Below are positions 1 through 64,000 of a stretch of DNA of 64,000 nt, piece after piece. The position numbers were made by a program, and so were the translations under genes. Position 1 is the first letter of the stretch, and each line of letters starts with the position of its first letter. Source of the stretch: Thermotoga profunda AZM34c06 (lineage in GTDB: Bacteria > Thermotogota > Thermotogae > Thermotogales > DSM-5069); contig NZ_AP014510.1 in the NCBI RefSeq assembly GCF_000828675.1, positions 1,135,413 to 1,199,412 of the forward strand. The letters run 5' to 3'. Under the pieces are notes generated by a model, which was not told the DNA's origin, made no database searches, and was given only the letters and a program-made list of their open reading frames with translations.

Positions 1-48
1 AATCGAAAATATAATTTCACTTTGCTATCCTTTAGGGGAGGTGGTGTT

Positions 49-2796
49 ATGGGAATCAGGAACAAGATCTGGATTTTGATCGCACTTTCTGTCCTTCTAA
101 GTATTACTGCTTTCAGCGTGAACAAAGTAGAGAATCCAGTTGCATCTGTCCCATCTGGGACGTATGATCTACCGCAGATGGTAACAGTTAGCTCATCTAC
201 TCCCGGTGCACAGATTTACTACACCATCGATGGTACAGATCCTCTTTCTTCACAAACAAGGCGGGTTGTTCGTTGGTTCATCAGTGTTAACACTAGCATG
301 ACTCTGAAGTTAGTAGCGGTTAAAGATGGAATGGAATCTAGCGATGTAGTAACATATCAGTACATTATAAGAGTTAGCACTCCCAAGGCTTCACCTGGTC
401 CTGGAGATTGGAAAAAACTTCCGGAGAAAATCACGTTATCTTGCGCTACTCCTGGCGCGACGATATATTTTACAACAGACGGAAGCGAACCATCAAGACA
501 AAGCAAAAAATATACTGAACCAATTGTATTAAAAGAAGGTCAACCGAATATCATAAAAGCCATAGCCATAAAAGATGACGGTTCACCAGATAGTTATGTT
601 GCAACATTTGAATACAAAGAAAATCCAAACATAGTTTTGTTAACTGATGTACTTAAACCAGGTGTAGATAGCAATTATGTGATTGAAAAAGTAATTTCAG
701 AGATGTCAATAGACGAGAAAGTAAGGATGGTATGGGGAGCTGCAACATCACAGCTTGGTGCAGCTGGCAATACGTATGCAATACCAAGACTTGGAATAAC
801 AAGTATGGAATTAGCTGACGGTCCAGCTGGTTTACGTCTAGGAAGTCTTAGCAGCGGTGGTCGTATTGCAACTGCCTGGCCAAATCCAATGATGCTTGCG
901 TCTACCTGGAATACAGAAATTGTCGAAAGAATAGGTGCTGCAATTGCTGAAGAATGTAAATATTATGGAGTAGATATTATGCTTGGCCCTGGAATGAACA
1001 TACATAGAGATCCACTTGGTGGGCGTGTTTTCGAGTATTATTCAGAGGATCCATATGTTACTGGGAAAATGGCAGCTGCATGGATAAGAGGTTTGCAAAG
1101 AAATGACGTTGGTGCTACCATGAAACATTATGCAGCAAATAATGCTGAAAATAACAGAATGAATATCAACGAAATAATTTCTGAAAGAGCATTGAGAGAA
1201 ATTTATCTGTTGGGATATGAAATAGCAATAAAAGAATCAAATCCATGGGCTGCAATGGGAGCATATAATAAAGTTAACGGCACTTATTGCACAGAAAATG
1301 AGTATCTGATCAAAATTCTTAAAGATGTATTTGGGTTTGGAGGCCTTCTCATGTCAGATTGGGGTGCATACCATAACCCAATTGCATATAAATTTGGATT
1401 TGATTTAAACACACCGGGTGGTGAAACACGTCTGCCTGGTCCAGATAGTCTTAAGCAAGCTATAAAAGATGGAACCATAAAAGAAGAAGATATTGATCGT
1501 GCAATAGCTACCATACTAAAGATAGTTATTAAAACGGATACTTTCAAAAGGCAGATTTACGATAAAAGCGAATTTGCTTCCAGGACGAAACTTGATGCTG
1601 TCATGGCTTCAATGCATTCAAAATTGTCAAAAGAAGCAGCTGCCGAGGGCATGGTTCTACTGAAAAATAATAACACATTGCCTCTGCGCAATGTTAAAAC
1701 AATAGCAGTCGTGGGTAAAATTGCATATAAAACAGAGTTACCGACAACGTGGGGAAGTCCAGTGAAGGGCATGTATTTTGAAGGAGGAGGAAGCGCAGCA
1801 GTTGTTGTTGATATGAACGAAGTTGTAACTATAGTTGATGCTTTGACAGAGAGCGGATTCGTTGTTTTGCAAAAAGCACCAAACGGGGAATATCTGGGCG
1901 AAGGTATGAGTGCAGAGGATGCATTACATGTCGCGGAAAACTCTGATATTGGTTTGATTCTAATTGGCAGACCAGGTACAGAGGGAACAGACAATACGCC
2001 AGAGACAATGAGAATTAGCCAAGAAGAATTTGAAATGATCAAGAATTTGTCCGATGCTTACCACAAATTTGGCAAGAAAGTGATAGTCCTTTTGAACGTT
2101 GCATTACCTATTGAAGTTGATGATTGGGATGATTATGTAGATGCAATTCTGTACATTGGGCTCCCCGGAACATATGGTGCAAGTGCTCTTACGGATATAT
2201 TAACTGGAAAAGTGAGCCCGTCTGGAAAGTTGGTTGATACATGGCCCATTAAATACGAATACGCACCTACTTTTGGCAATATGCCCCAAGCGAATACATC
2301 AGAAATGAAATACGAAGAGGATATTTATGTTGGTTATCGTTACTATGACCTTCATCCAGAGTATGTAAAATATCCATTCGGTTATGGATTGTCGTATACA
2401 AACTTCGAATACACATCATTGAAACTTGACAAACAAGTTTTCAACTTATCAAATGAAAATGAAAAGATTTTTGTCACTGTCAAAGTTAAAAACACAGGAA
2501 ATTTCGCAGGTAAGGAAGTTATACAGCTCTACATCAGAGCAAACGATAGCTCAATACCAAGACCATACAAAGAACTCAAGGGATTTGCAAAAACAAAATT
2601 GTTGAACCCCGGTGAAGAAGAAGAAGTAACATTCACAATATCGAAGAGAGATTTGGCATATTTTGATGAAACTGTCCATGACTGGGTTGTAAAACAGGGC
2701 TTGTATACGATAATAGTTGGCGGAACTTCTGATAATAAAATACTTGATGAACAAGGCATCAGTGCACAGATTCTTGTCATCAGAAAAGTTCCCTGA
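49..2796 (+). CDS. Secreted GH3 beta-glycosidase with two N-terminal chitobiase-C-like domains
   Basis: Glycoside hydrolase family 3 enzyme, probably releasing glucose or xylose from oligosaccharides outside the cytoplasm. The ATG at 49 is chosen because GGGGAGGTGG sits just upstream; the frame opens at 22. Residues about 5-23 form a signal peptide. Two repeats at about 28-105 and 110-190 carry the TPGA-x-IYYT-x-DG-(T/S)-(D/E)-P pattern of CHB_HEX_C_1 domains. The GH3 N domain starts near 219 and has the nucleophile motif SDW with Asp437. The C domain holds GTEGTD with Glu645 as likely acid/base. A fibronectin-III-like domain closes the protein (about 820-905). Length (915 aa) exceeds plain GH3 enzymes because of the N-terminal repeats. 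The family is firm; the substrate is not determinable here. Confidence 0.93.
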   Translation: MGIRNKIWILIALSVLLSITAFSVNKVENPVASVPSGTYDLPQMVTVSSSTPGAQIYYTIDGTDPLSSQTRRVVRWFISVNTSMTLKLVAVKDGMESSDVVTYQYIIRVSTPKASPGPGDWKKLPEKITLSCATPGATIYFTTDGSEPSRQSKKYTEPIVLKEGQPNIIKAIAIKDDGSPDSYVATFEYKENPNIVLLTDVLKPGVDSNYVIEKVISEMSIDEKVRMVWGAATSQLGAAGNTYAIPRLGITSMELADGPAGLRLGSLSSGGRIATAWPNPMMLASTWNTEIVERIGAAIAEECKYYGVDIMLGPGMNIHRDPLGGRVFEYYSEDPYVTGKMAAAWIRGLQRNDVGATMKHYAANNAENNRMNINEIISERALREIYLLGYEIAIKESNPWAAMGAYNKVNGTYCTENEYLIKILKDVFGFGGLLMSDWGAYHNPIAYKFGFDLNTPGGETRLPGPDSLKQAIKDGTIKEEDIDRAIATILKIVIKTDTFKRQIYDKSEFASRTKLDAVMASMHSKLSKEAAAEGMVLLKNNNTLPLRNVKTIAVVGKIAYKTELPTTWGSPVKGMYFEGGGSAAVVVDMNEVVTIVDALTESGFVVLQKAPNGEYLGEGMSAEDALHVAENSDIGLILIGRPGTEGTDNTPETMRISQEEFEMIKNLSDAYHKFGKKVIVLLNVALPIEVDDWDDYVDAILYIGLPGTYGASALTDILTGKVSPSGKLVDTWPIKYEYAPTFGNMPQANTSEMKYEEDIYVGYRYYDLHPEYVKYPFGYGLSYTNFEYTSLKLDKQVFNLSNENEKIFVTVKVKNTGNFAGKEVIQLYIRANDSSIPRPYKELKGFAKTKLLNPGEEEEVTFTISKRDLAYFDETVHDWVVKQGLYTIIVGGTSDNKILDEQGISAQILVIRKVP

Positions 2797-2825
2797 TGGA
2801 TAACATCGTGTAATTTTAGGTAGTT

Positions 2826-2850
2826 AGCGGCACCACTGGTGCCGCTCTTA
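2826..2850 (+). terminator. Probable terminator after the GH3 gene
   Basis: AGCGGCACC-act-GGTGCCGCT forms a perfect 9-bp GC-rich stem 30 bases past the stop codon, followed by a weak T-rich tail (CTTATTTAT). Confidence 0.6.
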
Positions 2851-3007
2851 TTTATGAGCCAGAAGAGTATTTTAATTTATTGAAACTTCGCAAGCTACCA
2901 TTCAAGCGTATGTCAACTTATTCAAATCCAAAAACACCCTCACAAGAATTCTCAAAAAATTGTTGTTTGATGAATTTAAATGTTAATATCAATCAGGAGG
3001 GTGTTAC

Positions 3008-4537
3008 TTGGATGGTCTGGTTGCATTTTCACCTGTTTTGATAATATTGCTTGCACTGCTTTTCACCAGAAGTTCTGTTGGTTTAGCAGGGTTGTTCGGC
3101 CTGTCAGCTGCGTTTTTCTTATCAGTTTTTTATTTTCAGACATCTATAGAAATACTTTTAAGATCTTTAATTGCGGGTTTTCTTGCATCTTTACCTGTCT
3201 CAATGATCGTTGTTGCCTCCCTTTTGCAGTTGACAATAATGGAAACAGGTGGTGCTATGAACACTGTCATTTTGTTCTCAAAGGGTTTGTGTGAAAAAGA
3301 CAAGATGTTGCAAACTCTTATTCTGGTTGTCGGATTTGGTACAATCCTTTCCTCGATAGGTGCTGTACCCGTAACAGTTATCACACCAGTACTTGTTGCC
3401 ATGGGTTATTCGTCAATAAAATCAATTTCTCTTGCGGCGTTGGGTTATGACTCACTTTGTACGTACACGATACTTGGTGTACCACTTGTTGTGTTTTCAG
3501 ACATGATCGGTATCGATTTAATTTCTGCCGCCAAATATTTTTTGCCGTTTGTTTCAGTTGTTTCTTTCAGTATTTCTTTAGCTGTTTTGTACATGGCTGG
3601 TGGTATGAATTTTTTGAAGCGTGGCTTTTGGTTGTCTATATTAATTGGAATTATTGCTTTCCTTGGCTCGGAATTCTCCATAATATTGAGAGTACCAGTC
3701 ATCACTGGACTGATCGTAGGTGTTTTGGTGGTAATCGCCATTATGTCTTTGTACAAACCGAGAAATGGTGAAAATGCCTTTCGCGTCGATAGAAAAATCA
3801 ATGTCATCAAAGCGATATCACCGTGGTTGATCTTGATAGGCTTCATACTTTTTGTCAATCTCTGTACTCCTGTGAGATTTGCTTTTTATGAATTTCTTTC
3901 GATGCCAATTGACTTACTAAGGGGCAAACCTGTTTATCTGAGAGTTTTTTGGCAGGCTTATACATGGATTTTTGTCAGTAGCTTGATATCTATCTTTATA
4001 TACAAACTGAATAAGCAGCAATTAAAGACGGTTTTCCATAAAACAAAAACGCGTGTGGTTAAACCATTCTGGTCTGCTACGATCTTTTTCTTAATAGCCT
4101 ATATAATGCTTCATTCTGGTTATCAAAAAACATACAGTGGTTTTGAGCTTCTGAATTTTCAAAACAACATGATTCATGCAATGGCTGCTTCATCAGCAAA
4201 GCTTTTCAAAGATCTTTATCCGTTGTTCACACCGTTTCTTGGTGTACTGGGTGGTTTTGTGACTGGCACACAGACATCTGCAACTGCCATGTTTGCAAAT
4301 TACACTATGGAAACATCCAGATTGCTCAATTTTTCGCCAATTTTCATGACTGCAGCAGTGGCTTTTGGAAGCGGTTTGGCATCGGCGATATCGCCTTCTA
4401 AATTGCAAAATGCAGCGGCATCGATTGATAAGATCGGCGAGGAAAGGAAAGTTTTGCCAAAAACCTTCTATGTAGTTTTATTGATGGCTCTTTTAACGGC
4501 TTTGGTCAGTTACTTTTTGAGATACCACACATTGTGA
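3008..4537 (+). CDS. L-lactate permease (LctP) family transporter
   Basis: A 509-aa integral membrane protein with roughly 12-14 hydrophobic segments. The C-terminal part has GFVTGTQTSATAMFANY and later AISPSKLQNAAAS, matching the conserved signatures of the LctP family, which imports lactate or glycolate with protons. The start is TTG at 3008: AGGAGG at 2995-3000 lies 7 bases upstream, and the ATG at 3012 is out of frame. It is followed after 12 bases by an FMN-binding protein gene and then a VanZ-like gene, all on the same strand. The substrate is inferred from the family only; other small carboxylates are possible. Confidence 0.8.
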   Translation: MDGLVAFSPVLIILLALLFTRSSVGLAGLFGLSAAFFLSVFYFQTSIEILLRSLIAGFLASLPVSMIVVASLLQLTIMETGGAMNTVILFSKGLCEKDKMLQTLILVVGFGTILSSIGAVPVTVITPVLVAMGYSSIKSISLAALGYDSLCTYTILGVPLVVFSDMIGIDLISAAKYFLPFVSVVSFSISLAVLYMAGGMNFLKRGFWLSILIGIIAFLGSEFSIILRVPVITGLIVGVLVVIAIMSLYKPRNGENAFRVDRKINVIKAISPWLILIGFILFVNLCTPVRFAFYEFLSMPIDLLRGKPVYLRVFWQAYTWIFVSSLISIFIYKLNKQQLKTVFHKTKTRVVKPFWSATIFFLIAYIMLHSGYQKTYSGFELLNFQNNMIHAMAASSAKLFKDLYPLFTPFLGVLGGFVTGTQTSATAMFANYTMETSRLLNFSPIFMTAAVAFGSGLASAISPSKLQNAAASIDKIGEERKVLPKTFYVVLLMALLTALVSYFLRYHTL

Positions 4538-4549
4538 GGTGATTTAGTT

Positions 4550-4951
4550 ATGAAACGTTTTTTCAAAATCTTTATAGTGGTGATGATCTGTATATTGGTC
4601 TTTGCTACTTTGTTCATGTTGATTTTCAACAGGGGTATGAACCAAATCAAGAAGATAGAGATCAAAGATATAGACCTATCCCAAATCAAAGACGGAGAAT
4701 ATCTTGGACAGTATGCAAATGGACGGTGGCAATACATGGTTAGAGTAATTGTATCTGGCGGAAAAATAAAGAGCATAGAGATTCTCAATGAAAAATCTGG
4801 ATTCATAGATATGAATATGTATAAACAGGTAAATGATGAAGTAATCAGCAGAGTTTTGAAAAACCAATCCTTAAAGGTAGATGCGGTAACTGGTGCTACT
4901 GTCAATACTAAAGCTTTGCTCAAAGCTTTAGAGAATGCTTTGACAAAATAA
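4550..4951 (+). CDS. Membrane-anchored FMN-binding domain protein
   Basis: A 133-aa protein with one N-terminal membrane helix (about 5-27) and an extracytoplasmic FMN_bind domain like those of RnfG and NqrC. The motif DAVTGAT matches the DxxTGAT flavinylation signature, so Thr117 is the expected attachment site for FMN added by an ApbE transferase. No ApbE gene is in the window. It probably carries electrons at the outer face of the membrane; partner unknown. It lies 12 bases after the LctP-type permease gene, which suggests co-transcription. Confidence 0.85.
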   Translation: MKRFFKIFIVVMICILVFATLFMLIFNRGMNQIKKIEIKDIDLSQIKDGEYLGQYANGRWQYMVRVIVSGGKIKSIEILNEKSGFIDMNMYKQVNDEVISRVLKNQSLKVDAVTGATVNTKALLKALENALTK

Positions 4952-4970
4952 TATTCATGGAAGTGAGAAT

Positions 4971-5507
4971 TTGAGAAAGTGGCTATCGGTAACTTTTTTT
5001 GTATTGTTCACTTTATGGATTGGATTGATATTTTATTTTTCCACAAGATTTCCAGCTGAATCAGCAAAGCAAGCGAATTTTGCATATAATTTACTGAAAA
5101 AACTGGACAAGACCTTTGATTTCTCAGACACACGTTTTTTTGTCCTGTTGCGATCGACGTTGAATAAACTCTGGTTTGGAGATCGCAGAGCAACGACTAT
5201 TGAATTTATCAGAAAAAGTGCTCATTTTGGTTTATATCTCTTTCTCGGGGCACTGTGTTTTTTGTTTGGCTTGTTTTATACACAGAAAATCTTCGCGGCT
5301 ATTTTGCTGGGTCTATCGCTTCCAGCATTGATCGCCTCTCTTGATGAATACAGTCAGCAATACTTTCACAGGGGTGCTTCATTAAATGATGTAATCATAG
5401 ATATAAGTGGTGCAACTTTTGGAGTAATACTCACTGCACTTATCAGTTTAATTGTGATGCTCATTGTGAAAATAGTAAAAAGAATTAGTTATGGTTCGAC
5501 ACCGTGA
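4971..5507 (+). CDS. VanZ-like membrane protein
   Basis: A 178-aa protein with about four membrane segments. It carries the two VanZ-family signatures: FIRKSAHFGLYLFLG near residue 80 and LDEYSQQYFHRGASLNDVIID near 125. VanZ family proteins are of uncertain function (teicoplanin resistance in one case). The start is TTG at 4971 after GGAAGTGAG. It is the last gene of the 3008-5507 run and ends 3 bases from the convergent MATE gene, with no terminator between them. Confidence 0.82.
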   Translation: MRKWLSVTFFVLFTLWIGLIFYFSTRFPAESAKQANFAYNLLKKLDKTFDFSDTRFFVLLRSTLNKLWFGDRRATTIEFIRKSAHFGLYLFLGALCFLFGLFYTQKIFAAILLGLSLPALIASLDEYSQQYFHRGASLNDVIIDISGATFGVILTALISLIVMLIVKIVKRISYGSTP

Positions 5508-5510
5508 AAA

Positions 5511-6890
5511 TTATGGTGAATTCTGCGAAAATTGAATCTTGAGTTTATGAATCACGACTCGGCTCCACGTAAATGCCACAACTGCGTTAGTCAAATTGCC
5601 TATAACAATCCCCCACCACACACCACTGAGACCTATTTGAAAGACATTCACCAACAACCAGCAGAAGAAAACCTGCATTATTATCGTTCTGAAAATGGTT
5701 ATCGCAAGGCTTTTTCCACCATGACCAATTCCTTGAAACATTGCAGAAGTGAACATGCCAAACGGTGTACCTGGCAAGAACAAACTTAGAATCATCAGCG
5801 CTTTTACAAGATCTGTGAAGATTATCTTTCCTCTTTCCGAATAAGTGAAAATGAATGCTATTTGTTTGGAAAACAAAAGTATTATTGCCATTATACAAAT
5901 TCCTATGAAAACACCAAATCTTATTGCAAACAAATGAGCTGTTTCAAGTTTTTTCGCATCTTTTGCGCCGAATGCGGCACCCACAACGGATGTAACGGCC
6001 GTTGAAGCGCCTATCATTGGAATTGTTCCTAAATTAATCACCCGCCACGCACTTGTGAAAATGGCAACTCCAAGCTGTCCACCAGCTCTTGTTGCAAAAC
6101 TATTTAACACAAAAATAGCTACAGACATAGAAATTTGAGCGAATGATGCCGGAACACCTATCTTCAATATGTCTCTGAGCACAGAAAAATCTATTCTGAA
6201 ATCAAGTAGATTAATGGAAAGATAGGTACTCTTTTTTATGAAAAACCAGTAATATATCAAAAAGCATCCAACTGCAGCAGAGATCACCGTGGCATATGCA
6301 GCTCCTTTAACACCAAATTTAAAGGTATATATAAATAAAGGATCAAGGAATATATTAAGGATCGAGCCAATAGATATCGCATACATAGCCCTTTTTGCAT
6401 CGCCTTCGCCTCGAAGAATTGCGTTACCAACATTACTAAACATAAAGACTATAATAAAGTAAAGAACGTTGTTAGAATAATCTAAGGAAAGCTTTAATAC
6501 CTCATCTTTTGCTCCCATTAATTTCAGAGCAGGTTTAATGGATAAGATTGAAATGACAGTTAAAATTATACTCAAAATTATAACCAAATAGATTGCCGTT
6601 TTAGCTGTCTCATCTGCGGCTCTTTTATTTCCTTGTCCGATTTTTTGTGAGATAACAGCATTCACACCTATCCCTATCCCAGCAGCAAAAGAGATTATTA
6701 TCATGAAAATAGGAAAAAACATGCCTATAGCTGCCAATGCTTCTGGTCCCAGACCAGCAACCCATATTCCATCTGCAAGATTATAAAGTGTCTGAACAAA
6801 CATGGCAATCATCATAGGAATGGCAAGTTTTATTATGGCCTTTTTTGGATCTCCAAGTAGCATTTCAACACCTTTTGTGGTTTTTTGCAT
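5511..6890 (-). CDS. MATE family multidrug/toxin efflux transporter
   Basis: A 459-aa, 12-helix Na+ or H+ coupled exporter of the MATE/MatE family. Typical features are LAIPMMIAMFVQTLYNLADGIWVAGLG at the N-terminus, GIGVNAVISQKIGQGN in the first half, and the paired second half starting near KIGVPASFAQI. The length is standard. The ATG at 6890 follows TGAGGTGATCAA. It is transcribed alone and converges on the VanZ gene. The substrate cannot be predicted from sequence. Confidence 0.92.
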   Translation of the reverse strand: MQKTTKGVEMLLGDPKKAIIKLAIPMMIAMFVQTLYNLADGIWVAGLGPEALAAIGMFFPIFMIIISFAAGIGIGVNAVISQKIGQGNKRAADETAKTAIYLVIILSIILTVISILSIKPALKLMGAKDEVLKLSLDYSNNVLYFIIVFMFSNVGNAILRGEGDAKRAMYAISIGSILNIFLDPLFIYTFKFGVKGAAYATVISAAVGCFLIYYWFFIKKSTYLSINLLDFRIDFSVLRDILKIGVPASFAQISMSVAIFVLNSFATRAGGQLGVAIFTSAWRVINLGTIPMIGASTAVTSVVGAAFGAKDAKKLETAHLFAIRFGVFIGICIMAIILLFSKQIAFIFTYSERGKIIFTDLVKALMILSLFLPGTPFGMFTSAMFQGIGHGGKSLAITIFRTIIMQVFFCWLLVNVFQIGLSGVWWGIVIGNLTNAVVAFTWSRVVIHKLKIQFSQNSP

Positions 6891-6990
6891 TTGATCACCT
6901 CATAAAAAATTCGTACTAAGAATCATTTTAGCATGACTTGCAAAAATCTCTTGTACTTTTGGCTAATTTATTCATTTTCTCAATTTTTGG

Positions 6991-7030
6991 AAAAAAACCC
7001 CAGTAATTGTCAGCATACTGGGGGTTTTTT
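6991..7030 (-). terminator. Rho-independent terminator of the 8719-7045 gene pair
   Basis: CCCCAGTA (6998-7005) pairs with TACTGGGG (7016-7023). Read on the minus strand, the stem is followed by seven Ts, directly downstream of the stop at 7045. T-rich flanks on both sides make it potentially bidirectional. Confidence 0.8.
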
Positions 7031-7044
7031 GAAGAGATAAAGTG

Positions 7045-7536
7045 TCACTCAATAAACATGATCATCTGTTTTGCATTTAGGAGCAGTGTTCTAAATTCGT
7101 CGTATGTTTCATCTGGTGCAGCCACTATGATAAGATAAAATCCCTTCACGGGTACTTCAAAGATAGTGAATTCAACCCGAACTGATATACCATCGCTCGT
7201 TGTGGTACACTCAAAGGTTTTAGAAACATATTCTCGGAAATTCCTATCATTTACAGCTACTATCTGAAAGCCTGATTGTTCAAGATTCTTGCCAATCTCT
7301 TCACTGATCATTGAAAGTTCTAAACCTTCTGCAGGTTCTGAGAGTTTCATAATATTTATGACTATGTTCAATTGTTCGTTGAAAACAGATAAACTGGCAT
7401 CGCTTTCATCATAACTGGTCTCGAAACCATCCAGAACAGCATAGATGTATTCGTTATTTGGATCAACAAAATACTCTGTTGCGAAAAGTGAACCGAAAAC
7501 GAAAACGACTATCCAAAGAATGGATACCTTTTTCAT
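7045..7536 (-). CDS. Exported protein of unknown function (163 aa)
   Basis: I do not recognise a family. The start is ATG at 7536 (MKKVSILWIVV), preceded by GGGAGATGA; a longer in-frame extension to 7602 would overlap the upstream gene. Residues 1-20 form a signal peptide ending near LFATEYF. The rest is a small soluble alpha/beta protein of about 140 residues without cysteine pairs suggesting metal binding. It starts 4 bases after the stop of the 392-aa exported protein and shares its terminator, so the two probably act together in the periplasm. Confidence 0.7.
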   Translation of the reverse strand: MKKVSILWIVVFVFGSLFATEYFVDPNNEYIYAVLDGFETSYDESDASLSVFNEQLNIVINIMKLSEPAEGLELSMISEEIGKNLEQSGFQIVAVNDRNFREYVSKTFECTTTSDGISVRVEFTIFEVPVKGFYLIIVAAPDETYDEFRTLLLNAKQMIMFIE

Positions 7537-7540
7537 GAAA

Positions 7541-8719
7541 TCATCTCCCTTGCCTTGATATCGTAATTGACCTTGGTGTTCCGCTCTCTCCAACGGTCCC
7601 ATAAACTATTTCTTTAACAACAAGACCTTCTGAATCATTGTACCTGACAAACCAAGGATAGAGTGTGCCTGAGTAATAATCTCCGTTTCCGGTGATCTCC
7701 AAAATCACAGTCGCTAAAACTCCTCCCTTAGAGACCAAATGCTGGGAGAGTTCAGGATAATGTAGATACTGGTCAATGACATTGAAAGAATAGAAATGAA
7801 ACCTGAGTTCAATTTGATTCTCGTGAATGTATGCATCGGTATTTATTATTCCTCCAGGTGTCTGCATGGTTCCAATGGCTGTTGTGTAATCAATATGGTT
7901 CAATGTCATGGTACCATTGAATCTACCGGCGCTGTCTTGAACTACCCATGTTCCAGTGAGATTTATCATAGTTTTTTGTGCAAATTCTTTCGCTTTCTCT
8001 ACAAGGTCTGATATATACTCATTATAATTTCTAAGAATATCTTTGATGTATTTTTGTCTGTTTGCCTTCAATTCCATGATGAATTGCGCATACTTTTCTG
8101 CTTGATACCTTTCTTCCATACCTGTTCTGAGCATTTCATGAACTTGGGAATCTGATAAATTTTTGTACTGTTCAGATGAGCGGATTATGTAAAAACCTTT
8201 TGTGCTTGCACTCATATCATAGGCAGTGATCATGTCATCTCCTCTATCACGGTTTGTCTTATAATTTTGGTACTGAGATTCCTTCAAAGCTCTTTCAAGA
8301 ATATCTATTCTTGCCGCAGAAAAAACTTCTTTTGCATCGTTGATAAAGCTGACCCACTTCGGAGTTACCAAATCCACGAGCCAGTTCAATGGGTTTAACT
8401 TGTCTTTGATCAATTTCTTGAACGCTCTGAATTCGTTCACGTTGTTAAAATCATTAGGTACAGGAGTGTTACACAACTTTTCAAATCCATCCACTTTGAC
8501 TGTCATCTCGATCAATTTTCGAAGTGTTTTTGTATCTTTCAAGCTATCAAGTGCCATCTTATAAGCTTGGTCTGGAATATCTTTGCCAAATGTGAATTCT
8601 TTGATAACTCTAATAATCTGATCTTGACCAATCGTAGCAGCCAGAATTTGATCTGCACTAAAAATCAACGTGAGGCAAATTAAAACAAAATAAGTGCCAA
8701 AGAATCTGCCATGGGTCAT
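7541..8719 (-). CDS. Exported protein of unknown function with C-terminal beta domain (392 aa)
   Basis: I do not recognise the whole protein. It has a signal peptide (about 1-27), a helical N-terminal half (about 30-240) rich in charged residues, and a C-terminal half starting NLTGTWVVQDSAGRFNGTMTL that reads like a small lipocalin-type beta barrel, a common ligand-binding fold. Start ATG 8719 follows AAGGAGTGA. First gene of a two-gene unit with the 163-aa exported protein. The beta-barrel reading is inference from strand pattern only. Confidence 0.7.
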   Translation of the reverse strand: MTHGRFFGTYFVLICLTLIFSADQILAATIGQDQIIRVIKEFTFGKDIPDQAYKMALDSLKDTKTLRKLIEMTVKVDGFEKLCNTPVPNDFNNVNEFRAFKKLIKDKLNPLNWLVDLVTPKWVSFINDAKEVFSAARIDILERALKESQYQNYKTNRDRGDDMITAYDMSASTKGFYIIRSSEQYKNLSDSQVHEMLRTGMEERYQAEKYAQFIMELKANRQKYIKDILRNYNEYISDLVEKAKEFAQKTMINLTGTWVVQDSAGRFNGTMTLNHIDYTTAIGTMQTPGGIINTDAYIHENQIELRFHFYSFNVIDQYLHYPELSQHLVSKGGVLATVILEITGNGDYYSGTLYPWFVRYNDSEGLVVKEIVYGTVGESGTPRSITISRQGR

Positions 8720-9115
8720 TTTCGTATCACTCCTTCTTAGAGGTGATTAAAATTTGGTGGGACATGTACCTATAGTATACAATAAAGTCTTCAAATTTTA
8801 TTGACCAAATTATAAAAATACCTGATAAAATTTATGTGAGTGCTAAAAACCGCATCATTCCTCGGGATTATACTTCAAATTTTAATGCCTTGTTTTGTAT
8901 TATCTACTTCAACTAATGATTGTTATATAGAGGAAAAACAAGAATAAATTTTTCCTACGACGCACAAACCTATATTATAACAGATTATCTGAAATCACTA
9001 TGGTGGGTAATTGATTAAAGATGAGATAACAAGCATTTAATCACATCAATTCAACCTAACTCTTTTTCAATAACAATCATTAGTTAAAAAATTAATCAAA
9101 AAGGGAGGCAGAATT
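8720..9115. other. 395-base non-coding region between divergent genes
   Basis: No open frame of convincing length. It is very AT-rich and must hold the promoters of the exported-protein pair (leftward) and the chemoreceptor (rightward). It contains a 16-bp perfect inverted repeat (listed separately) and a shorter one, TGATTAAA (9012-9019) with TTTAATCA (9037-9044). A weak rightward -10-like TATTAT lies near 8971. I cannot fix a promoter. Confidence 0.6.
8911..9085. repeat. Perfect 16-bp inverted repeat with 143-base spacing upstream of the chemoreceptor
   Basis: AACTAATGATTGTTAT at 8911-8926 is exactly complementary to ATAACAATCATTAGTT at 9070-9085. The right copy ends 30 bases before the chemoreceptor ATG, just ahead of its ribosome binding site. 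It could be two sites for one regulator (looping) or a long RNA stem in the leader. Confidence 0.75.
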
Positions 9116-11119
9116 ATGAAAACTCTTAGAGGAAAAATGTTGTTAACTATCCTTGTTCCAGTGACGGCATTACTTGCAATTGTAGCTGTGATCCTGTACT
9201 TTCAGATGAGCCAGTCTATGGAAAAAATCGTCGAAAATTCTGCAGGAAAAGTGGTTGATAAATCTGCTGAAGTGATAAGTGAATGGATTGATAGCATAGC
9301 GAAAGAAGTGAAAGTTTTTTCCGAAAGAAACGTGATAATAAATGCGCTCAAAACTGGCGAGTGGAAAGATTTGATGGAAAAAGATCTCGCGCCAAAATTG
9401 AAAGAAAGGCCTTATTTAGAGATGTTTTTTATTGCTTATCCAGATGGCAATGCCCCAAATACGTTAGGTAGTGTTGCAAATGTGGCAGACAGAGATTACT
9501 TCATAAAAATCATGCGACAAGGAGCAAGCCTTGTTGTAAGCGACGCATTGACTTCCAAAGCAACTGGAAAGAACATTTCTACTATTGCCGTTCCAGTGAA
9601 AGATGAATCTGGAAAAACAATAGGCCTTTTTGGAGCAACGATTTTGCTTGATACAGTAAGTAAAGTACTCGAAGAGGTAAAACTGACAAAAAACGCACTC
9701 GGGTGGGTATGTGACTCCTCTGGGATGATAATCGCAGATACCTCTAAAGAATATGCCATGAAACTCAACATAAAAGAAGCTTCCAAAGTAGGTCTTTCAG
9801 ATCTTGAAAAAGCCGCTTCAAAGATCCTTGCTGGAGAGAGTGGCTATTTCAGATTGAAAATGCCGGATGGTTCATTTAACGTTAATTACTACGCGCCGAT
9901 TGAATTTGTCAAAGGTTGGGCACTTGGTGTGGCAATACCCGAAAAAGAAATCATGGCGGACGCGAACAGATTACTCATGATAGTTCTTGTTATGTTCATT
10001 GTTCTTGCTGCCATAGTATCTGTGGTCATATTCTTTGTTTCCACGTCGATATCAAAACCCATTAAAGTATTGGCGAATAAAGCAACTGAATTTGGTAAAG
10101 GGGATCTAACAGTGAAATTTGAAACAAAAGGCAAAGATGAAGTATCACAGATGGCACAAGCCTTAGAACAAATGGCAGAATCATTGAAAGAATCTATGAG
10201 AACAATCCAAGAAGGATCAAACCAGATACATGCATCTTCAGAGAATTTAGCAAGTACAGCTCAAGAAGTGAGTGCAACCAGTGAAGAGTTATCATCACAG
10301 ATGGAAGAAGTAAACAAATCAGCACAGAATGCAAGTGCATCGATACAAGAAGTGACAAGTGGTATAGAAGAAGTAGCAGCCAGTGCACAGAACGTATCTA
10401 AATCAGCTCAAGGATTAACAGAAAAAGCATCAGAGGTGAACAATGCAGCCAAAGAAGGAGAGAAAGCAGTACAGAGTATAGTACAGATAATAAACCAGAC
10501 CAAAGAGAAATCAACACAAACAGAGAAGGCAGTGAATGAACTGAGTGAAAGGGCAAAGAACATACAAGAGATAGTACAAACAATAAACTCAATAGCAGAA
10601 CAGACAAACTTATTGGCATTGAATGCAGCGATAGAAGCAGCGAGGGCAGGAGAAGCAGGTAGGGGATTTGCAGTAGTAGCAGATGAGATAAGAAAACTTG
10701 CAGAAGAGAGTAAGAAAGCGACAGACAAGATAGGACAGATATTGAATCAGATACAACAAGGAGCACAACAAGCGAGTATAGTTACAACTGAGACGGTGAA
10801 GGTAGTAGAGAAGGCAACAGAACAATCTGAGGTAGTAAGAGAAAGGTTAATGAATATTCTAAAACAAGTAGAGACGATAAGTAGTCAGATAGAGAGTTTA
10901 GCAGCGAGTGCACAGGAACAGAGTGCAGCAGCACAAGAGATGAGTAGTGCAATGGACAGTGCAACAAAGTCAATAACATCCATAGCACAACAGATAGAAG
11001 AGATGACTCAAGCAGTAAAACAACAAGCTGATTCAAGTCAAAGTGTTTCAAGTGCTTCTGAAGAGTTGTCTTCTATCGCTGAAACTCTTGTTGAACAAGT
11101 TAGAAAGTTTAAGATTTAA
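9116..11119 (+). CDS. Methyl-accepting chemotaxis protein with Cache sensor
   Basis: A 667-aa transmembrane chemoreceptor that signals to CheA/CheW. Membrane helix 1 spans about residues 8-30. The extracytoplasmic part (about 35-280) has the dCache pattern, including [14 protein letters not shown] and [21 protein letters not shown], typical of small-molecule binding. Helix 2 is at about 285-308, followed by a HAMP domain (308-362). A long coiled coil has the conserved hairpin tip [21 protein letters not shown] at about 495. Start ATG follows AGGGAGGC. The cytoplasmic half has a strongly biased run of Ala, Ser, Gln and Glu, which creates several long spurious frames on the other strand. Confidence 0.96.
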
Positions 11120-11143
11120 GGAACAAGATGTTGTTGGACGATT

Positions 11144-11172
11144 TTGACTTTTTTTGTCCAAGGGCGTATAAT
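11144..11172 (+). promoter_or_regulatory. Near-consensus sigma-A promoter for the cold-shock gene
   Basis: TTGACT (11144-11149), a 17-base spacer, then TATAAT (11167-11172). The inverted repeat TTGGAC (11134-11139) / GTCCAA (11156-11161) brackets the -35 box and could be an operator. The expected leader is about 45 bases and holds a small CCC-GAAA-GGG tetraloop stem. Confidence 0.85.
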
Positions 11173-11222
11173 TTTGTAAGCCCGAAAGGGGTTATTTCGT
11201 TTTTGTAGGGAGGAGTTTTACC

Positions 11223-11423
11223 ATGAAAGGTACTGTCAAGTGGTTTGACCCCAAAAAGGGGTATGGTTTCATCACCAAGAAGGAGGGTGGAGATGTTTTT
11301 GTCCACTGGTCAGCTTTAGAAATGGACGGCTTCAAAACCCTCAAGGAAGGTCAGGAGGTTGAGTTCGAAATCCAAGATGGTCCAAAAGGTCCTCAAGCAG
11401 CCCATGTGAAAGTTGTTGGGTAG
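11223..11423 (+). CDS. csp: Cold-shock protein (CspA family)
   Basis: A 66-aa single cold-shock domain that binds single-stranded RNA and DNA as a chaperone. RNP1 is KGYGFI (12-17) and RNP2 is VFVHW (25-29); the N-terminus MKGTVKWFD is typical. Start ATG follows GGGAGGAG. Monocistronic: it has its own strong promoter 50 bases upstream and a strong terminator downstream. It matches the size and motifs of Thermotoga Csp proteins, which work at high temperature. Confidence 0.97.
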
Positions 11424-11445
11424 TGGCGAAAACCTGACCATAATT

Positions 11446-11479
11446 AAAGCCCCGCATTTGCGGGGCTTTTTATTTTTTT
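11446..11479 (+). terminator. Strong rho-independent terminator of csp
   Basis: AAAGCCCCGC / GCGGGGCTTT, a 10-bp stem with loop ATTT, followed by TTTTATTTTTTT. Confidence 0.93.
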
Positions 11480-11488
11480 CATTGTACT

Positions 11489-12013
11489 TTAGAATTTTAT
11501 GCTCACATTGGCTCCAACTGGTACAGCTGTGCAATTGCTGGTTCCGTATGTTCTCATCTCTATACCTGCACCAACTCCGATGGCAAATTCACCCACATCA
11601 AAAGTATAAAGAGCATTGATTCCGACCACATAACCTAAGCTGGTGAAACTGGTAAAACCGGGTATTGACAAACCACCGTAACCCTTGATTGTGACAGATG
11701 AGAAGTCATCGATCGGCAAATTGTACTTAGCGGCAACAAGCAAATCAAGTGCGTACTGAGTACTAACTCCAAGGAAATTTGCGACGTTTGTAGCATCACC
11801 AAGGAACCATGCTAATCCTACTCCCCCGCCAATTTCTACACCTTCGGATACTTCATATGTCACCAAGGCACCGAAAGATACATAAGCTGTTGGAGATGCT
11901 GTGGTTGGTGTTGCAAACAACACAAAATCATAAGAACCAAAGACATCGATATTAACTTGTGCCAAGGCGATAGCAGAAACCAAGACTGCAAGTAAAACCA
12001 ACACTTTCTTCAT
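11489..12013 (-). CDS. Small outer-membrane beta-barrel-like protein (174 aa)
   Basis: A signal peptide (1-18, MKKVLVLLAVLVSAIALA) is followed by alternating hydrophobic strands with Gly and aromatic residues. The chain ends in Phe (VSIKF), as many outer-membrane proteins do. About eight strands fit the length, like OmpW/OmpA-type small barrels. No specific family is recognised. Start ATG 12013 follows GGGAGGAATTGTG. Likely an outer sheath (toga) protein; this is inference from pattern. Confidence 0.72.
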   Translation of the reverse strand: MKKVLVLLAVLVSAIALAQVNIDVFGSYDFVLFATPTTASPTAYVSFGALVTYEVSEGVEIGGGVGLAWFLGDATNVANFLGVSTQYALDLLVAAKYNLPIDDFSSVTIKGYGGLSIPGFTSFTSLGYVVGINALYTFDVGEFAIGVGAGIEMRTYGTSNCTAVPVGANVSIKF

Positions 12014-12058
12014 TCACAATTCCTCCCTTCAGAATTGACGATTCTGCCAAAGAGTATA

Positions 12059-13510
<1,452 letters not shown>

Positions 13511-13580
13511 TTACCTCCTCTCGTTTATCATCGAAGTTGATGAATCTCAAAAATTCGATTAAAAAATCCTTCCATGTTTA

Positions 13581-13609
13581 ATATTATCACTTCGTTCACT
13601 GAATCACAA
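13581..13609 (-). promoter_or_regulatory. Probable promoter of aglA
   Basis: On the minus strand: TTGTGA (13609-13604), a 17-base spacer, TAATAT (13586-13581), about 75 bases ahead of the aglA start. Confidence 0.6.
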
Positions 13610-13670
13610 ATTATGATTAATAAAACACTGACATGGGTGTACAATTTATAAGTTGGGGGAGTGTCTCAGA

Positions 13671-14525
13671 GTGATAAGGGTGGAAAAGAAAGGAAAATCA
13701 AAAGGGATCATTCGATCCTTGCTTGTTTTTGTTGCAACTATATTTATTCTTGTCTTACTTTCGAAAGATCAAAATACTCACAAACTCGTTGTCAACCTTG
13801 TGATTTTAGATCTTATAGCACGAATCATTATAATGTGTATTCTTTTCAGCTACTCTTATGTCCTTTTGAGATTGGGAGGATTTCTCTTCGCTTATGCAAA
13901 AATATTCAGTATCGTGCCTTTTACTTTGAAATTTTCTGAAATAGAGATAATTCTTGAAATAGTTGGTATTACCATGATTGCAACAAGTTTGTTTTTGTTA
14001 TCGAAAAATATTTTAGGTGATCAGTTGTTCAATTTGGCTTTTTCCGACTCATTAACTGGACTGATGAACAGGCATGCATTTTTAAACCATGTACGAAGGA
14101 TTCTTAAAACCCTGGCTGAGCGAGATAAAATGGCGGCTGTTATATATATTGACTTGAACAAATTCAAATTCGTCAATGATCGCTATGGCCATCATGTTGG
14201 GGATCAGGTATTGGAAACAATAGGCAGAAGAATCAAATCAATGGTGAGAAAAGGCGATCTGGTAGCAAGACTCGGTGGTGATGAGTTTGTGTTTTTTCTA
14301 TCAGACTCAGATAGAAAAATAGCTGAAGAAGTTACTAAAAGAATAGCTGAGAGGATTTCTTGCCCAATTGTAATTGATGGTGTACAATTTTGCCTTGGAA
14401 TGAGTGCTGGCATATCGATTTTTCCAAAAGATGGCGAAACGATAGAGGAATTAATCAGAAACGCAGATAAAGCTATGTATAAGGCGAAAGATATGGCAAT
14501 TGGTTATGTGTTTTCTTCAGAATAA
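13671..14525 (+). CDS. Membrane-bound diguanylate cyclase (GGDEF)
   Basis: Makes cyclic di-GMP from GTP. Three or four membrane helices lie in the first 120 residues without a recognisable sensor fold. The catalytic domain has an intact GGDEF (202-206) and an intact product-inhibition I-site RKGD (193-196). No EAL domain. I choose GTG 13671, ten bases after GGGGGAG; the TTG at 13653 lies too close to that Shine-Dalgarno to use it. The next gene (class II aldolase) starts 18 bases later, so they may share a transcript, though no functional link is apparent. Confidence 0.9.
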   Translation: MIRVEKKGKSKGIIRSLLVFVATIFILVLLSKDQNTHKLVVNLVILDLIARIIIMCILFSYSYVLLRLGGFLFAYAKIFSIVPFTLKFSEIEIILEIVGITMIATSLFLLSKNILGDQLFNLAFSDSLTGLMNRHAFLNHVRRILKTLAERDKMAAVIYIDLNKFKFVNDRYGHHVGDQVLETIGRRIKSMVRKGDLVARLGGDEFVFFLSDSDRKIAEEVTKRIAERISCPIVIDGVQFCLGMSAGISIFPKDGETIEELIRNADKAMYKAKDMAIGYVFSSE

Positions 14526-14543
14526 AGAGTTCGAGGTGATAAA

Positions 14544-15188
14544 GTGTACGAAGAATACAAAAACCTAATAGTACAATTTGGTTTGAAAATCCTTAGATCC
14601 AATCATGTGAGTGGTACATCTGGTAACATAAGTTTAAGGATATCCAATGATTTATTGGCAATCACACCGAGTGGAGTCGCTTATGATGAACTTTCTACGA
14701 GGGACATACCTATCATAGACTTGCAAGGTCTTTTGATTGAAGGTGATCTAAAACCATCGATAGAATATCAATTACACACCATGATATACAAAACTTTTCA
14801 AGATGTTAACGCTGTTATTCATACACATTCAATATATTCAACAGTTCTGTCAGTGCTTCATAAACCATTACCGGCAATCTATGAAACACTTCTGACGATT
14901 GGTGATCCGATACCAGTCAGTGAATATGCAAATGCTGGATCGTTAGAATTGGCAAAAAACGTCGTTGAATGTATGAAAAAAAGCAAGGCAGTTATCATAG
15001 CGAACCATGGCCTTGTTTGTGCAGCAAAAACACTTCAAGAGGCCTTTGATATGTGTGAAACTGTTGAAAGAGGAGCCCAGGTTTATGTCACGGCATTGTC
15101 AACAGGCTTCCCGATCCAGACAATTGACGAGAAGCATGCAAAAGAAGCGGCTGAGTTCCTCAGGAAAAACTATGGTCAAAGGCGATAA
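14544..15188 (+). CDS. Class II aldolase, fuculose-phosphate-aldolase-like
   Basis: A 214-aa zinc aldolase/epimerase family protein (FucA/AraD). The expected ligands and acid are present: Glu74, His93, His95 and His155 in HTHS and ANHG, at almost the same positions as in E. coli FucA. It probably cleaves a sugar 1-phosphate to dihydroxyacetone phosphate plus an aldehyde; AraD-type epimerase or methylthioribulose-phosphate dehydratase activity is less likely but not excluded. Start GTG follows GAGGTGAT. No sugar kinase or isomerase is adjacent. Confidence 0.85.
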   Translation: MYEEYKNLIVQFGLKILRSNHVSGTSGNISLRISNDLLAITPSGVAYDELSTRDIPIIDLQGLLIEGDLKPSIEYQLHTMIYKTFQDVNAVIHTHSIYSTVLSVLHKPLPAIYETLLTIGDPIPVSEYANAGSLELAKNVVECMKKSKAVIIANHGLVCAAKTLQEAFDMCETVERGAQVYVTALSTGFPIQTIDEKHAKEAAEFLRKNYGQRR

Positions 15189-15194
15189 ATATGA

Positions 15195-15656
15195 TTATTT
15201 TTTCTTAGCAGTTGCAAATATCAACACTCCAAATGCGATTACAAGTATTCCAAAAACAATTCTCACAAATGTCCACTGATACAGACTTATACCAAATAAG
15301 GCTACAGAAATTCCAAAAAGAATGGTTGAAGCAATCAAAATACCCTTCGAATGGTTAGCAAAATAAGTCTGAATCATACCAATTGCGGGCGCCATGACAA
15401 AAACAGGCCATAGATAAGCCATGTGTGAGAAACCCTTAATGGTACAAAAGAGTAGAAGAACTCCTATGGTGGTGAGAATCCCCCCTGGTATGAATCTACC
15501 GACATGTTTACCAAAAGCACCAACTTCAAAGCCAACTCCCAGTACAATTAGTATCACAGACCAAATGTAGTTTGCATTCAGATTGAAAATCAAAACAAGA
15601 CCAATGATAATTAAAAAGATAGCGACTAATGCAGCCCCTATACTGATTTTCCCCAC
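15195..15656 (-). CDS. Small integral membrane protein of unknown function
   Basis: A 153-aa protein with about five hydrophobic segments and short loops, no conserved polar motif that I recognise. The arrangement resembles the membrane part of LiaF/LiaI-like proteins. Start GTG 15656 follows GGGAGGTG. It starts 14 bases after proC on the same strand, so it is probably co-transcribed with it, and converges with the aldolase gene. Confidence 0.7.
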   Translation of the reverse strand: MGKISIGAALVAIFLIIIGLVLIFNLNANYIWSVILIVLGVGFEVGAFGKHVGRFIPGGILTTIGVLLLFCTIKGFSHMAYLWPVFVMAPAIGMIQTYFANHSKGILIASTILFGISVALFGISLYQWTFVRIVFGILVIAFGVLIFATAKKK

Positions 15657-15670
15657 TTAAAAACACCTCC

Positions 15671-16462
15671 CTATTGACTAAGTTCTTTTTGAAGCTGAAT
15701 TGCCTTGAGGTATGTTTCTTGAATAGTCTTCATCAAAGCACCTCTAATACCTTCTCTTTCCATCCTGTATATGCCTTCAATCGTGGTCCCTGCTGGTGAG
15801 GTAACCACGTGTCTGAACTCACCCGGATGATCACCTAATCTCAGCAATAATTCCGAAGAGCCTCTTAATGTCTCAAGCACCATTAAGCGAGATGTCTCAT
15901 ACGACAATCCTACGCGAATCCCAGCGTCTATCAATGCTTCAATTATAACAAAGATGAAAGCAGGAGCGCTACCACTGAGTGCTGTGACAGCAGCAAGGTG
16001 TTTTTCGTCTACTTCAACGATAGTCCCCAAAGCTGACAAAAGCTTACAACACCTTTTCCAATCATCTTCACCAACATGCGAGGAACGACTAACACCCACC
16101 ACACCCCTGCCGATCATCGCTGGAACGTTTGGCATGATTCTTACCACCTTTTCGCAATTCGTCTTCAGAATAATCCTTTCAATCGTTACAGCAGTCATAG
16201 TGCTCACAATTAATGCGTTGAGTTTACCCAACTGTGAAAACATCTCTTCACTATCTTGAGGTTTCACGCAAAGAAAGATCACATCGCAGAATCGAGAGAT
16301 TTCAGCAGGTGTTGCCAATCTATATCCCTTTTCAACGAAAGGTATTAATTTTTGCTGAGATCTGTTTGCAAGAAATATCTCGTCAGCTTTGTACAAACCT
16401 GACTCAACCAATCTCTTTGCGATGATAGAGCCAATATTTCCAACACCCACAATTCCTATCAT
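15671..16462 (-). CDS. proC: Pyrroline-5-carboxylate reductase
   Basis: Last step of proline biosynthesis: NAD(P)H reduction of 1-pyrroline-5-carboxylate. The N-terminus MIGIVGVGNIGS is the Rossmann dinucleotide motif. MPNVPAMIGRGVVGV and the C-terminal VTSPAGTTIEGI block are ProC signatures. 263 aa is the normal length. I take ATG 16462, nine bases after AAGGAG, instead of the in-frame codon at 16483. Divergent from the TTT operon, with about 200 bases between them. Confidence 0.95.
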   Translation of the reverse strand: MIGIVGVGNIGSIIAKRLVESGLYKADEIFLANRSQQKLIPFVEKGYRLATPAEISRFCDVIFLCVKPQDSEEMFSQLGKLNALIVSTMTAVTIERIILKTNCEKVVRIMPNVPAMIGRGVVGVSRSSHVGEDDWKRCCKLLSALGTIVEVDEKHLAAVTALSGSAPAFIFVIIEALIDAGIRVGLSYETSRLMVLETLRGSSELLLRLGDHPGEFRHVVTSPAGTTIEGIYRMEREGIRGALMKTIQETYLKAIQLQKELSQ

Positions 16463-16582
16463 ACATGGTTCTCCTTTCCACATAACTACAAGCTACAGGG
16501 AGAATTTTTTCATAAAACGGAGTATAAGGGATATTTCGAATCTTTTCCGATGATAATAGCACATAAAATTTGTATTTTCAAC

Positions 16583-16611
16583 TTGATCTTTTACAAGAGA
16601 TAGCTTACTAT
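16583..16611 (+). promoter_or_regulatory. Promoter of the tctCBA catabolic operon
   Basis: TTGATC (16583-16588), a 17-base spacer, TACTAT (16606-16611). The operator-like half-sites begin one base downstream, at the expected transcription start. Confidence 0.7.
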
Positions 16612-16612
16612 T

Positions 16613-16641
16613 GTGAAAGAGTATTTCACTTAATGAAATAC
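16613..16641. promoter_or_regulatory. Candidate IclR-type operator with three phased half-sites
   Basis: GTGAAA (16613-16618), five bases, TTTCA (16624-16628), five bases, TGAAA (16634-16638). Each neighbouring pair is an inverted repeat; the right pair extends to GTATTTCA-cttaa-TGAAATAC. It covers the predicted start of transcription, as expected for a repressor. The regulator is likely the IclR protein at the operon end (24873-25685). Confidence 0.65.
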
Positions 16642-16668
16642 ATTATCCTAAGGTTGGGAGGGATTGAG

Positions 16669-17661
16669 ATGAAAAGAGTACTGACACTCTTGGTAGTGGT
16701 TTTATCATTGGTTTTTATCTTCGCAGAGTGGAAGCCAACTAAATCCATTACGGTAATCGTTCCATGGTCAGCAGGTGGTTCAACTGATCAGGTCACCAGA
16801 ATGATCACAAGCCAGATGGAGCCATTTCTCGGTCGCAAGTTTGTGATTGTTAACACAGCTGGTGGCGGTGGCTCGATCGGCACAGTGAACACATGGAATG
16901 CAGCACACGATGGTTATACCTGGACAGCGAACGCTGTTTTAGATCTAACAAAATATGCTCTACTTGAAGAAACAATACCATTTACCCACAGAGATTGGAA
17001 ATATTTCCTATGCATTTATGCACCAAATGTTGTAGTTGTAAATCCTAACACACCGTACAAAACTATTGATGAATTAATTCAAGCAATGAAAGCTAATCCA
17101 GAAATTCCCATAAGCTCTGCGGGTACCGGCAGTGGTGGACATGTAGCGGCAGAAATCTTTGCTGAATACTTCGGCTTGAAATACAAACATACCCCTTATG
17201 CTGGTGGAAATCCTGCAACCGTTGCCGTAGTATCAGGAGAAGTCGTTGGAAATATGCAATTTTCAATGGAAGTAGCAGATATGCTCAGAGCTGGTAAATT
17301 GAGAGCTCTATGTACCCTCAGTGCAGAACCTTTAACGATTTCTGGCTACGGCACGATTCCATCTATTCGCCAATGGTATCCAGATTTCCCAGATGTTGGT
17401 GCTTACTTTGGATTGGTAATTCCAAAAGATGTCCCTGCTGAAGTCTTAGAAACAGTCGGCCAAGTTTTCGAAAAAGCAGCTAATTCGCAAGCCATGAAAG
17501 ATTGGGCAGAGAAGCAAGGATTGGTTTCTGTGTGTATTTATGGTGATCAAGCAAGTGAGATAGTAGAACAAGTTGCAAGACGAGTTACATGGCTTTTGTA
17601 TGACAGAGGAGTTCTGAAAATATCTCCCGAGAAATACAACATCCCAAGAATTGGTAAATAA
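16669..17661 (+). CDS. tctC: Tripartite tricarboxylate transporter, extracytoplasmic binding protein (TctC family)
   Basis: A 330-aa periplasmic solute-binding protein that delivers a carboxylate to TctAB. Signal peptide 1-19 (MKRVLTLLVVVLSLVFIFA), then the family hallmark ITVIVPWSAGGSTDQVTRM, followed by GTGSGGHVAAEIF and HTPYAGGNPATVAVVSGEV typical of Bug/TctC proteins. Start ATG 16669 follows GGGAGGGA. First gene of a long operon. Family members bind citrate, other di/tricarboxylates, aromatic acids or nicotinate; the ligand here is unknown. Confidence 0.93.
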   Translation: MKRVLTLLVVVLSLVFIFAEWKPTKSITVIVPWSAGGSTDQVTRMITSQMEPFLGRKFVIVNTAGGGGSIGTVNTWNAAHDGYTWTANAVLDLTKYALLEETIPFTHRDWKYFLCIYAPNVVVVNPNTPYKTIDELIQAMKANPEIPISSAGTGSGGHVAAEIFAEYFGLKYKHTPYAGGNPATVAVVSGEVVGNMQFSMEVADMLRAGKLRALCTLSAEPLTISGYGTIPSIRQWYPDFPDVGAYFGLVIPKDVPAEVLETVGQVFEKAANSQAMKDWAEKQGLVSVCIYGDQASEIVEQVARRVTWLLYDRGVLKISPEKYNIPRIGK

Positions 17662-17666
17662 TCACG

Positions 17667-17695
17667 ATAGCGCCCACTTTAGTGGGCGCTATTTT
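17667..17695 (+). terminator. Intercistronic hairpin between tctC and tctB
   Basis: ATAGCGCCCACT / AGTGGGCGCTAT (17667-17678 and 17681-17692), followed by TTT. It lies just before the tctB ribosome binding site and probably works as a partial terminator or 3' stabiliser that keeps binding-protein mRNA in excess. Confidence 0.7.
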
Positions 17696-17708
17696 AGGAG
17701 GCTTTGAC

Positions 17709-18152
17709 ATGAAAGATAAAATAACCGCCGTTGTTTTTATGTTGTTGGCTTTATTCTTTTTAATAGGTGCTTTCTTTATGCCCTTTACAACTGAATATGG
17801 GAAATATGGTGCCCCAGGAATAGTACCTATTGTTTTCTCGACAATCGTGATCCTACTCAACTTGGTTATGTTTTTGCGCAAAAGAGAAAAAAAAGTACCA
17901 TCTCAGACCGATCAGGACAGGCAGAGAATTTCTGCTGAAAACAAAAGGCTTTTGATTTCTGTCATAATCTGTCTGGGTTATGTTTTTCTATTAGGACACC
18001 TGAATTTCATAATATTGACGAGTATCTTTGTAGCGACTCTTTCGCTCATTTTCTATAGAAAAAAACCTGTTTTGATAATAGTTGTTTCAGTACTTGTCAC
18101 CTATGGCATTTACTACATATTTGAGAAACTGTTTCTCTTACCTTTACCTTAA
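17709..18152 (+). CDS. tctB: Tripartite tricarboxylate transporter small membrane subunit (TctB family)
   Basis: A 147-aa protein with four membrane helices and a charged cytoplasmic loop (about 60-85), as in TctB. The start motif VFMLLALFFLIGAFFMP fits the family. ATG 17709 follows TTTAGGAGG. It sits between tctC and tctA, the normal order. Sequence conservation in TctB is low, so context carries much of the assignment. Confidence 0.88.
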   Translation: MKDKITAVVFMLLALFFLIGAFFMPFTTEYGKYGAPGIVPIVFSTIVILLNLVMFLRKREKKVPSQTDQDRQRISAENKRLLISVIICLGYVFLLGHLNFIILTSIFVATLSLIFYRKKPVLIIVVSVLVTYGIYYIFEKLFLLPLP

Positions 18153-18166
18153 GGGAGTGTCCGATC

Positions 18167-19666
18167 ATGAATGTACTTTCGAGTTACTTTGGATATATTG
18201 TTGACATAATCACCGACCCTTTGCTTTTATTCAACATGGCTTGGGCGACACTACTTGGTATTCTCGTTGGTGTGTTACCTGGTCTGACTGCGACTCTCGG
18301 TGTGGCTATATTGACTACATTGACTTTTGGTTTTCCTGCAAAAACCGCCATAGCCATGCTGATAGGTGTCTACATCGGTGCAATTTATGGAGGAAGTAGG
18401 ACGGCAATCGTTTTAAATATACCAGGTACTCCAGCGAATGCGGCGACTACAGTTGATGGATTTCCCATTGCCCGTTCTGGTCATGCCGGCTTCGCCTTGA
18501 ATGTTGCCACTATGATGTCTGGTCTTGGATCGATCATTGGTGCTCTTTTCATAGTTACTCTGGCTCCATTGTTGGGCAAACTTGCACTTCAATTTGGTTC
18601 ATGGGAGTTTGCTGTTCTTGCCATTTTTGGTACGATTATCGCAGGAAGTCTGACTGCACCAAAGGATCCATTAAAAGGTTGGATAGCTGGGTTCCTTGGA
18701 TTGATGATTTCACAAATAGGGTTAGATGAAATCACTTCGTACCCGCGTTATACCTTTGGAAATATTCAACTTTATGGAGGAATTGCTTTATTACCTGTTC
18801 TTGTGGGGGTATATGGTATACCAGAAATACTCATGAGTTTGAAAAGAACAACGAAAGCAGAAGTGGCTTTGGATTTTTCAAAAGGAAAGAAAGAATTATC
18901 TTACAGGAAAACAATTGGCAAAAACTGGCTTAACATAATAAGATCTGGCGTGGTTGGCGTTTTCATTGGCGTTATACCCGGCGTAGGTGAGGATGTGGCA
19001 TCATGGGTTTCTTATGATTTAGCGAAACGTTCAAGTAAAGAACCCGAAAAATTTGGTAATGGCTCTATTGAAGGTCTTTCAGCCGCGGAAACTGCAAATA
19101 ATGCATGCGTTGCAGGCGCGATAATACCTGTTCTGACACTTGCAGTACCTGGCAGTGCACCTGCAGCGGTTTTACTTGCAGCTTTGTGGATTCACGGTGT
19201 AAGGGCTGGTCCACTTTTGCCAATTGAACATCCAGAAATGATCGGTAATGTCGCAGCAATGTTTACTATAGCGACGTTATTGATGGTAATCTTTGGATTA
19301 ATCATAACAAGGTTATTTCTTAAAATACTTCTTGTACCAACGGAAATTCTCATGCCGATAATCTTCGTACTCTGCGTTGTGGGTACCTATGTTTTAAATG
19401 GGCGCATGTTTGATGTATGGATAATGCTATTGTTTGGCTTATTAGGATACTTTATGCGATTGAATGATTTTCCTGCAGCTCCTTTTGTGCTTGGTTTCAT
19501 ATTAGGACCAATGGCTGATACCAATATGAGGCGTGCCCTCATGCTCGCAAAAGGTGATCTACTTCCATTTATAACACGTCCAGTTTCTTTGGTACTTTTG
19601 ATTGCCATGGTTCTTGTGATGATCTCAAAGTACATACCAAGAAAGCGAGGTGCAAAAAATGAATAA
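18167..19666 (+). CDS. tctA: Tripartite tricarboxylate transporter large membrane subunit (TctA family)
   Basis: A 499-aa channel subunit with about 11-12 helices. It has the family signatures GVLPGLTATLGVAIL, YGGSRTAIVLNIPGTPANAAT and GVIPGVGEDVASWVSYDLAKR, with the later ETANNACVAGAIIPVLTLAVPGS. Together with TctB and TctC it imports a carboxylate using an ion gradient. ATG follows AAGGGAG. Its last 8 bases overlap the next gene, which shows that transporter and catabolic genes are one transcription unit. Confidence 0.95.
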   Translation: MNVLSSYFGYIVDIITDPLLLFNMAWATLLGILVGVLPGLTATLGVAILTTLTFGFPAKTAIAMLIGVYIGAIYGGSRTAIVLNIPGTPANAATTVDGFPIARSGHAGFALNVATMMSGLGSIIGALFIVTLAPLLGKLALQFGSWEFAVLAIFGTIIAGSLTAPKDPLKGWIAGFLGLMISQIGLDEITSYPRYTFGNIQLYGGIALLPVLVGVYGIPEILMSLKRTTKAEVALDFSKGKKELSYRKTIGKNWLNIIRSGVVGVFIGVIPGVGEDVASWVSYDLAKRSSKEPEKFGNGSIEGLSAAETANNACVAGAIIPVLTLAVPGSAPAAVLLAALWIHGVRAGPLLPIEHPEMIGNVAAMFTIATLLMVIFGLIITRLFLKILLVPTEILMPIIFVLCVVGTYVLNGRMFDVWIMLLFGLLGYFMRLNDFPAAPFVLGFILGPMADTNMRRALMLAKGDLLPFITRPVSLVLLIAMVLVMISKYIPRKRGAKNE

Positions 19667-20837
19667 GATAAGAGTCGGAATAGTTGGCGCGGGATTTGTT
19701 TCACATATTCACATAAATGCCTATAGAGAAAATAAAGAATTCTTTGATATAGTTGGAGTCTGTGCTTCTCACATCGAAAACGCTGAAAAAGTTGCCAAGC
19801 AATATGATATTCCAAAAGTTTTTAAAGATTATCAGCAACTCATCAAAAGTGATCAAATTGATGTGATAGATGTTTGTGTTCCAACAAATGTACATGAAGA
19901 GGTCATTTTAGCTGCCATTGAAAATGGTAAAGATGTGATATGTGAAAAACCACTCACAGGTTATTTTGGCGAGGATATGCCTGATGTTGAAAAAGTTGGA
20001 GATGTTGACAAAGATCACATGTACAAGAAAGTTCTTACAAAAATACAGAAGATTGAAAACGCACTAAAATCAAGTAGATCAAAATTCATGTATGCAGAGA
20101 ATTTTGTTTATTCTCCTGCTATTAGTAAAGCAAAGAGAATGCTCTCTGTTTCAAAGGCACCTATACTTGAATTGAGAGCAGAGGAGAGTCATTCAGGTTC
20201 CCATGCCACTTATTCAAGAAAATGGAAAACAGCTGGCGGGGGAAGCCTACTGAGGATGGGTTCACACCCAATTGGTGCAGTAATACATTTAAAGCATTTT
20301 GAGGGAAAGATGAAATATGGGAAAGCAGTTCATGTGAAATCTGTCTTTGCAGAGATTGGAAAATTGACAAAAATCCAGAGTGTCAAGAACTTTGAAAAGG
20401 TATACATGGTCACTGATTGGTTTGATGTTGAAGATTGGTCATGTGCGATCTTGACTTTCGAAGACGAATCAAAAGCTATCGTGATTTCAAATGATATAAG
20501 CCTTGGTGGAGTGAAGAATTTTGTGCAAATCAATACTGCAAATGGAATGATCTATTGTAATATCACACCCAACAACATGATGGTTGCCTATACACCTTCT
20601 TCAGAAACATGGGGGAATGAATACATTGCAGAAAAAATCGAGACAAAGGCTGGTTGGACCTTCCCATCTCCTGAGGAAGACTGGGTAAGAGGTTATCCCC
20701 AGGAAATGAGAGATTTCGCTATGGCAATTTTGGGTGATAAAGAACCTGAATCGGATTTTGAACTTGCAAAAGAAACAACTAAGGTCATATACGCAGCATA
20801 TCTCTCGGCGGAAAAAGGATTGAGAATAGACCTATGA
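19659..20837 (+). CDS. Gfo/Idh/MocA family NAD(P)-dependent oxidoreductase
   Basis: A 392-aa dehydrogenase. N-terminal Rossmann motif VGIVGAGFVSHIHINAY, then the family catalytic motif CEKPLTG near residue 105, followed by an alpha/beta substrate domain with GGGSLLRMGSHPIG. Relatives oxidise polyols, inositols and sugar acids at a hydroxyl. ATG 19659 after GCGAGG overlaps the end of tctA. It probably oxidises the imported compound or an intermediate of it. Confidence 0.9.
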   Translation: MNKIRVGIVGAGFVSHIHINAYRENKEFFDIVGVCASHIENAEKVAKQYDIPKVFKDYQQLIKSDQIDVIDVCVPTNVHEEVILAAIENGKDVICEKPLTGYFGEDMPDVEKVGDVDKDHMYKKVLTKIQKIENALKSSRSKFMYAENFVYSPAISKAKRMLSVSKAPILELRAEESHSGSHATYSRKWKTAGGGSLLRMGSHPIGAVIHLKHFEGKMKYGKAVHVKSVFAEIGKLTKIQSVKNFEKVYMVTDWFDVEDWSCAILTFEDESKAIVISNDISLGGVKNFVQINTANGMIYCNITPNNMMVAYTPSSETWGNEYIAEKIETKAGWTFPSPEEDWVRGYPQEMRDFAMAILGDKEPESDFELAKETTKVIYAAYLSAEKGLRIDL

Positions 20838-20855
20838 AAATGGAGGTTTTACAAA

Positions 20856-22016
20856 ATGGATCTGTCTTGTGAATATGTTGGGCTGAAGCTGAAAAATCCA
20901 ATCATTGTTGCATCATCGGGTCTTGCAGAGAATTTAAAAAACATGAAAAAGGCGGAAGAACATGGTGCAGCATGTGTAGTAGTCAAATCTTTTTTTGAGG
21001 AAAAGGTTTGTCGAATCTCCCCAACGCCAAGATTTGAGATTATAGAAAGAAAGATGGGAAAACTCAGATCACATACGTTTTATTCTTTTGAACAAGCAAG
21101 TCCATATGAAGCAGATGAATATTTCGAAGAAGTTAGAAAAGCAATCAATACACTTTCTATTCCAGTTATACCGAGTATAAATTGCATCACGGATGAAGGA
21201 TGGAAAAAATATTCCAAGATGGCAGAACAAATCGGTGCCCCGGCACTTGAATTGAATGTTTCATGCCCACATGGATCGATTTCTTTTAGAGGTGGAGATG
21301 TTGAGGAAAAAATTTTAAATGTCGCAAAGATCGTTCGAGATAGCGTGAAAATTCCTCTGATCGTCAAACTTCCGATGCAACTTTCCTCACCACTCTCTAT
21401 GGCAAAAATGCTCGAAAGGATTGGTATAAACGGTGTTGTCATGTTCAATCGACTGACAGGCCTTGATATAGATCTTGAGAAAGAACGGCCGATCATGCAT
21501 GGTGGTTACGCGGGACATGGTGGGCCATGGGCTTTCAATTATGTTTTGAGATGGATTGCTAATAGTAGCCCACATTTGTCTTTATCAATAGCCGCATCTG
21601 GTGGTGTGGGAAGTGGCGAGGACATTATCAAATACATCTACGCTGGTGCAGATGTAGTCGAAGTGTGTAGTTTGATATACCTCTTGGGTTATGATACCAT
21701 AGATCTTCTACTCGAGCAGATAAGGCAATTCATGGAAAGAAAATCTTACAATGATTTTTCACAGTTCAGAGGCAAGGTAAGTGGCAAGGCGATCTTGGGC
21801 AATGAGGAAATCGACAGAAGGCACCTTTTCAAGGCTGTGATCGACTCACAATTGTGTACCTCTTGTGGAATTTGCCAAAAGGTTTGTATCTACGATGCAC
21901 CGATAAAGGGTGAAAAGGCATATTTCATAACAGATCTGTGTGATGGTTGCGGACTTTGCGTGAAACTCTGTCCAACGAGGGCTATCACCATGGTACATTG
22001 GGAGGAGAAAAGATGA
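20856..22016 (+). CDS. Dihydroorotate-dehydrogenase-like (PreA-like) flavoprotein with C-terminal ferredoxin domain
   Basis: A 386-aa protein. Residues 1-300 form an FMN-binding TIM barrel related to dihydroorotate dehydrogenase and the PreA subunit of dihydropyrimidine dehydrogenase (CEYVGLKLKNPIIVASSG; ALELNVSCPHGS; IAASGGVGSGEDIIKYIYAGADVVEV). Residues about 325-385 carry two 4Fe-4S motifs, CTSCGICQKVC and CDGCGLCVKLCP. True pyrimidine enzymes are possible, but the operon holds a carboxylate transporter and dehydrogenases, so reduction of a double bond in another substrate is more likely. The stop overlaps the next start as ATGA, implying a complex with the FAD protein. Confidence 0.85.
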   Translation: MDLSCEYVGLKLKNPIIVASSGLAENLKNMKKAEEHGAACVVVKSFFEEKVCRISPTPRFEIIERKMGKLRSHTFYSFEQASPYEADEYFEEVRKAINTLSIPVIPSINCITDEGWKKYSKMAEQIGAPALELNVSCPHGSISFRGGDVEEKILNVAKIVRDSVKIPLIVKLPMQLSSPLSMAKMLERIGINGVVMFNRLTGLDIDLEKERPIMHGGYAGHGGPWAFNYVLRWIANSSPHLSLSIAASGGVGSGEDIIKYIYAGADVVEVCSLIYLLGYDTIDLLLEQIRQFMERKSYNDFSQFRGKVSGKAILGNEEIDRRHLFKAVIDSQLCTSCGICQKVCIYDAPIKGEKAYFITDLCDGCGLCVKLCPTRAITMVHWEEKR

Positions 22017-23797
22017 AAAGAATTGTTGCAGATGTGGTTGTCGTCGGTGGCGGCGGAGCTGGTATGAGAGCAGCCTTAGCTGCCAAAGAAACCGCGCCTG
22101 AATTAGATGTTCTATTGATCAGTAAAAAACCTTTAGGAAAAGGCGGAACAACTGCACTTGCTTGTTCTGATAGAATGGCTTTTCACGCAACACTGCCTTA
22201 CACTTTGCCAGTTCATGATAACTTCAAAGAGCACGCTATGGATATATACAAGATCGGTGGTGAGGTTTCCGATTATGATTTGGCTGAAATCCTTGCAAAG
22301 GAAAGTGCTCATGCACTTGAATATCTGTTGCGTATAGGTGTACCTTTTGCAAAGACACCTGATGGCAAGATCGATCAATTTCTCACCGACGGATCTATAT
22401 ACCCGCGTGCGTGCTATGTGGGACCAGAGACGGCTGTAGAAATTGCAAAAGCCTTGCAAAGAGAGGTCAATCGATCGAATTTAAGAGTTATTGAAAATTT
22501 GATGGTCTATGACTTTGTTGTCAAAGATAATCGCGTGGTTGCAGCAAGGGCTATCAACTTACTAACAGATGAGCTTGTTCTTATTCAAGGGAAAACCTTT
22601 GTCTTGGCAACAGGTGGTGCGGGAGCACTTTATTTGCAGAATGTTTTTCCAAATGAAATGACAGGAGACGGATATGCTGCTGCACTCAAGGCAGGGGCCG
22701 AGCTTGTCAATATGGAATTCATGCAGATCGGTATCTGTCATCCACATCTGCTCTTTGCGAGCTCGGGAAGCATGTTCAGGGCATTGCCGAGAATTGTCGA
22801 CGAAACCCAAAGGGAGTTTCTACAAGATTATCTCAACGAATCAGATAGAGCAGAACTCGTCGTTCTTGAATTCAAAAAAGGTGCTCACTGGCCAGTCTCG
22901 TATGAATCGCCAACAAAGGTGATAGACCTTGCGGTCTATGCGCATACTTTGAAAGGACACAAGGTGTATCTGGACTTCACGAAAAATCCCACTTACTTTT
23001 CAGCAGAAAAGATACCACAGGAGATACTCAAATGGAGCGAAAAGGTCTCGAGTGAGTTGTTTGTGAATACTACTCCATACGAAAGGTTGGCAAAGATCAA
23101 TCCAGCAGTTGTTGAATGGCTGAAAAAAAGACATATAGATCTTTCGAAAGAACCCATTCAGGTGCAAAATGCCTTACAGCACTTTCAAGGTGGTATTAAA
23201 ATAGACAAAGACGCGAGAACATCGGTGAAGGGCTTGTATGCAGCTGGAGAATGTGCAGGAGGTCAACATGGTGCAAACAGGCCGGGTGGAAACTCTTTAC
23301 TTGATACACAAGTTTTTGGAAAAATCTCTGGACAAAATGCAGCACTCGAGGCAAGACAAGTTCCTTTAACCCAAATTGATGTAGATACAGATGAGAGTCA
23401 GTTCTCACAAGGTGCAATACCTTCTTTGAAGGCACGGAAAATGATCATTGATGCTATTTCGCAATCTGCGTTCTTAATCAGACAGGAACAGCAAATTACA
23501 AAGGCTCTAAGCATCGTTGAGTCCATTGAAAAACAGGGTATCTGCAAAGATGAAAACGGCTTAGCTCATTTACTTGAGACAAAGAACATGCTTATCGTTG
23601 CAAAGGTGATTCTCACATCAATTTTATTAAGGGATGAAAGCAGAGGACCTCATTTGCGATTTTCTCATTTTGATCCACCAGTTATCAATTTTCTGCCAAG
23701 AAGAGATAATTGGAACAAGTATGTCGTTTTTTGGCTTGACGAAGATCAGAGACTCCGTTATGAGATAAGAATTCCTGTCAGACCAAGAGGTGATTGA
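22013..23797 (+). CDS. FAD-dependent oxidoreductase, fumarate reductase/succinate dehydrogenase flavoprotein type
   Basis: A 594-aa FAD_binding_2 flavoprotein. It has the dinucleotide motif VVVVGGGGAGMRAALAAKE, the FAD contact VLATGGAGALYLQ, and the C-terminal signature GLYAAGECAGGQHGANRPGG. The segment around MEFMQIGICHPHLL stands where fumarate reductases have MEFxQFHPTG, so the substrate is probably not fumarate. No signal peptide: cytoplasmic. ATG 22013 overlaps the preceding stop (ATGA); its electrons may pass through the two FeS clusters of that neighbour, as in AprAB-like pairs. Confidence 0.87.
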   Translation: MKRIVADVVVVGGGGAGMRAALAAKETAPELDVLLISKKPLGKGGTTALACSDRMAFHATLPYTLPVHDNFKEHAMDIYKIGGEVSDYDLAEILAKESAHALEYLLRIGVPFAKTPDGKIDQFLTDGSIYPRACYVGPETAVEIAKALQREVNRSNLRVIENLMVYDFVVKDNRVVAARAINLLTDELVLIQGKTFVLATGGAGALYLQNVFPNEMTGDGYAAALKAGAELVNMEFMQIGICHPHLLFASSGSMFRALPRIVDETQREFLQDYLNESDRAELVVLEFKKGAHWPVSYESPTKVIDLAVYAHTLKGHKVYLDFTKNPTYFSAEKIPQEILKWSEKVSSELFVNTTPYERLAKINPAVVEWLKKRHIDLSKEPIQVQNALQHFQGGIKIDKDARTSVKGLYAAGECAGGQHGANRPGGNSLLDTQVFGKISGQNAALEARQVPLTQIDVDTDESQFSQGAIPSLKARKMIIDAISQSAFLIRQEQQITKALSIVESIEKQGICKDENGLAHLLETKNMLIVAKVILTSILLRDESRGPHLRFSHFDPPVINFLPRRDNWNKYVVFWLDEDQRLRYEIRIPVRPRGD

Positions 23798-24889
23798 ATG
23801 AAATCAAAAGCGATGGTACTTGAACAATTCAACAAACCACTTGTTTTGAAAGAGTTTGAGTTGTCAAGATTGCCTGAAGGTGCTGTACTTGTGAAGCTGT
23901 TGGCAAGTGGTGTTTGTGGCAGTGATCTTCACATGGCAAAAGGTGAAGACCCACGAACTCCGCTACCGATAATCCTTGGACATGAAGGTGTCGGAGAGAT
24001 TGTACAGATGGATGGCGAGAAAAAGGATCTCAATGGTGAAAAACTCAATCCCGGCGATAGAGTAATTTGGAATCGAGGGATAGTCTGTAACGAATGCTTT
24101 TGGTGCAAGGTGGCAAAACAACCATACCTTTGTCCGAACAGGAAGATCTACGGCATAAATCTTTCATGCAAAGAATATCCACATCTGTTTGGTGCATACA
24201 GTGAATACATGGTTCTGCTCAAAGAAACAGAGTTTGTTAAAATTCCCAAATCGATCGATCCAGCCAATCTGGTGATGGCTGGTTGTTCTGGTGCAACTTC
24301 AATGCATGGCTTTGATGTGCTCACAGAACCATTATTAGGTAAAACTGTAGTCGTACAAGGCGCTGGACCTTTAGGTGTCTTCTGTGTTGTCGCTGCCAAA
24401 TCGTTGGGTGCTTCTACAGTGGTGATGATAAGCGGAACCAAACAAAGACTCGATCTGGCAATGGAGGCAGGGGCAGATTTGGTTCTAAACCGTCACGAAA
24501 GCTCCTTAGAGGAAAGAATTGCAATTGTGCAGAATCTCACACATAAACATGGAGCAGATGTGGTAATAGAAGCAAGTGGCAGTAGCAATGCATTGATTGA
24601 AGGTTTCAAATTACTCAGACGTGGAGGTACATATCTTGTGACTGGTGTCGCTGTACCCCAGCAAGCTATACCAGTCGATGTATACCACGATTTGGTTCTA
24701 AAAAACATCGATCTGAAAGGTATATGGGTCAGCGATGCAAGACATTTGGTTCAGGCAGTTGAGTTGGTAATTCGACACGAGAAGATTTTTGAAAAACTCA
24801 TCACACACAGATTACCTTTAGAACAGGCAAATGAAGCCCTTAGACTGATCGAAGAAAGGCAGGCGTTGAAGGTTGTCCTTACATATTAA
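23798..24889 (+). CDS. Zinc-dependent medium-chain alcohol dehydrogenase
   Basis: A 363-aa MDR-family dehydrogenase related to threonine and sorbitol dehydrogenases. Catalytic zinc ligands are visible in GVCGSDLHM and GHEGVGEI. A lobe with several cysteines (CNECFWCKVAKQPYLC) binds structural zinc. The NAD motif is VVQGAGPLGVFCV near residue 185. The ATG follows the previous stop with no gap, so translation is coupled. It probably oxidises a secondary alcohol or polyol acid intermediate of the pathway. Confidence 0.93.
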   Translation: MKSKAMVLEQFNKPLVLKEFELSRLPEGAVLVKLLASGVCGSDLHMAKGEDPRTPLPIILGHEGVGEIVQMDGEKKDLNGEKLNPGDRVIWNRGIVCNECFWCKVAKQPYLCPNRKIYGINLSCKEYPHLFGAYSEYMVLLKETEFVKIPKSIDPANLVMAGCSGATSMHGFDVLTEPLLGKTVVVQGAGPLGVFCVVAAKSLGASTVVMISGTKQRLDLAMEAGADLVLNRHESSLEERIAIVQNLTHKHGADVVIEASGSSNALIEGFKLLRRGGTYLVTGVAVPQQAIPVDVYHDLVLKNIDLKGIWVSDARHLVQAVELVIRHEKIFEKLITHRLPLEQANEALRLIEERQALKVVLTY

Positions 24890-25685
24890 GGAGCTAAATG
24901 AAGAGAAGAAATTTCTGGGAAGTCCCAAGAAATTACTCGAAATCATGGAATATGTTGTTCGAAATCCTACGAGTGTGAGTACGACAGATGTGGCAAAGAA
25001 TTTTTCGATGAGTATTTCCAACGCCTTTAAGTATCTGAAATTATTAGAAGAATATGGTTTTGTCGTTAAGAATCAGGAAAAAAAGTATGTTCCAGGCTTC
25101 AAGTTTGTCGATTTTGGAAGCATAGTATTGCGCAGAGTAACATTAAGAGATATAGCAAGACCTTATCTCTTTGACCTGGTGGCAAAGACTCATCAAACTG
25201 TTAACTTGGTTGTGCGTGATGGTGATATGGCAGTCTATGTTGAAAAGATCGAAAGCGCTGATAGTATGCCTCTGATGTCTCGCATTGGCATGCAGATGCC
25301 ACTTTACAGTACAAGCTTTGGCAAAGCCATATTGGCTTACTTGACAGAAGAAGAACTACAACAATACCTTGCACGAGTCGAACTTGTGAAAAGAACTAAT
25401 AAAACCATTGTCGATCGACAAAGGTTAATCGAACATCTGAAAAAGGTAAGACAACAGGGCTATGCCATCGATAATGAGGAAAATGAGTATGGAGTTAGGT
25501 GTATAGGTTGTGTTATTCTGAATCACGAAGGTAAGCCAGTTGGTGCGGTGAGTATAACAGGTTCGAAAACCAAACTCACTATGAATTTGATCAAGAAATA
25601 TGCGCTGTTGGTGATGGCTTGTGCCAACGAAATCTCAAATAAGCTTGGTTATGATCTTCAAAAAACTCTAAAAGATTCTGTTTGA
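24873..25685 (+). CDS. IclR-family transcriptional regulator
   Basis: About 270 aa: N-terminal winged helix (residues 15-80, with TTDVAKNFSMSISNAFKYLKLLEEYGF) and the C-terminal IclR ligand-binding domain (LMSRIGMQMPLYSTSFGKAILAY). It is the last gene of the operon and probably represses it from 16613-16641. The start is uncertain: only TTG 24873, overlapping the dehydrogenase by 17 bases, is in frame. A good Shine-Dalgarno AAGGAG at 24889-24894 precedes an ATG (24898) that is out of frame, so either the TTG is used or the sequence has an indel here. Confidence 0.9.
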   Translation: MSLHIKELNEEKKFLGSPKKLLEIMEYVVRNPTSVSTTDVAKNFSMSISNAFKYLKLLEEYGFVVKNQEKKYVPGFKFVDFGSIVLRRVTLRDIARPYLFDLVAKTHQTVNLVVRDGDMAVYVEKIESADSMPLMSRIGMQMPLYSTSFGKAILAYLTEEELQQYLARVELVKRTNKTIVDRQRLIEHLKKVRQQGYAIDNEENEYGVRCIGCVILNHEGKPVGAVSITGSKTKLTMNLIKKYALLVMACANEISNKLGYDLQKTLKDSV

Positions 25686-25764
25686 CTTTCTTTTATCACA
25701 ATCGGAATGTGTTTTCTGGCTGATTTTTGTAACATAAAGCTGCGTTTTTCTTGGACCTTCAGTG

Positions 25765-26607
25765 TTAAGATACTTTGTCTCTCTTCCGCGGTGATGCAAA
25801 TGGGGATTTTTTCAGAGAAAGAAAGACAAGTAATAGAGAAAATCCCAACAATACCAGTACTGGACCTGGTGGGAGATCAAAATAATAGGCGATTAGAAAA
25901 CCAATGAAAGATGCTACTAAATTGAAAGAAATAGCTTTTATGATCGCCTGTTTCAAAGACAGAGCAAATGCCTTTGCGAACACTCCAGGCAAGACCAAGA
26001 ATGCTCCCATAACTATGACGCCGGCTATTTTCAAAGCAGATACCACGACAAAAGATGTCAAAAAGAGTACCAACAGTTTAATTGCACTGGTATTCACGCC
26101 ATAGAATTTTGCCATGGTTTCATCGAAGATCCAATAGGATATTTCGTAGATCTTTGTAAAGATTGCAACGATTGTTATCGCAGCGACTATGGACAGAAAA
26201 TAGATATCTTCTTTTGTAACCATGAGTATATTTCCAAAAAGATAAGAGGTCACATCTGTTGTATAGCGAGGTGACTTGGAAAAAATGATGACACCAATGG
26301 ACATAAAGACAGGTAGCAAGATCCCAATTGCCGTACTCTCACGAAAGATTTGAGTACTGTTCAATTTGTAAGTGAGATAAGCAAAAGCAACGGTTGCAAG
26401 CATTGCACCTAAGAAGATGTTGAATCTTGCAATCACAGCCAGCGCAACACCGGCAAATATGGCATGGGCTAAGCCATCCCCTATGAACTCCATGCCTCTG
26501 TAGACGATAATCGGTGATGCAGTACCAGTTGATATGGCAACGATCAGTGTGGCTATGAACGCATATCTCAAAAATTCAAAATTGACGATGTCACTGAGTA
26601 TACTCAT
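25765..26607 (-). CDS. znuB: Zinc/manganese ABC transporter permease
   Basis: A 280-aa ABC-3 family permease with eight or more helices. It has GDGLAHAIFAGVALAVI and GVIVMGAFLVLPGVFAKAF typical of ZnuB/MntB/TroC. ATG 26607 after AAGGACGTGAAAG is preferred to the longer frame because it leaves only 17 bases of overlap with znuC. Last gene of the zur-znuA-znuC-znuB operon; works with ZnuA and ZnuC to import a divalent metal. It converges with the IclR gene, 79 bases apart. Confidence 0.93.
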   Translation of the reverse strand: MSILSDIVNFEFLRYAFIATLIVAISTGTASPIIVYRGMEFIGDGLAHAIFAGVALAVIARFNIFLGAMLATVAFAYLTYKLNSTQIFRESTAIGILLPVFMSIGVIIFSKSPRYTTDVTSYLFGNILMVTKEDIYFLSIVAAITIVAIFTKIYEISYWIFDETMAKFYGVNTSAIKLLVLFLTSFVVVSALKIAGVIVMGAFLVLPGVFAKAFALSLKQAIIKAISFNLVASFIGFLIAYYFDLPPGPVLVLLGFSLLLVFLSLKKSPFASPRKRDKVS

Positions 26608-27328
26608 TTCTTTCACGTCCTTTGTGTTCAACTTCGTAGTGCTGGTGTCCTCTGATCCAGATATCGAACTGACCAAACATCCTTTTGACATCTTCCAAAT
26701 TCACACTCTGTGTTGAGCCATGACAGTGAAGTGTTTTGTTCAAACACATTATGTTTTCACATTTTTCGAATATCAAACCTATATCATGACTAACCATGAG
26801 GATCGTTATCTTTTTTCTCTGATTGAAATCGTTGAGCAAGTTATAGAATCTTGCCTTGCCCATTTCGTCTACTCCAGATTCTGGTTCATCCAGTATGAGT
26901 ATCTCTGGATTCAAAATTAATGCACGGGCAAGTGAAACACGTTGAAATTCTCCACCAGATAGAGTACCAATCAGCTTTTGACCAAAACCACTTAGTCCGA
27001 CTTCTTCTAAAACTTCTTCAACCTTTTCCTTCCAATCGGGTTGCTTTCTGATTGGAAGTCTCACAAAATCACAAACTCTCATGGGAAAATCGCGGTTGAA
27101 AGAAGAGAGTTGTGGTACATAACCTATTTTGCCGTTGATTATCACAGTACCTGTATGATCAATAAATCCCAAAATAGCTTTTACTAAAGTCGATTTGCCA
27201 GCACCATTTGGACCAATGATTCCAGTGAAGGAACCTACCTTTATCTCGAATGAGATATTTTTCAATATTTCTACATCGTTGAATTTGACAGATAAACCTT
27301 TTACAGCTATTGCGATGTTATTTTCCAT
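26591..27328 (-). CDS. znuC: Zinc/manganese ABC transporter ATPase
   Basis: A 245-aa ABC ATPase. Walker A is GPNGAGKST, the signature is LSGGEFQR, Walker B is EILILDEPESGVD, and the switch His is in VSHD. ATG 27328 is preceded by GGGGGAGATCG and lies inside the last 11 bases of znuA. It powers ZnuB-mediated import. A C-terminal tail of about 25 residues contains HGS and HQHYEVEHKGRERN, a few histidines of unclear role. Confidence 0.95.
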   Translation of the reverse strand: MENNIAIAVKGLSVKFNDVEILKNISFEIKVGSFTGIIGPNGAGKSTLVKAILGFIDHTGTVIINGKIGYVPQLSSFNRDFPMRVCDFVRLPIRKQPDWKEKVEEVLEEVGLSGFGQKLIGTLSGGEFQRVSLARALILNPEILILDEPESGVDEMGKARFYNLLNDFNQRKKITILMVSHDIGLIFEKCENIMCLNKTLHCHGSTQSVNLEDVKRMFGQFDIWIRGHQHYEVEHKGRERNEYTQ

Positions 27329-28175
27329 CGATCTCCCCCTTAATGGTTTTATATGCGTTTTCGAACAGATCAACTATACTCTTTGCATTCAGTCCTAATG
27401 GATCAAGAATTCGATATTCTACCTTGAGCTCTTTTGATATAGTATCTATTGCTGATGGATTAAATTGCGGGCCAACAAAGATGCCTAACAATTTGGAATT
27501 TCTGGCTTGTTCTAATATTTCTTTTATGTGCGAAATTGTCGGCTGTTTTCCATGACCTTCTTCGACAGACAATATCTTTATACCGTATTTTCTGAACAGA
27601 TAAAGATAAGATGGATGATCAAGAATCACGACGGAATTTGTGTACTTTGAGAAAAGTTCGTCAAAACGAATTGAAAGAGTTTTCAGAGACTCTATAAGAA
27701 CACTCGCACGCGATCTGTAAACTGCGGCATTTGCTGGATCTTTCCTTACAAGTTCATCTGCTATGGAAGGTATTATATAATCACTCAAAAAATCTAGTGA
27801 AAGCCAAATGTGTGGATTGAATTCTTCGTGATTTTCGTTATCTTTTTCTCTGTGGATCTCGTCTGAAGCAATTAGATCCTGCGGTATATACTTTGTAAGA
27901 TACAGAACATTTTTGTAATTCTTCAAATATGCATCGTCCAGCCCCAAACCGTTTGCGATTATTAAATCAGCTTTTGCAAGTTTCTTCATATCACTCACCG
28001 TAGGGCTGAAAGAATGTGGATCGCTACCAGGTTTGATCAGTAAAGTCAGATTGATTTTGTCGTTCGCAATTTCTTTGAGTATCAAATAGTAAGGATTTAT
28101 AGTGGCAATCACCTCCAAAGAAGATGCGAAGATCGCCACTGTGCCAAGTAGGAGGATTAAAACCACAGCTTTCAT
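27318..28175 (-). CDS. znuA: Zinc/manganese ABC transporter substrate-binding protein
   Basis: A 285-aa cluster A-I (ZnuA/TroA) metal-binding protein. Signal peptide 1-17. Expected metal ligands are His in GSDPHSF, His in FNPHIW and His in LDHPSY. A short loop HREKDNENHEEF replaces the long His-rich loop of many zinc binders. The start overlaps the stop of the regulator gene as ATGA. Zinc is favoured by the presence of a Fur/Zur gene in the operon; manganese or iron cannot be ruled out by sequence. Confidence 0.94.
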   Translation of the reverse strand: MKAVVLILLLGTVAIFASSLEVIATINPYYLILKEIANDKINLTLLIKPGSDPHSFSPTVSDMKKLAKADLIIANGLGLDDAYLKNYKNVLYLTKYIPQDLIASDEIHREKDNENHEEFNPHIWLSLDFLSDYIIPSIADELVRKDPANAAVYRSRASVLIESLKTLSIRFDELFSKYTNSVVILDHPSYLYLFRKYGIKILSVEEGHGKQPTISHIKEILEQARNSKLLGIFVGPQFNPSAIDTISKELKVEYRILDPLGLNAKSIVDLFENAYKTIKGEIDGK

Positions 28176-28549
28176 CTTTTATCAACCTCCTGTTGTTGCA
28201 AACATTTTGGGCATAGACCTTTGAACAGAATGAAGTGTTCCTGTATTTGAATTTTCATTTTCCTCTGAAGATGTTTTTCGTATTCTTCTATGAAACAATC
28301 GTAAATTGGGAAGAAATGGTTGCACTTTGAACATATGAAAAAATGCTTGTGTTCAGATGAAGAATAATAATAGCTGCATTGATGAAGCGAGAATGACTTT
28401 ATCTGACCTGTTCTTAACAAGTAATCAAGAGCTCTGTAAACCGTTGGGAGACTGGTTTTAGATAACTTTTCTATGTCGTAGGCACTCAATGGCACTGAGG
28501 AGGTTTCGATGATCTGAAATATGTTATCTCTATTTCTGGTCGTTCTCAT
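28172..28549 (-). CDS. zur: Fur-family metal regulator, probably Zur
   Basis: A 125-aa Fur-family repressor. Winged-helix N-terminus (AYDIEKLSKTSLPTVYRALDYLL), then the metal site HKHFFICSKCNH and a second CPKC motif for structural zinc. I use ATG 28549 after GAAGGTGG; the frame continues upstream to 28648 but that extension is a translation of the operator. First gene of the znu operon, with a perfect Fur box 21 bases ahead of its start, so it should repress itself and the transporter. Confidence 0.92.
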   Translation of the reverse strand: MRTTRNRDNIFQIIETSSVPLSAYDIEKLSKTSLPTVYRALDYLLRTGQIKSFSLHQCSYYYSSSEHKHFFICSKCNHFFPIYDCFIEEYEKHLQRKMKIQIQEHFILFKGLCPKCLQQQEVDKR

Positions 28550-28569
28550 GATCTTACCACCTTCTTTAT

Positions 28570-28601
28570 GATAATGATAATCATTATCATTTTTATGATA
28601 A
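28570..28601. promoter_or_regulatory. Perfect Fur/Zur box plus overlapping second palindrome
   Basis: 28570-28588 reads GATAATGATAATCATTATC, identical to the classical 19-bp Fur box. A second palindrome, TTATCAT-tttt-ATGATAA (28584-28601), overlaps it. It lies between the zur-znu operon (leftward) and the S9 peptidase gene (rightward), and could control either. Confidence 0.9.
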
Positions 28602-28757
28602 CACATTTTTGCTATCCAATCAGAAGTGTTACAATTGTAGAAATACAACCAAGATATGAAAGAGTCAAATTATTTTGGTTGGAAATAAGACAAGGAAGAA
28701 AAGTCCAAAGATTTTTTCTATTAATTGAACATCTCAACTTTTCAGGGAGGGATTGTG

Positions 28758-30644
28758 TTGAAGTGGGAACTTGGAACTTTTGCAAAATTTGTTATCCCCG
28801 TGGAAGTCAAGATCAATGCAACTGGTGAGTGGATAGCGTATACAATCAAGAGAATTGTGACAGAACAGAACAAAACAATTAGGCAGATCGTTGTTGAAAA
28901 CCTTCAAACAAGGAGCAAATTTTTTCTTCCAGAAAACACCACGAAGCCCAGGTTTTCTTTCGATGGTAGGCAGATGGTTTTCTTGAAGAAGCAGGATGAC
29001 ATGGTGAGTATATGCCTTCTTGAACTGGATCATTTTTCGACAAAAGAAATACTGAGCTGTGAAGGTGTTTCTTTCTTAACTTGGTCGCAGGATTCAAGGA
29101 AGATAATCGTTGTACAACCCAAAAAACGTAAGGACGAAGAACTCTTCTTTGAAGATACACTACCAATCTGGTTCGATGGTAAAGGTTTCTTGGACAATAC
29201 AAAAGAGCTGATACAGATCATCGATGTCGAAAGTAATCAAGTAATCGATCAATTTGAAGAAAGAAATCTTGCCAGTGTACTTTTCTTTGAAGATTCTGTT
29301 CTGTATGCTGTAGCAGATTCGAAAGAACCATTCACCAAATTCGATGTGTTCCTTTACAAGAACGGTGAAAAGAAGACTTTGTTAGAGAAGAAGGGGCTTA
29401 TACCAACCTCGGCAAAGAATGGAAAGATCGTTTTTCTTGGTAGAGAGAACAAAACCCATTTTCAACATGACTACGTTTATCTGTACGACGGTCGATTGCA
29501 CCCAATTACAGAAAAATATGGTTTGAACAACTCTGGACATGTTGGAACTGAGATATGGGCAGCTGAAGGCGAAGCCAACCCTGTGATCACAGAAGACGGT
29601 ATTTACTTCAAGAGTGGTTTTCACGGAACGATTTTGCTACAGAAGGCAGATTTCTCAGGACAAATCAGTACTGTGTTTTCAAAAAACGGTGTCGTGACGA
29701 CTTTTGATGTCAATACCAAAGGCGATCTTGCCTTTGTCTATCTGGACTCACTCACACCTGCTGAAGTGTACGTGCTGAAATCTGGGCAACTACAAAAAGT
29801 CACATCTTTGAACGACGCTGTGATCTCACAGTTGAAGGTCAGACCTTTAGAACATTTCATCTATGAGAGCTTTGACAAAACATCTATCGACGGTTGGTAC
29901 TTAAGACCCGACAAGGTACCTGCACCAATGGTGGTCTTTGTCCATGGAGGTCCAAAAGGCGCTTACGGTGAGTGTTTGTATTTTCTTGGTCAGTTATTGA
30001 CTCAAGAGGGTTTCTACGTTCTTTACACCAATCCTCGTGGAAGCGACAATTACAGCGATGACTTTGCAGCTACCGTCAGAGGCAAGGTCGGTGTAGAAGA
30101 TTTCAAAGACATAATAGCGGGTGCGGGTGTTGAGTGGTTGATGAAGAAAGAACTAATTACCGATGTAGGTATCACTGGAATAAGTTATGGCGGGTTCATG
30201 ACAAACTGGGCGATTACCCAAACAGATTTCTTCAAAGCTGCAGTGAGCGAGAACGGTATAAGTTATTGGTTCACAAGTTATGCTTTTTCAGACATTGGAT
30301 TCTGGTTCGATAAAGCGCTGATTGGCGAAGATCCTCTGATCAGTGAGAACTATCGAAAACTCAGTCCTATCTTTCATGCTAAGAATGTCAAAACACCTCT
30401 TTTGCTCATACACAGCTTGGAAGATTACAGATGTCCACTGGATCAATCGTTCATGTACTATACTGTCTTGAAAGACCTTGGTAAAGAGGTTTATATAGCC
30501 ATTTTCAAGAAAGGTGCTCACAGTCACAGTGTGCAAGGTAGCTATAAACACAGGTTGAAGAGATACAAGTTGATAATAGAATTTTTCAAGCAAAAACTCC
30601 TGCAGAAATCTTCGGTCTTTGATTCAACCGAGATTTTCAAATAA
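28758..30644 (+). CDS. S9 family serine peptidase (acylaminoacyl-peptidase/prolyl oligopeptidase type)
   Basis: About 629 aa. The N-terminal two thirds form a beta-propeller; the C-terminal alpha/beta-hydrolase holds the catalytic triad Ser476 (GISYGG), Asp556 (HSLEDYR) and His588 (KGAHSHS). It cleaves short peptides; the propeller restricts access. No signal peptide, so cytoplasmic. GGGAGGG at 28745-28751 favours TTG 28758 (spacing 6); GTG 28755 is an alternative. It is divergent from the zur operon and followed by its own hairpin. Confidence 0.93.
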   Translation: MKWELGTFAKFVIPVEVKINATGEWIAYTIKRIVTEQNKTIRQIVVENLQTRSKFFLPENTTKPRFSFDGRQMVFLKKQDDMVSICLLELDHFSTKEILSCEGVSFLTWSQDSRKIIVVQPKKRKDEELFFEDTLPIWFDGKGFLDNTKELIQIIDVESNQVIDQFEERNLASVLFFEDSVLYAVADSKEPFTKFDVFLYKNGEKKTLLEKKGLIPTSAKNGKIVFLGRENKTHFQHDYVYLYDGRLHPITEKYGLNNSGHVGTEIWAAEGEANPVITEDGIYFKSGFHGTILLQKADFSGQISTVFSKNGVVTTFDVNTKGDLAFVYLDSLTPAEVYVLKSGQLQKVTSLNDAVISQLKVRPLEHFIYESFDKTSIDGWYLRPDKVPAPMVVFVHGGPKGAYGECLYFLGQLLTQEGFYVLYTNPRGSDNYSDDFAATVRGKVGVEDFKDIIAGAGVEWLMKKELITDVGITGISYGGFMTNWAITQTDFFKAAVSENGISYWFTSYAFSDIGFWFDKALIGEDPLISENYRKLSPIFHAKNVKTPLLLIHSLEDYRCPLDQSFMYYTVLKDLGKEVYIAIFKKGAHSHSVQGSYKHRLKRYKLIIEFFKQKLLQKSSVFDSTEIFK

Positions 30645-30666
30645 AAGGTGGGGATCTCTCCACCTT
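30645..30666 (+). terminator. Hairpin after the S9 peptidase gene
   Basis: AAGGTGGGGA pairs with TCTCCACCTT (ten pairs, one G-U) right after the stop, but the T tract (ATTATGTT) is poor. Confidence 0.55.
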
Positions 30667-30712
30667 ATTATGTTCAAAAGCATTTCAGATTAATATGAAT
30701 TTGAGAGATGCC

Positions 30713-30748
30713 GATGTAAAAAGACCACGCAGTTGTAAAAACTGCGTG
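30713..30748 (-). terminator. Rho-independent terminator of the secretin/chaperone operon
   Basis: CCACGCAGTT / AACTGCGTGG, a perfect 10-bp stem. On the minus strand it is followed by TCTTTTTAC, 27 bases after the stop at 30775. Confidence 0.88.
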
Positions 30749-30774
30749 GGATATAGCAAACTTGGCTATAGGGG

Positions 30775-31935
30775 TTAAAATCTAATGTTGAATCCGGCTA
30801 TGAGATATATCTTTCCATTCAATGAATATTCACCCCCAATTATTACGAAAACCCCATTGGTTATTTTTATCCTTCCGTCAAGCCAGATATTGATATCTGA
30901 ACTGTTATAGGCACCGAGTGTAATGGAAAAACTCTCAAAGTCAATTTGAGCGCCAACTTTCCACAGAGGTTCAACGAACTTCAGATCTGTCAAAGACAAT
31001 TTGAATGGATAGAATTCTGCGAACAATGTAAGCACATTGGAAATTTGTGAATAGTCAGATATGCCAAGTGCGATGTAAAAACCATTATCGTAGACAAATC
31101 TCACCCCGGCTCTCAAACCTTCTTTACCCACAGCGCTCTCGATTCCTACCATCATACTGAAAGGTACAATGATAAACCTTGACTGAAGCACTAATGAATC
31201 AATAATCCAAATTGAAGTACCTACTTCACCACTGAATTGAGAAAAATCAGTTCGGATAAATCCATAAACTTCACTTTCGTGATCAACGCTTGAAAAACTA
31301 AAAAGATTGGCAAATTCATCCATTCCTCCAACAAACACTATATTTTCTTTTGGTGGTTCATTTAGAAAAGATGATTTCACATATACTGCAAAATACTTCA
31401 TGCCATTCGGTGTCTTTACAGTTGCTAAGCAAATCGGTGAAAACTCTGAACCTATAAATAGTTCGTTATCCAGTAAGGTAGGATTGTATGGATCTGAAAT
31501 CACAATTTTTGTATCTACCTTTCCTTCGGTGATATTCACTGGAGTAAGCTCTATTCTGAGCCCTGCACCAGTTGTTGTACCAGTTTTAAGAGATAATTCA
31601 CTAACGCCTGCAAACAAAACCGCCGGTTTACCCAAGAGTGTGGAAACCCACGGTCGGGAATACATCTTTGTCTTTTCTTGTTTTGTTCCAACTTCGAAGG
31701 TTGCAGTGACAAAAGGAATTTTCACCAAAAGTTCCATGATAGATGGATCGTAAAGAATTCTGAATTCATAGGCAGATAGATCTGGTTTGTCCACATGAAG
31801 TTCTTTAAGATCGAATTTGTTTATGGTCTCGTCACTCAATTGAACTATTTCAAGTTGGTATATCACAACAGCTTGAGTAGCAAAGAGAAAAGAACAAAAT
31901 AAAAGCGCAGTGAGAATCAGTTTCAATCTCTTCAT
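30775..31935 (-). CDS. Exported barrel-like protein, last gene of the secretin operon
   Basis: A 386-aa protein with a signal peptide (1-19). The first half (to about 190) is beta-rich and soluble-looking. The second half is made of short amphipathic strands with alternating hydrophobic residues and ends in Phe (AGFNIRF), as outer-membrane barrels do. No family recognised. ATG 31935 follows GAGGAAGTG and comes 13 bases after the secretin stop. It may anchor or form part of the outer-membrane gate of the system; inference only. Confidence 0.7.
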   Translation of the reverse strand: MKRLKLILTALLFCSFLFATQAVVIYQLEIVQLSDETINKFDLKELHVDKPDLSAYEFRILYDPSIMELLVKIPFVTATFEVGTKQEKTKMYSRPWVSTLLGKPAVLFAGVSELSLKTGTTTGAGLRIELTPVNITEGKVDTKIVISDPYNPTLLDNELFIGSEFSPICLATVKTPNGMKYFAVYVKSSFLNEPPKENIVFVGGMDEFANLFSFSSVDHESEVYGFIRTDFSQFSGEVGTSIWIIDSLVLQSRFIIVPFSMMVGIESAVGKEGLRAGVRFVYDNGFYIALGISDYSQISNVLTLFAEFYPFKLSLTDLKFVEPLWKVGAQIDFESFSITLGAYNSSDINIWLDGRIKITNGVFVIIGGEYSLNGKIYLIAGFNIRF

Positions 31936-31948
31936 CGCTAACACTTCC

Positions 31949-33106
31949 TCACAGCACTTCTGCGCTGAGGAAGATTACAAGTTCTCTTTTGCTTTCACTA
32001 TCGGATTTCACTCCAAAAAGGTATCTCAAAATAGGTATATTTCCAAAGAATGGGAAGCCAGTATAAGAATCAGATGATTGTTCCACAGTGAGACCACTTA
32101 TTACAACTGTTTGACCACTTTGAATCGAGAGAGTTGTAGAAAGTTCACTTCTCTTTGTGGAGAGAGAACTACTCACTTGCGCTGTGGTAAAATGACTCAC
32201 ACTCGGTGCAACTGCTATCTCAAGTTCATTATTTCCAACCACTCGTGCTGTAATGTCAAGTCCTACACCAACATCCACGGTTTGTGTAGTTGCCGTCCCT
32301 TCTTCGGGTTGTATTATGATGATCTCTCTTTGTCCTACAAAAAGTCTCGCAGGTTTATTTTCCTGAACTATGATCCAGGGATCTGCCTTTATGGTCGCTT
32401 TTCGTTGCTCTTCGAGAGCTTGTATTCTGGCAACGATTGTCCCAAAAACATCTGTCTGTACAGACAATACACCAGACACCAATCCAAGAATCGTGGTCCA
32501 ATCTTCTTTGATCTGTTGATTTGCTCCAAAAGTATAACCGAATTGATCAAGCCCAAGATCAGACATTGCATCCTTTGAGACTTCCGTAACCACCACACTG
32601 ATCTTTACTTGCCTTGGTGGAAGGTCTATTTTTTGTAGATCTTCTTCAAATCTCTCTATGATCTGTTCTGGTGCCGTGATGGTTATTAAGTTGTTTTGAG
32701 TGTCGATTTTCAAAAAGGGTTCATAAAACGATGGTATAAGATTTTTGATCGAATCAACCTTTAAATATTTTGGTTTTATCGCCTTGGTTTGTGCAAGGTA
32801 TCTGAATGCAGGATTTTTTGGATCAGGTGCACCAACGAAATAAAATCCATCGACTTTTATAAAACTATACCCACCTGGCATCAAAATCATTTTCAGAGCT
32901 TTTTCAAGTGGAACTTCATTCAGTTCTATGGTGACAAAGCCGCTGACCGTAGTGTCTGCGATGATTGGTACACCAGTCTGTGCCGCAATATCAGCAAGTG
33001 CATCTAAAATATAAGTTTCCTGAAAGAAATTGGAGACAAGTGGTTCCTGTTCCCCGAAAGCCAAGAAAATCATAAAAATAGCGGCTATTACAAGCCATTT
33101 TCTCAT
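31949..33106 (-). CDS. Short secretin (PilQ/GspD-type outer-membrane channel)
   Basis: A 385-aa secretin-family protein. Signal peptide 1-18; a STN/N0-like domain at about 30-95 (DALADIAAQTGVPIIADTTVSGFVTI); an N1-like domain (about 110-170); then the secretin core with QVKISVVVTEVS, the Gly/Val-rich VGVGLDITARV and the end PFFGNIPILRYLFG typical of all secretins. It is much shorter than PilQ or GspD (usually 600-800 aa). No type II secretion or pilus motor genes are nearby. The start overlaps the upstream stop (ATGA), so it is coupled to the chaperone-like gene. Confidence 0.88.
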   Translation of the reverse strand: MRKWLVIAAIFMIFLAFGEQEPLVSNFFQETYILDALADIAAQTGVPIIADTTVSGFVTIELNEVPLEKALKMILMPGGYSFIKVDGFYFVGAPDPKNPAFRYLAQTKAIKPKYLKVDSIKNLIPSFYEPFLKIDTQNNLITITAPEQIIERFEEDLQKIDLPPRQVKISVVVTEVSKDAMSDLGLDQFGYTFGANQQIKEDWTTILGLVSGVLSVQTDVFGTIVARIQALEEQRKATIKADPWIIVQENKPARLFVGQREIIIIQPEEGTATTQTVDVGVGLDITARVVGNNELEIAVAPSVSHFTTAQVSSSLSTKRSELSTTLSIQSGQTVVISGLTVEQSSDSYTGFPFFGNIPILRYLFGVKSDSESKRELVIFLSAEVL

Positions 33107-34740
33107 TGCCCCTCTCCCCCTTCTATTTTAATTGTGCTCTTGAGTAATAATGGCTCAGATGCACCAAAATCAATTCTTGCAACTATATCATACTCACCAG
33201 GTTCAAGTTTAATTGGTATTGTAACGCTAAAAAGTCTATCGGTTTTCGGTAGAATAGGAGTTTCCTCTGTGTACGAAGCGCTGGCGATCCTTTGAGTAGT
33301 GGCTGGGAGTATGATTCCACTTTGTTCTTCTCTCGAAGGTATTCGCTTTTCTATACCAATTGTCAGTGAAGGCAAAAGATGTATGGTACCTTCGTTCTTG
33401 ACGAGTAAATCAATATCTAAACCATTCTCGGTCAACTTGACAAGCTGGAAATCAGCCAAAATTTTCTTGGTAATAGTTTCATCCGATCCAACATAAACCA
33501 ATAGATTCGCACCAAATTCAGTTTTTACATCTGCAGTGGCAGAGGAGAAAGCTATGTCAAAATAATAACCTCCAAGTGCTTCTTTTGGTGGATTGGCTGC
33601 GATTCTAATTCTTCTACTCTGATTCGGTTTGAGTTGAAATGAACCTGGATTGATCTCAATCCAATCTGGTGCTTTGGTTCGTTCTTCTGTGGGAACAAGT
33701 TCACCGTATACATCATATTCAAGAGGATAAATAAAAGTAGTTATATTTGCAACTTGCTGACCTCTGTTTGTGATTTCGACGGTCGTACTTCTGAAGGTTC
33801 CTGGTAATATCTTGAGCTCAATATTTCCAGGCTCTACGTAAAACATGGGAGCTTCACTTGATTTGGTTTGTGAGATCTTTGTTCCACCTTCTTCGACAGT
33901 GAATTCTGTTTCTATGATCGCAGGTCTATGACCACCATAGTAAATTACACCTTTGGCAAGATAAGTGCCAGTGGGAAATTGTTTTAGAGTTATACTTCTG
34001 ATCTTTACCTTTGTTTCTGGTAAAATAATTCCTCTACCAGTACCAAGAGGCATTTTAGAAATCGTTCTTCCCTCTTTTGTCTTAATTGTAAGTTCACCCG
34101 TGACCTCGACGTGTATATTACTCTTATTCCAAACAGTTACACTGAATACATTGGCATCATCACCTATCGTTTGTTTAACCTCAGCCAGTGATGGGATCTC
34201 ACCTATTTTTTGGACCTCAATATCTGTTGCATATGCTTCCATTTTTTTACGACCGGCTTCTACGGAGAGTTCAAGGAAACTCGGTATTTGAAACTGGAAC
34301 TGCGCAGCAATCCCCATCGCATCTGACATCACTTCGGGTTTTTGTGAAGGAGGCACTATTCTGAAGACGACGGCAGCATACCTACCTCCGACCGTGCCTC
34401 TTGGGACACTGACATCTACTGTCACTATTTGACCGCCTGCGGGTTGAAGTGTGAAATTGGTGGGAGTGACCTTTACCCACTTTGCAGCAGAGTAAGAAGT
34501 TGTCCCTGCCTGAACGACACTGTAATTTCCATCTATATCCTGTATGACATCAGCGACTAAAACCTCTATACCAACCGCATTGAATTCATCTGCATTCTCA
34601 AGAAAGATGTTGTAACTGAACTTATCACCCTGCGAAACTGTTTTTGTCACAACCATAGGATCGAGCCTTAAATTAAAATTTCCCTGTAAAAATGCCAAGT
34701 TTGCTAATAAAATCAAAAGAGTTATTACCATCTTTTTCAA
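33103..34740 (-). CDS. Exported Ig-like, chaperone-like protein (545 aa)
   Basis: A signal peptide (1-20) followed by about four immunoglobulin-like beta domains. Repeated features are VTPTNFTLQPAGGQIVTVDVSVPRGTVGG (about 95) and INPGSFQLKPNQSRRIRIAANPP (about 380), where a strand with PxxFxLxP is followed by GGxYxxxIxF. This pattern is seen in periplasmic chaperones and DUF916-like cell-surface proteins. I choose TTG 34740 (MKKMVITLLILLA) seven bases or so after AAGGGGTGA; GTG 34749 is the alternative. It is the first gene after the internal terminator and is coupled to the secretin. Confidence 0.75.
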   Translation of the reverse strand: MKKMVITLLILLANLAFLQGNFNLRLDPMVVTKTVSQGDKFSYNIFLENADEFNAVGIEVLVADVIQDIDGNYSVVQAGTTSYSAAKWVKVTPTNFTLQPAGGQIVTVDVSVPRGTVGGRYAAVVFRIVPPSQKPEVMSDAMGIAAQFQFQIPSFLELSVEAGRKKMEAYATDIEVQKIGEIPSLAEVKQTIGDDANVFSVTVWNKSNIHVEVTGELTIKTKEGRTISKMPLGTGRGIILPETKVKIRSITLKQFPTGTYLAKGVIYYGGHRPAIIETEFTVEEGGTKISQTKSSEAPMFYVEPGNIELKILPGTFRSTTVEITNRGQQVANITTFIYPLEYDVYGELVPTEERTKAPDWIEINPGSFQLKPNQSRRIRIAANPPKEALGGYYFDIAFSSATADVKTEFGANLLVYVGSDETITKKILADFQLVKLTENGLDIDLLVKNEGTIHLLPSLTIGIEKRIPSREEQSGIILPATTQRIASASYTEETPILPKTDRLFSVTIPIKLEPGEYDIVARIDFGASEPLLLKSTIKIEGGEGQ

Positions 34741-34765
34741 GGTACTCACCCCTTATTGTCTTTTT

Positions 34766-34794
34766 AAAAACAGTAGGGGGATAACCCCCTACTG
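34766..34794 (-). terminator. Strong terminator inside the subunit/secretin operon
   Basis: CAGTAGGGGG (34771-34780) / CCCCCTACTG (34785-34794) with a 4-base loop, followed on the minus strand by TTTTT. It separates the two subunit-like genes from the chaperone-like and secretin genes; partial read-through would leave the subunits in large excess. Confidence 0.88.
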
Positions 34795-34832
34795 CATGCT
34801 GCAAATTCAAATCACTCAGGTGCTCCACAGTC

Positions 34833-35495
34833 TTATTTAAATTCACCAGTTTCTGGGTTAATCCAAGGTTTAATTCTTTGGAGTGTAATAGTTACAGTAC
34901 CTCTTCCAACATAGTTGCTAGCAGAGTTGCAGTTCACAACTTCAATCATGTTCCACAGTTTTCTTGAAATACCTTCGTGCAGCTCTGCACTGTCTGGTAT
35001 AAAAACTCTGGATTCATTCAATAGAGTTGCCGGTACCATTTGTTCAATTTCTTCTGGCAAATTACCTAATCCATAGCCATACCATGCTGCAATCTCAGGA
35101 TTTACACTTGTCAATGGTGAGGAGGCATATGTTGGATTCTCAAAACCACTGAAGCTTATAACAATCTCTCCGTTGCTTTGAATAAAGAAACTGATGCAGT
35201 CAGTTATATACTTACCAGGTTTTCTGACATACCACAGCCACTTTGTTCCATCGACCTGCCAATTGATCCATTGTGCAACTTGAACTTCTGTTTCAACATC
35301 AAATGACCAGTTTTGTTTGTTGCATGAGCCATTTGTTGCACCAGTTTTAAATGCCCTTGCTTCTGCACGCGGATCTGTCATACTCAATGCTACCCATGTC
35401 CCGTTTACTTGCTTCCATACAGTTAACTGTGATGCACCATAAATTGTGAAAGCTGAAGCTACTACAAATACAATCAACAAAATCAGTCTTTTCAT
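34833..35495 (-). CDS. Exported beta-rich protein, candidate fibre subunit (220 aa)
   Basis: A signal peptide (1-21, MKRLILLIVFVVASAFTIYGAS) followed by VWKQVNGTWVALSM. The central block LWYVRKPGKYITD and VISFSGF is shared with the next gene upstream (LWYIRKPGKYVTN, VISFSNF), and both end in a strand of the form GT-(V/I)-T-x-TLQ. They are therefore paralogues. The pattern of a Pro-Gly turn followed by a hydrophobic strand and a balanced beta sandwich recalls TasA/camelysin-type fibre proteins; I have no direct proof. ATG 35495 follows AAAGGAGGAAA. Just upstream of a strong terminator. Confidence 0.72.
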   Translation of the reverse strand: MKRLILLIVFVVASAFTIYGASQLTVWKQVNGTWVALSMTDPRAEARAFKTGATNGSCNKQNWSFDVETEVQVAQWINWQVDGTKWLWYVRKPGKYITDCISFFIQSNGEIVISFSGFENPTYASSPLTSVNPEIAAWYGYGLGNLPEEIEQMVPATLLNESRVFIPDSAELHEGISRKLWNMIEVVNCNSASNYVGRGTVTITLQRIKPWINPETGEFK

Positions 35496-35538
35496 GTAAA
35501 ATTTCCTCCTTTCAACCCCTGTCATATAAATGTCAGAA

Positions 35539-36609
35539 TCACTTTTTGTCAACGTATACCCTTGTGTTTTGAAGTGTAAAGGTTATCGTACCTATATTTT
35601 TGTAGATACCCGACGACTGAGTTTTCAAATCTACAAGTTGATAGAAATTCAAAGACGATGAACCAGAACCAAGTGTTACAGAGTAATTGTTCAACAAAGG
35701 CGCACTGATCCAATTGAGGTTATTAACGAGATCGTCACTAATCGCATAAGAAGTCTTTATACTTTCAAACCCTATCCCCCCTTGTGGTTGAAGATGATCA
35801 AAGTTGCTGAAACTGATAACCACAGGATGTGTGCTTGTGATTTTGATTTCGAAGGCATTTGTGACGTATTTACCGGGTTTTCTTATGTACCAGAGCATCT
35901 CCGTGTTGGAAACTTCTATACACATGCCACACGGTGGTTCTCCTCCAGCCCAGGCGGTTTGTTGCTGATTATTCTTCTTCACTGAGAGGTGAAGGAGAAT
36001 GTAAACTTCGCATCCCGGAGCGCATTTAACATCTTTTGTGTCGCGATATCCGACTTTGTACTCATATGTCGTCACCATGGGATCATGTGTTGTTTTATAA
36101 GCGAATTGACCGGGATTTTGATTGCCAGATGGCTTTTGGTAACTTATTTTCAAATGAGATTCGCTTGCAAGCCATCCGTAAAGCAGTTCAAATTTGACAT
36201 AAATATAATCATCATCGTTCCATACGGTCGCTATACCTATGTTTTGATTTTGACCAGCTATGATCCCATAATAGCTATTTTGCGTATTGTTCTTGATTGT
36301 GTATTCTATGTAGTAGTACCACTGACCTTTCAATACGGAAGATTCCGACATTTGTTTTAAGGTATCAGTGGCTGGTTCCACGATAATGACCCCATTTATC
36401 CCTATCGATGTAGAAGTATTGGACGAGCCATTCTGTATACCGGGCAGGATAACCACCTCAGATACGTCTTTATTCACTCTTTGCCAAAGACCTGTAACTG
36501 GATCGTATTTATAAACTTTTGGAATATAGGAAAGTCCAATGGTGGTTATGAGAGTTAGGAGTAACATTACTAATATTTCCACAGTGAATTTACTTAGAAA
36601 TTTATCCAC
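35539..36609 (-). CDS. Exported beta-rich protein, larger paralogue of the 220-aa subunit (356 aa)
   Basis: An N-terminal hydrophobic segment (about 10-30) starts the protein; the polar N-terminus MDKFLSKF suggests either a signal anchor or a cleaved signal. Residues about 90-220 are an added domain with four cysteines in KCAPGCE and EPPCGMCIE. From about 230 it aligns with the 220-aa neighbour through LWYIRKPGKYVTN. GTG 36609 has AGGAGG eight bases upstream; GTG 36615 is too close. First gene of the operon. Possibly a tip or anchor subunit; function not known. Confidence 0.7.
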   Translation of the reverse strand: MDKFLSKFTVEILVMLLLTLITTIGLSYIPKVYKYDPVTGLWQRVNKDVSEVVILPGIQNGSSNTSTSIGINGVIIVEPATDTLKQMSESSVLKGQWYYYIEYTIKNNTQNSYYGIIAGQNQNIGIATVWNDDDYIYVKFELLYGWLASESHLKISYQKPSGNQNPGQFAYKTTHDPMVTTYEYKVGYRDTKDVKCAPGCEVYILLHLSVKKNNQQQTAWAGGEPPCGMCIEVSNTEMLWYIRKPGKYVTNAFEIKITSTHPVVISFSNFDHLQPQGGIGFESIKTSYAISDDLVNNLNWISAPLLNNYSVTLGSGSSSLNFYQLVDLKTQSSGIYKNIGTITFTLQNTRVYVDKK

Positions 36610-36672
36610 CCCCACAACCTCCTGAGTACAAATCTATCAAGAGCGTTGAAAAAATATTGATAAACCCCTGAT

Positions 36673-36705
36673 AATATGCTAAAAATATGCTAAAAATATG
36701 CTGAA
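36673..36705. repeat. Three tandem 11-bp repeats in the subunit-operon promoter region
   Basis: AATATGCTAAA at 36673-36683 and again at 36684-36694, then AATATGCTGAA at 36695-36705. One unit per helical turn. On the minus strand it ends in a -10-like TATTAT, 65 bases before the first gene of the operon. Confidence 0.7.
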
Positions 36706-36710
36706 AGAAC

Positions 36711-36736
36711 GAAAAGGGGTGAGCAAAACTCACCCC
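36711..36736 (-). terminator. Terminator of trpB2
   Basis: GGGGTGAG / CTCACCCC, an 8-bp stem with loop of five, followed on the minus strand by TTTTC, 12 bases after the trpB2 stop. It makes trpB2 monocistronic. Confidence 0.75.
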
Positions 36737-36748
36737 GAAAGGAGGGAA

Positions 36749-38017
36749 TTATACGTAGGCAGTCAGGTCGAATAATCCATGACCACTGAGGTTAAAAACT
36801 ATAACCTTTTGTGATTTTTCTTGTTTTGCTCTTTGTGCTTCTCTGATCGCACCGGCTATTGCATAAGAACTTTCTGGCGCGGGAACAATACCCTCTAATT
36901 TTGCAAAAAGTTTTGCCGCTTTGAAAACTTCTTCTTGATCTAATGCAATCGCTTCAACAAGATTTTCTTTCACCAATCTGGAGACTATCGGTGCTGCTCC
37001 ATGGTATCGAAGACCACCTGCGTGAATTTTTGGTGGAATGAAATCTTTTCCAAGTGTGTACATCTTTAAGAGTGGTGTCATACCAGCAGTATCTCCATAG
37101 TCATATTCGTAACGACCTTGAGTCAAAGATGGACATGCCGTTGGTTCACATGCCAAGAGTTTGATATCTTTTCCAGAAAGTTTATCCGGCACAAATGGCA
37201 AAACTGTGCCACCAAAATTTGAACCACCACCATGGCAACCAATAACCACATCTGGTTTTTCATTCAAGATCGCCAATTGCTTTTTAATTTCCAAACCTAT
37301 AACCGTTTGGTGCAAAAGAACGTGGTTTAGAACACTTCCAAGCGAATATTTTGTTTTTGCATCGGATAATGCGACTTCAATAGCTTCGCTAATTGCTATA
37401 CCAAGGCTCCCTGGCATATCACCGTTCTTTTCAAGCAAGGACTTACCAAAATTTGTACGATCACTCGGGCTTGGTACGACATCCCCACCAAAAAGCTTCA
37501 TCAAATATTTACGCATGGGCTTTTGTTCATAACTGATCTTCACCATGAAAACATTTACTGTCAAACCAAATTTGGCACCAGAATAACACAATGCACTTCC
37601 CCATTGACCTGCTCCAGTTTCGGTGACAAGCCTTTCTGTCCCAGAGATTTTGTTGTAATAAGCCTGAGCAAGAGCTGTATTTGTTTTATGGCTACCTGTG
37701 GGACTCGCACCTTCATACTTGTAATAAATTCTCGCTGGGGTCTGTAGAAATTCTTCAAGGTAAGTCGCTCTGAACAAAGGTGTTGGTCTAAAGACGGCAT
37801 ATTCTTCAAGAACTGGTTCTGGAATTGGAATTTCACGTTTGTCAGTAACTTCTTGCTCGATCAATGGCATTGGAAAAATTGCAGAAAGTGCATCTGGTGA
37901 CATAGGTTGTTTTGTTCTCGGATCCAAGGGAGGATCGAGTTTAAAAGGTAAATCAGCCAACACATTATACCAATGCCTTGGAATCTGGTCAACTTTCAAA
38001 TCCACCCTGATTCTCAT
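36749..38017 (-). CDS. trpB: Tryptophan synthase beta chain, TrpB2 type
   Basis: A 422-aa PLP enzyme that joins indole and L-serine to make L-tryptophan. It is the TrpB2 subtype: longer than TrpB1, with the N-terminal extension [20 protein letters not shown] and the block [11 protein letters not shown], where Lys111 binds [13 protein letters not shown] contacts the phosphate. TrpB2 usually works without TrpA, salvaging free indole or using O-phosphoserine. ATG 38017 follows AGGAGGTGG; GTG 38026 lies inside that site. No other trp gene is adjacent. Its leader contains a full Trp attenuator, which ties its role to tryptophan supply. Confidence 0.95.
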
Positions 38018-38044
38018 AAAATCCACCTCCTGATGGTTTCAAAT

Positions 38045-38076
38045 AAAAAAGGGGCTCTCTTTGTTAAGAGAGCCCC
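38045..38076 (-). terminator. Attenuator terminator in the trpB2 leader
   Basis: On the minus strand GGGGCTCTC (38076-38068), a loop, GAGAGCCCC (38059-38051), then TTTTTT (38050-38045). It stands 28 bases before the trpB2 start, within the leader. Confidence 0.93.
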
Positions 38077-38132
38077 AATTCGGTGTAATAAAACAAAAGT
38101 GGTACTACCCCACCGAATTGGGGCAGTACCAC
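38073..38132 (-). promoter_or_regulatory. Alternative pairing segments of the Trp attenuator
   Basis: Minus-strand GTGGTACT (38132-38125) pairs with AGTACCAC (38106-38099), extended inward by CCCCA/TGGGG: the 1:2 hairpin, which includes the Trp codons and the leader stop. CCCCAATTCGGTG (38123-38111) is exactly complementary to CACCGAATTGGGG (38085-38073): the 2:3 antiterminator, 13 bp, which takes the GGGG needed by the terminator. A ribosome stalled at the Trp codons would block 1:2 and allow 2:3. Confidence 0.9.
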
Positions 38133-38188
38133 CACCATTGATTATTGACAACTTCATTAACTACAGAGCTAATAGAAAATCTTCTCAA
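38105..38188 (-). CDS. trpL: Tryptophan leader peptide (27 aa)
   Basis: A short open frame starting TTG at 38188 and ending TAG at 38107-38105. The ribosome binding site AGAGGTG lies 8 bases upstream. The peptide begins MRRFSIS and ends QWWWYCPNSVG; the three Trp codons (38137-38129) are consecutive and lie at the base of the 1:2 hairpin, while the stop falls inside its second strand. This is the classic layout of a ribosome-mediated attenuator. An overlapping ATG frame on the same strand lacks a ribosome binding site. The peptide acts only as a sensor of charged tRNA-Trp. Confidence 0.9.
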   Translation of the reverse strand: MRRFSISSVVNEVVNNQWWWYCPNSVG

Positions 38189-38211
38189 AGTATTACACCT
38201 CTTTGCCTGTT

Positions 38212-38240
38212 ATATTACACCCAAGATAAAACAAAGTCAA
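38212..38240 (-). promoter_or_regulatory. Sigma-A promoter of trpL-trpB2
   Basis: Minus strand TTGACT (38240-38235), a 17-base spacer, TAATAT (38217-38212). Transcription should start near 38205, immediately before the leader-peptide ribosome binding site. Confidence 0.85.
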
Positions 38241-38279
38241 GTACTTTTTGAATAAGGATGAGACTGTGAATAGATGTAT

Positions 38280-38703
38280 ATTGCAAAAAGAAAGACAAAA
38301 GATCACTTAACAGGTAGGTTTTTATCTTTATCAAAATCTCATTTAAGATCATGATGAACATTTAGATTGAAAAAGCCTTTCTATAATACTTCAACCATAA
38401 ACAATTAGAAATCCTTATGTTATACCAGCAAAATTCAGACCCAAGAGATTAGACCTATCCCAATATACGATGGGGGTATTTTCCCAGGATCCTGGTTGGC
38501 GCCTTCCATTATATAGTATACGATTTTTTGTTTGTAACAATTTCTTGTTTTTGCCTTTCTGATGATACTTTGGTATAGAAAACTCATTTTGTTTCACTAT
38601 TCATCGCTGTAACAGAACTTTGTTGAGACTAACTTTTGAGAGTTTACTGTCAATGGCTTTTGAACAGTTATTTTGATTTTTGGAATAATTTCTTTAGATG
38701 TTT
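38280..38703. other. Non-coding region with a possible small leftward transcript
   Basis: No convincing gene. On the minus strand TTACAA (38537-38532), an 18-base spacer and TATAAT (38513-38508) form a decent promoter. The sequence that follows (about 38502-38410) is richer in GC than its surroundings, with the palindrome CCAGGATCCTGG and a possible CCC/GGG stem, which could be a structured RNA. A 60-codon minus-strand frame (38415-38597) crosses it but has no good ribosome binding site and starts upstream of this promoter. I find no clear terminator. Confidence 0.4.
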
Positions 38704-39678
38704 TCATCGTTTCTCATAAAGATGGCAAGCTACAAAGTGTTTTGGTGCCACCTCTTTGAGCTTTGGTTCTGCCTGAGCACATATATCCATAGCATATGGA
38801 CATCTTGCTACAAATCTGCAACCTTGTGGTGGGTTTATGGGACTTGGCACATCTCCTCTTAGAACGATCTTTTGTCGTTTAACCTTTGGATCGGGCACAG
38901 GTACAGCCGAGATCAATGCTTTTGTGTACGGATGCAATGGATTGGAATAGAGTTCTTCACTTTCAGCCAATTCAACTATTTTTCCAAGATACATGACACC
39001 GATTCTGTGAGATATGTATTTGACAACATTGAGTGCATGAGATATAAACAGGTATGCTACATTGAGTTTTTGCTGCAGATTTTCGAGCAACTTCAGTATT
39101 TGACTTTGTATCGAAACATCCAATGCCGAAACTGCTTCATCACAAACTATCAGGTCGGGTTGAGTCGAGAGAGCTCTCGCAATACAGATTCTCTGCCTTT
39201 GTCCCCCAGAAAACTCATGTGGATATCTATTGATGTGCTCTGGTGATAATCCAACCATATCGAGCAATTCTTTCACTCTTTTTTCAAGACCCTTTGAATT
39301 GATGATATTATGATAAACCATTGCTTCACCTATGATATCTTTTATTGTCAGTCTTGGATTCAGTGAACTATATGGATCTTGAAAGACAATTTGCATCTTT
39401 GGACGAAGTTTTCTCAATTCTCTTTCACTCATATTTGTGATGTCTACTCCATTGAAAATGACCTTACCGCTTGTTGGTTCTATCAACCTCAAGATACATC
39501 TACCCACAGTGGTTTTACCACAACCACTTTCTCCAACAAGCCCAAAGGTTTCACCTTTTTCTATATAAAAACTAACTCCATCAACCGCCTTTACATTTGC
39601 GATAGTTTTTTGAAAAATTCCACCTTTTATTGGAAAATACTTAATAAGATCTTTTACTTCAACTATCTCAACGTTCAT
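38704..39678 (-). CDS. oppF: Oligopeptide/dipeptide ABC transporter ATPase (OppF/DppF)
   Basis: A 324-aa ABC ATPase with Walker A GESGCGKTT, signature FSGGQRQR, Walker B DLIVCDEAVSALD and the C-terminal oligo_HPY domain with GCRFVARCPYAMDIC, whose cysteines bind an FeS cluster in relatives. It pairs with OppD. ATG 39678 comes 4 bases after the oppD stop. Last gene of the operon. Opp and Dpp types cannot be told apart by sequence alone. Confidence 0.94.
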   Translation of the reverse strand: MNVEIVEVKDLIKYFPIKGGIFQKTIANVKAVDGVSFYIEKGETFGLVGESGCGKTTVGRCILRLIEPTSGKVIFNGVDITNMSERELRKLRPKMQIVFQDPYSSLNPRLTIKDIIGEAMVYHNIINSKGLEKRVKELLDMVGLSPEHINRYPHEFSGGQRQRICIARALSTQPDLIVCDEAVSALDVSIQSQILKLLENLQQKLNVAYLFISHALNVVKYISHRIGVMYLGKIVELAESEELYSNPLHPYTKALISAVPVPDPKVKRQKIVLRGDVPSPINPPQGCRFVARCPYAMDICAQAEPKLKEVAPKHFVACHLYEKR

Positions 39679-39682
39679 CCTT

Positions 39683-40666
39683 TCACTCCTCTAAAGTGGA
39701 ACCTCTTAGAAAGCATCTGACTTTCCTGTTCGAATTAATAGTTATCAACGCTGGTGTTTTTTGAGTACAGATTTCTATAGCTTCACTACATCTTGGATGA
39801 AATCTACATCCAGAAGGGAGTTCTATTGCATTGGGTACATTACCTTCTATGGTGTGAAGTGGTTGCTTTCCTGGTTCAAGCCTCGGTATAGATTTGAGTA
39901 AGCCTACTGTATATGGGTGCAATGGATTGTCAAAGAGATCCATACAGGAAGCTTCTTCAACTATTTGACCTGCATACATCACAAGAACTCTGTCACACAT
40001 CTCGGCAATTACACCAAGATCATGAGTGATCAAAAGAAGACTCATTCCGAACTTTTCTTTCAATTGAGTCATCAGATCCAATATCTGTGCTTGTACTGTT
40101 ACATCAAGGGCTGTTGTGGGTTCATCTGCTATCAACAACTTTGGATTGCACGACAGAGCCATTGCAATCATAACTCTTTGGCGCATTCCACCAGACATTT
40201 GATGTGGATAATCGTCGTAGCGCTTCTCTGGGTTTGGGATACCAACTACTTTAAGCATTTCAATGGCTCTTTTCTTTGCTTCTTCTCTACTGATATTTTG
40301 ATGCACGACAATTGCCTCGGCTATTTGTTTTCCGATCGTTATAACTGGATTGAGCGATGTCATTGGTTCTTGAAAGATCATCGATACCACATTACCCCTA
40401 ATTTGTCTCATCTCAGACTCTGATTTTTCGAGTAAATTCTCTCCATTGAAAATGATCTTGCCAGATGTGATCTTAGCCGGTGGTATGGGCAACAATCTCA
40501 TAATTGCAAGTGACGTTACGGATTTACCACAACCAGATTCACCAACCAAACCAAGAACTTCTTCTTTTTCTATCGAAAAAGTCACGTGATCAACTGCATT
40601 GACTATTCCATCACTCGTAAAAAATTTTACAGAAAGATCTTCAATCTCAAGAATCTTTTGATTCAT
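39683..40666 (-). CDS. oppD: Oligopeptide/dipeptide ABC transporter ATPase (OppD/DppD)
   Basis: A 327-aa ABC ATPase with Walker [10 protein letters not shown], signature MSGGMRQR, Walker [14 protein letters not shown], and the C-terminal [15 protein letters not shown] motif of oligo_HPY domains. Forms the heterodimeric motor with OppF. It starts 4 bases after the NlpC/P60 gene, so the operon is unbroken through that enzyme. Confidence 0.94.
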
Positions 40667-40670
40667 TTAC

Positions 40671-41807
40671 TCACCACCGCGAGAGTATTCTTCGAGCACC
40701 TATGTATTTTTGATCAAGGCTCTGTGAGTAATCAGGACTGGCTGGATCAAAACTGTTGATCGCCACGCCGTTGCTTCCTGAATGTATGTATTTCATATCA
40801 CCTATGTATATGCCCACGTGCGATGGGCCTGGTTTATATGTCTGAAAGAACACCAGATCTCCTGGCTGCAAGTCATTTCTGTTTTCAACTACTTCACCTT
40901 GTTCAAATTGCATGTCTGCGTCCCTTCTCAAAAAATATCCAGCCATCTTGAAACAAAACTGGGTAAAGCCCGAACAATCAAAACCAAGAGACGTAGTACC
41001 AGCCCACAGATAGGGTAAACCAAGATGTTGTTTAGCAACACTTATAATGTAGTCAGCGTCTTTCTTAGATGAGAAAACTTCTTTGCGCGAATTGAAAACT
41101 TCAAGATCTGAAGTTTCTATATAAACCCTTTCTCTCCCAGGCAATTGCACCAGCGCCCATTGGTCATCGATTTTCAAACATGGTAGAGCCGTGCCTTGTA
41201 CAATCTTCCCCTGTAACTGTGTCTTGTTCATTTCACTGTAGATGTTGGCGAATTTGCTTATCACCAGAGCAAATCTGTTAGAAAGATACTCACTTAAAGC
41301 TGCACTGTCTATAATCCACAAGTTTTGACCATCGATCCAACCAAGATATGAATCTTCCATTTGAACAAGATACCAATCGCCATTTTGCTTTAAAAGCTTT
41401 ACTATTTCACCCATTCTCGCTTGTGTTACGGCATTCTTTTGCGATGTCTTTCTTGGACCATCCATCAGATTTGCCACTGGAATTTTCACCACGGCAAAGA
41501 TTTTCTCGCCAAGAGAACTTTGTGGGAGAATTGTTATTCTGTCTTCTATGGGTACTTTCAGAATACCATTCAGTTCTGAAATGAGTTTATCTTTCAAATC
41601 GATATCGCTCATTTCACCAATCAAGGTTATTTTTGAATCTAAAATATCAACTCGAATAGCAAAAACTGTTTCTCGTGTGTCAATTTTTTCTACAGTTTTG
41701 AAATTTGATATTGCTTGATTTGCCCTTTCTAATAACTCCATTGTTCCATCACTCCCAAAAACGAATATTGCTGTGAATAAAAACAAGAGAATTGATTTTT
41801 TAATCAT
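40671..41807 (-). CDS. NlpC/P60 endopeptidase with SH3 domains (YkfC-like)
   Basis: A 378-aa exported enzyme. Signal peptide 1-18, a short N-terminal domain (about 20-105), an SH3-type region (about 105-240), then the NlpC/P60 domain with catalytic Cys278 (GFDCSG), His330 (SHVGIY) and a third polar residue His342 (IHSGS). The layout matches YkfC-type gamma-D-glutamyl-diamino-acid endopeptidases that trim released cell-wall peptides. ATG 41807 is six bases after GGGGTGG; ATG 41813 is too close. Its position between permease and ATPase genes argues for murein-peptide recycling. Confidence 0.88.
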   Translation of the reverse strand: MIKKSILLFLFTAIFVFGSDGTMELLERANQAISNFKTVEKIDTRETVFAIRVDILDSKITLIGEMSDIDLKDKLISELNGILKVPIEDRITILPQSSLGEKIFAVVKIPVANLMDGPRKTSQKNAVTQARMGEIVKLLKQNGDWYLVQMEDSYLGWIDGQNLWIIDSAALSEYLSNRFALVISKFANIYSEMNKTQLQGKIVQGTALPCLKIDDQWALVQLPGRERVYIETSDLEVFNSRKEVFSSKKDADYIISVAKQHLGLPYLWAGTTSLGFDCSGFTQFCFKMAGYFLRRDADMQFEQGEVVENRNDLQPGDLVFFQTYKPGPSHVGIYIGDMKYIHSGSNGVAINSFDPASPDYSQSLDQKYIGARRILSRW

Positions 41808-41824
41808 CTTCATCCACCCCAAAC

Positions 41825-42706
41825 TTACTGTTTGAGTCTGGGATCAAGTGCATCGCGTAGACCATCGCCCAAAAGATTAAAAGCAAAGGTTGTCAGCATG
41901 AGCACAAGACCAGGCCAAACAGCGTACCATGGTTGGATTCTCAAATAAGAACTCGCAGATCTTATCATGTTACCCCAACTTGCCGTTGGTGGAAGTATCC
42001 CAAGCCCCAAAAATGAAAGACCTGCTTCTGCCAAGATAGAACCAGGGATACCTATAGAGACAGAAACTATAATCGGCCCCATGCAGTTGGGAAGGATATG
42101 CTTGGTGATAATTCTAAAATCCGATAACCCTTGAGCCTTTGCTGCTTCGACAAACTCAGTTTCTTTCAGAGCAATTACTTGACTCCTAACCAATCGAGCC
42201 TTTCCGGCCCAGCCTATTACCGATAGGGCAATAAACATGTTCACGATACCAGGTCCAAGAGCGAACATCATGCCTATGTAGAACAACAAATCTGGGAAGG
42301 CGAACAACATATCAGCAACTCTCATCATAATCATATCGATTGCCCCACCATAATAACCAGCCAAGGCACCTATGATAACACCTATGATAGTTGTAATCAA
42401 TTGTGTGACAACACCTATCATTAAAGATACTCTGGCACCATACAACAATCGTGAGAGAATATCTCTTCCATATTCATCTGAGCCAAGCAAGTAAACCCCA
42501 TTCTTACATATTCTCGAAGGTGAACCACTTGGTTTTAAACGGTTCTGTAGATCTATTTTGTTTGGGTCAGCAGGAGCAAGAAGTGGTGCAAAGATAGCGA
42601 CAAACACAATTATTATTATAAACACAAGGCCAAAGATCGCTGGCTTGTTCCTTTTCAATCTTTTATATGCATCTTTGTATATCGAGACGGATTTCTTTTC
42701 AGCCAC
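41825..42706 (-). CDS. oppC: Oligopeptide ABC transporter permease (OppC/DppC)
   Basis: A 293-aa permease with an N-terminal helix (about 22-44) and a five-helix core. The EAA loop reads EAAKAQGLSDFRIITKHILPN, and the N-terminal LLGSDEYGRDILSRLLYGARVS is the OppC_N hallmark. GTG 42706 follows AGGGGGTAATAGG. Forms the membrane channel with OppB. Confidence 0.94.
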   Translation of the reverse strand: MAEKKSVSIYKDAYKRLKRNKPAIFGLVFIIIIVFVAIFAPLLAPADPNKIDLQNRLKPSGSPSRICKNGVYLLGSDEYGRDILSRLLYGARVSLMIGVVTQLITTIIGVIIGALAGYYGGAIDMIMMRVADMLFAFPDLLFYIGMMFALGPGIVNMFIALSVIGWAGKARLVRSQVIALKETEFVEAAKAQGLSDFRIITKHILPNCMGPIIVSVSIGIPGSILAEAGLSFLGLGILPPTASWGNMIRSASSYLRIQPWYAVWPGLVLMLTTFAFNLLGDGLRDALDPRLKQ

Positions 42707-42718
42707 TCCTATTACCCC

Positions 42719-43639
42719 CTACTGTAGGCGAATCCTTGGATTCAAGAATGCATAGGAGATATCGACAATGAGATTGCCAAGTATATAAATAACTGCCGTG
42801 AACAACACTACTCCTTGCACAAGTGGATAATCCCTTTCCGACAAAGCCCAAACAGAAAGCCTTCCAAGACCAGGTATCGCAAAGACACTTTCGGTGAGTA
42901 TGGATCCTGTCAATAAACCACTCAATTGCATACCAAGTATTGTAACAACCGGTATCATCGCGTTTTTCAGAGCATGAATGAATATCACCGCTCTTTCGCT
43001 CAACCCCTTTGCTCGAGCAGTTCTGATATAATCTTGCCGAATAACATCTAATAGGGCACTTCTTGTATAGCGTGCAATTGATGCCGCGAACCTTGTCCCA
43101 AGAACAATAGCAGGCAATATCATGTGTTTCACACTGTAATAACCAGATATGGGGAACCAACCTAATTTGAGACCAAAGATCAACTGCGCAATAACTGCTA
43201 CCCAGAAAACAGGCGCACTTATGCCAGCGAGTGCAACTATCATCATAGAGTGATCGAAAAACGAATATTGCTTAACAGCCGAGATGATACCAACTGAAAC
43301 TCCAAGGATAATCGCCACAAGGTATGCAGAAAGTGCAAGTTTGAGGGTGGTGGGGAATGCATCGGCGATCATTTTTGAAACAGGTAATCCCGTTTTAAAA
43401 GATTTTCCAAGATCTCCACGAGCGGCATTGAATACAAATCTCAAGTATTGGATCACTAACGGGTCATTCAATCCCAATTGCTCTCTTATCTGATTCACAG
43501 TCTGGGGATCTGCATATTTGCCTACCATTTCAAGTACAGGATCACCAGGAACGACATTCAAAAGTATAAAGGTTATCAAAGTAACTCCAATGACTACTGG
43601 AATCGAGAAAATAAGGCGCCTAACTATGTACTGAATCAC
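42719..43639 (-). CDS. oppB: Oligopeptide ABC transporter permease (OppB/DppB)
   Basis: A 306-aa permease with six helices. VNQIREQLGLNDPLVIQYLRF at the N-terminal loop and RTARAKGLSERAVIFIHALKN in the EAA loop identify OppB/DppB. GTG 43639 follows GGAGGCTACAAG. It is preceded by a terminator-like hairpin that separates it from the binding-protein gene. Confidence 0.94.
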   Translation of the reverse strand: MIQYIVRRLIFSIPVVIGVTLITFILLNVVPGDPVLEMVGKYADPQTVNQIREQLGLNDPLVIQYLRFVFNAARGDLGKSFKTGLPVSKMIADAFPTTLKLALSAYLVAIILGVSVGIISAVKQYSFFDHSMMIVALAGISAPVFWVAVIAQLIFGLKLGWFPISGYYSVKHMILPAIVLGTRFAASIARYTRSALLDVIRQDYIRTARAKGLSERAVIFIHALKNAMIPVVTILGMQLSGLLTGSILTESVFAIPGLGRLSVWALSERDYPLVQGVVLFTAVIYILGNLIVDISYAFLNPRIRLQ

Positions 43640-43656
43640 CTTGTAGCCTCCTGTTA

Positions 43657-43682
43657 TAAAAGGTGGGGGAATGTCCCCACCT
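43657..43682 (-). terminator. Intercistronic hairpin between the binding protein and oppB
   Basis: On the minus strand AGGTGGGG / CCCCACCT (43682-43675 and 43668-43661), an 8-bp stem followed by TTTTAT. Partial termination would favour binding-protein mRNA over the permease. Confidence 0.75.
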
Positions 43683-43687
43683 ATTTT

Positions 43688-45241
43688 TCATTGTTTATAA
43701 GCATATAAATACAGAGTTATACCAGTTGGATGAGCAATGACCCCATGTACATTTTTCTGTGTGGCGAGTAAGTACTTCAAATGGAACAGAGGTATCACAG
43801 CAATATCTTCTCTGATTATTTTGTATTCAATTTGTTTGTACATCTGTTCTCTTTTTTGAGGATCTACTTCTATGCGTGCCTTTTCTATCATCTCTTGAAT
43901 TTCTTTATTGTTATAACCAGAAGACATTTGATTACCCTTTCCAAAGAAAACTCCTATGTAATTATCTGGATCTGGAATATCAGCCCACCAGTTGGCATAT
44001 GTTGCCGGTATCTTTCCTTCATTCCTTGCTTGGCGATAAGCAGCTCTTTCTACAGGTATTATTTCAAGATCGATTCCAACTTCCTTTGCCATTGCTTGAA
44101 TGATTATGTTGGCATCACTCAATGTATCTCCACCAGATTGCCACGCCGTTACCTTGCCTATATTTCCGAGCTGTGCAACGATTTTTTTGGCCTCTTCAGG
44201 ATTGTAATCATACGCAGGTCCTTCTCCAAGTTGATACGCTCCAGGTATACCGGGTGTAACAAAACTCTTTGCAACGGTTGCGCGTGGCCCATAGAGCGAT
44301 TGAGCCATTTCTTGTTTGTTAATTGCAAGTGCCATTGCTTTTCTAAGTAATGGATTTGACCACTTTGGATCGCTCAGATTCATAATAAAGTAATAAGTAT
44401 TGAGGGCTTCTTTTTCGATGATGTTGTATTTTCCGGTTTTCTTTATCCTTTCATACTCGAGTACAGGTATAGTTACAACATCCAAGGTACCTGCTTCAAA
44501 TTCCATCAGTGCTACCGTTGAATCTGGTATGATTCTGTAAACTACACCGTCTAAGTAAGGTAAACCTGCTTCAAAATAATATGGATTTCTTTCAAAGACA
44601 ATCTCTGTATTAGGAGTGTGCGATTTCAATCTGAATGGTCCTGTTCCAACTGGTTTAAGTTTCCAACTGTCCCCTGCAGCCATTACAAGTTTTTCAGAGA
44701 ATATGCTCGCCGCTGGAACGGCAAGATTCTGTAAAAATGGGGCATAAGGTTTTTCAAGTATGATTTGAAATTTGTAGTTATCGATTTTCTTAAAACCTTC
44801 AAGAGATGTCGATTCACCTTTCATAAATGCAGCAGCACCAAGTATTGGTTCAAAGAGCCATTTACTTGCGCCTCTACCTTTTGGACTGAGCATCCTCTCG
44901 ATTGTGAATTTGACGTCATCGCTTGTGAGTTCGGTCTTTCCATCGTGAAATTTGATTCCTTTTTTCAATTCAAATGTGTAGACAAGACCATCTTGTGAAA
45001 CCTCTGGCATCTTTACAAGCAACTCTGGTTCAAGTTCAAGTGTTTCACCCTTGTACCTGACCAACGTACTGAAGAGTAAGCGAGCCATCGCATATGTTTG
45101 CAGGTAGGTATCTTCCTGTGGATCAAAGATCATACGATCTGCCGTCCAGTAATCGTACAACACGCCACCTTTTTTCGGAGTCTGTGCGAAAACAAAAACC
45201 GTTGTTACGAGTAACGCGAAAATCAACAGAAATTTTCTCAT
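43688..45241 (-). CDS. oppA: Oligopeptide ABC transporter substrate-binding protein
   Basis: A 517-aa SBP_bac_5 family protein. Signal peptide 1-20 (MRKFLLIFALLVTTVFVFA), then VYTFELKKGIKFHDGKTELTSDDVKFTIERM, a family signature. No lipobox cysteine, so probably free in the periplasm. ATG 45241 follows GGGGGTGTG; GTG 45247 lies inside the ribosome binding site. First gene of the opp operon. Some members of this family in Thermotogota bind oligosaccharides, but the NlpC/P60 enzyme in the operon points to peptides. Confidence 0.92.
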   Translation of the reverse strand: MRKFLLIFALLVTTVFVFAQTPKKGGVLYDYWTADRMIFDPQEDTYLQTYAMARLLFSTLVRYKGETLELEPELLVKMPEVSQDGLVYTFELKKGIKFHDGKTELTSDDVKFTIERMLSPKGRGASKWLFEPILGAAAFMKGESTSLEGFKKIDNYKFQIILEKPYAPFLQNLAVPAASIFSEKLVMAAGDSWKLKPVGTGPFRLKSHTPNTEIVFERNPYYFEAGLPYLDGVVYRIIPDSTVALMEFEAGTLDVVTIPVLEYERIKKTGKYNIIEKEALNTYYFIMNLSDPKWSNPLLRKAMALAINKQEMAQSLYGPRATVAKSFVTPGIPGAYQLGEGPAYDYNPEEAKKIVAQLGNIGKVTAWQSGGDTLSDANIIIQAMAKEVGIDLEIIPVERAAYRQARNEGKIPATYANWWADIPDPDNYIGVFFGKGNQMSSGYNNKEIQEMIEKARIEVDPQKREQMYKQIEYKIIREDIAVIPLFHLKYLLATQKNVHGVIAHPTGITLYLYAYKQ

Positions 45242-45310
45242 AGACACACCCCCTTAAGTATGATTTGTTCACGTTTTTTCAACAATACCAAATAAACTTT
45301 AACATAAATT

Positions 45311-45328
45311 CACTTGGATAGTCAAGTG
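45311..45328. promoter_or_regulatory. Inverted repeat over the putative -35 region of the opp operon
   Basis: CACTTG (45311-45316) / CAAGTG (45323-45328). On the minus strand it includes TTGACT, a possible -35 box 80 bases before oppA; the matching -10 (TTAAAG) is weak, so both promoter and operator are tentative. Confidence 0.35.
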
Positions 45329-45383
45329 TTCATACTAAAGGCTAAAAATATATATTGTACTGACAAGAAGATAAAACTGATCT

Positions 45384-47000
45384 TCAAGTATCATGTTCTA
45401 TGAAATCATTTTTTATCAGTAGATCAAGTACATCTGCTACTTCTTTTTCATCAATGCACAAATAATTTGAAGCGAATGTTACGCACGCATCATAGTCATT
45501 CAAATATCTTGCACCAATATTTAATATTTCTCCTAAATCAATTATGTATCTTTTGTCAGAAAGATCACCAATTTTATCCAGCCATTCATAACCAAGTGGT
45601 CCCTCTTTAGTGGGTTGTATTTTCTTTTTGGGTTCAACCAAGGAGATGTGATTCTTTCTTTCGATCATTGCTTTGATCAAACCTGCTCCGGGACGATTTT
45701 CTACATTCAATAGGAAGGCCCTTACTTTGGAATCAGACAATTCTTTTATATGTTTTGGTATATCGTGCGAGAGTTTTAAGGTGCGTAGCACAGCTTCACC
45801 GATCCATTTGAACATACCTGGATCACACTTATCTGGCGTGTCTTCGCTGGTGTGATAATATCTATCAGGCCATTGACCAATGAATGGTGATGGAGCACCA
45901 AAATTCTCGAAGACGACATGGTCTGATCCACTTTTAAATTTAATTCTGAAGAATCTCTTGTTGTAAGATTCTGAGCTAATTGGGGCGCACATCATTAAAG
46001 ATTCGTATAAAAGCTCATCATAATAGCCGGGCAATAGAAAAGGAGTCTCATGAAGTAACAAAGTAGCTCCGGTTTTTAGTTGATCTTCTCCAACCATATC
46101 CAAATTTATAACGCAATCGTAGTTATTTTGAACTGCATATGGAAGGCTTCCATAGAATTCTGGTAAAAGCAACACGTCTACATCAACATCGAGTTGCAAA
46201 TTATTCAATTCTTTACAAAGATGCAGCGCCAAAGCCGACCCTGATGCATTATCATTCGCTCCAGGATTCGGATGGCATAGATGTGCCACTATACCGATCT
46301 TCTTTTTGGTGTTTTTGGAAAATCTCACACGAAGGACTTGTAATGTGCCTGTTTTCAATTCGCTATCTATGAACATTCTAACTGTATATCCTTTGTTGGC
46401 AAATTCCTTGAGTAGTTTGAATTGATTAAAGGTAAGTGAAAAACCAAAGGCTCCATATTTGCTATCTTCAAAAGTATGGGGCAAAGAAAGATAATTCACA
46501 GTATTGGGCATTTTTTCAGGTATTCTACCTATCGATTCATCTTGAGATCTCATGTAATAGACAAGAAGGCACTTTGCTCCCAGTGTCTTGACATATTTTT
46601 TGAAAGCCTTTGAAGGGTTTTCACTGATGAGCACGGCTTTATTTGATAGATCTCCTTGATAGTTTTCATCGACCAATTTCAGCGATAGCCAACCATTTGT
46701 TGAATTACTCCCAAAGAGAACGCAGGTTTTACAAGCCTTGAAAGAATTTATAAAAATCCTGGGATTTTCAAGCCACAATTCAGCATCTTTTAAATCCCAA
46801 ACCATCGTTGATTCAAAATTACCATACTTCACACCACCTGTGGGGTATTCAAGTACATCGATGTTTTTTCTATCAATACCCCATTGGATCAACATTTCTA
46901 CTATCTTGTGCACGAGACTTTTGTATTCTTCACTCCCCCTTGCTCTGTGAAAAGATGATATGAATCTCATGGTTTCGAATACTTCATACTCTTTGATCAT
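45384..47000 (-). CDS. M28-type zinc aminopeptidase-like protein with DUF4910/winged-helix parts
   Basis: A 538-aa protein. The central metal site is GIVAHLCHPNPGANDNASGSALAL (His and Asp ligands), with a Glu pair region LLLPEFYGSL and a C-terminal ligand in YYHTSEDTPDKCD, the M28 pattern interrupted by an inserted PA-like domain (about 90-210). The last 100 residues look like a small winged helix. No signal peptide: cytoplasmic. ATG 47000 follows AAGGAGGTATACAG. It precedes the opp operon on the same strand (142-base gap), fitting peptide use, but it probably has its own transcript. Confidence 0.8.
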   Translation of the reverse strand: MIKEYEVFETMRFISSFHRARGSEEYKSLVHKIVEMLIQWGIDRKNIDVLEYPTGGVKYGNFESTMVWDLKDAELWLENPRIFINSFKACKTCVLFGSNSTNGWLSLKLVDENYQGDLSNKAVLISENPSKAFKKYVKTLGAKCLLVYYMRSQDESIGRIPEKMPNTVNYLSLPHTFEDSKYGAFGFSLTFNQFKLLKEFANKGYTVRMFIDSELKTGTLQVLRVRFSKNTKKKIGIVAHLCHPNPGANDNASGSALALHLCKELNNLQLDVDVDVLLLPEFYGSLPYAVQNNYDCVINLDMVGEDQLKTGATLLLHETPFLLPGYYDELLYESLMMCAPISSESYNKRFFRIKFKSGSDHVVFENFGAPSPFIGQWPDRYYHTSEDTPDKCDPGMFKWIGEAVLRTLKLSHDIPKHIKELSDSKVRAFLLNVENRPGAGLIKAMIERKNHISLVEPKKKIQPTKEGPLGYEWLDKIGDLSDKRYIIDLGEILNIGARYLNDYDACVTFASNYLCIDEKEVADVLDLLIKNDFIEHDT

Positions 47001-47146
47001 CTGTATACCTCCTTGAGAAGATTTTAATCCCTGTTCAGTTCTTATTTGCAAAATGGAGTTTTATTAGAGTTTTCTTAAAAAGTAGAACATATATTTTTCA
47101 AAATCAGACAATTATAGTGAAAGGAAAAATCACGGAGGTGATTCGA

Positions 47147-47749
47147 GTGAAGAAAGTGGCAGTATTAGTTCTGGGTTTAGTCTTGGTAGCAGCACTGAGT
47201 TTTGCAGGAGTTTTCGGCAAAGGTTATGGAAATATGAGGCAGATCAACAAGCAACTTGCCTACACTGAGCTCATCAAAGTACTCAATCTTTCGAAAGAGC
47301 AAGCAAAACAGTTGTTGGATGTAATTACAGAAACAAAACAACAACTCAGCAACCTTGAACAAGAATACAAAGCTCTACTTGAAAAATCTAAAGACATGAC
47401 ACTCAACGAACTTGCCGATCAAAGACGAGCACTTAATCAAAAACATGCACAGATACTTCAAGATGCAGAAGAAAAGATTGCAGATATTTTAAAGGTATCA
47501 CAACTCGAAAATCTGAGAAATTATTACTTCAACAAAATGAAGGACTATGCAGGTCAATCTCAGCAGAAACAGTTACAACAAATACCTGCAAGACCTTGGA
47601 AAGATCAGATTCCAGGAAGATTTTATCAACAGATGCCTATGCAAGAGAAGATGAACAGGTTTTTTGATCGTGCACAAGGTACAGGTTTTAGACTCGGTAT
47701 AATCTTGGACGATGATTTTGAAGAAACGTTAAGAGCATACCTCCAGTAA
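47147..47749 (+). CDS. Exported coiled-coil protein, Spy/CpxP-like
   Basis: A 200-aa protein with a signal peptide (1-20, MKKVAVLVLGLVLVAALSFA). It has a helical core KVLNLSKEQAKQLLDVITETKQQL followed by a long coiled coil to about residue 130. The LxLSxEQxxxL pattern resembles the LTxxQ repeats of Spy/CpxP periplasmic chaperones. The tail is rich in Gln, Pro and Met. GTG 47147 follows CGGAGGTG. It is monocistronic with a strong terminator. A role in envelope-stress or metal handling is inference. Confidence 0.75.
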   Translation: MKKVAVLVLGLVLVAALSFAGVFGKGYGNMRQINKQLAYTELIKVLNLSKEQAKQLLDVITETKQQLSNLEQEYKALLEKSKDMTLNELADQRRALNQKHAQILQDAEEKIADILKVSQLENLRNYYFNKMKDYAGQSQQKQLQQIPARPWKDQIPGRFYQQMPMQEKMNRFFDRAQGTGFRLGIILDDDFEETLRAYLQ

Positions 47750-47767
47750 CCCCCCACCCCCTCGAGT

Positions 47768-47791
47768 ACGCCGGCTGATGCCGGCGTTTTT
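47768..47791 (+). terminator. Strong terminator after the Spy-like gene
   Basis: ACGCCGGC / GCCGGCGT with loop TGAT, followed by TTTTT. Confidence 0.93.
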
Positions 47792-47801
47792 CGTTAATTT
47801 T

Positions 47802-48701
47802 TCAGTTGATAATTGTCAATCCATATCTTTTTGCCATCTCAATTGCTTTCATATATTCAGCTTGAGAAATCCTTCTTGATAACTCGGGACAATTATATGC
47901 TTTATAGGTCGGGTGATATTGATTCATCACGTTGACTGGTATTTCTGTGCTTATAGATGAGATTATCTCAAATACCTTCTCGGTTCTTGATATGTCGTTT
48001 GGTAGAACAAGATGCCTTACAAAAACACCACGCATTGTTATTGTGTTTTCTATTTTCAATCCGCCAACTTGTTTGTACATTTCCTTTAGTGCATCTGTTG
48101 CTATCTTGACATAATCGTGAACACCAGAGTATTTCAGAGCCAAGGCATCATCTCCATATTTGAAATCAGGCATATAGATATCTACTACTCCATTTAAAAG
48201 CTGCAAAGTTTCAACTGATTCATATCCACCACAGTTGTAGACAATTGGTATGTTTAACCCATCTTTGATCGCAATTGATAATGCATGAATTATCATCGCA
48301 ATTTGGTGAGTTGGAGTCACCAAATTCAAATTATGACAACCAATAGTTTGAATCTTTAGCATGATATTAGCAAGTTGTTCTATTGTTATTTCTTCATCAG
48401 TATGAACTTGGCTTATTGTCCAATTCTGGCAGTAGATACACGATAAGTTACATCCATTGAAAAAGATTGTGCCAGAACCATTCTGGCCAACGAGAAAACT
48501 TTCTTCACCAAAATGAGGACCATAACTTGCAACTGAAGGCAGATTGGTAACCCTACAGGCACCAATTTGACCACTTAGTCTGTTCACGCGACATTTTCTT
48601 GGACATATATCACAACTCTTCATCTTTTTGTACAATATATCCACGCGCTTCTTAAGCTCTTCAGAACCCAATTGAAGATATGCCGGCTTCATGATTTTCA
48701 T
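47802..48701 (-). CDS. Radical SAM protein (PflA-like, COG1313 type)
   Basis: A 299-aa radical SAM enzyme. The cluster motif is CNLSCIYC (CxxxCxxC), preceded by an N-terminal four-cysteine region CDICPRKCRVNRLSGQIGAC. Relatives are annotated as pyruvate-formate-lyase activating-like proteins, and most have no known substrate. The C-terminus has the conserved NQYHPTYKAY block. No Shine-Dalgarno is visible before ATG 48701 or the second Met at 48692; a TATAAT lies 8 bases ahead of 48701 on the minus strand, so a leaderless message is possible. Monocistronic. Confidence 0.87.
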   Translation of the reverse strand: MKIMKPAYLQLGSEELKKRVDILYKKMKSCDICPRKCRVNRLSGQIGACRVTNLPSVASYGPHFGEESFLVGQNGSGTIFFNGCNLSCIYCQNWTISQVHTDEEITIEQLANIMLKIQTIGCHNLNLVTPTHQIAMIIHALSIAIKDGLNIPIVYNCGGYESVETLQLLNGVVDIYMPDFKYGDDALALKYSGVHDYVKIATDALKEMYKQVGGLKIENTITMRGVFVRHLVLPNDISRTEKVFEIISSISTEIPVNVMNQYHPTYKAYNCPELSRRISQAEYMKAIEMAKRYGLTIIN

Positions 48702-48860
48702 CAGATATTATTATATATTTTTTCCATAATAAAGAATTATAAAAGCAAATTCAAATTTTAACTTGACATACAAGCTGAATCACGTGAAAATAAAAAATGA
48801 GAGGACTACTTGTAATGTGAAGTTATGTAAGACAATTCCATTGTTTTGGAGGTGGATTCA

Positions 48861-49622
48861 GTGTTTAAGAAGTTGTTCATTTATACCATTTATGGTATCG
48901 TTGTCGTTGGCGCTCTTTTTCTGATTGCTGCCAATAGCACACCGAAAATCTACAGAGATGGAACATTTCAAGCAGCTTCTCAAGCAGATCGTTATGGTTA
49001 TGCGTGGGTTTTGGTTACTCTGAAAGATGGGAAGATAGTTGATGTTAAAATCAAAGAATTCGATGGTCTTGGTGTAGAGAAACTTTATAACGTTTATGGT
49101 TTGAGATTTCCTATGCTTGAAGAGATGCACAAACAGATGGCAAAAAATTTCGTGGAAAAGAATTCCTGGGAAGTTGACGTTTTTACCGGTGCAACCAGTT
49201 CATCGAAAAAAATAATAGAAGCAGTCAAATTCGCACTTGAAAGGGCAAAGAATGAATCTGCCTCATCAAGATATTTCGATGGTACTTTTATGGGGAAATC
49301 AGATTCGACAAATTACGGTTGGGGGTTAGCCTGGGTAACTATAGAAAACGACAAAATAGTCAATGTGATTCTTGAAGAAGTCACTCCACAGTTAAAAGAT
49401 GGAAAACCAGTTTATGATGAAGCCAACAGGCAAATGTTCACACTTAAAACATCTGACTATCCATATTTTCCATACCACGAAGCCAAACAAGAATTTGCCA
49501 AGAGAATCGTGGAAAAACAAAGCTATCAAATTGACGCTTACACAGGCGCAACAGTGAGTTCCAACCAATGGGCCAAGGCAGTTGAGAGGGCTCTTGAATC
49601 TGCAAGAACAAGAGAAGATTAA
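48861..49622 (+). CDS. Membrane-anchored protein with two FMN-binding domains
   Basis: A 253-aa protein with an N-terminal membrane helix (about 5-24) and two FMN_bind domains in tandem (about 30-125 and 135-250). Each carries a flavinylation motif: DVFTGAT (Thr112) and DAYTGAT (Thr231). It should hold two covalent FMNs outside the membrane and relay electrons. GTG 48861 follows TTGGAGGTGG. No redox partner or ApbE gene is adjacent. A TTGACA at 48763 may be part of its promoter; the -10 is unclear. Confidence 0.86.
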   Translation: MFKKLFIYTIYGIVVVGALFLIAANSTPKIYRDGTFQAASQADRYGYAWVLVTLKDGKIVDVKIKEFDGLGVEKLYNVYGLRFPMLEEMHKQMAKNFVEKNSWEVDVFTGATSSSKKIIEAVKFALERAKNESASSRYFDGTFMGKSDSTNYGWGLAWVTIENDKIVNVILEEVTPQLKDGKPVYDEANRQMFTLKTSDYPYFPYHEAKQEFAKRIVEKQSYQIDAYTGATVSSNQWAKAVERALESARTRED

Positions 49623-49647
49623 AGTAGGACGGATGTCTTACTTTTTT
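49622..49647 (+). terminator. Terminator after the double FMN-binding gene
   Basis: AAGTAGGAC pairs with GTCTTACTT (nine pairs, one G-U), loop GGAT, followed by TTTT. The stem begins at the stop codon. Confidence 0.8.
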
Positions 49648-49718
49648 AAGAATATCTTCCTGTACCCCCCTTGTCACAAGGAATCTTGTTTTAGTGTAGA
49701 ATTGATGCATGGGGGTAC

Positions 49719-51668
49719 ATGGTTTTGGAAAGAAAAATATACCTAAAAAAACTCGATGTAACTGAGGCACTCAAACAATACAAGGAAAAACTTTACGAGA
49801 AGGGATTTTTCATCCCGAAAACAGAAATTTTGCCAACGATTGAAGCGCTTGGTAGGGTTCTTGCAAAACCAGTTTATGCAAACAGAAGTGTGCCAATCTA
49901 TAACAGTGCTGCCATGGATGGGATATTTGTACAGAGCCAAGATACAGTTGGAGCCACTAAAACTAATCCAAAGACGCTTTCAAAGGGCCAATTCAAATTT
50001 GTGAACACTGGCAATCTCCTTGAACCACCTTTTGATGCGGTGATAATGATCGAGAATATTCACATAATTGATGATGACCATGTCCAGATCTTTGAGCCTG
50101 TACCACCATTTCACAACATACGCTTGGTGGGAGAAGACCTGTGCGAAAAAGATATGATTTTCACACGTTATCATCGACTTAAAGCTTATGATCTCTCCTT
50201 GTTATTGGCTGCAGGTGTCTTTGAAGTAGAAGTCATAAAGAAAATGAAATTGATAATCATTCCGACAGGAAATGAAATAGTCCCACCGGAAGATGCAATT
50301 TATGAAGGGCTCATTCCAGAGACAAATTCAACACTCATAGCAAATTATTTGAAAGAATTGGATGTGACTGTAGAAGTACACAAGATAGTAGAGGACAAAT
50401 ATGAATCGATATTATCAATCCTTTCGCAAGTGTGCTTGTCTTACGACATGGTCTTGATAAATGCCGGCTCTTCGGCAGGTAGTTTTGATTACTCTTATCA
50501 TGTTTTGAATAATTTGGGTGAAGTCGTAGCACATGGATTGAATATAAGACCAGGAAAACCAACGATTTTGGCAATAGTGGATGGAAAACCTGTTGTTGGA
50601 CTTCCTGGGTATCCTGGTTCTTGTTTCGTGGTTCTTGAGGAAATCGTCAAGCCCATAATTCTCGAAAAATACAGAACTATGCCGAGTAATGAAACTTTTG
50701 TAGAAGCTATCTCAACTCGTAGACTTTTTTCCTCTATTTCCGAAGATGAAGTCATAAGAGTCAATCTTTCAAAAGTAAAAGACAGATATGTATTTGTTCC
50801 ACTCAAAAGAGGAGCTGCAACGATGGAATCACTCGCAAAAATGGACGGAACGATTGTTATACCGAAAGGAATAGAGGTATTAGACGAGGGTCAAAAGATA
50901 TTTGTGAAAACCTGTAAATCTATTGAAGAAGTCGACAGAAACATACTTTTTATAGGAAGTAACGATCCACTCATATCTATTCTGGCAGACTTGATCAAAG
51001 AGAAAGATTTCAGATTGAACCTGAGTATAACAAATGTTGGTAGCATGGGTGGCTTGATGGCAATAGCCAAAAGCTATGCCCATATTGGTGGAATACATCT
51101 TTTGGATCTTGACTCTGGTGAATACAACCTTCCATATTTGAAAAAATATTTGAAAGATTTTGTGTTGGTGAAATTCATAAAACGCAATCAAGGCTTGATT
51201 GTACAAAAATCAAACCCAAAACGAATAAGAGATCTCACAGATTTAACACGAAAAGATGTGAGATTTGTCAACAGGCAAAAGGCTTCTGGCACCAGAATCT
51301 TGCTTGATTATCATCTTTCAAAACTTGGCATAGATGGATCACAAATAAACGGATACGATGATGAAGAGTTCACACACATAAATCTTTCATTGAAGATAAA
51401 AAAAGGTCTGGCAGATGTTGGGCTTGGTGTAGCATCTGCTGCACAGATCATGGATTTAGACTTCATTCCATTGTTTTGGGAAGAATATGATTTGTTAATT
51501 TTACCCCAGTTTACCCAAGATAGCCGATTTGAATTAATAATGAATTTGATACTTTCAGAAGATTTTCGCAACAATGCGTTGACATGGCAGGGGTATGATT
51601 TTTCAAATGTAGGTAAAATTATCAGAGGTGATGACTTTGATCCGAGCGGCTGTAATAACTCTGAGTGA
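49719..51668 (+). CDS. moeA: Molybdopterin molybdenumtransferase MoeA with C-terminal PBP-like domain
   Basis: A 649-aa protein. Residues 1-400 are MoeA, which inserts molybdate (or tungstate) into adenylylated molybdopterin: NSAAMDGIFV, IIPTGNEIV and GLNIRPGKPTILAIVDGKPVVGLPGYPGS are its signatures. Residues about 405-640 are a periplasmic-binding-protein-like domain (NILFIGSNDPLISIL; ASGTRILLDYHL), a fusion known in anaerobes and archaea, possibly a sensor of the oxyanion. ATG follows GGGGGT. It heads a run of cofactor genes and overlaps mog by 32 bases. Confidence 0.92.
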   Translation: MVLERKIYLKKLDVTEALKQYKEKLYEKGFFIPKTEILPTIEALGRVLAKPVYANRSVPIYNSAAMDGIFVQSQDTVGATKTNPKTLSKGQFKFVNTGNLLEPPFDAVIMIENIHIIDDDHVQIFEPVPPFHNIRLVGEDLCEKDMIFTRYHRLKAYDLSLLLAAGVFEVEVIKKMKLIIIPTGNEIVPPEDAIYEGLIPETNSTLIANYLKELDVTVEVHKIVEDKYESILSILSQVCLSYDMVLINAGSSAGSFDYSYHVLNNLGEVVAHGLNIRPGKPTILAIVDGKPVVGLPGYPGSCFVVLEEIVKPIILEKYRTMPSNETFVEAISTRRLFSSISEDEVIRVNLSKVKDRYVFVPLKRGAATMESLAKMDGTIVIPKGIEVLDEGQKIFVKTCKSIEEVDRNILFIGSNDPLISILADLIKEKDFRLNLSITNVGSMGGLMAIAKSYAHIGGIHLLDLDSGEYNLPYLKKYLKDFVLVKFIKRNQGLIVQKSNPKRIRDLTDLTRKDVRFVNRQKASGTRILLDYHLSKLGIDGSQINGYDDEEFTHINLSLKIKKGLADVGLGVASAAQIMDLDFIPLFWEEYDLLILPQFTQDSRFELIMNLILSEDFRNNALTWQGYDFSNVGKIIRGDDFDPSGCNNSE

Positions 51669-52143
51669 TAAAGGATTCGCTGGCCAAAGAGAAGATCAGA
51701 GTGGCAAGAAGGTCATCGAAATCCTTCAAAATATAAATGCGGTTGTTGAACACTATGAAATCTTACCCGATGAGTTTGAAACGATAAGAAATAAGCTTAT
51801 AGATCTATGTGAAAGAAATTTTGATCTTATAATCACGACCGGTGGAACAGGTGTCTCACCAAGAGACGTTACACCAGATGCAACTTTATCGGTTGTAGAA
51901 AAAAGATTGTATGGAATAGAGATGGCGATGATGAACGAGTCTTTGAAATACACGCCTTTTGGAATGTTGTCACGAGCCGTTGCTGGCGTGAAAGGTCGGA
52001 CACTGATAATCAATCTCCCAGGTAGCCCAAAGGCCGTACAGGAGAATCTAAATGTAATTTTACCCGCGATACCTCATGCCATAGAAAAAATAAAAGGATC
52101 AACAATCGATTGTGCGAAACAGGAGAATGGTGAAAAATCATGA
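51637..52143 (+). CDS. mog: Molybdopterin adenylyltransferase (MogA/MoaB family)
   Basis: About 168 aa. Adenylylates molybdopterin ahead of metal insertion by MoeA. Signatures: ITLSDKGFAGQREDQSG at the N-terminus, TTGGTGVSPRDVTPDAT and INLPGSPKAVQENL. The start is ambiguous: GAGG at 51625-51628 gives best spacing (8) to TTG 51637; ATG 51631 and GTG 51628 are nearly on top of it. It overlaps both neighbours, so translation of moeA, mog and the second moeA is coupled. Confidence 0.92.
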   Translation: MIRAAVITLSDKGFAGQREDQSGKKVIEILQNINAVVEHYEILPDEFETIRNKLIDLCERNFDLIITTGGTGVSPRDVTPDATLSVVEKRLYGIEMAMMNESLKYTPFGMLSRAVAGVKGRTLIINLPGSPKAVQENLNVILPAIPHAIEKIKGSTIDCAKQENGEKS

Positions 52144-53372
52144 ACATTGAATTTCTCAGATTTGCCACAATTCAAGAAGTCTATGAAAATTATATTTTGA
52201 AGATCGAACCCATAAACAGAATTGAAGTTATCAAGACAGTTAATGCCCCAGGATATGTATGTGCAAGAGATATCATTTCACCGGAAAACCTTCCAGGTTT
52301 TGACAAATCATTGGTTGATGGTTATGCCATAAGATCATCGGATACAAAAGGGGCATCTATGAACTTACCTGTTTTATTAAAAGTAGCATTTGAGATCAGA
52401 ATCGGTGAGATACCAAGAAATACGTTAAAACCTGGTGAAGCAGCCTGGATACCAACTGGAGGTGCTCTGCCTAAGGGTGCAGACGCTGTTGTGATGGTCG
52501 AACACACTCAAATCTTTGATGATTTAATTGAAGTCATGAAACCAGTTGCCACCGGTGAAAATTTAATAAGGCACGATGAGGATGTAAAGATCGGTGAGGT
52601 AATATTGAAGAAAAATAAAAGAATACGAATAAACGATGTACAGTTACTCCTACAACTTGGAATTACACAAATCGATGTTTATGAACGTGCGAAGGTCGCA
52701 GTGATATCTACAGGAGATGAAATAATAGAACCATGGGAAACACCTTCTTTTGCGCAAGTTAGAGACAGTAATACATATACGCTCGTTTCATGGTTAAAGA
52801 CTTTGGGATTCATCAGTGAAAGGATAGGGCATGTGAGAGATGATGAAGATAGTTTGTACGATATGCTCAGAGATTGTCTTGATGACTATGATGTTATCGT
52901 AATAGCCGGTGGTAGTTCCATAGGTACTCGTGATCACACTGCGAAAGCAATTGAAAAACTTGGCAAGCCCGGGGTTATCTATCATGGTGTCATGGTTCAA
53001 CCAGGTAAGCCAACTATCTTGGCATTGGTTGGACAAAAACCTGTTTTGGGGCTACCGGGAAATCCTGTTTCGTTTTTTGTGAGTAGCAGATTTTTTCTGT
53101 TACCTGTTTTGAGAAAAATTGAAGGTGAAGAAGAATTCATACCTAAACCCGTCGGGTTAGTAAAGTTAACCAAGAATGTACCTTCTATACAAGGACGTGA
53201 GCATTTTGTAAGAGTGAAATTGAGATTTGAAAATGGCAATATTTCAGCAGAGCCAATCTTCAGCGAAACTGGACACGTTTCAAACATATCTATCGCTGAT
53301 GGTGTCGTGAGAGTTCCTTCACAGGTTGAAGGAATCTACGCAGGTCAATTCGCTGAATTCTACATGTTCTGA
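52140..53372 (+). CDS. moeA: Second molybdopterin molybdenumtransferase MoeA
   Basis: A 410-aa MoeA without the extra C-terminal domain. It has FDKSLVDGYAIRSSD, PTGGALPKGADAVVMVEH, VISTGDEI, GGSSIGTRDHT and VQPGKPTILALVGQKPVLGLPGNPVS. Organisms that use both Mo and W, or tungsten enzymes, often keep two MoeA paralogues; that one serves each metal here is inference. The start overlaps mog as ATGA. Confidence 0.93.
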   Translation: MNIEFLRFATIQEVYENYILKIEPINRIEVIKTVNAPGYVCARDIISPENLPGFDKSLVDGYAIRSSDTKGASMNLPVLLKVAFEIRIGEIPRNTLKPGEAAWIPTGGALPKGADAVVMVEHTQIFDDLIEVMKPVATGENLIRHDEDVKIGEVILKKNKRIRINDVQLLLQLGITQIDVYERAKVAVISTGDEIIEPWETPSFAQVRDSNTYTLVSWLKTLGFISERIGHVRDDEDSLYDMLRDCLDDYDVIVIAGGSSIGTRDHTAKAIEKLGKPGVIYHGVMVQPGKPTILALVGQKPVLGLPGNPVSFFVSSRFFLLPVLRKIEGEEEFIPKPVGLVKLTKNVPSIQGREHFVRVKLRFENGNISAEPIFSETGHVSNISIADGVVRVPSQVEGIYAGQFAEFYMF

Positions 53373-53385
53373 AAGGGTGATCTCT

Positions 53386-54660
53386 GTGTTCAATCAAATA
53401 TTCATGCTCGCGGTTTTTTGCTTGACTTATTATTTCATACTCAGTAACAAGTTCAAGACCTCTGTCATGGTCTTTCTCATGGGATTATCCGTGAGTTTTA
53501 CAAAGATCGTAGATAGTATGACTATCGAGAATCTTCCAAAGTTTATCGACTTCAATACAATAGGATTACTCGCAGGAATGATGATAATAGTTGGTCTTTT
53601 GAAGGCTGCTGGTTTTTTCCAATTTGTTGCTGTAATGGCAGTGAAGTGGGGCAATGGAAATATAAGAAAGACTCTGTCAATAATTGTCATCACTGTGGCA
53701 CTACTTTCAGCTTTTCTGGATAATGTAACAACCGTCTTGATTTTTGCCCCTATATTGTTTTTTATATCAGATGCCGTCGGCATCGATGCGACTTATTTGA
53801 TGATCAGCGCAATTGTTGCATCGAACATTGGTGGGGCTGCCACGATGATTGGTGATCCTCCAAACATAATAATCGGTTCGGCAAGTAAGTTGAGTTTTAC
53901 CAGCTTCATTGTTCATCTGGCACCTATATGTGTTCTCATACTCATTTTGTTGATAATGCTATGGTTCAGAAAAGTCCCAGCCGACAAAGGTATGGAAGAC
54001 AAACTGAAACAACTTGCGGCAACAGATCCAAAAGCGGCTATCATCGATAAAAAAAGAGCTGTGGCACTTTTGTGCGTTTTTCTTGCTGTAATAGTTGGCT
54101 TTTCCCTCCATAAATTTCTCGATTACGAGATGGCATTGATATCTATGGCAGGTGCTACAGTTTCTCTTTTGATATTCGGAAAATCATTTGAAGAGGCTAC
54201 TAAGGAAATAGAATGGGACACCCTGTTCTTCTTGATAGGATTGTTCATGATAACCTATGCAATGAAAGAAACTGGAATTATAGATTACATAACAAAAGTT
54301 GTGGCTGCCGTTCATTCACCTTATCTACTTCTCACAGTTCTGATATGGCTTTCTGGTTTTGCTTCGATGTTTCTCAGTGCGGTTCCTACTACTACGGTAA
54401 TGATACCTGTTGTTCAATCTTTGGTTCAGATGGGTGTCAGCCCGACTGTGTGGTGGGCACTTTCTCTGGGCGTTTCTCTTGGTGCGAATGGTACGACAAT
54501 TGGAGCTGCGGTGAACATAGTGGGAATTGCACTACTCAAGAAATACAGTAACAATGTAGTGTCTTTTGGTTATTTTGTCAGAAAGACAATGCCAATGACT
54601 CTACTAATACTCTCTCTGGTAAACTTATACGTGATCTTGATGTATTACATAAGTTGGTGA
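53386..54660 (+). CDS. Ion transporter superfamily permease (ArsB/NhaD/DASS type)
   Basis: A 424-aa permease with about 11 helices in two inverted halves. The motif IVASNIGGAATMIGDPPNIIIGSAS, with the related SLGVSLGANGTTIGAAVNIVG in the second half, marks the ion-transporter superfamily (ArsB, P protein, NhaD, SLC13). GTG 53386 follows GAAAGGGTGATC; the frame extends upstream into moeA. The 13-base gap to moeA suggests co-transcription, so an oxyanion such as molybdate, tungstate or sulfate is a possible substrate, but arsenite, Na+/H+ or dicarboxylates are equally consistent with the family. Confidence 0.85.
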   Translation: MFNQIFMLAVFCLTYYFILSNKFKTSVMVFLMGLSVSFTKIVDSMTIENLPKFIDFNTIGLLAGMMIIVGLLKAAGFFQFVAVMAVKWGNGNIRKTLSIIVITVALLSAFLDNVTTVLIFAPILFFISDAVGIDATYLMISAIVASNIGGAATMIGDPPNIIIGSASKLSFTSFIVHLAPICVLILILLIMLWFRKVPADKGMEDKLKQLAATDPKAAIIDKKRAVALLCVFLAVIVGFSLHKFLDYEMALISMAGATVSLLIFGKSFEEATKEIEWDTLFFLIGLFMITYAMKETGIIDYITKVVAAVHSPYLLLTVLIWLSGFASMFLSAVPTTTVMIPVVQSLVQMGVSPTVWWALSLGVSLGANGTTIGAAVNIVGIALLKKYSNNVVSFGYFVRKTMPMTLLILSLVNLYVILMYYISW

Positions 54661-54661
54661 A

Positions 54662-56091
<1,430 letters not shown>

Positions 56092-56104
56092 AGGGGGATT
56101 TACT

Positions 56105-56695
56105 TTGCATGAAAGAGTTTTAGTCGTTCCAACCTACGAAATTGATAAACTGGTTGACAAACAGACTGGTGTGATTGAAGTAAGCTTAGAGAAGATTAGA
56201 GAGATAATCGAAAGCAAAGGTAGGTTCATCTTAAGAGATTTTGCAGAATACGATGAAAGTTTCAGACAAGTGATACCATACGTAGTCATGAAAAATGACG
56301 AAAAAATATTACTCTTACGCAGAACGGAGAGACAAGGTGAGAAAAGACTTCACAATAAATACTCAGTCGGTGTTGGAGGTCATGTAAGATTTGAGGATGG
56401 ATTACAACCCTGGCAAGCCTTCATGAACGGTATGCAAAGGGAGATAAATGAAGAAGTCAAGGTTCGGATAATAGATCTTCATTATATCGGATTGATAAAC
56501 GATGTTGCCTCATCGGTCAGTCGTGTTCATGTTGGTCTTCTCTACACTGCTCAGGTACTTTTCGAAGGATTGAATGAACCAGACATGTTTGACTATACCT
56601 GGAAATCACTCGATGAATTCACCGGGATCGAGAAAAATTTGGAGGGATGGTCATACTTAACTATATTGAAACTGAAAGAGCTTATGCAAAAGTGA
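56105..56695 (+). CDS. Nudix-like hydrolase family protein
   Basis: A 196-aa protein whose C-terminal half looks like a Nudix domain: KILLLRRTERQGEKRLHNKYSVGVGGHV then FMNGMQREINEEV, the REUxEE part of the Nudix box, though the spacing after the first Gly is longer than in the canonical box. Relatives are often called phosphoesterases or putative Nudix proteins. The N-terminal 60 residues are a separate small domain. TTG 56105 is seven bases after AAAGGGGGA; the frame continues into tdk. Substrate unknown. Confidence 0.75.
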   Translation: MHERVLVVPTYEIDKLVDKQTGVIEVSLEKIREIIESKGRFILRDFAEYDESFRQVIPYVVMKNDEKILLLRRTERQGEKRLHNKYSVGVGGHVRFEDGLQPWQAFMNGMQREINEEVKVRIIDLHYIGLINDVASSVSRVHVGLLYTAQVLFEGLNEPDMFDYTWKSLDEFTGIEKNLEGWSYLTILKLKELMQK

Positions 56696-57474
56696 ATCTT
56701 TACCTGGATATACTTTCAAAAAGAGCCGATGGCTATCATGACATAGTGGGATTGTTTCAAACGATAGGTTTGTTTGATTTGATCGAATTTCGCATAGTAG
56801 ATGAACCAAGTCAAATCAGGATATATTCTAATGTGAAAATCGAAGATACAAATTTAATTGAGAAGGCTTTCAAAATAGTTTGTCAATACTACAAAATAGA
56901 TTTTGGTCTTGAAGTAAAATTGTTCAAAAACATACCGATCGGTTCGGGCCTTGGAGGTGGCAGCTCAGACGCTGCTGCGACTCTCAGATTTCTCTCAAAA
57001 GTACTCGATATACCAAAAGATATGATCTTTCAAATCGCTACGAAAGTTGGATCTGATGTACCATTCTTTTTAGAAGGTGGCACAGCTATTGTCGAAGGAA
57101 AGGGAGAAAAGATAACACCTCTTGAACCTATAACAAATTACACGGTAAACCTTTACTGTCCTGAGATTAGTATTTCAACAAAAGCGATGTATCAAAAAAT
57201 CACCAAAGATATGTTTGATAAGGGACCAAAACCAGTTGAAAAATTGTATGAAGCTTACAGGTCTATGGATGTGGAAACAATACGGTTTTATTCTTACAAC
57301 GTCTTTCAAGATATTGTTTGTGCCGAATATTCAGAAGTGAAAAAAAATATCGATTTGGCTTGGAAACAAAATCCGATAACCGCGATGATGTCGGGTACAG
57401 GTTCTTGTGTTTTTGGTGTTCACTTCAAAGAAGGAAAGTACAAATTCATTGCGAATTTTTCTGATGTCCAATGA
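56647..57474 (+). CDS. ispE: 4-diphosphocytidyl-2-C-methyl-D-erythritol kinase
   Basis: A 275-aa GHMP kinase of the MEP isoprenoid pathway. N-terminal AYAKVNLYLDILSKRADGYHDI, ATP loop PIGSGLGGGSSDAAATL and C-terminal MMSGTGSCVFGVHF are IspE signatures. The start ATG 56647 abuts GGAGGG, an unusually close spacing, and overlaps the Nudix gene by 49 bases, so translation is probably coupled. Its last 29 bases overlap the 3' end of the convergent activase gene. Confidence 0.94.
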   Translation: MVILNYIETERAYAKVNLYLDILSKRADGYHDIVGLFQTIGLFDLIEFRIVDEPSQIRIYSNVKIEDTNLIEKAFKIVCQYYKIDFGLEVKLFKNIPIGSGLGGGSSDAAATLRFLSKVLDIPKDMIFQIATKVGSDVPFFLEGGTAIVEGKGEKITPLEPITNYTVNLYCPEISISTKAMYQKITKDMFDKGPKPVEKLYEAYRSMDVETIRFYSYNVFQDIVCAEYSEVKKNIDLAWKQNPITAMMSGTGSCVFGVHFKEGKYKFIANFSDVQ

Positions 57475-59137
57475 CTGCCGCTCCCAATGCACCTGTTAAG
57501 ACTGGTTCTGGTGGAATCTGAATTTGAATACCAAGAATTCTCTCAAGGGCTTTTTTCACTCCTTCGTTCAGTGCTACACCGCCAGTCAAGATCACCGGCT
57601 GAGTGCCTTTCACTCTTTCATACATGGCGCTTATTCTCCTGGCAATTGCTTTGTGAATTGCATAGAGTATATCCTCTCTTTTATGTCCAGATGCTCTGAG
57701 CGAGACCACTTCTGATTCTGCAAATACAGTACAAACACTGCTGATATCGATTTCTTTAGTGTATTCCAGTGACAACTTTCCTATCTTCTGCAGAGGTACA
57801 TCAAGGACATTTGCCATGACTTCAAGAAATCTGCCAGTACCTGCAGCGCATTTGTCATTCATGACAAACTCAACGACTTGACCATTTTCGACTTTTATAA
57901 CTTTACTATCCTGTCCTCCTATATCTATTATCGTTCTAACCTCGGGTATGAGAAAATGAACACCTCTTGCATGACAGGTGATTTCGGTTATCTGTTCGTG
58001 TGCAAAATCAAGTGTTGCCCTACCATAACCAGTACAAACAAGGTAGATCTTCTCACGAGGTACCTTGAATTTTTCAATAACTTCTTCGAATAACTTTTTT
58101 GCTGTGGCAACAGGATAAGCCCCTGTTTTAACAATATTCTTGTACAATAACTTTTCCTCTGTGTTTATGACAGAAATTTTAGTAGTGGTTGAACCACTGT
58201 CGATACCAACAAATAAATCGAATTCTCTCTTGAAAGCATTCTCCCTGTGTGTCAAAAGTTCCATCAGTGCCTGGATTCTTGTTTTAATTTGAGCGTTTGA
58301 GAGAGCTGTTAAATCATTCTCTATGACGACAAAAGGTATCTTAGTCTTTCGTATCTCTCTCTCGTCAAAGTTGTAGAAATCACAGAATTTGATCGTATGA
58401 AGGACTATAGCAGATGGTTTTATTTTATCTATTAGATCTGAAAGATCTCTTTGGGGAGCAGATCTCATGCACATTATTTTTCTATTTAAAATTCGATATG
58501 CGATATTTCTAAAAACATCATCACTGTTCAAGGTATTTGAAATTATTGAATAAACCCCCGAACAGGTTGCATTGATCACATTACCACCATTTTCTTCGAT
58601 TATCTGGACCAGATTTTGATCTATGGGTGCGCCCAAAACCAGAATCGACTTACCTTTGGATTGTGTGGAACCTATCCATCTCTCGCCAGTCATCTTTTCG
58701 TAAAGTTCCTTAATCTCTTTTGAATCACCTGATAGAGCCCTTTCAAGTAGCTTCATCTGTTCTTCAAAATTTTTTTGTGCTCGAAAAAGTCTCTCATCGC
58801 TCACGTCACCAAAAATAGATTTTAAAGATTGCCACAATGCCTTCAAGTCTTTCGATAATCTCAAAACTGCCTGCTGATCTGAAACGGTGGGAATATGCAA
58901 TTCAAAAACCTTGTTAGTCTGTTTTAGGAAGTCTGCGGTTCTTCTCGCCGAATCGCATGAGTCAATCCAAACGACGATGTCGTCTTTGTCAACTGAAAGA
59001 ACAGATTTTCTACAAAAGGAACAGATGTTGGAATTGAGCTCGTTGAATTCGCAACCAAGATTCTTGATTCTCTTAAACGGTACACCAAGTGCTTTGAAGA
59101 ACTCGAAAGGAACCATCGGGCAGTTGTATACGATCAT
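57446..59137 (-). CDS. Fused dehydratase-like domain and BadF/HgdC-type ATPase activator
   Basis: A 563-aa fusion. Residues 1-300 resemble a 2-hydroxyacyl-CoA dehydratase (HGD-D) subunit, with cysteines in CSFCRKS, INATCSGVY and HTIKFCDFY. Residues about 308-563 are an ASKHA ATPase: GIDSGSTTTKISVI, TGYGRATL, IDIGGQDSKVI, FVMNDKCAAGTGRF and GGVALNEGVKKAL, with two Cys (NDKCAAG and SSVCTVF) that would hold the bridging 4Fe-4S cluster of activators. Relatives hydrolyse ATP to drive low-potential electrons into a partner. The start overlaps the upstream gene stop as ATGA. Confidence 0.85.
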   Translation of the reverse strand: MIVYNCPMVPFEFFKALGVPFKRIKNLGCEFNELNSNICSFCRKSVLSVDKDDIVVWIDSCDSARRTADFLKQTNKVFELHIPTVSDQQAVLRLSKDLKALWQSLKSIFGDVSDERLFRAQKNFEEQMKLLERALSGDSKEIKELYEKMTGERWIGSTQSKGKSILVLGAPIDQNLVQIIEENGGNVINATCSGVYSIISNTLNSDDVFRNIAYRILNRKIMCMRSAPQRDLSDLIDKIKPSAIVLHTIKFCDFYNFDEREIRKTKIPFVVIENDLTALSNAQIKTRIQALMELLTHRENAFKREFDLFVGIDSGSTTTKISVINTEEKLLYKNIVKTGAYPVATAKKLFEEVIEKFKVPREKIYLVCTGYGRATLDFAHEQITEITCHARGVHFLIPEVRTIIDIGGQDSKVIKVENGQVVEFVMNDKCAAGTGRFLEVMANVLDVPLQKIGKLSLEYTKEIDISSVCTVFAESEVVSLRASGHKREDILYAIHKAIARRISAMYERVKGTQPVILTGGVALNEGVKKALERILGIQIQIPPEPVLTGALGAAVIGHQKNSQ

Positions 59138-60381
59138 TTTATCATCTCCAAAAACGCTTCTATTCGTGTTTTATACTGAGCGGCAGACTGATTGGTATGA
59201 TCAACACAATCACCATCCAATGATAGAAATGGTATACCGAGTTGTTCAAATTTTTCCTTGAGTAGGATAACTGATCCCGATGATTGTTTGCATCCCCAAT
59301 GGTTAAAATGAATTACACCTTGGACCTTGAAGTCTCTTGCCAATTTTGTAACGAAATTTGTTCTTTTTGAAAGATCACCTATCTCAGGATTTTTCAGGAG
59401 TTTTTGCGATAAAGACTCCAAAGGTTTTTGTGGATCTGGATTCCAATAAAGCCAGTCCCATTCGAATTCACTTGTGACGATCATGAATTTGGAATTTTTT
59501 CCAAAAATATTGTACAGTTCATTGTCATAATAAGGGACTAAATGAAGCCATAGCAATCTTGTTTTTTTGTCATCTTCGAAAGATTTTCTCTGCTTTGACA
59601 GAGTTTTTGCCGCCTTCAGCAATTGATTCGGTCTTAGATGAAAAGCATACAGAACATTCACATGTTGATAGAGTTCCATAGAGATAGGATTTTCGCACAA
59701 CTCTAAGTAGGCTTCTCTAATTATATCGAGTGATTGTTTTTCTTTCCTGAGAATCTCTTGGAGTGCTGAGTAGTTAAATTTCTTTTTTAGTTGATTTTCG
59801 AGTTTATAGATGAGAGCTTCAAGCTGCTCAGTTAAATATGATTGGTTTTCTTGATTGTCTTCTCTTGGTACATCAATTACGTACAGTGGAACTGAATTCA
59901 CAGAAGAATAAGTTGTGAAGGTCGGAATGTTTCCATCACACAAGACATTTGTTGTTCCAACAAAGACTGGTTTAGGTAAGATCTCAAGCATAGATATACC
60001 AATACCTGTCCTATGAAAAGTACACAAATTTCTTGAAATTCCAAATGACTCGGCTTTTTGAATGGCTAAATCTTCCAAAAACATGGAAGCAAACATACCA
60101 GAAAGTCCTTCAGCCGAGACACAGTTCAAACCGAAAGCAAACACAATTTCCACCGGGAAAAACATGTTCACCCAGGCTGTCTTATTACCATTCACAGCTC
60201 TACAGACGCCGTCCAGTGCAAAATAATCCATCCAGGTCGTGAAATCATTCCTTACAAAGGCGACCATCTTTCTTCTTGAGAGTTCCAAACTAAGTCCTGC
60301 TTTCAATAAAAACTTCACAAATATTGGTTTGTTGAAATACTTTCTCAAAACTTTTCCAAACCCGACGCTTTTTTTGCTCAT
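59134..60381 (-). CDS. 2-hydroxyacyl-CoA dehydratase family (HgdB/double-cubane type) protein
   Basis: A 415-aa HGD-D family protein. The typical block HFNHWGCKQSSGSVILLKEKFEQLGIPFLSLDGDC is near the C-terminus, and WVNMFFPVEIVFAFGLN lies near the N-terminus. Seven cysteines are available for cluster binding. True dehydratases have two such subunits plus CoA-pathway genes; none are here, so it may instead be a double-cubane-cluster reductase of unknown substrate. ATG 60381 follows GGAGGTCATT. Translationally coupled to the fused activator. Confidence 0.82.
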   Translation of the reverse strand: MSKKSVGFGKVLRKYFNKPIFVKFLLKAGLSLELSRRKMVAFVRNDFTTWMDYFALDGVCRAVNGNKTAWVNMFFPVEIVFAFGLNCVSAEGLSGMFASMFLEDLAIQKAESFGISRNLCTFHRTGIGISMLEILPKPVFVGTTNVLCDGNIPTFTTYSSVNSVPLYVIDVPREDNQENQSYLTEQLEALIYKLENQLKKKFNYSALQEILRKEKQSLDIIREAYLELCENPISMELYQHVNVLYAFHLRPNQLLKAAKTLSKQRKSFEDDKKTRLLWLHLVPYYDNELYNIFGKNSKFMIVTSEFEWDWLYWNPDPQKPLESLSQKLLKNPEIGDLSKRTNFVTKLARDFKVQGVIHFNHWGCKQSSGSVILLKEKFEQLGIPFLSLDGDCVDHTNQSAAQYKTRIEAFLEMIK

Positions 60382-60397
60382 AATGACCTCCGAAAAA

Positions 60398-60425
60398 TTG
60401 ACAAAAAACAGTATACTATATTTTG
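60398..60425 (+). promoter_or_regulatory. Possible glmS promoter
   Basis: TTGACA (60398-60403), a 16-base spacer, TATTTT (60420-60425). The -35 is perfect; the -10 is weak. Confidence 0.5.
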
Positions 60426-60454
60426 TGAACGCTATTGTGTATGGAGGGAAAAAT

Positions 60455-62251
60455 GTGTGTGGAGTCTTTGGAATCATTTACAAAGAGCAAAGAAAAGATC
60501 TTGGTGAAATACTCACCGATGCCGCACGAAGATTGATCTATAGAGGTTATGACTCTGTGGGAGTCTCTGCAATTACCAAAGAAGGAGAAATAGAACTTCG
60601 CAAAGACGTTGGTATAGTAGATGAGGTAAGTGAAAGGCTGAATTTCAAAGAGTTGAAGGGATTCAAAGGTATAGCTCAGTTGAGATGGGCCACCTTTGGC
60701 GTACCTTCTCAAAAAAACGCACAACCTCATTATGATTGTGACAAAGACATGGTAGGAGCTCACAATGGCAATATAGTGAACACCGTTCAGCTTAGAAAGA
60801 TGTTCATCGAAGAAGGACACACGATAAGGAGCGAGAACGATGGTGAGATAGTCGTCCATGCGATAGAGAAGTTCCATGATCAATACAAAGAAATGAACAT
60901 AGCGATTCAAAAAGCATCAGAACTACTAAAAGGCGATTTTGCTTGTGTCTTTACGCGCACCGATGACGACAAGATGTACTGTATCAAACGTGGGTCATCA
61001 TTGTATTTAGGAGTTGGTAAGGATTTTATATGTATTTCATCAGATCTACCTTCGATTATTCCTCTAACAAGGAGAATAGTTCCTTTAAGAGATGGCGAAT
61101 ATGTTGAATTCACATGGAACAACTTCAGCATTCGAAGCATCAAAACAGGAGAATTGATAGAAAGAGAACCACAGATAATGGATATATCGTCTGAAGCAAC
61201 CTCAAAACTTGGTTATGAACATTATATGTTGAAAGAAATCTATGAACAACCAGAAAGAATTTCCGCACTACTTGAATTTTTAAAATTCGATATGGATCTG
61301 ACTCGATATGTCAATCTTTTGGTAAGGGCAAGACACATATTCTTAGTGGGAGCCGGTAGTTCATATCACGCAGCACTTGTTGGGAGTTATCTATTCAATA
61401 AATTGGCAAAGAAAGTCGCAATACCGTGTGAAGCTGGAAGGTTCATTGAGAATTACGCAGATTCTGTCAAGCAAGAAGACGTTGTCATACTCGTTTCACA
61501 AAGTGGCGAGACGAAAGATGTGATCAATGTGCTCAACAATATTGAAGGAAGAACTACTATTTTGTCGATCGTAAATGTTATGGGTTCGACAGTCATGATG
61601 AGAAGTCTTTTGAATATACCTTTATGTTGCGAACTCGAGATTTCCGTTCCTGCAACTAAGACCTTTATGAACCAACTCGTGACTTTCTACTATCTTGCTG
61701 CTAAGATGAGCTTTGACGATCAATATCTGAGAGACGTGAAAGTACTCCCAGATCTTGTGAAAAAAACTTTGCAAGTGAGCGAGACTCAGATACAGGATTT
61801 GATCAATTCAGAAATAGATTTCGCGAGCTCTTATATGCTTGGATATGGCATAACACATGGGATCGCACTTGAGGGCGCCTTGAAGATCAAAGAAGTTTTG
61901 TATAATCACGTAGAAGGACTTTTCTCATCGGAGTTCAAACATGGTTCACTATCGTCGGTTTGTGAAAATTATCCAGTATTTTTCATCACGCATAGTTCAC
62001 AAGCAAGCATGATCATATCTCACATAAACGAGGTGACTTGCCGAAAAGGATCTGCAATAGTTTTGAGTAACAAATCTGAGGAAATTTTTTCAAACGCGAC
62101 AAGAGTAATTGAATACCCAGATTGTCCTTGGTATCTATCGCCTTTTTTGGCTGTGGTTCCATTACAGCTTCTTGCTTATCATCTTTCGGTCAAAAATGGG
62201 AAAAATCCAGATCTTCCAAGGAATTTGTCAAAAACAATAACGGTCGACTGA
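60455..62251 (+). CDS. glmS: Glutamine-fructose-6-phosphate aminotransferase
   Basis: A 598-aa GlmS that makes glucosamine 6-phosphate for the cell wall. N-terminal glutaminase with nucleophile Cys2 (CGVFGII), RWATFGVP and NGNIVN; two SIS sugar-isomerase domains (VGAGSSYHAALVGSYLF; VSQSGETKDV) and the usual end NPDLPRNLSKTITVD. GTG 60455 is required to place Cys at position 2 and has GGAGGG upstream; the ATG at 60453 is out of frame. No glmS ribozyme is expected in the short leader. Divergent from the dehydratase pair. Confidence 0.94.
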   Translation: MCGVFGIIYKEQRKDLGEILTDAARRLIYRGYDSVGVSAITKEGEIELRKDVGIVDEVSERLNFKELKGFKGIAQLRWATFGVPSQKNAQPHYDCDKDMVGAHNGNIVNTVQLRKMFIEEGHTIRSENDGEIVVHAIEKFHDQYKEMNIAIQKASELLKGDFACVFTRTDDDKMYCIKRGSSLYLGVGKDFICISSDLPSIIPLTRRIVPLRDGEYVEFTWNNFSIRSIKTGELIEREPQIMDISSEATSKLGYEHYMLKEIYEQPERISALLEFLKFDMDLTRYVNLLVRARHIFLVGAGSSYHAALVGSYLFNKLAKKVAIPCEAGRFIENYADSVKQEDVVILVSQSGETKDVINVLNNIEGRTTILSIVNVMGSTVMMRSLLNIPLCCELEISVPATKTFMNQLVTFYYLAAKMSFDDQYLRDVKVLPDLVKKTLQVSETQIQDLINSEIDFASSYMLGYGITHGIALEGALKIKEVLYNHVEGLFSSEFKHGSLSSVCENYPVFFITHSSQASMIISHINEVTCRKGSAIVLSNKSEEIFSNATRVIEYPDCPWYLSPFLAVVPLQLLAYHLSVKNGKNPDLPRNLSKTITVD

Positions 62252-62262
62252 GGAGGTGAACT

Positions 62263-62460
62263 ATGCCGATTTATCGTTATTACTGTGAAGAATGCAAAAA
62301 AGAGTACAAGATGCTCATGAGCATGAAGGATGAAGACCCAAAATGTCCCGAATGTGGAAAGAAAATGGTGAAACAATTGCCAAGGATACAGATAAAGAGC
62401 AATACAGGTTCTTCATGTTCATCAGGTAGTTGTTCGGGTTGCAGTGGATGTTCATCTTAA
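62263..62460 (+). CDS. FmdB-family zinc-ribbon protein
   Basis: A 65-aa protein: MPIYRYYCEECKKEYKMLM, then CPECGKKMVKQLP, a two-CxxC zinc ribbon of the FmdB/CxxC regulatory family. The tail is a Ser/Gly/Cys-rich string with four more cysteines. Proteins like this are widespread and mostly uncharacterised; a regulatory or FeS role has been suggested. ATG follows GGAGGTG, 11 bases after glmS. Confidence 0.9.
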   Translation: MPIYRYYCEECKKEYKMLMSMKDEDPKCPECGKKMVKQLPRIQIKSNTGSSCSSGSCSGCSGCSS

Positions 62461-62485
62461 TATTTGATAGTTAGGAGTGAAAAAG

Positions 62486-64000
62486 ATGAAGGTGGGTTAT
62501 AAGGATCTTATTTATAAGTGTCCATACCTGCCAGATTTTTCCACAAGTGCTGAACTTGAACCCACAGAAGGTTTCATAGGCCAAGAGAAGGCAAAAAAGG
62601 CTGTCGAAGAGGCTTTGAAAATAAATGAAAAGGGATTCAATGTCTTCGTAGTTGGTATACCTGGAACAGGTAGAAGGAGTTTTGTAACTTCGTTCCTTGA
62701 GAAAGAAGCCATGAAAATGCCTGTGCCAAAGGATTGGGTATATGTTTACAATTTTTCAAATCCCTCGGAACCAAAGGCGATCTCGCTTGATCCTGGAAAA
62801 GGTTCACAATTCAAATCAGACATGCAAAAATTATCTGAGGAAGTGATCGAATCTATTGAAAAAATATTTGAGAGTGAAGACTATGCAGCTAAGAAATCAG
62901 AATTGGAAGACGAATATATGAGCAGAAAAACTCAACTTTGGGAAGAATTGCAACAGAAAGCCAAAGAACTTGGATTTTCAGTTCAACTCACCCCAACTGG
63001 TGTCATGAGTGTCCCCATTTATGATGGCAAACCCGTCACGCAGGAGATGTTTGAGTCTCTGCCAGAAGATGTAAAACAAACCTTCAACGAAAATAGTAGG
63101 AAGATCAAGCACATCATCGAGGGTACTCTGTACAAGTCGAGAAAACTCGACAGAGAATATAAAGAAAAACTCAAAGAACTGGACAAATATGCCGCTCTTT
63201 TTACAATCGGAGCACTCTTTGATGAAATGAGAAAGCAGTACGAATCGAATTACGATGTGGTCCAATACTTAACAGATGTTGAAAATGATATACTGAGCAA
63301 CTTAAGCGATCTGAGAAGTGAAGAAAGTGAATTGAGGCAGCTTTATAAAAAGAGATATTCAGTGAATTTGATAGTAGATAATTCACACACAGTTGGCGCA
63401 CCGGTGGTTTATGAAAGAAATCCGACCTATTCCAATTTGGCTGGAAAGGTTGAATATTACAGTAGAGGTGGAATGTTGTTCACGGATTTCACATTTATAA
63501 AGGCAGGTGCGTTACATAAGGCAAATGGGGGTTTTTTGATACTCGAGGCAGAAAGTCTGCTCAGAAGCCCGTACGCATGGGAGTACCTCAAAAGGGCGTT
63601 ACTTTCAGAAGAGATCAGCATTGAGAATCTGGAAAGCGCCCTTGGATTTTCGAATATAGTTTCTCTCAGACCACAACCAATACCATTGAATATTAAAATC
63701 TTTCTGATTGCTTCTCCAAGACTTTATTATTTGATGTATACCTACGATGAAGACGTAAGAAAATTGTTCAGAGTAAAAAGCGAGTTCGATTGGGAACTCG
63801 ATGCCAATGAAGAGAATATAAAGAAATATCTTGGTTTTATATCGTCAACTTGTTGCAGATATCAGCTGTCACATCTGGACAGGAAGGCTGTTGAAAGAGT
63901 TCTCTGGTATTCTTCAAGGCTTGCATCAGACAGAAGAAAGCTTTCAGTACGTTTTGGAGAAATAAGTGGTTTAATAAGAGAATCATGCAATATAGCATCT
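62486..64000 (+). CDS. Lon-like ATP-dependent protease, LonB/AAA_32 type (3' end outside the window)
   Basis: 505 codons are visible and the frame is open to the window edge. N-terminal AAA part: CPYLPDFSTSAELEPTEGFIGQEKAKKAVE then the P-loop GIPGTGRRS (57-65), where Arg stands for the usual Lys as in the AAA_32/Lon-like family. A long helical insertion (about 110-290) is followed by NLAGKVEYYSRGGMLFTDFTFIKAGALHKANGGFLILEAESLLR. The proteolytic Ser-Lys domain must lie beyond 64000. ATG follows AGGAGTG; 25 bases after the FmdB-like gene. Confidence 0.88.
   Translation, partial: MKVGYKDLIYKCPYLPDFSTSAELEPTEGFIGQEKAKKAVEEALKINEKGFNVFVVGIPGTGRRSFVTSFLEKEAMKMPVPKDWVYVYNFSNPSEPKAISLDPGKGSQFKSDMQKLSEEVIESIEKIFESEDYAAKKSELEDEYMSRKTQLWEELQQKAKELGFSVQLTPTGVMSVPIYDGKPVTQEMFESLPEDVKQTFNENSRKIKHIIEGTLYKSRKLDREYKEKLKELDKYAALFTIGALFDEMRKQYESNYDVVQYLTDVENDILSNLSDLRSEESELRQLYKKRYSVNLIVDNSHTVGAPVVYERNPTYSNLAGKVEYYSRGGMLFTDFTFIKAGALHKANGGFLILEAESLLRSPYAWEYLKRALLSEEISIENLESALGFSNIVSLRPQPIPLNIKIFLIASPRLYYLMYTYDEDVRKLFRVKSEFDWELDANEENIKKYLGFISSTCCRYQLSHLDRKAVERVLWYSSRLASDRRKLSVRFGEISGLIRESCNIAS

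Follow-up and report, generated by a model that had tools for sequence, protein, structure and literature searches.

A tryptophan-codon attenuator predicted ahead of stand-alone trpB2 genes in Thermotogota

What does a solitary trpB2 gene do in a genome in which the rest of tryptophan (Trp) synthesis goes unrecognised, and which signal governs it? The purpose of TrpB2 has been debated since its discovery, with indole rescue set against a role as serine deaminase. The locus considered here lies in a stretch of 64,000 nucleotides (the window, i.e., the whole stretch that was analysed) from the closed genome (2,187,612 bases) of Thermotoga profunda AZM34c06, which belongs to the genus Pseudothermotoga and is kept distinct here from Thermotoga proper. 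Based on our analysis, it is highly probable that a ribosome-mediated attenuator turns on this single-gene trpB2 when charged tRNA-Trp is scarce, and that TrpB2 then makes Trp with indole from neighbours. What the sequence shows is that the parts of this attenuator are present, conserved and covarying, that pathway genes are missing and that the motifs of the enzyme are intact.

Parts of the trpB2 locus

By family cut-offs, the window gene is classified as TrpB2 (COG1350 type). Its product scores 701 bits against NF009057 (cut-off 366) and 681 against TIGR01415 (cut-off 519), with only 154 bits against the TIGR00263 trpB model (cut-off 392), which places it closer to TrpB2 than to TrpB1. The best PDB matches are 6hul, 4qys and 6hte, and the catalytic motifs (the PLP lysine motif and SGHG) are intact. 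The gene is predicted to be monocistronic from its own terminator-like hairpin past the stop codon, with the next same-strand ORF starting 133 nt downstream, in agreement with a sequence-only reading of this DNA that had described a single-gene unit holding no other trp gene (Table 1). Elsewhere in the same genome (G000:C1:1952357-1952685, loci L002-L004), another trpB2-like gene survives as decayed fragments (63% and 46% identity), adjoining a truncated glycoside-hydrolase-like frame.

Table 1. Features of the trpB2 locus, in window coordinates
Feature	Coordinates	Strand	Details
Promoter-like site TTGACT-17-TAATAT	38240-38212	-	-35 at 38240-38235; -10 TAATAT at 38217-38212; 9/12 consensus
Shine-Dalgarno AGAGGTG of leader ORF	about 38202-38196	-	from sequence
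Leader peptide ORF MRRFSISSVVNEVVNNQWWWYCPNSVG	38188-38105	-	TTG start, 27 codons plus TAG stop
Control codons TGG-TGG-TGG (Trp-Trp-Trp)	38137-38129	-	from sequence; kept in relatives
Protector hairpin 1:2, GTGGTACTGCCCC / GGGGTAGTACCAC	38132-38099	-	spans second and third Trp codons and leader stop
Antiterminator 5' strand CCCCAATTCGGTG	38123-38111	-	13 perfect pairs with 3' strand
Antiterminator 3' strand CACCGAATTGGGG	38085-38073	-	GGGG common to terminator
Intrinsic terminator GGGGCTCTCTT-AACA-AAGAGAGCCCC plus TTTTTT	38076-38045	-	stem/loop 38076-38051; T-run 38050-38045
trpB2, TrpB-like PLP enzyme, 422 aa	38017-36749	-	ATG at 38017; Shine-Dalgarno AGGAGGTGG
Terminator-like hairpin after trpB2, GGGGTGAG-TTTTG-CTCACCCC, TTTT	36736-36716	-	from sequence

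The region between promoter-like site and gene holds the parts that the sequence-only reading had listed, with two corrections. Both the 27-codon length of the leader and its three consecutive Trp codons stand, with TTG as the start codon, and many relatives carry GAGGTG-type sites just 5' of their leader ORFs. Hairpin 1:2 had been described as holding the Trp codons, which is correct for the second and third, while the first lies outside: the predicted fold (15 pairs, z = -6.3) takes in 5 of the 9 Trp-codon bases. The perfect 13-bp antiterminator and the terminator with its six Ts were both recovered as described. Terminator-like sites in the leader region number 4, against 0.3 +/- 0.6 expected, and the whole leader folds with z = -7.6, with 0 of 200 shuffles equally good. 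The promoter upstream of the leader ORF is a candidate by consensus match; its sequence is present where it had been placed, though chance could account for the match on its own (5 such sites seen in a consensus scan vs. 2.8 +/- 1.6 expected), and its elements TTGACTTTGT...GTGTAATAT recur in one relative (L006).

A further pairing appears in the minimum free energy fold, where the Shine-Dalgarno region of the leader, GGUGUAAUA (38199-38191), is the perfect complement of UAUUACACC (38090-38082), beside the antiterminator 3' strand. As modelled, this pairing could block re-initiation on the leader; it shows one compensated change in L006 and is otherwise weakly conserved.

Conservation and switching of the leader

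To ask how widely this arrangement is kept, we surveyed 103 Thermotogota genomes, which yielded 73 trpB2 loci (at least 58% identity). An upstream ORF in which three or more Trp codons follow one another (TGG three or four times) precedes trpB2 in 61 of these, a count that other leader layouts escape; the remaining 12 comprise one W-Y-W-W leader, 10 loci with no leader and one with too little upstream sequence. Since 61 of 73 loci share this run of codons, the tandem-Trp attenuator in front of trpB2 is judged from sequence not to be a chance feature. It is also not a general trait of trpB2, because only 3 of 72 loci outside Thermotogota show tandem Trp (L178 from Melioribacter, L183 from an actinobacterial MAG and, probably, L213). 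Among the Thermotogota loci we also observed two broken trpB2 genes, one with in-frame stops that retains its WWW leader (L072, genome G044) and one split by an apparent TnpB-type transposon gene (L073, genome G091).

Structure statistics were calculated on 60 leaders, L056 being excluded for a misplaced gene start. A terminator, with a competing antiterminator that overlaps its 5' arm, was found in all 60, and the Trp codons lie inside the protector hairpin in 57. The antiterminator core differs by clade (CCCCAATTCGGTG, CCCCCGATCTG, GGCAATTGTCC, CCCCTTTA, CCCTGATGCTG and others), and yet each strand matches its own partner: the mean pairing energy is -30.8 kcal/mol with the leader's own partner vs. 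-12.8 with the partners from dissimilar leaders. Against a null in which the spacer was shuffled and the whole selection repeated, the antiterminator has a median z of -3.8, with 58 of the 60 below -2. Within the 15 alignable leaders, two-sided changes occur in 6 of its 13 pairs and 91.8% of cells are paired (vs. 29-55% when slid), and the terminator stem shows two-sided changes in 4 of 11 pairs. For the 1:2 stem, nine close relatives give little alignment-based covariation, because the register shifts by one base between clades. Conservation of Trp codons and stems in relatives, on which the sequence-only reading had staked its interpretation, was thus checked across the phylum, and both are kept.

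These patterns also bear on two other readings of the leader. That it is a chance resemblance or a decaying relic has a vanishingly small probability: the promoter match, taken by itself, would fit such an origin, but the fold score of the whole leader and above all the phylum-wide conservation with covariation already refute it. It is likewise extremely unlikely that the leader peptide is a small regulator acting in trans, like peTrpL in Sinorhizobium. Such a trpL-derived peptide has precedent (PMC7298713), but the Trp run is constant in all 61 leaders while the N-terminal parts differ freely, and beyond WWW and the residues fixed by pairing both sequence and length (16-47 aa) vary.

The attenuator we propose would work as follows. 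When Trp-tRNA is ample, the ribosome would pass the three Trp codons and cover or release the leader, leaving the antiterminator 5' strand unavailable, so that the terminator ends transcription ahead of trpB2. When Trp-tRNA is scarce, the ribosome would stall at the first Trp codon and preclude hairpin 1:2, and the freed strand would form the 13-bp antiterminator, which precludes the terminator and lets trpB2 be transcribed. We modelled this by equilibrium folding of the transcript as synthesised through segment 3, with a mask standing for the ribosome. At 65 C, the predicted chance that the antiterminator captures the terminator 5' arm in this leader is 0.20 when ribosome-free, 0.99, 0.61 and 0.08 with a stall at the first, second and third Trp codon, respectively, and 0.22 with the ribosome at the stop codon; first-codon capture stays at 0.78-1.00 across footprints of +12 to +17 and temperatures of 37-75 C. 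In this model the leader works as a trpL switch that responds best to a stall at the first Trp codon; ribosome stalling and the response to Trp are what we infer.

Details vary between clades, since in some (e.g., L031-L034, L040, L041, L055) the leader stop lies further downstream, past the antiterminator strand, and the mask model fails to separate stall from stop. In addition, the untranslated leaders of many relatives are predicted to lean towards the antiterminator at equilibrium (median 0.91), so that their off state would have to be set by the ribosome or by the order of folding during transcription. This preference of the free RNA could be read as pointing to other control of the terminator and antiterminator (T-box sensing of tRNA, a TRAP-like protein or temperature), with the Trp-rich ORF incidental. 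We regard that as very unlikely, as a search against Rfam at E<=1 gave neither a T-box nor any other family for the region, and an incidental ORF is at odds with a reading frame that has a start codon, an unconserved N-terminal part and tandem Trp codons at 61 of 73 loci; in 57 of 60 leaders these codons fall within the protector hairpin. T-box, TRAP and other catalogued RNAs were accordingly rejected as candidates for the leader. Elsewhere in the window, a sub-threshold match to the manA-II motif (30719-30844, minus strand; 29 bits against a gathering score of 100, E 0.18) is probably due to chance.

Pathway loss and the aromatic regulon

Next, we searched the closed window genome for the families of Trp synthesis, and detected no TrpA (PF00290), no indoleglycerol-phosphate synthase (trpC, PF00218), no chorismate-binding TrpE/PabB (PF00425) and no trpB1. 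The PF00290, PF00218 and PF00425 searches each matched 14 of 14 control genomes, and absence by such searches is strong evidence for a closed genome and weaker for some of the draft genomes. A single PF00591 match, in a 439-aa frame, probably marks a nucleoside phosphorylase rather than TrpD. Because trpA, trpC, TrpE-type genes and trpB1 are unrecognised, TrpB2 is, by gene content, the sole detected Trp-synthesis enzyme of this genome.

Across the survey, 52 of 61 leader-bearing trpB2 genes sit in genomes without trpA and trpC, and 8 of 10 leaderless ones in genomes with both (Thermotoga-like genera), an association with a Fisher p of about 8e-5 that ignores relatedness, most leaderless cases being one clade. 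Two trpB2 genes (L047 and L048) count against the proposed reading, having no leader though their genomes are without trpA. In Thermotoga proper, the leader is absent at trpB2 as well as at the two trp operons inspected (L078 and L079); several trp operons of other families do have WWW leaders.

Leaders of this kind also precede other Trp genes in the phylum. We identified WWW leader ORFs at eight trpB1-containing loci (L077, L080, L081, L082, L085, L086, L087 and L090), several of them followed by a clear terminator, and WWW attenuators directly 5' of trpS (L119, G041:C3, and L120, G049:C4) and of an operon for a PF04392 ABC transporter (L121, G021:C87). Together with the absence of trpA, trpC, TrpE/PabB and trpB1, the identity of these genes (trp operons, trpS, a Trp-type ABC transporter) strengthens the proposal, made in the sequence-only reading, that TrpB2 serves Trp supply. 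Once switched on, TrpB2 would combine serine (or phosphoserine) with indole to give Trp, the indole being drawn from neighbours because the organism has no detectable pathway to it; that indole is the substrate in vivo is likewise something we infer.

The attenuator could instead be real and sense Trp-tRNA while the main reaction of TrpB2 is other than indole salvage, with a different nucleophile or amino acid substrate, or co-regulated removal of serine. The substrates of TrpB2 in Thermotogota are putative here, a paper cited in PMC11917138 (Busch 2014) calls TrpB2 enzymes O-phosphoserine-dependent in its title, and a serine deaminase role was formerly predicted (PMC1854888). We nevertheless consider a non-indole role unlikely, given that the signal is Trp, that no other Trp-synthesis gene is detected and that the fellow leader-controlled genes are Trp genes; moreover, TrpB2 of T. 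maritima deaminates serine poorly (PMC1854888), and a high affinity for indole has been described for TrpB2 proteins (PMC11917138). With a Trp-codon attenuator found phylum-wide on trpB2 and the pathway genes undetected, the cell would appear to treat TrpB2 as a Trp-supply enzyme, which is directly testable, and regulated cross-feeding of indole is predicted in hot communities.

Further leaders in the window genome (G000) were sought by pattern only, and within its family the leader pattern occurs solely at trpB2, coding-type matches aside. Outside the window, the same genome carries a PF04392 gene (G000:C1:22352-23230) preceded by a full attenuator (L136, about 23.2-23.5 kb) with the leader ...FSYAYWWFRG.... 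Attenuators of such PF04392 (TrpX-like) transporters (L123-L151) have leader peptides that mix aromatic residues, such as FAYAYWWFRG in Pseudothermotoga, FAYAYWFRR in locus group g27, YFYFWYWK in groups g30 and g34, and FYFYYFWW in G021, and a significant antiterminator accompanies 24 of the 24 mixed leaders tested in the phylum. This mixture of Phe, Tyr and Trp suggests that uptake may respond to the aromatic amino acids as a pool. We consider it moderately probable that Thermotogota have an ancestral, phylum-wide aromatic attenuation regulon, in which WWW leaders serve trpB2, trp operons, trpS and a Trp-type transporter while PF04392 transporters have mixed leaders. TrpB2 with its attenuator would then be the remnant in the many genomes without the pathway, and indole from neighbours would give these thermophiles a regulated source of Trp.

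Comparison with known systems

As judged from sequence, we are dealing with a ribosome-mediated trp attenuator, a known mechanism all of whose sequence-testable defining features were found here. Like E. coli trpL (Rfam Trp_leader, RF00513), the leader combines a tandem-Trp ORF, a protector hairpin, mutually exclusive antiterminator and terminator, and an intrinsic terminator immediately ahead of the gene. Unlike trpL, it has three Trp codons rather than two, a TTG start, and as its target one stand-alone salvage gene instead of a biosynthetic operon. The sequence-only reading had equated the two, and the switch itself bears this out, but the geometry differs, the antiterminator 5' strand being formed here by the top of the 5' arm and the loop of hairpin 1:2 rather than by its 3' arm. 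Despite the trpL-like working, the RF00513 covariance model finds no match in the leader at E<=1.

Classical attenuators outside Proteobacteria, with tandem UGG and trpS among the targets, are also proposed in Actinobacteria: candidates with double or triple UGG were reported in Corynebacterium and Streptomyces, some of them on trpS, including one in C. diphtheriae on an operon named trpB2A (PMC1262725). Unlike the stand-alone trpB2 here, these control operons containing trpA or trpE, or trpS, and the C. diphtheriae gene looks like a second ordinary trpB rather than a salvage gene of the TrpB2 family because, judging from the operon name, it is paired with trpA. T-box control, as at Trp genes of Firmicutes and in Dehalococcoides ahead of trpE and a 'trpB-like' gene (PMC2494555), likewise lets tRNA-Trp charging set the choice between terminator and antiterminator, but there the RNA itself recognises uncharged tRNA and needs no leader peptide; the Fusobacteria/Thermotogae row of that survey counts zero T-boxes.

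The stand-alone TrpB2 of T. maritima, proposed as an indole scavenger (Hettwer & Sterner 2002, as cited in PMC11917138), belongs to the same enzyme family as the window TrpB2. Unlike the window gene, trpB2 of Thermotoga proper is leaderless, runs directly into another gene downstream and occurs in genomes that also have a full trp operon; the absence of the leader from T. maritima's genus may explain why it was overlooked earlier.

Ribosome-mediated attenuation has been named for Proteobacteria and Actinobacteria, plus a Firmicutes case of the authors' own (PMC2965389), and a survey with 11 Thermotogales genomes included suggested that amino acid attenuators may stem from gamma-proteobacteria (PMC3766115). 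The open-access literature that we searched yielded no earlier report of a trp attenuator in Thermotogota. What looks new compared with these systems is the phylum, the control of one salvage gene on its own and the link to lost pathways, and our findings would extend ribosome-mediated attenuation to a phylum for which neither survey (PMC2965389, PMC3766115) reported such control.
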